Source: Bacteroidota bacterium (GTDB lineage Bacteria > Bacteroidota > Bacteroidia > NS11-12g > UBA955). From it: a stretch of 36,294 nucleotides of DNA. Below, in pieces: positions 1 to 36,294 of the stretch. Below the pieces are notes generated by a model that saw only the letters and a list, made by a program, of their open reading frames with translations, was not told the origin of the DNA and did not search any database. The translations under genes and the position numbers were made by a program. Numbering within the stretch: position 1 is the first letter of the stretch; each line of letters opens with the position of its first letter. The stretch spans positions 84,631 to 120,924 of the forward strand of contig VGFS01000001.1 in assembly GCA_016868785.1 (NCBI GenBank), given 5' to 3'.

Positions 1-2028
1 CCATTTGGTTTCCATTACTTGAACCCAATAAGAACCTTTCAAATTGGTGGTGAGTGTTCTGGTGGTATCTCCAGTACTCCACTTATATTTCACTGTATCT
101 GCATTTTGTGCATCAAAAGTGGCAGTTTCATAGGTACAAATGCGTTGATCTAAACCTATGCTCAATTTCGGCAATGGTTTGACAAAAATAGTCGCAGTAT
201 CATAGAATATACAGCCATCTCCGTCGGTAATGCGGATTCTAACTGTAGAGTCGCGATCGATATTTGGAATGCTCAAATCGCTTAATGTATCACCATCTAT
301 GTGGTATTCCGCTTTCCAAGGCGAATTGCCCGTATCTTTCACTACACGGGTCCAATGGTATTTGAAATTTGGCTTACCATACAACACATTTGCCGTCAAT
401 TTCATGGTTGTACCAAAGCAAGCGAAAGTATCGGCGTCGGCCATTACAACCTGCGGAGGATCGGGGATGATTACCGTGTCTCTATAAATGGTAGGACAGT
501 TATCGCTGTTGTTTACCGTATGTACGACGATGTATTTTCCACCGCGGTAGAAAATCATGGTATCGGACTTCTTGGTACTGTAGAATAACTCGTTGGAACC
601 CAAACTATCACGAACGCTCCATTTGAACTGTGGCACACCTTTAAAAGAAGCTTTTACCTCGGCGGCCATCGCAAATTTACCACACTTCAGGGTCGTGTAT
701 TTACGTGTAGAGAACGCCCGAGGGTTCACTTTCACTTTGAAACCACGAATCGCCTGAGAAGGTTTTGGACAGTGGTCGTCAGTTACCGTAACCGTGAAAG
801 AGTATGCAACGTCTGAGGCCATTCCCACTGGGGGTGTCCATTCAAAGTTTGCAAATGCTTTGCGCTTTTCAGGCCAGTCGTTCTTATTGGCCAAAGTAAA
901 TTTGGCTCCGGGAATACCCTTGTTCCATTTCAAGTTGGTTGTATCTGGAATGGTTTGGTAAGGTGAAAAGGTTTCGTCATCGGATTCCACTTTGAATTTC
1001 AAGGTCTCCCCCTCACAGACTTTCCATGTGTAAGGACCTAAGACTGTGGGCGCTTTATTATATCCACAGTCGTCTTTCACAATCAACTGCATATCCCTTC
1101 GCGTTTTGCCAATGATTATCCATTTTTTGGAGGCGCTATCCTGTCGCCACTCCGTCATCTCGATAACCGCAATTCCCACCTCATCACATTTGGTTGGCGT
1201 AAAAATGATATCTCCGGTTGATGTATCAAAGTGAAGTCCCCTAGGCGGATTGGTTTTGGGGTTTGGCGAACATTTGATTGAGGTTGGCGGAATACAATAG
1301 GGCGTCATGAAATACCGAGAAGTAAACGGAGACGCGTAAGAAACAGAGTTATTCGGCAAAGAGTTGATACCGTGTGTTAAACCATAAGAGAATGAATCAT
1401 AATCAATGGTATCAATCGCACCGTTGTTGAAGTAGTAAGCTTGGTTACAGCACAAGAAACCGATGGGAGGGTTACTCAACTGAGGTGATGAGTTACACTT
1501 ATTTGTGGTTTTTGCGATGTTACAAATGTTGATCATACAGGTTGTAAAGAAGTCGTTATTCGCAGGACCTGTGGTGATCGCACCGTTTCTACAGCACTGA
1601 CCGATGTAAAACGTTACTTCACAGCAAGTACTTTTACCCACATAATTGCTCAATGGAGTCTTAGTAAAATCTACCGTAACCTCGTAGGTATGCTCCTCGA
1701 TACCTTCTCCTGTTCCACTTGTGTTTTGGGGAGTACACGGAGAACTCGCTGTAGAACAACGAGGCGTTACGTCTTTGATGCTTGTCCTGGTGATAGACAA
1801 ACCAGAACTTCCACAACCATTACCTCCGTTTGTTCCGGCATATACACCGAAAGTAGGACTATTGAAGGAAATACCTCGACAATCTCGGTAAATTTTGGCG
1901 GTGATTTTGTACTGCCCCTTGCCCAAGCATTTGTAAGACATGTCCCCACCCATCATGTGAGAAGCCTTCAAACTACTTGAAAATGAGAGCGTTAAAAGAG
2001 TAAAAATAAACGGTATAAGTCTTTTCAT
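1..2028 (-). CDS. Large secreted surface protein, PKD/gliding-motility-associated type (N-terminal 676 codons; continues past the window edge)
   Basis: The minus strand is open from an ATG at 2028 to position 1 with no stop, giving 676 codons. The protein begins with a signal peptide (KR, then a Phe/Leu/Thr/Ser-rich core) followed by ASHMMGGDMSYKCLGKGQY and, a little later, YRDCRG. That opening is typical of a Bacteroidota family of very large exported proteins carrying PKD-like or Ig-like repeats and a type IX or gliding-associated C-terminal domain. Residues 60-260 are unusually rich in cysteine (several CC pairs), suggesting disulfide-stabilised extracellular structure. The remainder looks like successive PKD-like beta modules with VxVTDDHCP, VHTVNNSDNCP and IRITDGDGC motifs. 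The C-terminus is outside the window, so the sorting signal cannot be checked. A matched -33/-7 promoter lies at 2087-2118, leaving a leader of roughly 55 nt. Surface location and T9SS export are inferred from the family. Confidence 0.85.
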   Translation of the reverse strand, partial: MKRLIPFIFTLLTLSFSSSLKASHMMGGDMSYKCLGKGQYKITAKIYRDCRGISFNSPTFGVYAGTNGGNGCGSSGLSITRTSIKDVTPRCSTASSPCTPQNTSGTGEGIEEHTYEVTVDFTKTPLSNYVGKSTCCEVTFYIGQCCRNGAITTGPANNDFFTTCMINICNIAKTTNKCNSSPQLSNPPIGFLCCNQAYYFNNGAIDTIDYDSFSYGLTHGINSLPNNSVSYASPFTSRYFMTPYCIPPTSIKCSPNPKTNPPRGLHFDTSTGDIIFTPTKCDEVGIAVIEMTEWRQDSASKKWIIIGKTRRDMQLIVKDDCGYNKAPTVLGPYTWKVCEGETLKFKVESDDETFSPYQTIPDTTNLKWNKGIPGAKFTLANKNDWPEKRKAFANFEWTPPVGMASDVAYSFTVTVTDDHCPKPSQAIRGFKVKVNPRAFSTRKYTTLKCGKFAMAAEVKASFKGVPQFKWSVRDSLGSNELFYSTKKSDTMIFYRGGKYIVVHTVNNSDNCPTIYRDTVIIPDPPQVVMADADTFACFGTTMKLTANVLYGKPNFKYHWTRVVKDTGNSPWKAEYHIDGDTLSDLSIPNIDRDSTVRIRITDGDGCIFYDTATIFVKPLPKLSIGLDQRICTYETATFDAQNADTVKYKWSTGDTTRTLTTNLKGSYWVQVMETKW

Positions 2029-2086
2029 AATGAAAATTTCTTTGGTTTGTGTGGTATTGACAAGATGTTCAATATTTGTGTTGCCC

Positions 2087-2118
2087 CAAAAATAGGTTTT
2101 TTGGATAAAAAGCCCAAA
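2087..2118 (-). promoter_or_regulatory. Bacteroidota-type promoter for the surface protein gene
   Basis: On the minus strand TTTG (2118-2115) is followed by a 20-nt spacer and TATTTTTG (2094-2087). This matches the phylum's TTTG / TAnnTTTG consensus and faces the gene starting at 2028. Confidence 0.6.
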
Positions 2119-2150
2119 AAAATACCGCAAAACAGACATTTCTCTGTTGT

Positions 2151-2180
2151 TTTGTTTTCAGTCAATTTGAGATAAGTTTG
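2151..2180 (+). promoter_or_regulatory. Bacteroidota-type promoter for pepP
   Basis: TTTG at 2151-2154, an 18-nt spacer and TAAGTTTG at 2173-2180. Only 5 nt separate the -7 box from the ATG at 2186, so the transcript should start at or next to the start codon. Confidence 0.65.
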
Positions 2181-2185
2181 CAAAC

Positions 2186-3472
2186 ATGAATTCAAAGTAC
2201 AGCAACCCCAACGCCCAACTGTTCGTTAAAAACCGCCAAAAGTTCGCCAAATCCATGGCGCAAGGAGGTATTGCTATTTTCCATAGCAACGACGAAGTAC
2301 CCAGAAACGGGGATGCGTATTTCAGTTTCCGGCAGCAGTCAGACATTTATTACCTCACCGGTATCGACCAAGAAGATACCATCCTTGTGTTATTTCCGGA
2401 CTGCCCCAATCCGCTCTACCGCGAAATGGTTTTTGTGAAAGAAACCAATGAGCAGATTGCCGTTTGGGATGGTGCTCGTTTGAACCCTAACCAAGTATAT
2501 AAAGTATCCGGAATTTCCAAAGTTTTTTGGTACCATGAATTTTGGAAAACCATTCATGCAGCATTTTTATTGTCCGATATTATCTATTTAAATTTAAATG
2601 AAAATGACCGTTTTTCTGATCGCGTTTCCTACGCCAACTTGCGATTTGCACAAGAAGTAAAAGCCAAGTACCCCGCTCACCAGATCAAGCGCTCCGCACC
2701 CATTTTGGCCAATTTGAGAATGCGCAAAGAATCGGAAGAAATCGTCCAACTCAAAGAAGCCATCGCCATCACAAAAAAGGGATTCGAGCGTCTCTTGGGC
2801 TTTGTAAAACCGGGTGTTTGGGAATACGAAATCGAAGCTGAATTGATTCACGAATTCATCAGAAACCGGAGTCGCGGCTTTGCCTTTGACCCCATCATCG
2901 CCAGTGGTAAAAGCGCTTGCGTGTTGCACTACATTGAAAACAATAAACAATGCAAAGACGGTGATTTATTGTTGCTTGATTTTGGCGCAGAATATGGAAA
3001 TTATAATGGCGATTTATCGCGCTGCATTCCGGTGAATGGGAAATTTTCGGCAAGGCAAAAACAAGTTTACAACGCTGTACTTCATGTTCAGCGGGAAGCA
3101 AAAAAACTCCTAAAACCAGGGGTGAGTTTGCCTGTTTACCATGAAGAAGTCTGCCGAATCATGTCTGAAGAACTGATCAAATTGGGTTTGCTCACCAGCG
3201 AGGAAGTTAAAGCCAATCCCAAAGCCCATATGAAGTATTACATGCACGGCACCAGCCACCACTTGGGATTGGACGTACATGATGTGATGCATCGTTGGGA
3301 AAACCTTGACATCAACAATGTGGTAACGGTTGAGCCAGGCATTTACATTCCCGAAGAAGGGTTGGGCATTCGCATCGAAAACGATGTCATCATTACTGCC
3401 AATGGGGTGATTGACTTGATGGATGGCTTCCCCATTGAAGTAGATGAAATCGAAGACTTGATGAGTCGCTAA
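2186..3472 (+). CDS. pepP: Xaa-Pro aminopeptidase (aminopeptidase P, M24B family)
   Basis: This 428-residue protein has the two-domain architecture of aminopeptidase P. The N-terminal creatinase-like domain includes the DAYFSFRQQSDIYYLTG block, and the pita-bread metallopeptidase domain starts near residue 180. The five expected metal ligands are visible: Asp265 and Asp276 in LLDFGAEYGNYNGDLSR, His358 in HGTSHHLGLDVHD, Glu383 in VTVEPGIYIPEEG and Glu398 in GIRIENDV. It should remove N-terminal residues preceding proline, using two divalent metal ions, in the cytoplasm (no signal peptide). Length is normal for the family. It is convergent with pcm, 12 nt away, and its promoter box nearly abuts the ATG. 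Confidence 0.95.
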   Translation: MNSKYSNPNAQLFVKNRQKFAKSMAQGGIAIFHSNDEVPRNGDAYFSFRQQSDIYYLTGIDQEDTILVLFPDCPNPLYREMVFVKETNEQIAVWDGARLNPNQVYKVSGISKVFWYHEFWKTIHAAFLLSDIIYLNLNENDRFSDRVSYANLRFAQEVKAKYPAHQIKRSAPILANLRMRKESEEIVQLKEAIAITKKGFERLLGFVKPGVWEYEIEAELIHEFIRNRSRGFAFDPIIASGKSACVLHYIENNKQCKDGDLLLLDFGAEYGNYNGDLSRCIPVNGKFSARQKQVYNAVLHVQREAKKLLKPGVSLPVYHEEVCRIMSEELIKLGLLTSEEVKANPKAHMKYYMHGTSHHLGLDVHDVMHRWENLDINNVVTVEPGIYIPEEGLGIRIENDVIITANGVIDLMDGFPIEVDEIEDLMSR

Positions 3473-3484
3473 CCCAAGCAGGCA

Positions 3485-4150
3485 TTACTGCCAACCCAAT
3501 GTTCCTTTCAGGGGAACAAACTTGCAATCTTGCAGTATTTCTGTTTTCGTTTGGGTTTCTGATATTTTGGTGATCCGCATCATTTTTTGCTCATCTGTTT
3601 GGTCGCCTACAGGAATCACCAACCGCCCTCCTACTTTCAACTGCTGGATATAGGTTTCTGGCACCGCCGGTGCGCCGGCAGTAACAACAATGGCGTCGAA
3701 TGGCGCATGTGAAGGCAAACCCAGGGTACCGTCGCCATGGAAAAGCTGTATCACAGAACCCATCGCTTTAAAAATTTCACTGGCCGATTTCAGTAGAGGC
3801 AAGATGTACTCCACACTGTATACTTGGGCGCCCATGGCCAACAAAACAGCGGCCTGATACCCACTCCCCGTCCCTATTTCTAAAACTTTAGACCCGCGAT
3901 CTATGCCCAACAATTGCGATTGATAGGCCACAGTGTATGGCTGGGAAATGGTTTGACCATGATCTATAGGAAATGCAGCATCTCGATACACAAATTGCTC
4001 AAAATCCTTGGGAAAGAACCACTGACGGGGAACCGCATTCATGGCCTTCAAAACGGTTTCTGACTGTATACCCTTCTTGCGCAATTCCTCCACCAGCCGT
4101 TTTCGCTGACCTTGTTGAATCAATGTGTCTATTAAATCTGTCTTTTTCAT
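3485..4150 (-). CDS. pcm: Protein-L-isoaspartate O-methyltransferase
   Basis: This 221-residue cytoplasmic enzyme uses S-adenosylmethionine to methylate abnormal L-isoaspartyl residues and so starts their repair. The sequence shows the family's PRQWFFPKDF and YRDAAFPIDHGQTISQPYTVA blocks near residues 41-80, then the SAM-binding motif VLEIGTGSGYQAAVLLAMG, and FDAIVVTAGAPAVPETYIQQL before the final beta strands. Length matches the family. The ATG at 4150 lacks a clear ribosome binding site, as is usual here. It is divergent from the Gfo/Idh-like gene, with 73 nt between the starts. Confidence 0.95.
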   Translation of the reverse strand: MKKTDLIDTLIQQGQRKRLVEELRKKGIQSETVLKAMNAVPRQWFFPKDFEQFVYRDAAFPIDHGQTISQPYTVAYQSQLLGIDRGSKVLEIGTGSGYQAAVLLAMGAQVYSVEYILPLLKSASEIFKAMGSVIQLFHGDGTLGLPSHAPFDAIVVTAGAPAVPETYIQQLKVGGRLVIPVGDQTDEQKMMRITKISETQTKTEILQDCKFVPLKGTLGWQ

Positions 4151-4223
4151 CCCCTGTTAAAAACCCAATTTGTTGCCCGATGACGATTCATCAATCTTTG
4201 CATCGAACTACAAATGTAGGAAC

Positions 4224-5186
4224 ATGAGAAAAGCAGTTATCATCGGATCGAAAAGAAAAGCAGAAATTTTCGAGCATCTACTCAACACAGTAGAAGGTTT
4301 CGAACTGGTAGGCTTTATTGATCCTGATGATAGCGACAACTATTCCATGTTGGGGGAAATGATGTTTGCGCTGGAAATTGCCGCGCTCGGCGATGTGTTT
4401 TTCATTGATCGACATGTGAAAAATCTGCCTTTAGACGTCATTTGCCATTTGGTGAAATTGGGGAAACACTTGTTTTTGGATGGGTATCGCCCTCTGAATA
4501 CTGGCGAAATCGAACAGTTACAGAAGTACCGCACGGAGTCGGGGGTCATCATTCAAATTGGCAACGTGTTGCACAACAAACCCCTGTTCACCTCAGCCTT
4601 GCAATTGGTTAAAAAACCCCGCTACATCAAACTTGAAAAGCATTGCCACCCACCCGTGGCTGGGGAATTTGCCGAATGGATGCACACCAACTTGTTCCAA
4701 GAAATCGACCTGATACAACGTACTATGTTGTCCAGGGTCCGCTCCATCTCCGCTAGGCCCATGTTCTTATTTGGAAAGCAGACCGATTTGCTGAATATCC
4801 ACTTGGAGTTCGACAACGATGCCATCGCTCAAATTTCTGCGGGGCGTGCGATGGAACCAGGTACCTATGGATTGAAAATTTTCCAGCAAGACCGCTTATT
4901 TTTGTTGAATTTCTCCAATCACGAACTCATCGAATATCGCACAGCGGCACAAACCGATCAGCTGAGTTTATCGGCCGATTTCGACCACCCCGAATTGCCT
5001 CCGGAATTGATTAAAATTGAGCGACAAGTGATGCCCTTCGATACCTGGAAAATGGAATTGCGCAATTTCCTTGAAAATATCGACAAAGGACTTACCCCAC
5101 TAACCAATTTAGAACATGCCATGGAGGTTCGTGGCACCTGCGAGTGGGCCATCGAAAAAATCCAACGCAAATACCAAGATTTGTAA
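4224..5186 (+). CDS. Gfo/Idh/MocA-like oxidoreductase fold protein with degenerate cofactor motifs
   Basis: I place the start at the ATG at 4224 (MRKAVIIG...) rather than an in-frame ATG at 4170, because the Rossmann beta strand normally lies at the very N-terminus of this family. The 320-residue protein follows the Gfo/Idh/MocA layout: an N-terminal Rossmann-like domain and a C-terminal alpha/beta domain from about residue 130 that includes EIDLIQRTM and a long antiparallel sheet. The usual GxGxxG loop reads IIGSKRKAE. The EKP motif, whose lysine is catalytic in the family, is replaced by a stretch around GYRPLN. It may therefore bind NAD(P) differently or be non-catalytic. Function and substrate are unknown. 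It precedes a lipoprotein gene and a sugar-phosphate transferase on the same strand, so a surface-polysaccharide context is possible. Confidence 0.7.
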   Translation: MRKAVIIGSKRKAEIFEHLLNTVEGFELVGFIDPDDSDNYSMLGEMMFALEIAALGDVFFIDRHVKNLPLDVICHLVKLGKHLFLDGYRPLNTGEIEQLQKYRTESGVIIQIGNVLHNKPLFTSALQLVKKPRYIKLEKHCHPPVAGEFAEWMHTNLFQEIDLIQRTMLSRVRSISARPMFLFGKQTDLLNIHLEFDNDAIAQISAGRAMEPGTYGLKIFQQDRLFLLNFSNHELIEYRTAAQTDQLSLSADFDHPELPPELIKIERQVMPFDTWKMELRNFLENIDKGLTPLTNLEHAMEVRGTCEWAIEKIQRKYQDL

Positions 5187-5213
5187 TCATTTCGGTTCTT
5201 GGGAAAAATCCGC

Positions 5214-5221
5214 TAAGTTTG
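5214..5221 (+). promoter_or_regulatory. -7 box TAAGTTTG
   Basis: Matches TAnnTTTG and ends 4 nt before the GTG start at 5226. I see no good -33 element. A leaderless transcript is predicted if it is active. Confidence 0.45.
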
Positions 5222-5225
5222 TGGA

Positions 5226-6128
5226 GTGAGGTCGATTTTTCAGTTTTTCATCATCAGTTTCGTTTTCGTATTTGGCTTGGTTGAAACCGGCTGTAAAGAC
5301 CGCGATGAAGGAATTCCATCGAGAATTTCCATCGATTCTATCAATCTCAATATTGACCCGGCCAACGGCAATTCCATCCATCAGATAGCCGGGGTTCAAG
5401 TATTTGCCAACCAAGAACTCTTGGGCAACTTTCAACTGCCATGCAAAATACCGGTGGATAAACTTGGGGCGGTACAAATCGACATTTACCCGTTGGTATA
5501 CATCAACGGAAGTAGCAGCAATCTCACCCTGTACACGCCGCTTGAAGGGTATCGAGACACCTTGAATTTGGCGGCGGGACAAACGTTGCCGGTCATCCCC
5601 ACTTTCAAACACCGCGCCTCTGTGGTGGTAAAATGGACCGAGGATTTTGAGGATAACAATTCCACGTTGGTGCCCATTTCTCCTTCCCCGTTTCCGGGCG
5701 ATACGGTGGGTATCGTAAGCAGTCCGTTCAATTTAGGAGGCCGCTTTTCAGGAATCTCAAAAGTGTATCGCTTTTGCTTTGAAAACATAGATTCAGCGAA
5801 ATATTTCGATGTGGGTTCGTTTCGTGAATTTTCAGATTTACCAACCAATGGCACTGGTGTTTTCTTCGAATTTGACATTAAAACCGATTTGCCCGTGCAA
5901 TTGGCCTTGAAGCGGAGAAATCCCAGCACCACAGAATTGGTACCTTACATGGTGATCAACCCCACCAATGGTGTTTGGAAAAGATTTTATGTCAACTTGG
6001 TGTACGAACTCGCCAATCAACCGGCAAATACCAGTGTTCGGATCTTTTTTGATGTCAACAAACCGGCAAATTCTGTCGCCAACAGGGAAATATTATTCGA
6101 TAATTTGCGTTTGAGTTATCTCAAGTAA
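5226..6128 (+). CDS. Predicted lipoprotein of unknown function, beta-sandwich-like
   Basis: The 300-residue protein begins at a GTG; no ATG is available near the hydrophobic leader. Residues 5-22 form a Phe-rich signal segment ending in VETGC, so Cys23 is the probable lipidated residue. The mature part is rich in beta-strand sequence and Asn/Pro/Thr. Its C-terminal half (FEFDIKTDLPVQLALK, then a strand near REILFDNLRLSYL) resembles jelly-roll carbohydrate-binding-like domains of Bacteroidota lipoproteins. I do not recognise a specific family. It ends 2 nt before the next gene (undecaprenyl-phosphate sugar-phosphate transferase), so the two are probably cotranscribed. A role in exported polysaccharide handling is an inference from that neighbour only. 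Confidence 0.7.
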   Translation: MRSIFQFFIISFVFVFGLVETGCKDRDEGIPSRISIDSINLNIDPANGNSIHQIAGVQVFANQELLGNFQLPCKIPVDKLGAVQIDIYPLVYINGSSSNLTLYTPLEGYRDTLNLAAGQTLPVIPTFKHRASVVVKWTEDFEDNNSTLVPISPSPFPGDTVGIVSSPFNLGGRFSGISKVYRFCFENIDSAKYFDVGSFREFSDLPTNGTGVFFEFDIKTDLPVQLALKRRNPSTTELVPYMVINPTNGVWKRFYVNLVYELANQPANTSVRIFFDVNKPANSVANREILFDNLRLSYLK

Positions 6129-6130
6129 AC

Positions 6131-7543
6131 ATGAATAAAACCCGCAGGATTGCACTTCACGTTTTTGTTGATTGGTTGGCGGCAACCATCAGTTGGTTGG
6201 GTTTGTTCTTTTTCAGAAAAAACTACATCGAAGCCAGTAAACACGGGTATGAAATCCCCATCAACCACGACGACAATTTGTTGCTGGGTTTGTTGTTTGT
6301 ACCGGTGTTCTGGATCACTTTGTACGCCGTATCGGGCTATTACAATTACATCTTTCGCAGAAGCCGATTGAATGAATTGCAGCACACCTTCAACGCCTCA
6401 GTCATTGGGGTTTTGTTCTTGTTTTTCACGTTGATTCTTGATGATAGTATTTCTGATTACCGAGATTACTATTTGAGTGTTGCCACCTTGTTTGGCTTCC
6501 ATTTTAGTGCCACGCTTTTGTTTCGATTGGCGGTGGTAACCAAAACCATCCACAACATAAAAAATCGCATTTGGGGATACAACACACTCATTGTGGGCTG
6601 TGGCGAAAGAGCACTGAATCTTTACCAAGAATTAAACTCAGCAAAAAAATCAGAAGGCTTTTTTATTAAAGGCTTTGTAAAAATCCAAGACGATTGTACG
6701 CTCAAAGAAGTGGGCGCAAGAATTCTTGGCGATTGGACAGATTTACCCGCTTTAATCAAAGAGCAGCAAGTGGAAGACATCATTTTGTGTACTGAAACCG
6801 GTGAAAACGAACAAATTACGACCATCATCGATTGTGTGCAAAACGAGAACATTCATTTAAAAATTATGCCAGATCAATACAGCTTGGTGTTGGGAATGGT
6901 GAAGATGAACAACATTCTCGGCACGATGTTGGTGGAAGTAGATTTTGAGGTGATGCCTACCTGGCAAAAAGTGCTGAAGCGGATGATCGACATCTTGGTT
7001 TCCGGCATTGCCCTTCTTTTGTTGTCGCCCGTTTTTATCCTGTTGATTTTACTCGTAAGACTCGATTCAAAAGGACCTATCTTTTTTACCCAACCCAGGA
7101 TTGGCTTGAAAGGCAAATTGTTTAACATTATCAAATTCCGTTCGATGCGCGTAGATGCAGAAAAAACGGGACCCCAACTGAGTCACGACGAAGACAATAG
7201 ACGCACTCGCATTGGCGTTTTCCTCAGACAAAGTCGGCTCGATGAAATACCCCAATTTGTGAATGTATTGATGGGACAAATGAGTTTGGTGGGACCGCGA
7301 CCCGAGCGAGAATTCTTCAAGGATCAAATCATTATCAAAGCACCCATTTACCAACGATTGCATCGAATCAAACCCGGCATCACTAGCTGGGGTCAGATTA
7401 AATACGGCTATGCATCCAATGTAGAAGAGATGATCGACCGAATGAAATACGACATTTTGTATTTGGAAAACATGTCGTTGGGATTGGATTTCAAAATCAT
7501 GCTTTACACCGTGCTCATCATGGTGCAGGGCCGAGGCAAGTGA
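6131..7543 (+). CDS. Undecaprenyl-phosphate sugar-phosphate transferase (WbaP/WcaJ-type polyprenyl glycosylphosphotransferase)
   Basis: This 470-residue inner-membrane enzyme should transfer a sugar-1-phosphate from a UDP-sugar to undecaprenyl phosphate, the first step of exopolysaccharide or O-antigen assembly. Four hydrophobic segments occupy about residues 1-140. A CoA-binding-like Rossmann domain follows (YNTLIVGCGERALNLYQEL, near residue 150). A fifth membrane segment lies near residues 285-305, then the catalytic bacterial sugar transferase domain with GPIFFTQPRIGLKGK, IIKFRSM, SRLDEIPQFVNVL and MSLVGPRPEREFF. Length is normal for the full five-segment family. The actual sugar cannot be told from sequence. 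No glycosyltransferase cluster follows: the next items are an ABC exporter-like fragment and gyrB, so the partner genes lie elsewhere. Confidence 0.93.
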   Translation: MNKTRRIALHVFVDWLAATISWLGLFFFRKNYIEASKHGYEIPINHDDNLLLGLLFVPVFWITLYAVSGYYNYIFRRSRLNELQHTFNASVIGVLFLFFTLILDDSISDYRDYYLSVATLFGFHFSATLLFRLAVVTKTIHNIKNRIWGYNTLIVGCGERALNLYQELNSAKKSEGFFIKGFVKIQDDCTLKEVGARILGDWTDLPALIKEQQVEDIILCTETGENEQITTIIDCVQNENIHLKIMPDQYSLVLGMVKMNNILGTMLVEVDFEVMPTWQKVLKRMIDILVSGIALLLLSPVFILLILLVRLDSKGPIFFTQPRIGLKGKLFNIIKFRSMRVDAEKTGPQLSHDEDNRRTRIGVFLRQSRLDEIPQFVNVLMGQMSLVGPRPEREFFKDQIIIKAPIYQRLHRIKPGITSWGQIKYGYASNVEEMIDRMKYDILYLENMSLGLDFKIMLYTVLIMVQGRGK

Positions 7544-7561
7544 AGCTCAACTTTTTCTGCG

Positions 7562-7569
7562 TAATTTTG
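7562..7569 (+). promoter_or_regulatory. -7 box TAATTTTG
   Basis: Matches TAnnTTTG, 14 nt upstream of the ATG at 7584. No clear -33 element. Confidence 0.35.
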
Positions 7570-7583
7570 TATCAACATCCAAT

Positions 7584-7784
7584 ATGGAACAAAACAAACC
7601 GGTGTCATCCACCCCCATTTCTCTGATTTGGAATTGGGTGATCAAGGAAAAAAAGAACATCCAATTCATCCTCATCTACGCCATCGTTTCAGGTCTGTTG
7701 AGCTTGGCCCTAGATTACAAGTTGCAATATCAACTCTCAGGGATTCAATATCTCCATTTTTTAGGTTGGCTATCGCGCAGCTAA
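7584..7784 (+). pseudogene. Short ORF resembling the truncated N-terminus of an ABC exporter permease
   Basis: The 66-residue reading frame begins MEQNKPVSSTPISLIW and has one clear hydrophobic helix, FILIYAIVSGLLSLAL (residues 29-44). That segment resembles the first transmembrane helix of Bacteroidota peptide/toxin ABC exporters, where IYAIxxGLLSLALPLG is common. After LAL the similarity stops (DYKLQYQLSG...) and the frame ends about 20 residues later, whereas a functional exporter would run for several hundred residues more. I read it as a remnant left by a deletion or frameshift, though a genuine small single-pass membrane protein cannot be excluded. It has its own -7 box upstream and sits between the sugar-phosphate transferase and gyrB. 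Confidence 0.4.
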
Positions 7785-7809
7785 CCCTTGCCTTCTCTCG
7801 TTGTTAAAT

Positions 7810-7818
7810 TGTGGATAA
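7810..7818 (-). promoter_or_regulatory. Perfect DnaA box (TTATCCACA on the minus strand) upstream of gyrB
   Basis: The plus strand reads TGTGGATAA, the exact complement of the consensus DnaA box TTATCCACA. It lies 71 nt before the gyrB start. Only one box was seen, so this is not by itself evidence for an origin. Confidence 0.5.
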
Positions 7819-7822
7819 TCAT

Positions 7823-7847
7823 CCGCCTATTTCCGCGGCATAGGTGG
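7823..7847. repeat. Interrupted palindrome in the gyrB upstream region
   Basis: CCGCCTAT (7823-7830) pairs with ATAGGTGG (7840-7847) around a CCGCGG core, with one G-T wobble. It could form a hairpin or serve as an operator between the upstream remnant and gyrB. Confidence 0.4.
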
Positions 7848-7877
7848 GATTAATGGGTATTTTTACGAATCAATTAA

Positions 7878-9845
<1,968 letters not shown>

Positions 9846-9861
9846 CAATTATCGAAGTAAC

Positions 9862-11142
9862 TTATTGGAAGCGGATGGCTCTGGAAGGGGTCATCCGCTT
9901 TATCCATTGTACGGGGAGTATGGCCGCAAAAATGCTGGCAATGATGATGCCCAGATTGACAAACAAAATGGCCCAAGGATCTAACTCTACCATCACGTAT
10001 TTCACAAAATAAACCTCTTGATTGAGGGTGAGAATATGGGTTTTGTCTTGAATCAAGCAAAGAACGATGGCGATGAAATTTCCCAACAGCACACCAACGG
10101 TGACGATATAAGCCGATTGCCACAGAAATATGCGCTGGATTTGTGCAATGCTGCTCCCCATGGCCTGCGCGATGCCTACAAACGAGGTTTTTTCCACCAT
10201 CAAAATCAACAAGATGGTAGACATGGCAATGATTGCGACCAAGGCCATCAGCGTGAGTATTACCCATACGTTGGTGTTCAAAATGGACAACCAATCGTAA
10301 ATCTGTCGGTGAAACTGTCGGGAATCGGAAATTCTCAACATACCGGCGGGCAGTTGCATGGATATGTCCAGGGGATCTATTTGGCCTTGTTGCTGCTCCC
10401 ATAATTCAATTTGGGTAAAGCCTGGTTTTACATCGAGGTATTTTTGCACCAGGGGCAGATCGGTATAAATGACTTGATTATCGATTTGTTCAATTCCGGT
10501 TTCGAACAATCCTGCAATGAGAGGCCGCGCTGCGCGCGGCCTCCCCCTGCCCAAACTATCGTTCACAAAAAAGACCAAGGTCAACCTATCCCCCGTATCC
10601 AAACGCAACCGATCGGCCATCGCCTGGGATATATAAACCCAAGGATCCGTCCCAGATCCCGAATTCGCATTTTTCTCCGCCAATTGAGCCACCGGCATCG
10701 AAGCGCATCGCTTCAGCACAAACGCTCCCATCCCAAATTCGAAATCTGCCTGCCGCATTCCCTTGGCAACCACCCCGTCCAATTCAGTTTCTCCCTTCAC
10801 AATGCATGCCTTGCTCGCCGAAATTGCCCAATGAGATATTCCGGCAGGCAAATCGGAGTTCCCCACAGACTTGCCCCTGGCAAAAGCGGGTAAATGCTGA
10901 GAGGATACCACCATGGGTTCTGCGCCCTCAACGTTGGCCGCATGGTCAATAATGTAACTGCCATGAACCTGTACAACCTTGTTGCGAATTCCGTTCTGAA
11001 AGCCCTTTACTGTGGCAATTGTCACAATCATCGTGGCAACGCTCAAAGAAACTGCGGAAATTGCCAAACGCATCATATTTTTGGAGAAGGAATTGCCTCC
11101 ACTCCCCATGAATCGAAACGCTATGAATTTGATCCAAGACAC
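9862..11142 (-). CDS. ABC transporter permease of the FtsX/LolC-LolE family
   Basis: Four transmembrane segments in the FtsX/LolCE arrangement are visible: one near the N-terminus (RLAISAVSLSVATMIVTIATV) and three in the C-terminal third (WVILTLMALVAIIAMSTILLI, a second near IVTVGVLLGNFIAIVLCL, and AILFVNLGIIIASIFAAILPV). A large periplasmic domain lies between them. Such permeases work with a LolD-like ATPase to extract lipoproteins from the inner membrane or to remodel the envelope. The protein ends in the family signature RMTPSRAIRF. An in-frame TTG at 11169 would give 435 residues, but I prefer the GTG at 11142. It places SWIKFIAFRF at the N-terminus, as in relatives, and TACCTTTG lies 9 nt upstream. 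With that start the gene overlaps the 5' end of namZ by 20 bp. A GC-rich perfect palindrome lies inside at 10521-10543. No ATPase gene is nearby. Confidence 0.85.
   Translation of the reverse strand: MSWIKFIAFRFMGSGGNSFSKNMMRLAISAVSLSVATMIVTIATVKGFQNGIRNKVVQVHGSYIIDHAANVEGAEPMVVSSQHLPAFARGKSVGNSDLPAGISHWAISASKACIVKGETELDGVVAKGMRQADFEFGMGAFVLKRCASMPVAQLAEKNANSGSGTDPWVYISQAMADRLRLDTGDRLTLVFFVNDSLGRGRPRAARPLIAGLFETGIEQIDNQVIYTDLPLVQKYLDVKPGFTQIELWEQQQGQIDPLDISMQLPAGMLRISDSRQFHRQIYDWLSILNTNVWVILTLMALVAIIAMSTILLILMVEKTSFVGIAQAMGSSIAQIQRIFLWQSAYIVTVGVLLGNFIAIVLCLIQDKTHILTLNQEVYFVKYVMVELDPWAILFVNLGIIIASIFAAILPVQWIKRMTPSRAIRFQ
10521..10543. repeat. GC-rich perfect inverted repeat inside the permease gene
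   Basis: Two 10-bp arms, gaggccgcgc and gcgcggcctc, flank a 3-nt loop. The region encodes an Arg/Ala/Pro-rich stretch (GRGRPRAARP) in the periplasmic domain and is far more GC-rich than its surroundings. Confidence 0.6.
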
Positions 11143-12442
11143 TACAGCCTTCAAAGGTAGTTCTTTCAATGCACTCGTAATACTAGCGCTTCAGACATTC
11201 TGCGGTCTTCTGGCGCACCCCATTCAAGCCCAACCCATATCTGCCTCAACCACTCAGGCAAAGCCATCCAACATCGTTGCCAGCAACAACCAACCAATGC
11301 CAGCCATTGAAGTTGGCGCCAACAATGTAAACGCTTACCTGCCGCTGCTAAAAAATAAACGCGTGGGCATCGTAGCCAACCCTACTTCCACCATTGGGAA
11401 AACGCACCTCATCGACACACTGAAAGCCCTCGGCGTTAATATTACCGGGGTTTTTACCCCCGAGCATGGGTTTCGTGGCGATGCAGAAAATGGAGCCCAT
11501 ATCAACAACGACATCGATCCAAAAACTGGACTTAAAATCATTTCACTGTATGGCAAGCACGTAAAACCCACCGCGGAAGATCTCAAACTGATGGATGTGG
11601 TTGTATTCGATATTCAAGATGTTGGCACCCGATTTTACACTTACCTCACCACCTTACACTATGTGATGCAAGCGTGTGCTGACCACAACAAAGCATTGAT
11701 TGTGTTAGACCGGCCCAATCCCAACGGCTTTTACGTTGATGGTCCGGTGCTACAACTGTCCCTAAAAAGCATGGTGGGTGTGCATCCTATCCCCATTGTG
11801 CACGGGATGACCCTCGGCGAGCTCGCCAAAATGATCAACGGGGAAGGTTGGCTGAAAGACAGTTTATCGCCCAAGAGAAAGGCTTGTAAACTCACCGTTG
11901 TGGCCTGTAAAAATTATACCCATAACCGCATTTTTCCTTTACCAGTGCCTCCATCGCCCAACCTGCCCACGCAAAATGCCATTTACCTATACCCCACACT
12001 GTGTTTGCTAGAGGGCACCATCGTGAGCATGGGTCGCGGGACCGACAAACCCTTCGAATGTTTTGGAGCCCCTTGGCTCAAGCAAGGCACCTATACATTT
12101 GTGCCAAAAGCCATTCAAGGAAAATCTCTGAATCCGCCCTATTTGGGCGATACTTGCCACGGCGTTTTGTTAACCAATTTCGCCTCCGAATTCATCATTT
12201 CCTACAAACATATTTATATTGAGTGGTTGTTCATGCTGTATCAAGAATGTCCCGATAAATCGAAGTTCTTTAACCCATTTTTCGACAAATTGGCGGGAAC
12301 ACCTCAGTTGAAACAGCAGATTATTCAAGGACTGAAACCCAGTGAAATCAGGGATTCATGGCAACTGGGCATCACGCAATTTATGCAGGTGAGAAAACCG
12401 TATTTGTTGTATCCGTACGACCCCAACATTGGCCTCAATTGA
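11123..12442 (+). CDS. namZ: DUF1343 family exo-beta-N-acetylmuramidase (NamZ-like), secreted
   Basis: The DUF1343 hallmark blocks are visible: NKRVGIVANPTS, GVFTPEHGFRGDAENGAHI, VVFDIQDVGTRFYTYLTTLHYVM, LDRPNPNG, PIVHGMTLGELAKM, and MGRGTDKPFECFGAPW. Characterised members remove terminal N-acetylmuramic acid from the non-reducing end of peptidoglycan fragments during cell-wall recycling. The reading frame is open upstream to 11012, but the ATG at 11123 gives a plausible signal peptide: a polar n-region, then FNALVILALQTFCGLLA and a cleavage site near AHPIQAQ. The product is then 439 residues and exported. This start lies within the 5' end of the divergent permease gene. The DUF4920 lipoprotein gene follows after 14 nt. 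Confidence 0.88.
   Translation: MNLIQDTTAFKGSSFNALVILALQTFCGLLAHPIQAQPISASTTQAKPSNIVASNNQPMPAIEVGANNVNAYLPLLKNKRVGIVANPTSTIGKTHLIDTLKALGVNITGVFTPEHGFRGDAENGAHINNDIDPKTGLKIISLYGKHVKPTAEDLKLMDVVVFDIQDVGTRFYTYLTTLHYVMQACADHNKALIVLDRPNPNGFYVDGPVLQLSLKSMVGVHPIPIVHGMTLGELAKMINGEGWLKDSLSPKRKACKLTVVACKNYTHNRIFPLPVPPSPNLPTQNAIYLYPTLCLLEGTIVSMGRGTDKPFECFGAPWLKQGTYTFVPKAIQGKSLNPPYLGDTCHGVLLTNFASEFIISYKHIYIEWLFMLYQECPDKSKFFNPFFDKLAGTPQLKQQIIQGLKPSEIRDSWQLGITQFMQVRKPYLLYPYDPNIGLN
11152..11159 (-). promoter_or_regulatory. -7 box TACCTTTG for the permease gene
   Basis: The minus strand reads TACCTTTG, 9 nt before the GTG at 11142, and supports that start. It lies inside the namZ coding region. No good -33 element was seen. 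Confidence 0.4.
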
Positions 12443-12444
12443 CC

Positions 12445-12452
12445 TATATTTG
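12445..12452 (+). promoter_or_regulatory. -7 box TATATTTG for the DUF4920 lipoprotein gene
   Basis: Matches TAnnTTTG immediately after the namZ stop codon and 4 nt before the ATG at 12457. No -33 element at the usual distance. Confidence 0.45.
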
Positions 12453-12456
12453 TGTT

Positions 12457-12840
12457 ATGAAAAGAACCATTATCAATTCCATTGTGGCCATCGCGTTGGT
12501 GCTTGGTGCTTGCAACCAAACTTCAATCAACCAAATTGGTGATCCTGTTAATTCGGACGAAGCGGTATCTGTGGGTGTAGGAATGGAAGCCTTTCAAAAA
12601 GAGGGAAAAGCGGAAGCCGTGTTGTTCGGAAAAGTGGCTGAAGTATGTCAAGCCGAAGGCTGCTGGCTATCGTACGTTACCGAAGACGACAACATGGTTG
12701 TCGATTTTGGCGAAGTATTCACAGTTCCCAAGAATATTGCCAACAAAGACTTGTACGCCAGAGGGCATTTTTACCGCGATACTTTGGAGGATAAAACCAT
12801 CGAAATCAAATTCCGGGCAACTGGAGTGAAATTTAAATAA
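12457..12840 (+). CDS. DUF4920-type lipoprotein
   Basis: The 127-residue product starts at the ATG at 12457; the frame is open further upstream inside namZ, but the signal peptide fixes the start. MKRTIINSIVAIALVLGAC gives a lipobox with Cys19 as the lipidation site. The mature domain carries the DUF4920 pattern: VLFGKVAEVCQAEGCWLSY near residues 51-69, a central strand (MVVDFGEVFTVPKNIANKD), and a final strand pair ending in KFRATGVKFK. The two cysteines of VCQxEGCW are conserved in this family, but their role is not established to my knowledge. It is probably anchored in the outer or inner membrane, facing the periplasm. A strong hairpin terminator follows at 12882-12920. Confidence 0.8.
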   Translation: MKRTIINSIVAIALVLGACNQTSINQIGDPVNSDEAVSVGVGMEAFQKEGKAEAVLFGKVAEVCQAEGCWLSYVTEDDNMVVDFGEVFTVPKNIANKDLYARGHFYRDTLEDKTIEIKFRATGVKFK

Positions 12841-12881
12841 ATCAGTCCAAAAGCCATTGCTGTTGGAAGGATTACGGCTAT

Positions 12882-12920
12882 CAAAAAGAAAGGGCACCCG
12901 TTGGGTGCCCTTTCTTTTTG
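12882..12920. terminator. Bidirectional rho-independent terminator
   Basis: A perfect 18-bp stem (12882-12899 with 12903-12920) around a 3-nt loop has a GC core (gggcaccc) flanked by A-rich and T-rich arms. It serves both the DUF4920 gene (+) and the convergent accC (-). Confidence 0.9.
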
Positions 12921-12936
12921 AAATGACCTGAGCAGG

Positions 12937-14274
12937 TTATTTAATTTCGAAGGTATTCATGAAGGCGGTGGTGAAATTTCCTGCACGGAAATCTGCATCA
13001 CTCATCAATTGCAAATGCAAAGGAACCGTTGTTTTTACCCCTTCAATCACAAATTCACCCAGAGCACGCTCCATCTTTACGATTGCTTCTTCGCGGGTTT
13101 GCGCAGAAACGATCAATTTCGCAACCATAGAATCGTAGAACGGAGGAATGGTATAACCGGCATAAATGTGGGTATCCACACGAACTCCGTGGCCACCTGG
13201 ACGGTTCAATTGGGTAATTTTACCGGGTGAAGGACGGAAGTTGTTGTGAATATCCTCGGCATTGATACGGCACTCAATGGCGTGCTTGGTTGGATAATGG
13301 TCTTTCCCAGAAATCGGCACACCTGCGGCAATTAAAATTTGCTCTTTCACCAAGTCGTAATTGATTACTTCTTCGGTTACTGGGTGCTCCACTTGAATAC
13401 GGGTATTCATCTCCATGAAGTAGAAGTTGCGATGTTTGTCGACCAAAAATTCAACCGTTCCTACCCCTTCATAATTGATGATTTGGGCCGCTGCTTTGGC
13501 CGCCTCACCCATCTTTTCACGCAATTCTGGCGTCATGAAAGGCGATGGCGTTTCTTCAAGCAATTTTTGGTGACGACGTTGGATTGAACAATCACGCTCA
13601 GACAAATGACAAACTTTACCGTATTGATCGCCCGCAATTTGAATTTCAATGTGTCGGGGATCTTCGATATATTTTTCCATGTACAGTCCATCGTTTCCGA
13701 AGGCTGCACCGGCTTCTTGTTTGGCACTGTTCCAAGCAGGTTCTACTTCCTCATCTTTCCAAACGATGCGCATACCACGTCCTCCACCACCGGCAGTGGC
13801 TTTCATGATTACGGGATATCCAATTTCGTTGGCAATTTTTATGGCTTGATCAAAGCTCTCCAACAAACCTTCAGAACCCGGAATGGTGGGCACTCCCGCC
13901 TTCTTCATGGTGTCTTTGGCGTTGGATTTGTCGCCCATCTGGTCGATTTGCTCTGGCGTTGCACCAATAAATTTGATTCCGTGGTCGCGACACAATGCAG
14001 AGAATTTACTGTTCTCCGACAAAAATCCATACCCAGGGTGGATAGCGTCGGCATTAGTAATTTCAGCTGCTGCCAGGATGCGAGACATTGACAAATAACT
14101 GTCTTTACTTTGCGGAGGTCCTATACAAACCGCCTCATCGGCAAAGCGAACATGCAAACTTTCACGATCTGCCGTAGAGTACACCGCCACCGTTTTGATG
14201 CCCATTTCTTTGCAAGTACGGATGATACGCAACGCAATCTCACCGCGGTTTGCGATTAAGAGTTTTTTAAACAT
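12937..14274 (-). CDS. accC: Acetyl-/acyl-CoA carboxylase, biotin carboxylase subunit
   Basis: This 445-residue cytoplasmic enzyme carboxylates biotin on the carrier protein using ATP and bicarbonate. ATP-grasp signatures are present: [13 protein letters not shown] in the N-terminal domain, the Gly-rich ATP loop [14 protein letters not shown], then [19 protein letters not shown], and [15 protein letters not shown] with the conserved metal-binding and catalytic residues. The C-terminal biotin carboxylase domain ([22 protein letters not shown]) is complete. The length of about 445 is typical of stand-alone AccC. It begins 11 nt after the accB stop, so the two are cotranscribed. The bidirectional terminator at 12882-12920 closes the transcript. 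Confidence 0.97.
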
Positions 14275-14285
14275 GATTGTTTTGT

Positions 14286-14792
14286 TTAGGCAGGTTCAAC
14301 CAAGAATAAGGGTTGGTCATACTCTACTGGCGTAGCGTTTTCTACCAACACTTTCACAATTTTGCCATTGATTTCACTTTCGATTTCATTGAAAAGCTTC
14401 ATGGCTTCAATGATACAAACCACTTTGCCTGGCTTCACTTCATCACCTACGTTGACGAAAGAGGGCGACTCAGGGTTGGGCATGCGATAAAATGTACCTA
14501 CCATGGGTGATTTGATGGTTATCAAATTATCGACCTTGGCCTCAGCAGCAGGTGCAGCTACTGGAGCAGCAGCTACTGGAGCAGCAGCTACTGGAGCAGC
14601 AGCTACTGGAGCCGCTGTAACTGGAGCCGCGGTGGGAACAGCTTGAACGGCCACAGGGGTATATTGGGCTGTGGTGATTTGTGCAGGGTTCTTCTTGATT
14701 GACAGTTTAAAATCTTTCTGATTGATTTCCACTTCATCTACGCCTACGCCTGAAACAAATTTAATCAGGGCTTGAATCTCTTTTAAGTCCAT
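14286..14792 (-). CDS. accB: Acetyl-/acyl-CoA carboxylase biotin carboxyl carrier protein
   Basis: This 168-residue carrier begins with the conserved [23 protein letters not shown] helix region. The C-terminal biotinyl domain contains EAMKLFNE, where Lys132 is the biotin attachment site. Between them is a flexible Ala/Pro/Val linker with [10 protein letters not shown] repeats, encoded by 15-bp tandem DNA repeats at 14554-14628. The biotinyl domain should swing between biotin carboxylase (accC, immediately downstream) and the PccB-type carboxyltransferase (upstream on the same strand). Length and layout are normal apart from the expanded repeat linker. A 138-nt gap separates it from the outer-membrane-protein gene. 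Confidence 0.96.
14554..14628. repeat. 15-bp tandem repeat in the accB linker
   Basis: gcagctactggagca recurs four times in a row (14554-14613, the last copy differing in one base), followed by a degenerate copy to 14628. It encodes the Ala-Pro-Val-Ala-Ala linker and may vary in copy number between strains. Confidence 0.85.
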
Positions 14793-14930
14793 ATTTTCGC
14801 TTTAAGTTGAAGGCACAAAGAAAACCATATTTTGCCGAAAACGACGAAAATTGTTCAAAAACGAGCCTTTTTTTACGAAAATATGGGCCAAATGGCCAAA
14901 AAAATCGCCGAATCGTGCATGTCTATGAAT

Positions 14931-15602
14931 TTAAAATCGATACGATAGTCCGGCTTGGAACAGGGCTTTGGAAATGCCCATTTCAGCATACCAGCCCAAA
15001 TGTTCTTGAATTTCACCACGAAAGCCCAAAGTACTTTCAAATCCCATAGTTGGCACACTTACCAGAGGAAGATCCGGTAGCAGGCCTGAATTTTTCAAAT
15101 TGGGACTGTTGGATTTAACAGAAACTGAATTCCCGCGAATGCCAATACCCAACCCCCAGTAAACTTGAAACGCTTTGTTTGTGTTGAACAGGTAATTATA
15201 CCGTAAATTCAAACTCCGTGAACGATACGTCACATCCAAATTAGCCTGCGTCAACACCCCTTGGTCCGTAAGGAAAAATGAATCCCTCACTTGTCCGCCA
15301 ATAACAATACCGCTGTTGGCGAAATTCAACCCGAGTGTATGTCGCGTACCCAATTTGTATTCGTACTTGATGAAATACAACGGCTTTACCGAATTGGTTG
15401 TAATTCCGGCAAAAAATGAGGTTGTGTCACCACTTTGTATTTTATCCGCATTTTTTACTATGATGTACAGCGCATTAACTGCACCTGCGCCGAACATAAT
15501 ATTATGTTTAGATCCTTCACTTGGCACGGGTGTCTCAGTTTGAGCCGATAAGGAGGAGGTCAAATATCCAATGACCCCGATGACTGCAAGTAGTTTTTTC
15601 AT
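14931..15602 (-). CDS. Small outer-membrane beta-barrel protein (OmpA/OmpW-like barrel), unknown function
   Basis: The 223-residue protein has a signal peptide (MKKLLAVIGVIGYLTSSLSAQ) and then alternating hydrophobic/polar strands typical of an eight- to ten-strand barrel: IKYEYKLGTRHTLGLNFANSG, LNLRYNYLF, QVYWGLGIGIRG and MGFESTLGFRGEI. It ends in the aromatic outer-membrane sorting signal AGLSYRF. I do not recognise a specific family. It lies between the pccB-type carboxyltransferase gene (9 nt upstream) and accB (138 nt downstream) on the same strand, an odd partner for cytoplasmic carboxylase subunits. It probably rides on the pccB transcript. Confidence 0.75.
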   Translation of the reverse strand: MKKLLAVIGVIGYLTSSLSAQTETPVPSEGSKHNIMFGAGAVNALYIIVKNADKIQSGDTTSFFAGITTNSVKPLYFIKYEYKLGTRHTLGLNFANSGIVIGGQVRDSFFLTDQGVLTQANLDVTYRSRSLNLRYNYLFNTNKAFQVYWGLGIGIRGNSVSVKSNSPNLKNSGLLPDLPLVSVPTMGFESTLGFRGEIQEHLGWYAEMGISKALFQAGLSYRF

Positions 15603-15611
15603 AGTATCTTA

Positions 15612-17153
15612 TTACAAAGGAATATTGCCGTGTTTCTTTTTGGGATTGTTTTTCACTTTGTTCTGGAGCATATCAAACGCCTGAATTAAGCGAGCTCTGG
15701 TTTCCTCTGGAAGTATCACTTCATCCACAAACCCTCGGGCAGCCGCTCGGTAGGGGTTTGCAAATAGGTCGCTGTATTCTTTTTCCTTTTCTTTCCAAGC
15801 CGCATCACGATCTTCTGCAGCATCGATTTCTCTTTTGAAGATAATTTCTGCAGCGCCTTTGGCACCCATCACCGCGATTTCCGCCGTGGGCCAGGCAAAG
15901 TTCAAATCGGCTCCAATGTGTTTGCTGTTCATTACATCATAAGCACCTCCATACGCTTTTCTCGTAATCACTGTTATTCTCGGCACTGTGGCTTCGCTGA
16001 AAGCATATAGCAACTTGGCGCCATTGGTAATGATGGCATTCCACTCTTGGTCTGTTCCGGGTAAAAATCCTGGCACATCTTCAAAAACCAACAACGGAAT
16101 ATTGAAAGCATCACAAAACCTGACAAATCGAGCAGCTTTTTGAGAACTATGCACATCCAGTACACCGGCAAGGAATGCGGGTTGATTCGCAACTACCCCA
16201 ATACTTTTTCCTGCCAATCGGGCAAAACCAACCACAATATTCTCGGCATAAGATCCGTGAACTTCCATGAAACTCTCCGTATCCACCACCCCTTGTATTA
16301 CTTCTTTGATGTCGTAAGGTTGGTTTGGATTTTCCGGAACGATGTCCTTCAACACCTCACGAATTTCATTGCCCGGTGTGTATGGAATGGCGGGTGCCTT
16401 TTCTTCACAGTTCTGGGGAACATAACCCAGCAGTTTCCTGAGGTTTTGAATACAAATCACCTCGTTTGCCATGGTAAAATGGGCAACACCACTCTTTGAA
16501 CCGTGCACAGAGGCGCCGCCCAAATCTTCACTGCTTACATCTTCGTTGGTTACAGTCTTTACGACGTTCGGACCTGTTACGAACATGTAACTCGTATTCT
16601 CCACCATAAATATAAAGTCGGTCAACGCAGGCGAATAGACCGCACCACCGGCGCAAGGTCCCATAATGGCTGAAAGTTGTGGTATTACCCCGCTGCTTTG
16701 AACGTTTCTGTAAAATATATCGGCATAACCGCCCAATGAAACCACCCCTTCCTGAATTCTTGCCCCCCCTGAATCATTCATGCCAATCAGCGGCGCACCA
16801 TTGGCTTGAGCCATGTCCATAATTTTACAAATTTTTTCGGCGTGGGTTTCACTCAAAGAACCACCAAAAACAGTAAAATCTTGAGAAAACACATAAACCG
16901 TTCTACCGTTAATTTTACCATAACCCGTAACAACCCCATCACCGAGAAACTGTTGTTTCTCCATGCCAAAGTCTGTACTTCGATGGGTTACGAACGCACC
17001 AATTTCACAGAATGTATTTTCATCGAGCAGCAATTGAATCCGCTCACGAGCAGTTAATTTTCCTTTTTTGTGTTGTGAATCAATCCTAGCTTGTCCTCCA
17101 CCCATTGCCGCTTCCTCGAGCTTTTGGATGAGTGTGTTTCTACGTAAATCCAT
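15612..17153 (-). CDS. pccB: Acyl-CoA carboxylase carboxyltransferase (PccB-type, propionyl-/acetyl-CoA carboxylase beta subunit)
   Basis: The 513-residue protein carries both halves of the carboxyltransferase fold. [19 protein letters not shown] and [26 protein letters not shown] lie in the N-terminal acyl-CoA subdomain. [46 protein letters not shown] and [21 protein letters not shown] lie in the C-terminal half. It moves the carboxyl group from carboxybiotin to acetyl- or propionyl-CoA. With accB and accC nearby, the cluster forms a complete biotin-dependent carboxylase. The frame is open to a TTG at 17162, but that TTG is the last part of the -7 box TAAATTTG, so the ATG at 17153 is the better start. 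The exact acyl-CoA preference is not visible. Confidence 0.94.
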
Positions 17154-17159
17154 AGATGG

Positions 17160-17167
17160 CAAATTTA
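17160..17167 (-). promoter_or_regulatory. -7 box TAAATTTG for pccB
   Basis: The minus strand reads TAAATTTG, ending 6 nt before the ATG at 17153. A TTTG at 17194-17191 is 23 nt upstream, longer than the usual spacer. Confidence 0.45.
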
Positions 17168-17204
17168 CATCTCACCACCCGTATGCAGAACAAAAAGATT
17201 GGAA

Positions 17205-18422
17205 TTAATTAGAACCTGGGCTATCTCTTAGAGCTGACAAGTCAAACAACAAGGAGAAACGCATTTGATTCTGCAATGGATGGCGGTTGGCAAATGGCAC
17301 CAAATAAGCCGCATCGATTGTAAAGGTGTTGTATTTCAAACCCAAACCGATGGTTCCATATTGACGGCCGCCCTTGGTTTTGGATTCATAAAAAACACCC
17401 GCACGAAGCACAAACTGATTGTTGTACAAATATTCCGTGCCAGCGCTGAAGTTATATTCTTTGGCCTCTTCTGCAAATCCACCGGGAGCATCATAAAAAG
17501 ATTGAATCATTCCTTGAATGGTGTTCACGTTGGGGTCAACGCCCGTAAATTGTCTGATGCCATTGATAAGGGAATCGTCGCCATTGTACGACACCAAATA
17601 GTAAGGGCGTGTGGGCACCAACAATTTGTTGACATCCGCGTATACATTCACCGTATTGTAGTCATCAATTTTGTGGCTGTAACCCATTCCTAATTTCATG
17701 TTCGTGGGAATAAAATCACGCTTTTCTTTGGAAGAATAAGTCATTTTAGATCCGATGTTTTGCAAGTTCAAACCAAACTGCAGTTTGTCGAACCCGCCCT
17801 TGGTGTTCTTCACTTCGGTCTTGTACAACAAGTTGACATCACCCGCTGCACCCATCGCTGCTTTATAATCGATACCGTTAAAAGCGCGGTTTCCGGTTAG
17901 GTTGCTATAAATAAACCGCAGGTTTACCCCCATTGAGAAATTGTTGTTGAATTGGGTCGCGTATCCGCCGTCAAAAGCAAATTCATTGGGATTAAAATTC
18001 CCTGTTGGGTTACCTTCAAAATCGGTAAACTGGATATTGCCCAATGAAAAATATCGCATCGAGGCAGAAACTGCAGAACCGTTACCCACTTTGGCATAGC
18101 CCGACAAATACGAAAATCCTACATCGTCCACCAACTGACGCAACCAAGGCGCATAAGACAAAGAGAAACCCGTTTTATTTTTGGCATGAACCAAGTTCGC
18201 CATGTTCCAGCATCCGCTGTTGGCATCGGGATTAAACAAGGCAACCCCTACATCACCCATGGCCGCAGAACGACTGTCTGGGGTGATTGTTAAAAAGGGA
18301 ACCATGGTCGTCACTGTATTCAATTGGCCTGCCAACTGCTTGGCGGTCATTGAGTTATTTTGCGCCTCCAAAGAAGCCCATGCAGAAAGTGATAATAAAG
18401 CAATGGCTGCTGTTTTTTTCAT
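17205..18422 (-). CDS. porV: Type IX secretion system outer-membrane protein PorV (LptO)
   Basis: I choose the ATG at 18422 because MKKTAAIALLSLSAWASLEAQ is a clean signal peptide; the frame extends 13 codons further upstream. The 405-residue protein has the PorV hallmark near its N-terminus, VPFLTITPDSRSAAMGDVGVALFNPDANSGCWNMA, where the canonical proteins read PDSRxxxMGDxGVA and DANSxxWNPA. A FadL-like outer-membrane barrel follows, ending in an aromatic-rich strand (MRFSLLFDLSA). PorV binds T9SS cargo after translocation and delivers it to the PorU sortase, whose gene lies directly upstream on the same strand. A -7 box at 18435-18442 suggests it also has its own promoter. Confidence 0.93.
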   Translation of the reverse strand: MKKTAAIALLSLSAWASLEAQNNSMTAKQLAGQLNTVTTMVPFLTITPDSRSAAMGDVGVALFNPDANSGCWNMANLVHAKNKTGFSLSYAPWLRQLVDDVGFSYLSGYAKVGNGSAVSASMRYFSLGNIQFTDFEGNPTGNFNPNEFAFDGGYATQFNNNFSMGVNLRFIYSNLTGNRAFNGIDYKAAMGAAGDVNLLYKTEVKNTKGGFDKLQFGLNLQNIGSKMTYSSKEKRDFIPTNMKLGMGYSHKIDDYNTVNVYADVNKLLVPTRPYYLVSYNGDDSLINGIRQFTGVDPNVNTIQGMIQSFYDAPGGFAEEAKEYNFSAGTEYLYNNQFVLRAGVFYESKTKGGRQYGTIGLGLKYNTFTIDAAYLVPFANRHPLQNQMRFSLLFDLSALRDSPGSN

Positions 18423-18434
18423 ATCGCGTAATGG

Positions 18435-18442
18435 CAAAAATA
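18435..18442 (-). promoter_or_regulatory. -7 box TATTTTTG for porV
   Basis: Located in the 87-nt gap between porU and porV, 12 nt before the porV ATG. No -33 element at standard distance. Confidence 0.4.
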
Positions 18443-18509
18443 TGGTTTCGATTTTGTGCATCCTAATGAAAAAAGCAAGATATTTGAAATAAACGAAAGA
18501 AATTCAAAA

Positions 18510-21500
18510 TCATTGTACTTTGACGAACTTTCCGCCTACCTGATTTTCCAGACCATCTTCGGTCATCAAAATGACCTGAAAAAAGAACACCCCGCCCTGT
18601 AATTCTGCACCATTGGAGGTTCTACCATCCCAATCAATAACCACCATTTTGGCAGGGGCCGACTCATGGAAAGTTTCCCCTTGATGCACTACCCTGCCTT
18701 GAGCGTCCATCAAAGACCACTTGGCCGTAATATTCTCACCAGGCAAAGTATGTTGAACCGATACTTTCAACTCATCGCGGAATGGCACCGGATACGCCAT
18801 TGAATGGGTGATTTCAAGGGTTCTGGGCGGAATAACCAAGCAGGTAACCGTCCCTTTTCCGGGATTGTTGTAAATATCCCAAGCTTTACACGTGAAGGTG
18901 TGTTTTCCGGGCACCAAACCCGCCAATGGGAAACGCACTGTTCCGCGGGTGTAGCTGTTTACGTCGTAGCCAAAATAGTCATTCAGCACGAAGCTTTTTT
19001 GATTTTCAGTACCCTCATCGATGATCAACTGCATGTCTCGGCCAATACCCGCACCTGTAGCATTGATGCCGTCCTTGTCAAAAATACGCGCAACAAAATC
19101 AACATCACGGGCCACTTTCGCACCATCAACGAAGGTGGTATCTTGCATATAGGCCTTGATGGTTGGACCATCCGAATCCACCGATTGAAGTTTTTCACTG
19201 CCACCAATAAAAAACTGCCAGGAGCCAGCGGCATCAGTTTGTCCATTGTGCGCATAAAATTTCGCCATACCAATACCGTAGTTATAGGCTATGTCTTTGG
19301 GGACGGAAAACACAACTTCAAAACGGCCGTTTTTCACCGTTACTTGTCCGTTAAACAACACACCTGAAAGTTCTGAGAAAGCAACGGGTTTGGCTTGACC
19401 ATCATTGTTCAACGTGAATTTCTGCAAGGGTTTATCATAAATTTTCACCCACATCGTACCATTAAAATTGGTAAATGGACCCACCAAACGCTCGTTAACA
19501 TGGCCGGAAAGTCTCACCACCGAGAAAGCTTTGATGGTATCTCTGAACGCACTAATGAGCATGCCTTGAACCGAATCTACTTGTATCAAGTGCTTAGGAA
19601 ACGCAATGGGCATACTGGCATCTCCCAACACGGCAAACTTATTATCTTCGGTGGTGTAACTCGGACGATTTTTCATCCGTTGGTACACTTCTCCCAGTGT
19701 TGGAATGGGCTCATTGGGTTTTGGAAATCCGTAGTTTGTCCAAAAGTCGCGATTGATCTGGGTATTACCACTGACATAAACCAAGCGGGTTGTGCTCATC
19801 AATGCGATGGCGCCACCTTTGGGATTGAGCAAGGCAAGTTCACCGGCGCTTTGAACTTTGGGGTCGTCGAAAGCACTAAATTCACAGGTAGCCGTAAACA
19901 GAATGGGCATGCGATAGGTATTGTTCCAGGCGCTGATCATGGGGATGTCCAAAATCGATTCTTGCGCCCAGCCTTTCAATCCACCGTGACCTTGATAATT
20001 CAAAAACAAAGCACCATCATTCATGGTACGGTTGATTGCAGCACTCATTTCTGGATACTTTTCGTTATTTCCCGTAGTTGATTGGGGAAAGGCATCCGCA
20101 TACAGTTTGTTTACTTTGAAATAGGGAAAATACTGATTGATGTAATTGGCATTATTTTCTGACTCAACCACGAATTCGGTTTCCCAACTTTCGTCCACGT
20201 CATCGCACGCGAAAGCGATGTTCGCACGCCATGGTCCCAAGGAATTGGGGGAATTATAACGACGAATTTTGGCCACCACCGCTTTGGCTTCTTCCAGGGT
20301 TCTGGCAGGAATACGGGCAATGGAAACATCCATTTTCCCTTTCACTTGCATGGGATCTCCCTCGTTGGAATCCAAGAAACACAAAAAGTCATCCAAGCAA
20401 AATGAACCCGCTCCGTTGGAACCAGTAGACTGATAAATGGGCACATAGTTGGTATTGTTTGGCACCCGGTCCTGCATATCGTAGGAGGCTGCACCGAACA
20501 AGGTTACATATTTTAATGGTCTTCCATTGGTTTCGCCGTATTTCTCTCTGAAACGAATAAAATCGCGGAGTGCCACGAGGTCTTGCTGTCCGGCAGAAAA
20601 CTCATTATAGATTTCCTGGGGTGTAACCACTTGCACGGCATAACCTGGATTAACCCTTCTAAAACTCGCCAAATCGTTGGCCGCCTCAAGGAAATCGGGA
20701 TGGGTAATAATCAACAAATCCGCTGCGGCTTCGAAGGCCTTGTTTTGGTTTGATAGGGTTTGTTTGGCCTTAACTTTCAAAAAATCGTTGCCGTTTTGAT
20801 TAAAGGCGATAAAGGTATGGTGGGGATCTTCTTTGGCAATGAGCAATCGCTTAAAGCCATTTCCATCATCTTCAACATTCATTAGACTCGGCTGCCAACT
20901 GTTGGATACATTCCAGACGTTCATTCCAATGGTTGCTGAAGCTTGCCATTCGAAATAAGCATTCTGGTTGTACATGCCCAGCTCATTGTTGCGTAGGAAC
21001 CCGGTGGAAGACGCATTGTAACCCATGTTTTCCCACTTTTTGACTTCAAAAAAATCGATGAGTACGTAGGATTTGGTGTTGGGGCGGTTGAGTTTGAACT
21101 GCAATGATAGATTGTTACCCAAAACGGGCACTTTCAATTTGCCTTTTTGCAAGTAGTACGGTTCGTAGGAACCACCGATTTCCCTCAGGGAATAGCGCTT
21201 GGAAACGCCATTGGCGGTAACGATGAGCGATCCCGTATCTTCAGTGACAAACGAAGCCACTTGAAAAGTGATTTCCATGGAGTCTCCTGGAATCGCGGGA
21301 ATGGATTTGGAAAAATTCCGTACCAAAGTTTCATTGCCCAAACGCTCGCCAAACCATTGTCGACCCATGGCCGCAGGGTTCACTATATCCGAATCGTGAA
21401 ACCAATAGGATTGGGTACCTTTAAAGGTTGTTGTGACTGCCCCTGTGGCGGTTCTTTGAGGAGCTACTCGCAATCCTGCGCTGTTGCCATGACCAATGAT

Positions 21501-21911
21501 GAAGTAGGTTTTGCCCGAATAGAAATTGTTCGTATGCTGAAATTCTACTTGGTTAAACGCCCAATCTTTGACGGACTGACCGAAGAAAATTACTGCGTCA
21601 CCATCGTCCCAAACACCGTCTGACTCGCCTTTTACCACACAGGGAATTTGGGGCGCTTGCCAACGAATTTGGGGCACATTCATTTCATCGAGCCCCTGAC
21701 CCTGAATGCCAAACAACTGAAAATTTCTTGGGTCCGTATTTGATAAATCAAAACCCATCGCTTGGAGTTCGGCTTTAGTAATTTTATACATGCCCGACTG
21801 TCCAATTTCAATCTGCACCCATTTACCTTGACTCAAGAAAGATTGAGCCTTTACAAGGGTTGTTGACAGGCAACACCATGCAACGATTACAGAAAAAAAC
21901 TTTTTCACCAT
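18510..21911 (-). CDS. porU: Type IX secretion system sortase PorU (C25 gingipain-like peptidase)
   Basis: The 1133-residue protein begins with a signal peptide (MVKKFFSVIVAWCCLSTTLVKAQ). An N-terminal beta-rich region follows (QSGMYKITKAELQAMG, near residue 40). The caspase-like C25 domain spans about residues 400-780. Its catalytic dyad is visible: His642 in NYQGHGGLKGWAQESIL and Cys676 in TATCEFSAFDDPKVQSAGE. The C-terminus has Ig-like and FlgD/CTD-like modules (AYPVPFRDELKVSVQH, WDGRTSNGAELQGGVFFFQV). PorU cleaves the C-terminal signal of T9SS cargo at the cell surface and attaches the cargo to lipopolysaccharide. Length fits the family. It is followed by porV and lies 154 nt from the divergent PorP/SprF gene. 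Confidence 0.95.
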   Translation of the reverse strand: MVKKFFSVIVAWCCLSTTLVKAQSFLSQGKWVQIEIGQSGMYKITKAELQAMGFDLSNTDPRNFQLFGIQGQGLDEMNVPQIRWQAPQIPCVVKGESDGVWDDGDAVIFFGQSVKDWAFNQVEFQHTNNFYSGKTYFIIGHGNSAGLRVAPQRTATGAVTTTFKGTQSYWFHDSDIVNPAAMGRQWFGERLGNETLVRNFSKSIPAIPGDSMEITFQVASFVTEDTGSLIVTANGVSKRYSLREIGGSYEPYYLQKGKLKVPVLGNNLSLQFKLNRPNTKSYVLIDFFEVKKWENMGYNASSTGFLRNNELGMYNQNAYFEWQASATIGMNVWNVSNSWQPSLMNVEDDGNGFKRLLIAKEDPHHTFIAFNQNGNDFLKVKAKQTLSNQNKAFEAAADLLIITHPDFLEAANDLASFRRVNPGYAVQVVTPQEIYNEFSAGQQDLVALRDFIRFREKYGETNGRPLKYVTLFGAASYDMQDRVPNNTNYVPIYQSTGSNGAGSFCLDDFLCFLDSNEGDPMQVKGKMDVSIARIPARTLEEAKAVVAKIRRYNSPNSLGPWRANIAFACDDVDESWETEFVVESENNANYINQYFPYFKVNKLYADAFPQSTTGNNEKYPEMSAAINRTMNDGALFLNYQGHGGLKGWAQESILDIPMISAWNNTYRMPILFTATCEFSAFDDPKVQSAGELALLNPKGGAIALMSTTRLVYVSGNTQINRDFWTNYGFPKPNEPIPTLGEVYQRMKNRPSYTTEDNKFAVLGDASMPIAFPKHLIQVDSVQGMLISAFRDTIKAFSVVRLSGHVNERLVGPFTNFNGTMWVKIYDKPLQKFTLNNDGQAKPVAFSELSGVLFNGQVTVKNGRFEVVFSVPKDIAYNYGIGMAKFYAHNGQTDAAGSWQFFIGGSEKLQSVDSDGPTIKAYMQDTTFVDGAKVARDVDFVARIFDKDGINATGAGIGRDMQLIIDEGTENQKSFVLNDYFGYDVNSYTRGTVRFPLAGLVPGKHTFTCKAWDIYNNPGKGTVTCLVIPPRTLEITHSMAYPVPFRDELKVSVQHTLPGENITAKWSLMDAQGRVVHQGETFHESAPAKMVVIDWDGRTSNGAELQGGVFFFQVILMTEDGLENQVGGKFVKVQ

Positions 21912-22044
21912 TTGAGAACGGAAATTTACAAAAAATCATTGATATGAATTGTCATTATATTGTCACTACCCTAACTTTTCGATGATTTTTTTAGAAAGTT
22001 TGCGGATAAAACCAATAATTTATCCTTTGATTCGTTTTTATTTG

Positions 22045-22052
22045 TAAGTTTG
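22045..22052 (+). promoter_or_regulatory. -7 box TAAGTTTG for the PorP/SprF gene
   Basis: Matches TAnnTTTG, 13 nt before the ATG at 22066. A TTTG at 22026-22029 is only 15 nt upstream, a short spacer. Confidence 0.5.
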
Positions 22053-22065
22053 TTAGACGTACCAC

Positions 22066-23070
22066 ATGAAAAGAGTATTACGAGTACTTAGTCTTGGCTT
22101 CTTGGGAACATTGAGTTTGAATCTTCAAGCGCAGGACCCAGAGCTTTCGCAGTTCTATGCATCCCCTGTATACACGAACCCAGCATTGGCCGGGTCTGCG
22201 GTGTGTGCTTATGGTGCAGCAGGACGTTTTTCAACCAATTACCGAAACCAGTGGCCAAACTTGCCTGGCACTTTCCGTTCATTTTGTGCTTCATGGGATC
22301 AACACATCCCTAGCGTAGGAGGTGGTTTGGGTGCCATGGTATTTCACGACATCGCGGGTTCCGGTTTGTTAACGTCTACAACCATCAGTGGTGTATACAG
22401 TTATTTACTACCATTGGATCGCGGAAGAATATACATGCGTTTCGGTTTGCAGGGTTCATACACCATGAAATCCATCAACTGGGACAATTTGGATTTTGCG
22501 GACGAAATCAATCCAACCCAAGGCTTTGTATTGCCTACAGGTGAGCAAAAACCTGCGAGCTTGAACAAAAACTACCCCAACTTTAACGCGGGATGGGTGA
22601 TGTATTCAAGCAAATTCTACATGGGATTTGCAGCCCACAACATCATTGAACCCAACTGGAGTTTCTTCAACAACCCAGATGAGGTTCAGCCAATGCGCAT
22701 GACTGTCCACACGGGGGCTGTTATTCCATTGACCAGAAGTCGTTACGAAGAAAACACCTTCTCTCCCAACGCCTTGTTCATGAAACAACGCAACTTCACC
22801 CAATTGAACCTTGGTTTCTACGCCAACAAAGGTCCATTGGTGACCGGTTTGTGGTTCCGTCAAACGTTTGGTGCATTCAAAAATTCTGATGCGATCATCA
22901 TGTTGGTTGGATTCAGAAAGAACCGCTTTAAGTTTGGTTACAGCTACGACTTCACCGTGAGCGATGGTCGCAGCGCGATTCCCTCTTCCCACGAGGTTAG
23001 CGCTACCATTGACTGGTGTGTTCCTCCCGGAAGAACGCCGTTCAAGCCTTTGCGCTGTCCAGAATTCTAA
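22066..23070 (+). CDS. PorP/SprF family type IX secretion membrane protein
   Basis: The 334-residue protein has a signal peptide (MKRVLRVLSLGFLGTLSLNLQAQ) directly followed by DPELSQFYASPVYTNPALAGS, the diagnostic start of PorP/SprF proteins. A barrel follows with repeated strands (PLDRGRIYMRFGLQGSYTMK, NFNAGWVMYSSKFYMGFAAHN, FRKNRFKFGYSYDFTVS). The family is required for secretion or anchoring of particular T9SS cargo, often with a large partner adhesin. Here it sits between porU (divergent) and gldJ rather than beside an SprB-type adhesin. It ends with Cys-containing WCVPPGRTPFKPLRCPEF, an unusual tail. A hairpin terminator follows at 23101-23128. Confidence 0.92.
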   Translation: MKRVLRVLSLGFLGTLSLNLQAQDPELSQFYASPVYTNPALAGSAVCAYGAAGRFSTNYRNQWPNLPGTFRSFCASWDQHIPSVGGGLGAMVFHDIAGSGLLTSTTISGVYSYLLPLDRGRIYMRFGLQGSYTMKSINWDNLDFADEINPTQGFVLPTGEQKPASLNKNYPNFNAGWVMYSSKFYMGFAAHNIIEPNWSFFNNPDEVQPMRMTVHTGAVIPLTRSRYEENTFSPNALFMKQRNFTQLNLGFYANKGPLVTGLWFRQTFGAFKNSDAIIMLVGFRKNRFKFGYSYDFTVSDGRSAIPSSHEVSATIDWCVPPGRTPFKPLRCPEF

Positions 23071-23100
23071 ACGAATCACTTTTCCGCAACAAATATTCAC

Positions 23101-23128
23101 AAAAAGCCCAACCCCCGTTGGGCTTTTT
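23101..23128 (+). terminator. Rho-independent terminator after the PorP/SprF gene
   Basis: A 12-bp stem (aaaaagcccaac / gttgggcttttt) with a 4-nt loop ends in a T run, 30 nt after the stop codon. Confidence 0.9.
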
Positions 23129-23130
23129 TA

Positions 23131-23160
23131 TTGCGTATGTTGAAAAAAAATATATATTTG
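23131..23160 (+). promoter_or_regulatory. Bacteroidota-type promoter for gldJ
   Basis: TTG at 23131-23133, a 19-nt spacer and TATATTTG at 23153-23160, a very good consensus match. It leaves a leader of about 35 nt. Confidence 0.7.
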
Positions 23161-23199
23161 CAAATAATACACACAATCTGTCGTTATTAGAAATAAAGA

Positions 23200-24726
23200 A
23201 TGCAAACCGTGTTAATGAAAAATCGCACTTGGATTTGGGCAGTGGCAGCCATGGTGGCCGCTAGTGCTTGCGGTCCTAAAAATGTAAGCAAGACCACAGG
23301 TCAAGGTTACAACAATCCCAAATGGGGAGGTTTTGCCAATCCTCAATACAGGGGTCAAGAAACAGGACCAGGGTTGGTTTTGGTAGAAGGTGGTTCATTC
23401 ACCATGGGTTCTACGGAAAAAGACCTTCAGTTCGACAACAACAATGTAGAGAGAACTGTTACTGTGAATTCCTTCTACATGGATGAAGCAGAAGTAAGCA
23501 ACTTGCAGTACCGCGAATACGTGTACTGGTTGATGCGTACTTACATCAGTTATCCTGAAGTGTACCAACGCGCTCTCCCCGATTCATTGTGCTGGAGAAG
23601 TAAATTGGCTTACAACGAACCTTTCGTGGAGTACTACTTCCGTCACCCCTCCTACAAAGACTACCCTGTAGTGGGTGTGAATTGGCAGCAGGCCTCTGAA
23701 TTTGCACAGTGGCGAACTGAGCGTGTGAATGAAACCATCTTGGATCGCGAAGGCATCATCAAATACGATGTTGTAACAGATGCAAATGATGACAACACGT
23801 TCCACACCAGAACCTACTTGGCAGGACAGTACGATTTCATCAAAAAAGGAAAACGTCCTCTATCTGATTACAGCAAAAAGAAGAAAAAAGATCAAAAGCG
23901 CTTCAAGGTGAACATGGAAGATGGTGTTTTCTTGCCTGAATACCGTTTGCCCACTGAAGCAGAATGGGAATACGCCGCGCAAGCCAACATCGGTGACGTT
24001 CAATTCAACAACGTAGAACAAAAGAAAATCTATGGTTGGAATGATTACACCATTCGTATCAAAGAAGAGAAAGAAAAAGACCGCGGTAAAATTCGTTTAA
24101 ACGCCATGGTTGGTAAAGGTGACTTCGGTGGTTTAGCTGGTGGACAATTGAACGACGCGGGTTTTGTGCCAACGCCTGTGTACAGCTACTGGCCCAACGC
24201 CTACGGCTTGTACAACATGGAAGGCAACGTAGCTGAGTGGACAATGGATGTATACCGTCCTTTGACACAAGAAGACTTCGATGCGTTCATGCCTTTCCGT
24301 GGTAACGTATACAAAACCTTGGTGTTGGATCAATACGGTGTGATTGAGCAAAAAGACTCTTTGGGTCGTTTGCAATACCGCGATGTTACCGAGCGTGAAA
24401 ACGTAAACCGTCGCAACTACAAGAAAGCCGACAACATTGGCTTCAAAGACGAAGAGAACTACAACAACAACGATATGACCTATGAGTACGGTGTTACTTC
24501 ATTGGTAAACAACAAAGCCCGTGTTTACAAAGGAGCCTCTTGGAACGACCGCGTATACTGGGCTTCTCCTGGTACTCGACGTTTCTTGGATGAGAAACAA
24601 AGCCAATCAAACATCGGTTTCCGTTGTGCCATGATTCGTATTGGTTCTCCCGTGGGTAACAGCAAGAAGAAATACAACGTATTGCCAAGCTCAGGAATCG
24701 ATAAGAAGACAAAACGCAGAAGATAA
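23200..24726 (+). CDS. gldJ: Gliding motility / T9SS lipoprotein GldJ
   Basis: The 508-residue protein begins MQTVLMKNRTWIW; a second ATG at 23215 is also possible. The lipobox ends in AASACG, so it is a lipoprotein. The opening GYNNPKWGGFANPQYRGQETGPGLVLVEGGSFTMGS and the following FYMDEAEVSNLQYREYVYWL match GldJ more closely than its paralogue GldK. A formylglycine-generating-enzyme-like (SUMF1) fold spans the protein, with YRLPTEAEWEYAA, GLYNMEGNVAEWTMDVY, YKGASWNDR and SNIGFRCAM. In gliding species GldJ stabilises other T9SS components and is needed for motility and secretion. In Flavobacterium the gene also lies next to porU and porV, so the grouping is conserved. No GldK-L-M-N genes are adjacent. 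A hairpin terminator follows. Confidence 0.9.
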   Translation: MQTVLMKNRTWIWAVAAMVAASACGPKNVSKTTGQGYNNPKWGGFANPQYRGQETGPGLVLVEGGSFTMGSTEKDLQFDNNNVERTVTVNSFYMDEAEVSNLQYREYVYWLMRTYISYPEVYQRALPDSLCWRSKLAYNEPFVEYYFRHPSYKDYPVVGVNWQQASEFAQWRTERVNETILDREGIIKYDVVTDANDDNTFHTRTYLAGQYDFIKKGKRPLSDYSKKKKKDQKRFKVNMEDGVFLPEYRLPTEAEWEYAAQANIGDVQFNNVEQKKIYGWNDYTIRIKEEKEKDRGKIRLNAMVGKGDFGGLAGGQLNDAGFVPTPVYSYWPNAYGLYNMEGNVAEWTMDVYRPLTQEDFDAFMPFRGNVYKTLVLDQYGVIEQKDSLGRLQYRDVTERENVNRRNYKKADNIGFKDEENYNNNDMTYEYGVTSLVNNKARVYKGASWNDRVYWASPGTRRFLDEKQSQSNIGFRCAMIRIGSPVGNSKKKYNVLPSSGIDKKTKRRR

Positions 24727-24741
24727 TTCTCTGCCACGTAA

Positions 24742-24780
24742 AACGAAGAAGGGCCGCTCATTGAGCGGCCCTTCTTCGTT
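24742..24780 (+). terminator. Rho-independent terminator after gldJ
   Basis: Nearly perfect palindrome: 19-nt arms (24742-24760 with 24762-24780) with a GC-rich core ggccgctca/tgagcggcc. It starts 15 nt after the gldJ stop. Confidence 0.85.
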
Positions 24781-24931
24781 AAAGGCACTCTATACCACTA
24801 CTACTGCTTCCAATAAACAATTCACCGCTTCCAAATCAACGAGAAATCTTGCGGCGCAATAAATAAACTTCAAAAGAATCACCTGGCAGCACTGAAAATG
24901 AGGCACGAAATAAGCCAGGTACCAAAAAAGA

Positions 24932-24953
24932 AAAGCCCCGTTTCCGGGGCTTT
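24932..24953 (-). terminator. Rho-independent terminator after tRNA-Gly
   Basis: The stem cccg/cggg extended by AAAG/CTTT, with a TTTC/GAAA loop, is followed on the minus strand by a T-rich run. It lies 13 nt downstream of the tRNA. Confidence 0.85.
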
Positions 24954-24966
24954 CGTGTGCTCTTAG

Positions 24967-25039
24967 AGCGAGAAACGAGACTCGAACTCGCGACCCCAAC
25001 CTTGGCAAGGTTGTGCTCTACCAACTGAGCTATTCTCGC
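24967..25039 (-). tRNA. tRNA-Gly (anticodon GCC)
   Basis: A 73-nt cloverleaf on the minus strand. The acceptor stem GCGAGAA/TTCTCGC carries discriminator T, as usual for tRNA-Gly. The D arm is GCTCAGTTGGTAGAGC, the anticodon loop TTGCCAA gives anticodon GCC, and the T arm contains GTTCGAGTC. CCA is not encoded. It has its own promoter and terminator. Confidence 0.97.
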
Positions 25040-25066
25040 TTATAGATAAATGACTCAATCGTGGTG

Positions 25067-25097
25067 CAAAAGTAACTGAAAGTTTCTAATCCGTCAA
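25067..25097 (-). promoter_or_regulatory. Promoter of tRNA-Gly
   Basis: The minus strand reads TTG (25097-25095), a 20-nt spacer and TACTTTTG (25074-25067). The box is followed by GCACC, as in the tRNA-Lys promoter. Confidence 0.65.
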
Positions 25098-25125
25098 GTC
25101 GAATCCTATAAAAAAAATTAAAAAA

Positions 25126-25500
25126 GGCAGTCCTGTAAGCCGGGTTCTGTACTTCAGTTGCCTGAAGCTTCTATCATTGATCTAGGATGCCACTCACGCG
25201 ACACCTCCATCGGTCTACCCTCCTGGCTTGCCGAAGCAATTGGGCGGGTCGCCCTTTGATCCAGGTTTATTTGACCTTTCAACCCGCAAGGTTTGTCCCA
25301 ATTCCGAATCACTCCGAAACGAGTGGGCTCTTACCCCACTTTTTCACCCTTACCACCCGAAAGTGGCGGTTTAGCTTTCTGCGACACTTTCTGTCGTCTT
25401 GAACCGAAATTCAAAACGCCTTCCCGTTAGGAAGTGCGGTACCCCGTGTTGCCCGGACTTTCCTATTCGCTTTTACGAATCGATAGAACGGACTGCCTTC
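25126..25500 (-). ncRNA. rnpB: RNase P RNA (class A)
   Basis: This is the catalytic RNA that removes 5' leaders from tRNA precursors. On the minus strand it opens with GAAGGCAGTCCG, followed by the conserved AGGAAAGTCCGGGCAACAC block, and closes with AGAACCCGGCTTACAGGACTGCC. The first and last segments pair as helix P1 (GGCAGTCC with GGACTGCC). The end is followed by a T-rich run (25125 downward) that can terminate transcription. Length is about 375 nt. A -7 box lies 2 nt upstream of the predicted 5' end. It is divergent from gatB. Confidence 0.95.
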
Positions 25501-25502
25501 GT

Positions 25503-25510
25503 CAAAGGTA
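25503..25510 (-). promoter_or_regulatory. -7 box TACCTTTG of rnpB
   Basis: The minus strand reads TACCTTTG, just before the RNase P RNA 5' end. The palindrome CACCGA-TT-TCGGTG (25512-25525) occupies the spacer between the -7 and -33 regions. Confidence 0.55.
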
Positions 25511-25559
25511 ACACCGATTTCGGTGGAAAACACGCTCCCCATTCACAATGAGGTTTTGC

Positions 25560-25567
25560 TATCTTTG
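25560..25567 (+). promoter_or_regulatory. -7 box TATCTTTG of gatB
   Basis: Matches TAnnTTTG, 12 nt before the gatB ATG. I found no -33 TTG at the standard distance. Confidence 0.45.
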
Positions 25568-25579
25568 TAGAACCTAAGT

Positions 25580-27028
25580 ATGGAAACACAATTTGAGGCG
25601 GTAATCGGTTTGGAAATCCACGTGCAATTGCAAACCAAAAGCAAAGCATTCTCTGCAGACAGTACGGAATATGGCGCTTTACCCAATACACAGGTGAGTC
25701 CCATCAGTTTGGGACATCCAGGTACATTGCCGCGTCACAACCAAGCAGCCATCGATAACGCCATCAAAATGGGCTTGGCCTTAAACTGCGACATACGCAG
25801 GGTAAATCGCTATGCGAGAAAAAACTATTTCTACGCCGACTTGCCCAAAGGGTATCAAATCACTCAGTTCGACACGCCCCTTTGTAACAACGGCGCGGTG
25901 AAGATCAAATTGGGTGATGGCACCACCAAAGACATCCGCCTAACCCGAATCCACATGGAAGAGGACACGGGCAAAAGCATGCACGACCAAGATTTGAATG
26001 ATACGTTGGTCGATTACAATCGTGCGGGAACGGCCTTGATTGAAGTAGTAACCGAGCCAGATATCAAAACGGGCGACGAAGCCTATGCATTTGTCACAGA
26101 AATCCGGAGACTGGTGCGCTACCTCGACATTTGCGATGGAAACATGGAAGAAGGCAGTTTGCGATGCGATGCCAACATCTCTGTAATGCCCGTAGGTTCC
26201 ACAACTTTTGGAACCAAAGTAGAGGTCAAAAACATGAACTCTATTTCGAACGTGAAGAGAGCCATCGACTTTGAAATCAAACGTCAGACCGAACTCATCA
26301 ACGCCGGTGGAACAGTTGACGGGGAAACCCGTGGATTCAATGGATTGAACGGATCTACTTTCAGCATGCGAAAAAAGGAAGCGGTAAACGATTACCGGTA
26401 TTTCCCAGAGCCCGATTTGCCACCCACCATCGTCACTGAAGACTATTTGGCGCAAGTGCGCGCGACAATGCCCGAATTGCCATCCACCTTGTACGCTCGT
26501 TTCACCGAACAATACGGATTGAGTGATTACGATGCTTCGGTTCTTGTAGACGATAAGCAAAGTGCCTTGTATTTTGAGGAAGTGGTGAAACATGCCCCCA
26601 AATACAAACAGGTTTCGAACTGGATCGCTGGCCCGATCCGCGGATACCTCAACGAAAATGCTTTGGGCATGGAGGATTTTTGTCTTTCACCAGGCCAAAT
26701 CGCGGGCATCATCGAATTGATTGAATCCAACAAAATCAGTCACACCGCCGCCTCACAACAGCTCTTCCCCGCCCTCACCCAAAATCCAACCTCTACCCCC
26801 GAGGAATTGGTTGCTTCTTTGGGATTGGCGAACATCACCGACAGTTCATTCATCGATGGTTTGGTCCAGGAAGTGTTGGCCAATTTCCCTGACAAAGTCG
26901 CAGAATACCGCGCTGGGAAATTAGGATTGTTGGGTTTGTTTGTGGGTGAAGTCATGAAGCGTTCACAAGGAAAGGCGGATCCTAAAACAGCCAATGCGTT
27001 GGTAAAAGCCGCCTTGGAGCAAGCTTAA
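25580..27028 (+). CDS. gatB: Aspartyl/glutamyl-tRNA(Asn/Gln) amidotransferase subunit B
   Basis: The 482-residue GatB subunit binds misacylated Glu-tRNA(Gln) or Asp-tRNA(Asn) and activates it for amidation, with ammonia supplied by GatA. The sequence opens with VIGLEIHVQLQTKSKAFS. The conserved SPISLGHPGTLPRHNQAAID, then RKNYFYADLPKGYQITQFDTPLC and RIHMEEDTGKSMHD follow. The central block has DYNRAGTALIEVVTEPDI and LRCDANISV. The C-terminal helical YqeY-like tail ends FVGEVMKRSQGKADPKTANALVKAAL. Length is normal. No gatA or gatC is adjacent. The SGNH/LysM gene begins 11 nt later and is likely cotranscribed. Confidence 0.97.
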   Translation: METQFEAVIGLEIHVQLQTKSKAFSADSTEYGALPNTQVSPISLGHPGTLPRHNQAAIDNAIKMGLALNCDIRRVNRYARKNYFYADLPKGYQITQFDTPLCNNGAVKIKLGDGTTKDIRLTRIHMEEDTGKSMHDQDLNDTLVDYNRAGTALIEVVTEPDIKTGDEAYAFVTEIRRLVRYLDICDGNMEEGSLRCDANISVMPVGSTTFGTKVEVKNMNSISNVKRAIDFEIKRQTELINAGGTVDGETRGFNGLNGSTFSMRKKEAVNDYRYFPEPDLPPTIVTEDYLAQVRATMPELPSTLYARFTEQYGLSDYDASVLVDDKQSALYFEEVVKHAPKYKQVSNWIAGPIRGYLNENALGMEDFCLSPGQIAGIIELIESNKISHTAASQQLFPALTQNPTSTPEELVASLGLANITDSSFIDGLVQEVLANFPDKVAEYRAGKLGLLGLFVGEVMKRSQGKADPKTANALVKAALEQA

Positions 27029-27039
27029 TCTGGGAAACC

Positions 27040-28851
27040 ATGAAAAAATTGGGCTGGATATTTTGGGCATTTTCGCTGTACACAGGAATTGCTTCAGCCC
27101 AGACTGGTAATTCAACCTCTTTTGCGGCAGACAATGAGCTGCCCAACATCAAAGAACTTTCCTTTTTAGATACCACTGTCAACTTATTTCAGGCCCACTC
27201 GGCAACCCTGATTGGTAGTTTGTCTGAACAGTATACCTTGCGCAATACAGCCGGTTACAATGTATTACATATAGGGGATGAGTTGGTGAGCGATGTTGCA
27301 TCCGTTTTGGGCGATGCTTGGTTTGGTAACAGCAGGGGCCCCGGGTTGTTTTTTCCGGGGTGTTTGAACAATTATGCCTTGGGGTCGGAGGTTGATACCA
27401 AACATACGGGAGACTGGCTCTACGCAGCGCCCATTGAAAACAATCCGCTGTTGGTTTCGGGGGTTACGGGATATGCAGCAAGAACGGGTGATTGGAAATC
27501 CACCTTGAGCATATCCATCCCGGCGGCTTATGTTAAGCACGTCGATCGTTTTGCCTTGTATTGCGAGCGGAGCGAGCAACAGTTCGATGTAGTCATTTCT
27601 TGTTTGGGCGGTAAAAAAGCCGACGGCTCTCCCATCCTACTATCGAAAAAGGTATTTCCAGCGTCTATCACATACAGAAATTCACCCTACTTAGAATTCG
27701 CCCTTCCCGTTGGCACCAAGGAAGTATTGATTCAATTCAAACAAGTGATATCAACCCAAAAGTCGTTCACGATTTACGGAGTATCTCTCACCAACAGTCG
27801 ACAAGGGAATTTGCATAGCATAGGACTGCGGGGCTGCGGGTACAGTCAATTCAATCGTTTGGCCCTATTGAAACAGCAATTGTCCTTGTTATCGCCCAAT
27901 GTTGTAATGCTCGATTTTGGCGCCCACGACATCTATCGGAGCAATGAATCGGAGTCGGTGTACTTAGAGCCCATTAAACGCAGCATTCAACTCATCAAAG
28001 AGGCGTTGCCTTCTACCAAGATCGTTGTGGTGATACCGCAAGATGGCATTCGGGGCGGTCGCACGCTCAACGCTTTTGAGAAATACGAAAAGGCCATCAT
28101 CTCTTTGTGTAAAACGGAAAAAGTGGCCTATTACGATTGGTACCGCGTAGCTGGTGGCAAATATTCGGCGCAATACTGGGCAGATTTTCAACTTTTCATG
28201 GTCGATGGGCTGCATCTTCAAACATCGGGCAATGTCTTAAAAGGAAAACTGTACGCATCGGCTTGGAACAATACAACAGAACGCTACAACAATGGCTATC
28301 GGCATTTTGTAATGGCAGAGGACAGCAGCAAGCGTTTGGCATTTAGAACGCGCGATACGCTATCGAAAAATGTGGTGGTTACAGAAGTGTGGCGTTATCA
28401 TGTGGTGAGACGCGGTGAAACGGCCTATCGCATCGCGCTGCGCTATGGTATTACCACCGCCCAATTGAAAGAATGGAATCACTTGCGCAACTACAACATC
28501 TCGGCTGGAACGCGATTAAAGGTGGGAAAACTGTCTATTGCTACCAAGTCAGACCCCATTCAAACCATCGAAATGAAAGACAGCGCCGATGCAGAAGGGG
28601 TTTCACCCGCGGTAAACATCAATCAAACCCTACCAACCAAAACAGTGGATACAGCAGAAAGCGCATCGCCCAAAGTATTGCCATCCACGGTTAAACCAGC
28701 CAAACCCAAAGTGGCCTATCACAAGGTAAAAACTGGTGAAACTTTGTATTCGATTTCCAAAAATTACGGACTAACGGTTGACCAATTAAAGCGTCTCAAT
28801 GGACTGAGGAGCAACAACATCGCCGTTGGTCGATTATTGCGCGTCCAATAG
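27040..28851 (+). CDS. Secreted SGNH/GDSL-fold protein with two LysM domains, probably a pseudo-esterase
   Basis: The 603-residue protein has a signal peptide (MKKLGWIFWAFSLYTGIASAQ). A GDSL/SGNH-type domain spans about residues 70-420, a second segment ends near residue 440, and two C-terminal LysM domains cover roughly 450-494 (WRYHVVRRGETAYRIALRYG) and 558-603 (YHKVKTGETLYSISKNYG). LysM domains bind peptidoglycan. The SGNH blocks are recognisable, but block I reads VLHIGDELVSD with Glu81 where the serine nucleophile of HIGDS belongs. Block III reads FGAHD with His296 in place of the usual Asn. The block V Asp389-x-x-His392 pair (VDGLHLQ) is retained. Relatives are peptidoglycan or polysaccharide O-acetylesterases; this one may only bind. 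Its coupling to gatB (11 nt) looks accidental. Confidence 0.8.
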   Translation: MKKLGWIFWAFSLYTGIASAQTGNSTSFAADNELPNIKELSFLDTTVNLFQAHSATLIGSLSEQYTLRNTAGYNVLHIGDELVSDVASVLGDAWFGNSRGPGLFFPGCLNNYALGSEVDTKHTGDWLYAAPIENNPLLVSGVTGYAARTGDWKSTLSISIPAAYVKHVDRFALYCERSEQQFDVVISCLGGKKADGSPILLSKKVFPASITYRNSPYLEFALPVGTKEVLIQFKQVISTQKSFTIYGVSLTNSRQGNLHSIGLRGCGYSQFNRLALLKQQLSLLSPNVVMLDFGAHDIYRSNESESVYLEPIKRSIQLIKEALPSTKIVVVIPQDGIRGGRTLNAFEKYEKAIISLCKTEKVAYYDWYRVAGGKYSAQYWADFQLFMVDGLHLQTSGNVLKGKLYASAWNNTTERYNNGYRHFVMAEDSSKRLAFRTRDTLSKNVVVTEVWRYHVVRRGETAYRIALRYGITTAQLKEWNHLRNYNISAGTRLKVGKLSIATKSDPIQTIEMKDSADAEGVSPAVNINQTLPTKTVDTAESASPKVLPSTVKPAKPKVAYHKVKTGETLYSISKNYGLTVDQLKRLNGLRSNNIAVGRLLRVQ

Positions 28852-28897
28852 CATATTCCCGCATTTTATCGAGGTAATTTGGCGATATTTGCGATTT

Positions 28898-31800
28898 ATG
28901 TCGTTCCGCCATATAGCCCACCCCTCCATCCTAATAATAGCACTTGCATTCGCCGTGTGCAACCCTACACAAGCGCAAGAATTTGAAAGACGACGTGTCA
29001 ATGGCGCTGAAAACATTGGGGAAGCAGGCGGAAATGGCCCAGGACCCGGACAAAGAGAGGGCCTTGGATTTCGCGTCAAAGCCAAAGGCAGCTGCTTTTC
29101 TTTGCAAGCGGACGGGTCTGCCAAGGCGGTGACAGGCGCTAGCATTTCATTATGGATCCCCAACGACACAAACACTATTGGAAAAACCCTGACTGTATTG
29201 GCCAATGGCAACGTTTCGGACGCGTCTAAAATGCAATTTCGCGCCATGACACGTCGTATGGTGGAGGGCGACAGATTGTTTGCCAACAACGGTCTTGCAG
29301 AGACCGATTCGTTGGGCAATTATGCTTTGCGATTCTCTGTCCGTCAGTTCATGGACCCCCAAAATCCCATGGATTTTGGCGCCATAGGTAAAGAAATCCG
29401 CAATACGAAGAGTAAGAAGTTCACCTTTTTGTTGTTGGCCACACATCCCAACGGCACGCATGATCAGAAGTGGATCAATTTGCATGAATTGGTCTCAAAT
29501 CCGCTCGCCAATTCCCCAGGTGAAATCAATTTAGAATTCCCCAAATTGTGGTTGGTGAATGAAATGATACCCATGGAGGCGGCCGTGGTAAAGGTGCAGG
29601 CCGTGACGATCAAGGGCGATACCACCGAAATGAACGCATCCAGTTTTAAAGTGAATCCTGATGCTTCAGCCGAGGATTTGGTAAGCAAAATGCCGGGTGT
29701 AACTTCATCCAATGGTCAAATTCAGGCTCAAGGCGAACAAGTAAAAAAGGTATTGGTTGATGGAAAGCCCTTTTTCGGGGAGGATCCCAACGCAGCGTTA
29801 AAAAATTTACCCGCCGAAGTGGTTGGTAAAATTCAAATCTTTGATGCCAAATCAGAACAAAGTTTGTTTTCCGGCATCGATGATGGCAACACCACCAAAA
29901 CCATGAACATTGTGACCAAATCCCAGTTTAGGAATGGGGTTTTCGGTCGATTCTATTCGGGATTGGGACAATCGATAGACGGTACAGGGGATTTGTTGAA
30001 GAACAAGGCGGGACTCACGGTGAATACCTTCAAAGGAAATCGCCGCCTGACCTTTTTGAGTCAAATCAACAACATCAACGAACAGAACTTCTCATTTGAA
30101 GACATCGTTGGTAGCATGGGCGGCGGTAGAGGCGGTATGGGCGGCATGTCTATGGGTGGTATGGGCGGCGGCGCCAATTTTTTCACTGGCAGTCAAAACG
30201 GCATAACCACTACCCGAGCCATTGGAATCAATTACAGCAACCAATGGGGTAAAAATATAGAATTCAGTGGCAGTTATTTTCTCAATAGCTCAGACAACGA
30301 CAATCGCACAGAAACCAATAGATTTTACGTTGGCGGGGATCCAAAAATGGGTGCCTTCAATTACGTAGAAACCAACCCCAGCAGCACGAAAAACATCAAC
30401 CACCGACTCAACGGTCGGTTCAACATCAAACTCGACTCAACCAATACCCTGTTGATAGAACCCCGCGTATCGATTCAGCAAAACAACAGCAACAGTCCCA
30501 TCAGCGCGGTAACTTATGGTAGGGTAACTTATAACAGTGTGTTGTCGCCGGTGTCTGATTTGCTCAATAACACCCAAACCAATACTGATGGGTATCGTGC
30601 GTCTAGCAGTTTCTTGTATCGACATGCATTTGCCAAAAAGGGCAGAACCTTTTCGATGGAGGCAAATCCGGGGATTAACGGACAATCGGGCCTCACAAAC
30701 CTGAACTTCAAAAACCAAGTAACCGTCGACACCAATGGTTTGATGGTGATCAATAGTCGCGACCAGCGCACTGACATCCTCAAGCAAACCCGCACATTTA
30801 GTGGAAACATCACATTCACCGAGGCGCTTGACACCAATCACTTTTTGGCAGCCAGTATATCTACCAACATCAACCAAAACAACAACGACCGTCTGGCGTA
30901 TTTGAAAGATGCCGCGAGTTTGGGTTATTCACTGCTCGACACCCTATTCTCGAGTCAATTTGTGAACGGATACACCCAACAGAAGGCCGGGGTAAGCTAT
31001 CGATATCAAACCTACAAATGGAATGTTACCACGGGTATAGACGGACAATTGGCCATCCTAGATGGATCGCAAAGTATGCCGCGAAACAGTGAGCTGGACA
31101 GGCAATTCAAATCGGTGCTACCGTATTTGCAGGCGAGGTACAACTTGGGGATGAAGCGAAATTTGCGCCTGAATTACAGCACATCCAACAATGCGCCCTC
31201 CATTGACCAACTGCAGCCGGTGATCAACAACAACAACACCATGCAATTGAGTACAGGGAATCCGAATTTGGTACAGGATTATCAGCATAGCTTGTTTCTG
31301 AGGTTTTTCTCGGTGGTGCCTGAATCCGGCAAAAACGTTTTCTGGATGATCAATGCCCAGCAAAGCAACAACTACATCAGCAGCAAATCAGTATTGGGCG
31401 GCAGAGAAGCCGGCTGGATTAGGTTGGATTCTGCATTTTACGGCGGTGGTTCTGCCACAAATTTGATGGGCACGGGTAATCGCATCGACAGTATTCGTTT
31501 AACCCCAGGGGCCCAAATGACCATCCCCATCAACTTGAATGGATATTACAGTTTGCGGCTATTTGGTTCATGGGGAAAAACCATCAAAAAGTTCAATGTG
31601 AACGCAACGGGCGGATTATCAACCAACAACATTCCCAGCATGATTCAGATTGGCAACGGCAAACCCATGATTAACCAAGCGAAAAACCCTTCCATGAATG
31701 TTGGACTTGTGATGGGTAGCAACATTTCTGAGCGTTTGGATTTCCGCATTACGGGAAATGGCAGCTATAGCAAGGTGATCAATACGTTACAAAAAGCGAA

Positions 31801-32191
31801 CGATCAAACCTACGTGAGTTACAACAGTCAGTTTGTATTGAACTACATGCCCACCAAAAGTTGGGTCATCAATTCAGACATCACCTATCAAGCCTTCCGG
31901 GGATTGTCTGCCGCATTTAACCAATCTTACTACCTATGGAACGCGGGATTGGGCTACAAATTTGGCAAAAACAAGGCCTCTGAGTTGCGGTTAACAGCTT
32001 ATGATATCTTGAACCAAAACCGCAGCATCCAGCGAAACGTGACGCAGACCTACTACGAAGACGTGAAAACAACGGTACTAACGAGGTATGTGATGTTGAC
32101 ATTCAGCTACAAATTGCGCAAATTCAATGGCAAGGGCGAAGATGGCAAAGAAATGAAGATGATGTTCCCCGGCCTTCCTCTTCTAAAGTGA
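28898..32191 (+). CDS. TonB-receptor-like outer-membrane beta-barrel protein
   Basis: I choose the ATG at 28898 because it starts a signal peptide (MSFRHIAHPSILIIALAFAVCNPTQAQ); the frame opens 24 codons earlier inside the preceding gene. The product has 1097 residues. After a Gly/Pro-rich stretch, an N-terminal region of about 200 residues recalls the carboxypeptidase-like domain of the family. A plug-like region follows (SFKVNPDASAEDLVSKMPGV, KKVLVDGKPFFGEDPNAALK, IQIFDAKSEQSLFSGI). The rest is a large barrel of alternating strands ending in YVMLTFSYKLRKFNGK. A Gly/Met-rich segment (GGRGGMGGMSMGGMGGG, about residue 410) probably forms a loop or periplasmic turn. Substrate is unknown. After the stop, a Gly/Met/Pro-rich coding-like tail continues in another frame. 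Confidence 0.85.
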   Translation: MSFRHIAHPSILIIALAFAVCNPTQAQEFERRRVNGAENIGEAGGNGPGPGQREGLGFRVKAKGSCFSLQADGSAKAVTGASISLWIPNDTNTIGKTLTVLANGNVSDASKMQFRAMTRRMVEGDRLFANNGLAETDSLGNYALRFSVRQFMDPQNPMDFGAIGKEIRNTKSKKFTFLLLATHPNGTHDQKWINLHELVSNPLANSPGEINLEFPKLWLVNEMIPMEAAVVKVQAVTIKGDTTEMNASSFKVNPDASAEDLVSKMPGVTSSNGQIQAQGEQVKKVLVDGKPFFGEDPNAALKNLPAEVVGKIQIFDAKSEQSLFSGIDDGNTTKTMNIVTKSQFRNGVFGRFYSGLGQSIDGTGDLLKNKAGLTVNTFKGNRRLTFLSQINNINEQNFSFEDIVGSMGGGRGGMGGMSMGGMGGGANFFTGSQNGITTTRAIGINYSNQWGKNIEFSGSYFLNSSDNDNRTETNRFYVGGDPKMGAFNYVETNPSSTKNINHRLNGRFNIKLDSTNTLLIEPRVSIQQNNSNSPISAVTYGRVTYNSVLSPVSDLLNNTQTNTDGYRASSSFLYRHAFAKKGRTFSMEANPGINGQSGLTNLNFKNQVTVDTNGLMVINSRDQRTDILKQTRTFSGNITFTEALDTNHFLAASISTNINQNNNDRLAYLKDAASLGYSLLDTLFSSQFVNGYTQQKAGVSYRYQTYKWNVTTGIDGQLAILDGSQSMPRNSELDRQFKSVLPYLQARYNLGMKRNLRLNYSTSNNAPSIDQLQPVINNNNTMQLSTGNPNLVQDYQHSLFLRFFSVVPESGKNVFWMINAQQSNNYISSKSVLGGREAGWIRLDSAFYGGGSATNLMGTGNRIDSIRLTPGAQMTIPINLNGYYSLRLFGSWGKTIKKFNVNATGGLSTNNIPSMIQIGNGKPMINQAKNPSMNVGLVMGSNISERLDFRITGNGSYSKVINTLQKANDQTYVSYNSQFVLNYMPTKSWVINSDITYQAFRGLSAAFNQSYYLWNAGLGYKFGKNKASELRLTAYDILNQNRSIQRNVTQTYYEDVKTTVLTRYVMLTFSYKLRKFNGKGEDGKEMKMMFPGLPLLK

Positions 32192-32270
32192 ACTCTACCC
32201 AAGTGGCGGGATGCCGCCTCCAGGTATGCCAGGCCATGGAATGCCGGGAATGGGCGGACCAGGCCGTTAA
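32192..32270 (+). other. Out-of-frame Gly/Met/Pro-rich tail, possible displaced C-terminus of the barrel gene
   Basis: One base out of frame with the TGA at 32189-32191, the strand reads LYPSGGMPPPGMPGHGMPGMGGPGR and then TAA. The composition is that of disordered Gly/Met-rich tails of related barrel proteins and echoes the Gly/Met segment inside this gene. No start codon precedes it. It could be a tail lost by a 1-bp frameshift, a programmed shift, or a sequencing indel. Confidence 0.4.
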
Positions 32271-32275
32271 GTCCT

Positions 32276-32283
32276 TATTTTTG
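32276..32283 (+). promoter_or_regulatory. -7 box TATTTTTG before the acyltransferase remnant
   Basis: Matches TAnnTTTG, 5 nt before the ATG at 32289. No -33 element was identified. Confidence 0.35.
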
Positions 32284-32288
32284 GCTCA

Positions 32289-32565
32289 ATGAGTGCTTTA
32301 CCCCCCGTAAAAGGCACAGACGGAAAACGAACCCTTGGGCTATCGCCAAAGATATCATTAGACCTATTGCGGGCCTTGGCCATTTTGTTGGTGCTGGGCC
32401 GATAATGTGTTGGTGAAATTGGGGCTTTTTGACCGTTTTGGACTGGTTTACGGAGAAACGATGGCTGGAAGTGTCACCATTGTATTTGCGATCGTCTTGG
32501 GCATTGTAATGGCTCAGATCATCGAGATCCCTATACTCCGCTAGCGAAATCGGGTAATAACATAA
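32289..32565 (+). pseudogene. Acyltransferase-3 family pseudogene with a large internal deletion
   Basis: The first frame gives about 38 residues ending SLDLLRALAILLVLGR and a stop at 32403. That is the typical N-terminal membrane helix of the OafA/NolL (acyltransferase 3) family, where it normally continues with a catalytic His. A different frame then reads DNVLVKLGLFDRFGLVYGE and SVTIVFAIVLGIVMAQIIEI, PILR, a stop (TAG at 32542), and RNRVIT before the final stop. That matches the family's last helix and its IExPxLRLR tail. The central part of some 250 residues is missing and the TAG looks like a nonsense mutation within LRLRNR. The gene would have acylated surface polysaccharide or lipid sugars at the inner membrane. 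Confidence 0.65.
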
Positions 32566-32589
32566 AAAAAAAAAAACCTCATATTGAGG
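32565..32589 (-). terminator. Terminator after tRNA-Lys
   Basis: On the minus strand CCTCA and TGAGG pair around ATA (32589-32577), followed by a run of twelve T. It lies just downstream of the tRNA. Confidence 0.8.
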
Positions 32590-32599
32590 GCTTTGGTTG

Positions 32600-32672
32600 T
32601 GATCCCGCTGGGACTCGAACCCAGGACCCATACATTAAAAGTGTATTGCTCTACCAACTGAGCTACGGAATC
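32600..32672 (-). tRNA. tRNA-Lys (anticodon TTT)
   Basis: A 73-nt cloverleaf on the minus strand: acceptor stem GATTCCG/CGGGATC (one T-G wobble) with discriminator A, D arm AGCTCAGTTGGTAGAGC, anticodon loop CTTTTAA with anticodon TTT, and T arm GGTTCGAGTCC. CCA is not encoded. Confidence 0.96.
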
Positions 32673-32702
32673 ATTTCCTTTTTTCTTTCGTTTAAGGAGG
32701 TG

Positions 32703-32733
32703 CAAAAATACATCTCTACACCGGAAAATCAAA
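32703..32733 (-). promoter_or_regulatory. Promoter of tRNA-Lys
   Basis: The minus strand reads TTTG (32733-32730), a 19-nt spacer and TATTTTTG (32710-32703), a full consensus match. The box is followed by GCACC, as at tRNA-Gly. Confidence 0.75.
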
Positions 32734-32738
32734 TGTTT

Positions 32739-33878
32739 TTAAGAAATTTCTTTTCGATACGTATGGTGAATTTTTGTCTTTGTGGCACCTAGACTCTCTA
32801 ACATACTGATCATCTTTGGATTGAAATCGCCAATCCAAGCCAGCTCCATACTATCAACGGTTTTATTGCTGTGGATTCCTTGGTAAAACTTCATGATTAA
32901 CCCAGTTTCTATGCCCAAATTCTGATAATCTGGCACCACGCCAAAAACAATCCCTTTGGCTTTATTGATTGATTTGCGGAACCATAAAAATTGTAGTTTT
33001 TGCCACAACCCCATTTTACCCTTGAAACGGCGAAAAACTTGGTTGATTTCGAGAATGGCAATGAAGAACCCAATGGGCCGATCATTGTCATAAGCAAAAA
33101 TTGCAAATTCAGGCGGCATTGCTGGTTTAACTTCCGTGAATCTTTTGTTGAGCACCTCCGGTGACAATGATTCAAAGTCCTCATGAAAAGCCCATGCCTC
33201 GTTGTATATCCTCACGAAATCAGCCGAATATTTCTCCATGTTTCCGTATTCAAGTTGAACAAATCGATAATTCTCCTTACTCATAACTCGGTCTGCAATC
33301 TTACTGAATCTATCATAGTTGAATGTGTTGTGTGTGATATCGTAGGTATTCTGTTCGATTTCCAATTTATAACCTCGTTCTTCAATCCAATTACGGTAAT
33401 AGGGAGGGTTGTAACTTTCTCGGTACGACACCTGATTTTGAGAGGATATCAAAAGTCCCCAAAAACTATCACGATCGCCAAAGTTAATTGGGGCATCAAT
33501 GCTGAGGCAAGCTTCTTCTATTAACCATCTTTCAGCGATATCCCATAATTCCATCGCCATATTGCGATCATCTATGCATTCAAAAAATCCGATGCCCCCT
33601 CTTTTACCTGATTTGGGTTTTTGGGTATAGAAGGCAGCGATTCGGCCGGCCGGCAGGCCTGCCGAATCGTAAATCACCCACCTACGGGCAGTGCCGTTCA
33701 GGAACGACTTGTTCTTTTGCGGATCAAAAATCCCCTCTACATCACTCTCTAAGGGATAAATAAAGTCGGGATCATTGGCATATACCAAGTCCATCACTCG
33801 GTGAAAATCCAACACCTTGTCTGTTTGTAACACCTCTGATACAACAAACCCATTTGCCTCGCCTACTGAATTCTTCAT
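32739..33878 (-). CDS. GNAT-fold N-acetyltransferase (YghO-like family)
   Basis: This 379-residue protein belongs to a widespread family of about 370-residue proteins with a C-terminal GNAT domain. N-terminal signs are PLESDVEGIFDPQKNKSFLNG and VIYDSAGLPAGRIAAFY. The middle has GGIGFFECIDDRNMAMELWDIAERWL, then INFGDRDSFWGLLI, and YNPPYYRNWIEERGYKL. The C-terminal domain contains IGFFIAILEINQVFRRFKGK, FGVVPDYQNLGIETGLIMKFY and a final strand near LESLGATKTKIHHTYRKEI, in the position of the acetyl-CoA binding loop. No substrate is known. It is cytoplasmic (no signal). It begins only 3 nt after the stop of the cytochrome/copper monooxygenase gene and is probably the last cistron of that operon. 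A 32-bp GC-rich inverted repeat lies within it. Confidence 0.85.
   Translation of the reverse strand: MKNSVGEANGFVVSEVLQTDKVLDFHRVMDLVYANDPDFIYPLESDVEGIFDPQKNKSFLNGTARRWVIYDSAGLPAGRIAAFYTQKPKSGKRGGIGFFECIDDRNMAMELWDIAERWLIEEACLSIDAPINFGDRDSFWGLLISSQNQVSYRESYNPPYYRNWIEERGYKLEIEQNTYDITHNTFNYDRFSKIADRVMSKENYRFVQLEYGNMEKYSADFVRIYNEAWAFHEDFESLSPEVLNKRFTEVKPAMPPEFAIFAYDNDRPIGFFIAILEINQVFRRFKGKMGLWQKLQFLWFRKSINKAKGIVFGVVPDYQNLGIETGLIMKFYQGIHSNKTVDSMELAWIGDFNPKMISMLESLGATKTKIHHTYRKEIS
33638..33669. repeat. GC-rich inverted repeat inside the GNAT gene
   Basis: Nine-bp arms cgattcggc and gccgaatcg flank a 14-nt GC-rich centre; the inner ggcaggcctgcc (33652-33663) is itself a perfect palindrome. It encodes the stretch around YDSAGLPAGRIAA. 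Confidence 0.6.
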
Positions 33879-33881
33879 CGT

Positions 33882-35261
33882 TTACTTTTTCCTTTCCAAA
33901 GATATGTGCTCATCGCCTTTTTGGTACACTGTGTATGTGAGGATAAACTGAAACATTTCGTCCGACGCCCGCATGCTCGCTCCGCCGTAGTCCCATCGTT
34001 CCGACACCAATTTGGGTGGGTGGTTGGGATTGTAGGGGTTGTTTGCTGTGTTATCGAACTCGGCAATCGCCACGATTTCAGCGCCTGCAGGTATCTTGAC
34101 CATCTGCTTGAACGTATAAAAATACTGCCAATTAAAATTCCATCGTGGAATACGAATCAATGGAATGGTATCGCCATTGGGCTTGATGGCAAATGCCCAA
34201 AACGACTTCCCAAGTTGATGCAAATGGGGATTGATTGTAAGTACAGAGATGTCTGCATCGATGGTATATCGGGTTACATGCTTTGTTACCTTATTGGCAG
34301 GAACCACCAAAGGCGGAACGATCTTACTCACGCCATTGGTACCCAGCATCAACTCGCCGGTTGCGCGTTTGGGAGCCACATCCGTGAAAAAGACATTCAA
34401 AACGGGTTTGTCGGTGATGTTGGTGTCGGACGGACCGTAATGCACATCATTCATGACCGCAGCAAAGTTGCGCGGCACCTCGTAAACACCGATTCCCGCA
34501 GGATATTCGATCCCTTCAACCCCCGGCAAATAGTTAAATGCCGAATGAATCCTACTGGGAAGAGGTCCATCCTTGGGTAGTAACCGAAGCTGTTCAATCA
34601 AGTTCAAATCCGTTGAATTGGAGGTTTCTATTTTACCAACCGCCCTGCTGGGTTCGAGTTTAGAACCATCGGCATAAAGCAATAAATGTCCGTTTGCGTG
34701 GTGAATCAGACCCGCACGCGAGGGCACCAACTCCAACGCCGAGATATACCGTTTTCTGTCCAACCGCACCATTGCTTTGCTGATGAAAAACCGATCGAGA
34801 TCCCCTTCTCTTAAAGATACTGAATCGAACGGAACAACAAAATCTGGCTTCCGAATATTGCTGCGGTGGGTGTTTGGTGCTTGATAAACGTATGGGCCAC
34901 TGCCCTCTATCGCCCCCTGTTCTACCCATCGTTGAATGGTCGCAATTTCCACCTCTGTCAATACCTTTTCTCCCACAAAATGCGTGTAGTTGGGATCAGC
35001 TGGCCAAGGGGGCATGTACCGATTGAGTGTAACTTTCGCAATGGTTTTCGCTCGTTTTTGTACCGATTCAAATTTTTCCAAAGAGAACGGTGCAGCACCA
35101 TTTTCACGGTGACAAGGCAAACAATTCTTGGACAAAATTGGCGCAATATGCTCCGCAAACGTGGGTTTGGTAGGCACGGATTTGCTATCCCCTCCATCAC
35201 CGCAACCAATGATTGAAACAAACATTATCAAAACAATGATATACAAACGATTGGTTTTCAT
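33882..35261 (-). CDS. Lipoprotein fusing a cytochrome c domain to a type II copper (DBH/PHM-like) monooxygenase
   Basis: The 459-residue protein has a lipobox ending IIGC (Cys20). A cytochrome c domain binds haem through CLPCH (Cys47, Cys50, His51). From about residue 140 it resembles copper type II ascorbate-dependent monooxygenases: His187-His188 (LIHHANGH) and His274 (NDVHYGPSDTNITD) fit the CuH site. His346 and His348 (NPHLHQLGK), with Met436 (ASDEMF), fit the CuM site. The typical WNFNWQYFYTFK and DNTANNPYNPNHPP blocks are also present. Such enzymes hydroxylate C-H bonds; the fused haem domain may supply electrons. Substrate is unknown. It follows the redoxin lipoprotein gene with a 1-nt gap and precedes the GNAT gene by 3 nt. 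Confidence 0.88.
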   Translation of the reverse strand: MKTNRLYIIVLIMFVSIIGCGDGGDSKSVPTKPTFAEHIAPILSKNCLPCHRENGAAPFSLEKFESVQKRAKTIAKVTLNRYMPPWPADPNYTHFVGEKVLTEVEIATIQRWVEQGAIEGSGPYVYQAPNTHRSNIRKPDFVVPFDSVSLREGDLDRFFISKAMVRLDRKRYISALELVPSRAGLIHHANGHLLLYADGSKLEPSRAVGKIETSNSTDLNLIEQLRLLPKDGPLPSRIHSAFNYLPGVEGIEYPAGIGVYEVPRNFAAVMNDVHYGPSDTNITDKPVLNVFFTDVAPKRATGELMLGTNGVSKIVPPLVVPANKVTKHVTRYTIDADISVLTINPHLHQLGKSFWAFAIKPNGDTIPLIRIPRWNFNWQYFYTFKQMVKIPAGAEIVAIAEFDNTANNPYNPNHPPKLVSERWDYGGASMRASDEMFQFILTYTVYQKGDEHISLERKK

Positions 35262-35262
35262 A

Positions 35263-35895
35263 TTAAAAATTCAAATTGGCTTGATTACCCCCAATAAAAC
35301 AACCCACTGCTTGGGTATTTTTTACCCTAACTTCTCCATCTTCCAACAACTGAGCGATGGCTTCGCTCAAGTAATTGTTTTGGGCATGATGTTTCACCAC
35401 GCCCAACGAAACAGCCCGGTCATCAATTTTTCCTTGATATAATATTTCACGGGTCAAACAGTTCGCCAATACCACCTCCGGATAAACCGTCAATCCATAC
35501 CGTTTACAGATTATGTGTGTAGGATCGCGAAAAAGAAGACCATTCATCCCCGAGATGGATTTGGTCCCAACACCTGGATCTAGCAAACAAAATGTCACTT
35601 GCTTGCCGTAATCCTCATAAAGATCCTTGATGGTTTTGATGTAATTCTTGGCTACCGGACATTCACTGGAATAGGCAATCAAGCACAAATACTTCTCTGA
35701 TTCAAACCTGCTTCCAAATTCATCGACAATTAACGATGAATCATTTTGCTCTCGAGACTCAGCTTCAGCATTGATAGGCCCTTCATCAGAACCCTCACCA
35801 ACACAGTTCGTGAGTAAAGCCACCGCCATAACACATACCACACCCAACAAAGGCTTGAAGGAAAACAAGGGGTTATCGCAACCGTAATGTCTCAT
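35263..35895 (-). CDS. Redoxin (thioredoxin-fold) lipoprotein of the monooxygenase-associated family
   Basis: The frame extends upstream, but the ATG at 35895 gives the best signal peptide, ending LLTNC with Cys31 as the lipidated residue; the product has 210 residues. The thioredoxin-like domain has CLIAYSSECPVAKNYIKTIKDL, with one cysteine in the active-site position and no CxxC. It continues with the YGLTVYPEVVLAN cis-proline loop and ILYQGKIDDR, and ends NTQAVGCFIGG. This arrangement (ECPxAxxY, a Y-G-x-I-D-D block, and a terminal GCxI) marks a redoxin family that often accompanies or is fused to DBH-like copper monooxygenases. A redox or copper-handling role in the periplasm is inferred. 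It starts 11 nt after the TrmH-type gene. Confidence 0.8.
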   Translation of the reverse strand: MRHYGCDNPLFSFKPLLGVVCVMAVALLTNCVGEGSDEGPINAEAESREQNDSSLIVDEFGSRFESEKYLCLIAYSSECPVAKNYIKTIKDLYEDYGKQVTFCLLDPGVGTKSISGMNGLLFRDPTHIICKRYGLTVYPEVVLANCLTREILYQGKIDDRAVSLGVVKHHAQNNYLSEAIAQLLEDGEVRVKNTQAVGCFIGGNQANLNF

Positions 35896-35906
35896 GTAAA
35901 TCAGCT

Positions 35907-36294
35907 TTAAACCCGGGTTCTGGCGTATTCCCAGAGCAGCATGCCACAAGAAACCGAGATATTGAACGAGTGTTTCGTCCCCAGTTGGGGTATTTCAATG
36001 ACCCCATCACAGGCCTTGATAACCGCTTCATCAACACCATCGATCTCATTGCCAAACACAAAGGCTACCGGTGTTTGATTGAACTGCATGTTTTGCAACA
36101 TCACCGAATCACTGGTTTGCTCAACGGCGTACACCAAAAACCCCTGCTCTTTCAAACTCAGTACTACGTCCATCGCTGATTGACTATAAATCCAATTCAC
36201 TGAATTCTCTGCGCCAATCGCCGTTTTGGTAATGTCGCGATGTGGCGGTTTCGCCGTGATGCCGCACAAATAAAGGCTATCGCACAAAAACGCA
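35907..36294 (-). CDS. TrmH/SpoU family RNA 2'-O-methyltransferase (partial, 5' end beyond the window)
   Basis: The frame is open to the window edge on the minus strand. Its start is missing, and the visible part covers about 128 residues: FLCDSLYLCGITAKPPHRDITKTAIGA, then AFVFGNEIDGVDEAVIKACDGVIEIPQLGTKHSFNISVSC. Those are the SPOUT-fold knot motifs 1-3 that bind S-adenosylmethionine in TrmH-like enzymes. It should methylate a 2'-hydroxyl in tRNA or rRNA; the exact target is not visible. It is followed after 11 nt by the redoxin lipoprotein gene on the same strand. Confidence 0.9.
   Translation of the reverse strand, partial: AFLCDSLYLCGITAKPPHRDITKTAIGAENSVNWIYSQSAMDVVLSLKEQGFLVYAVEQTSDSVMLQNMQFNQTPVAFVFGNEIDGVDEAVIKACDGVIEIPQLGTKHSFNISVSCGMLLWEYARTRV

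Follow-up and report, generated by a model that had tools for sequence, protein, structure and literature searches.

A redoxin, a cytochrome c/PHM-fold copper monooxygenase and a ceramide synthase-related GNAT in a lineage-specific operon of Bacteroidota, possibly with two separable functions

Eukaryotic PHM, one of the copper type II ascorbate-dependent monooxygenases, hydroxylates N-acylglycines. Among proteins that help such metal centers mature, ResA and CcmG reduce CxxC haem-binding cysteines and Sco loads copper. In lipid synthesis, CC_1154 and yghO encode the acyl-CoA N-acyltransferase of dihydroceramide synthesis (PMC9386255). Sulfonolipids matter for gliding (PMC10191378) and act in signalling to a choanoflagellate (PMC3463246); the available text of the sulfonolipid pathway literature names enzymes only up to capnine, and no GNAT is named for the SulA/CapB pathway in the available parts of PMC9304779 and PMC10191378. 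Literature on PHM with a redoxin, or on PHM in Bacteroidota, yielded nothing relevant, the accessible part of PMC7435645 included. Here we analyzed a stretch of 36,294 nt (the window) from an uncultured Bacteroidota genome, a MAG in 79 contigs, in which three adjoining genes, each of a known kind, form a trio seen in one lineage only.

The trio lies on the minus strand in the order redoxin, PHM-type monooxygenase (PHM) and GNAT. The gene of the redoxin-like lipoprotein (210 aa, 35263..35895, from ATG 35895) ends at 35263, 1 nt before the start at 35261 of the gene for a cytochrome c/PHM-fold copper monooxygenase (459 aa, 33882..35261), and after a further 3-nt gap the gene for a tandem-GNAT N-acyltransferase of the YghO/bCerS family (379 aa, 32739..33878) starts at 33878. 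All three open reading frames were thus found where the sequence-only reading had placed them, co-directional and with these gaps. The gene calls were made by script as longest ORFs, uncurated, and the ORF tool started the redoxin at TTG 35949, up to which the frame is open and which lies within the frame of the upstream neighbour, the 3' part of a SpoU/TrmH RNA methyltransferase gene (35907..36293, minus strand; Pfam SpoU_methylase, 2.8e-21) inside which the contig ends. From the sequence we preferred ATG 35895 as the start, because it lies 3' of the trmH stop (35907) and opens a lipoprotein-like N-terminus, judged by eye. Close downstream of the GNAT gene and on the same strand is tRNA-Lys(TTT) (32599..32672), and 3' of this tRNA a terminator-like hairpin is followed by an unbroken run of ten T (32577..32589, minus strand); such terminator-like sites are weak as a class, since the region contains 8, where shuffled versions of it gave 4.9 (sd 2.0).

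The middle protein of the trio matched Pfam Cu2_monoox_C with 25.7 bits (cut-off 23). The Pfam N-terminal model Cu2_monooxygen, which matches a paralogue (L094), gave no match to it at E <= 1, the PDB sequence search returned chance-level matches only, and the plasmid search gave 1 record, covering residues 7-117 only. Its AF2 model (pLDDT 86) had 4zel as the best fold match (Z 18.3, 281 aligned, rmsd 3.6) and matched PHM entries with Z 14.3-17.8, the first unrelated row standing at 6.8; the PHM/DBH two-domain fold comprises residues 137-449 (Z 14-18). The six copper ligands and the haem claimed from the sequence were confirmed by alignment, being invariant in 44/44 rows: the haem c motif CLPCH (C47, C50, H51; 35109..35123), H187-H188 (34698..34703), H274 (34440..34442), H346-x-H348 (34218..34226) and M436 of a DEM motif (33954..33956), all on the minus strand. 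M83, listed beside the haem motif, was also invariant (44/44 rows). The ligands, HH plus H and HxH plus M, were assigned by motif and order, not by residue-level superposition, and their roles, which we assume from the background on PHM, would make H187-H188 the CuH pair and H346-x-H348 with M436 the CuM ligands. Copper binding and hydroxylation by this protein are predicted from its sequence and model. A peptide amidation pathway was set aside, as the scan of six window ORFs turned up no lyase domain.

Three cysteines only are present in the window PHM, the lipobox-like C20 of a lipoprotein-like N-terminus (by eye) and C47 and C50 of the haem motif, so the haem pair is its sole thiol target. 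With the redoxin start described above, both N-termini looked lipoprotein-like, in agreement with the two lipoproteins of the first reading. The pairing of redoxin and monooxygenase also held, as a redoxin was found at most 6 kb upstream of PHM in 69/108 genomes of the order, belonging to 17/24 genera. The redoxin itself proved not to be the one-cysteine protein it had been taken for: it has nine cysteines, of which C79 in an ECP motif (35659..35661) and C199 in a GC near the C-terminus (35299..35301), both on the minus strand with positions computed from ATG 35895, were each conserved in 59/60 rows, and the lipobox-like C31 in 53/60. The CxxC pair of thioredoxin and ResA was absent from this 60-row alignment, where C79, one of the pair, and C199 were kept. 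Pfam matches of the redoxin were all below cut-off, and the plasmid search with it found no record. The redoxin may help PHM to mature. Most likely it would either reduce the CxxC cysteines that bind haem or load copper; this role is a guess because the redoxin lacks a CxxC of the ResA/CcmG type.

The linkage of these genes was surveyed across 108 genomes of the order. PHM and GNAT were both placed in 81 genomes, and the two genes were adjacent in all 35 genomes from six genera of one family and in 0/46 from the other genera of the order that have both. Outside the order, PHM linkage was seen at 0/26 loci (24 genomes) of same-type GNATs. The linked GNATs sampled fell into one clade. The PHM survey took the stronger matches, from 91 genomes, the weaker rows left out being paralogues and some contig-end orthologue fragments (G092, G061), and the GNAT and redoxin surveys of the order took all rows. 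The PHM-redoxin-GNAT trio is therefore bound to one lineage of six genera in one family, so that the predicted link of GNAT to the pair stood within these genera and failed beyond them. A general three-gene pathway, as first proposed, did not survive the survey either, since genus g9 has a GNAT with no PHM match (2/2 genomes), and genus g16 has a PHM orthologue in 4/7 genomes and no GNAT.

Could the adjacency be inherited synteny only, with neither function nor transcript in common? A single origin in the sampled tree, the restriction to one clade and a trmH gene also kept in much of that clade would fit such a reading. We nevertheless consider it unlikely, for the GNAT start lay -47 to +30 nt from the PHM stop at 30 of the 76 named PHM loci whose surroundings extend far enough to show a GNAT, by which PHM-GNAT adjacency exceeds chance; moreover, a GNAT on the opposite strand was met at 0/80 loci, and the gene 3' of GNAT varied in listed length and strand while PHM-GNAT stayed constant. 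The redoxin, PHM and GNAT genes are probably co-transcribed, without making up one pathway.

The same close spacing, and a tight operon in 35/35 genomes of six genera, would also be expected of one pathway in which, by analogy with PHM, an N-acyl aminolipid would be made by the GNAT in the cytoplasm and exported, and in the periplasm or outer membrane the PHM-type enzyme would hydroxylate it beside its amide nitrogen. The PHM fold and the acyltransferase family suit such chemistry, and the trio persists under changed upstream neighbours, as in genera g8 and g12, where a 709-aa gene precedes the redoxin. The PHM orthologues are 49-80% identical to the window PHM, and an operon kept across genera so divergent could mark a true functional tie. 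Set against this are the absence of linkage in all 46 genomes outside the six genera, the separate occurrence of the two genes in g9 and g16, and a synteny that extends to trmH and, in part of the clade, to a mutS-like neighbour. Conservation does not tie PHM to GNAT function, and we regard the single pathway as improbable.

The third protein had been called an acetyltransferase. Its GNAT nature was confirmed by fold, as its model showed a tandem GNAT fold with Z 18-20 in the best ten rows; the acetyltransferase assignment gave way to that of a relative of bacterial ceramide synthases. Over its full length the window GNAT is related to the bacterial ceramide synthases of the YghO/CC_1154 family: tblastn found 43 plasmid records, 38 of them at no less than 80% cover and YghO included, and hhalign with an SPT-linked Rubrobacter homologue gave E 3.9e-38 over 365 columns. 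On Rubrobacter and Streptomyces plasmids, and in one genome of the same order (G009), an SPT-like synthase, a GNAT and an epimerase-type gene adjoin. Pfam and NCBIfam gave no match to the window GNAT at E <= 1, and the PDB sequence search returned chance-level matches only. Among the structural matches listed, the nearest to the GNAT model were glucosamine N-acetyltransferases and other tandem GNATs; a ceramide synthase structure was not among them, which excludes nothing. No SPT or epimerase-type reductase lies beside the window GNAT, and at the 26 loci of the same GNAT type from outside the order BLAST with reference proteins found neither SPT nor reductase. This linkage criterion is weak here because, according to the available text of PMC11334938, the SPT, acyltransferase and reductase genes of Bacteroidota producers stand apart from one another. 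A bCerS lead from PMC10128005, bceRS, was dropped, as the name stands there for bacitracin resistance in the text available. Acyl transfer to a long-chain amine is predicted for the window GNAT, and its sequence family points to aminolipid acylation rather than to the peptide modification or detoxification offered before.

The likely amine was approached through the synthases of the same genome. Searching it with an SPT yielded nothing but Kbl and a synthase of the lysine type, the latter on other contigs than the trio; no alanine-type SPT was found in this genome, where the division into contigs means that an SPT gene may have been missed. By the residue rule that separates cysteate enzymes (lysine, Lys281) from SPT, as given in the available part of PMC9304779, this synthase carries the Lys281 equivalent of the cysteate (SulA/CapB) enzymes. 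A lysine at PLP-lysine +30 was present in 30/30 synthase loci fetched in the order, the gene of this genome included, and in 30/30 fetched in the class sample; at SPT-type loci the motif was readable in 5/8, all five with alanine. Since the only SPT-like synthase found is of the cysteate type, the amine proposed for the GNAT is capnine or a close relative.

In the class sample of 60 genomes, with cut-offs (1e-90, 1e-160) set after seeing two groups per table, the same-type GNAT occurred in 25, and all 25 also had a cysteate-type synthase; of the 57 genomes with such a synthase, 32 lacked GNATs of this type, and in 4 of the 32 no family member reached E <= 1e-20. In the order (108 genomes), where strong synthase matches were picked by eye and then crossed with the GNAT list, 78 genomes had both, 20 synthase only, 9 GNAT only and 1 neither. 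Another amine, for instance glycine, ornithine, a wall sugar or a sphingoid base from an SPT that escaped the search, would leave the GNAT unrelated to sulfonolipids, and several observations suit it. In family f6, most genomes have retained a synthase of the cysteate type and lack this type of GNAT; all seven genomes of g16 have the synthase (lysine read in 2/7) and no family GNAT even by profile; the nine GNAT-only genomes gave no strong synthase match, with G073 rated 99% complete and most others partial MAGs; and glucosamine N-acetyltransferases and other tandem GNATs are the top structural neighbours. The ceramide synthase family of the GNAT, the outcome of the SPT search in its own genome and the 25/25 co-occurrence in the class speak against another amine, which we judge a doubtful but serious alternative. 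Because of g16 and the nine GNAT-only genomes, strict co-occurrence of the GNAT with a cysteate synthase was rejected as a clean marker.

Taken together, we favour two separable functions in one lineage-specific operon, an exported redoxin-PHM pair and a GNAT that would acylate an aminolipid, a tentative explanation to which we give a probability of about 0.48. It builds on the observed PHM fold, ligands, haem motif and gene pairing, on the family and fold of the GNAT and on the synthase residue. The PHM-fold copper enzyme, presumably exported, would oxygenate its substrate, and its own c-type haem would hand electrons to copper, replacing ascorbate. In the cytoplasm, the GNAT would attach a fatty acyl chain to a long-chain amine, most likely that named above. 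The trio would have been brought together once, in the ancestor of the six genera. A bolder version, in which the GNAT is the last sulfonolipid enzyme, capnine N-acyltransferase, of this branch of the Bacteroidota, operon-joined in the six genera to an exported PHM that hydroxylates the N-acyl aminolipid, appears very improbable to us. If it were true, such a PHM would be the bacterial equivalent of the eukaryotic enzyme that hydroxylates N-acylglycines. Independently of this version, the ceramide-synthase relative, accompanied by cysteate synthase in 25/25 class genomes, is a directly testable candidate for the N-acylation step, and the PHM protein with haem c, which together with its redoxin occurs in most of the order, looks like an ascorbate-free PHM-type enzyme.

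Compared with known systems, the window PHM has in common with PHM and DBH the two-domain fold and the six copper ligands in order, and differs from them in its N-terminal c-type haem motif, its lipoprotein-like start and the lack of cysteines left for disulfides. The redoxin is a weak relative (E 0.012, PDB sequence search) of 2cvb, which we take to be a thiol-disulfide isomerase of the TTHA0593 type; both have the C-terminal GC cysteine, whereas 2cvb has a CxxC of which the redoxin family, paired with PHM, keeps the second cysteine only. With bCerS/YghO (CC_1154, aca) the GNAT shares full-length homology and the GNAT fold, but it belongs to a separate clade, is not beside SPT and adjoins a copper monooxygenase gene. 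With the SulA/CapB sulfonolipid pathway, as described in the available parts of PMC9304779 and PMC10191378, the genome shares a synthase that has the diagnostic lysine.

The redoxin (35895-35263), the PHM-fold monooxygenase (PHM, 35261-33882) and the GNAT (33878-32739), all on the minus strand, form an operon that is real and bound to one lineage, and that combines two functions which can be separated; it is well supported that each part is of a known kind. Toward the low end, the order is a partial SpoU/TrmH methyltransferase gene, redoxin, monooxygenase, GNAT, tRNA-Lys and a hairpin followed by ten T. The TTG start given for the redoxin by the ORF tool overlaps trmH, so the ATG at 35895 was preferred. 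The host genome comprises 2.07 Mb in 79 contigs, with the window at 84631-120924 of contig C1; positions 36169-36294 are the contig end and share a 126-base overlap with contig C69, which bears part of trmH and, as judged by eye, a mutS-like gene (locus L095). In genera g6, g8 and g12, a 708-709-aa protein lies between TrmH and the redoxin (L104:10111-12237, also L099 and L100), and its Pfam scan gave no match above cut-off.

Across 108 genomes of the order, presumably GTDB NS11-12g, PHM was matched in 101 (E <= 1e-20), GNAT in 87 and the redoxin in 83 (E <= 1e-5). Linkage was counted with PHM positions from the upper part of the match list, covering 91 genomes. PHM and GNAT were both placed in 81 genomes, and the results showed that they were adjacent in 35/35 genomes of g1, g7, g8, g10, g12 and g14, and in 0/46 of the other genera. 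In 69 genomes from 17 genera, PHM had the redoxin at most 6 kb upstream, and in 52 the distance was at most 300 nt. The named loci, surveyed as the best 80 of 434 relatives, gave 44 with the redoxin adjacent to PHM and a further 13 with it at most 6 kb away; GNAT followed PHM at -47 to +30 nt in 30 of the 76 with downstream room, and not in 46. Outside the order, no PHM or redoxin gene was found in the 13-14 kb fetched around 26 loci (24 genomes) carrying the window's GNAT type. Within the order, both genomes of genus g9 had GNAT without a PHM match. In a 76-row GNAT tree, the 11 GNATs adjoining PHM fell in one clade of 12 rows together with that of genome G040 (L085), which is on the opposite strand from PHM, 3.4 kb away. 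A joint pathway of the trio is possible though unlikely.

The window PHM scored 25.7 bits against Pfam Cu2_monoox_C (cut-off 23), and its closest named relatives, among those best 80 of 434, were MAGs such as 'Bacteroidetes bacterium UBA955'. An AlphaFold2 model built from 44 rows (pLDDT 86, pTM 0.82) matched 4zel at Z 18.3 and PHM entries at 14.3-17.8, with the next unrelated row at 6.8, which makes PHM/dopamine beta-hydroxylase by far the best structural match among the rows shown. The match covers residues 137-449, and CLPCH sits in the N-terminal part. Six copper-ligand residues, the haem motif and M83 were invariant in 44/44 rows; the ligands were allotted to CuH and CuM by motif and order, following the PHM numbering. 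A second PHM paralogue of 549 aa in the same genome (L094:5934-7583, contig C10) has Cu2_monooxygen and Cu2_monoox_C, both above the Pfam cut-off, and a C-terminal tail resembling by eye a type IX secretion sorting domain.

The redoxin had only weak named relatives (PDB 2cvb, E 0.012; Pfam matches below cut-off). C79 and C199 were each kept in 59/60 rows and the lipobox-like C31 in 53/60; the redoxin lacks the leading cysteine of a CxxC. Positions 20, 47 and 50 hold the sole cysteines of the window PHM, so that the haem-binding pair would be the one likely target if the redoxin acts on it by thiol chemistry; some other rows of the PHM alignment have more cysteines, and 21/44 have just two past residue 30. 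The redoxin may act on this pair, or alternatively may deliver copper. In genus g21 (L087, L164 and others), about 1.9 kb or more separates redoxin and PHM, with two opposite-strand genes of about 310 and 271 aa between them.

The GNAT gave no match at E <= 1 in Pfam or NCBIfam. Its model (29 rows, pLDDT 87, pTM 0.80) is a tandem GNAT; it scored Z 19.9 against a glucosamine N-acetyltransferase, and further tandem GNATs as well as mycothiol synthase followed at 18-19. A lipid step for this protein is a good but contested hypothesis. Searching the host genome with SPT returned three matches. One was Kbl (TIGR01822, 700 bits); the other two were pieces of a single synthase divided between two contig ends, and they score below every cut-off, as would be expected of fragments. 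The two ends (L122 and L123, contigs C19 and C43) overlap over a short stretch, and the assembly breaks this cysteate-type synthase gene between them. For the cysteate acyl-ACP transferase SulA, PMC9304779 reports Lys281 at the position of an alanine in SPT, and PLP bound to Lys251. The host synthase likewise has lysine 30 residues past the PLP lysine, as did 30/30 synthase loci fetched in the order (the host's included), 5/5 further order loci (two from genus g16) and 30/30 in the class sample; among eight SPT-type controls, the motif was readable in five, all alanine. On the basis of this lysine, sulfonolipid production is predicted for the organism.

Matches to GNAT occurred in 238 of 247 genomes of the phylum (E <= 1e-20), and the window's type in 25 of 60 same-class genomes (E <= 1e-90). 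By score (E <= 1e-160), the cysteate-type synthase was present in 57/60 class genomes, including 25/25 with the window's GNAT type. The other 32/57 lacked this type, which counts against a sulfonolipid role for the GNAT, and four of them had no family member at E <= 1e-20. Among the 108 order genomes, 78 combined GNAT with a strong match to the synthase, 20 had synthase only, nine GNAT only (one rated 99% complete) and one neither. All 7/7 genomes of g16 carried the synthase (67-73% identity), and no GNAT family member was found there, profile search included.

Capnine N-acylation is described with its enzyme unnamed in the available part of a review (PMC10191378); the accessible parts of two further papers treat a sulfonolipid-pathway reductase (PMC11211663) and take CapABC as the pathway (PMC12927429). 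A literature search found no paper on a capnine N-acylating enzyme; most subscription journals were outside its coverage, and absence is unproven. In genus g4, the GNAT not linked to PHM and a short-chain dehydrogenase gene, FabG-like in NCBIfam, are arranged head to head, and in g3 and g11 a gene of similar kind is found at a distance of a few genes from GNAT (loci L106:3563-4318, L076 and L082); it could conceivably act as a ketocapnine reductase.

Compared with plasmids by tblastn, the GNAT matched 43 records, of which 38 reached 80% cover or more; those listed, 30 of the 43, showed 21-30% identity and were annotated, where given, as YghO, dATP pyrophosphohydrolase, (GNAT family) N-acetyltransferase or hypothetical protein. 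Aligned by hhalign, 22 GNATs of the window's type matched the Rubrobacter protein at E 3.9e-38 over 365 columns. Seven regions of these matches, and an eighth from E. coli, were read. Rubrobacter and Streptomyces plasmids carry an aminotransferase-class synthase, then GNAT, then an epimerase-type gene; in NCBIfam, the Rubrobacter synthase scored best against serine palmitoyltransferase without reaching the cut-off, which the Pseudomonas synthase exceeded. The Pseudomonas GNAT adjoins SPT, ACP, epimerase-type, acyl-AMP ligase, LptF/LptG and lipid kinase genes, LptF/LptG genes lie near GNAT in Sphingomonas and Roseomonas, and none of these kinds was among the genes listed in Tunicatimonas and Ensifer. 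E. coli yghO adjoins an acyl-AMP ligase gene. According to the available parts of the sources, CC_1154 and yghO are the acyl-CoA N-acyltransferase of dihydroceramide synthesis (PMC9386255), and ceramide formation needs CC_1154 (PMC11324152). A synthase also adjoins GNAT in four distant-type loci chosen for that synthase (L319-L322). A canonical synthase-GNAT-epimerase cluster is present in genome G009 of this order (L239:3887-7305, contig C61), where the synthase is of alanine type and the GNAT is distant; G009 also carries a strong cysteate-type synthase match, indicating that ceramide-type genes occur beside a cysteate-type synthase in one genome of the order.
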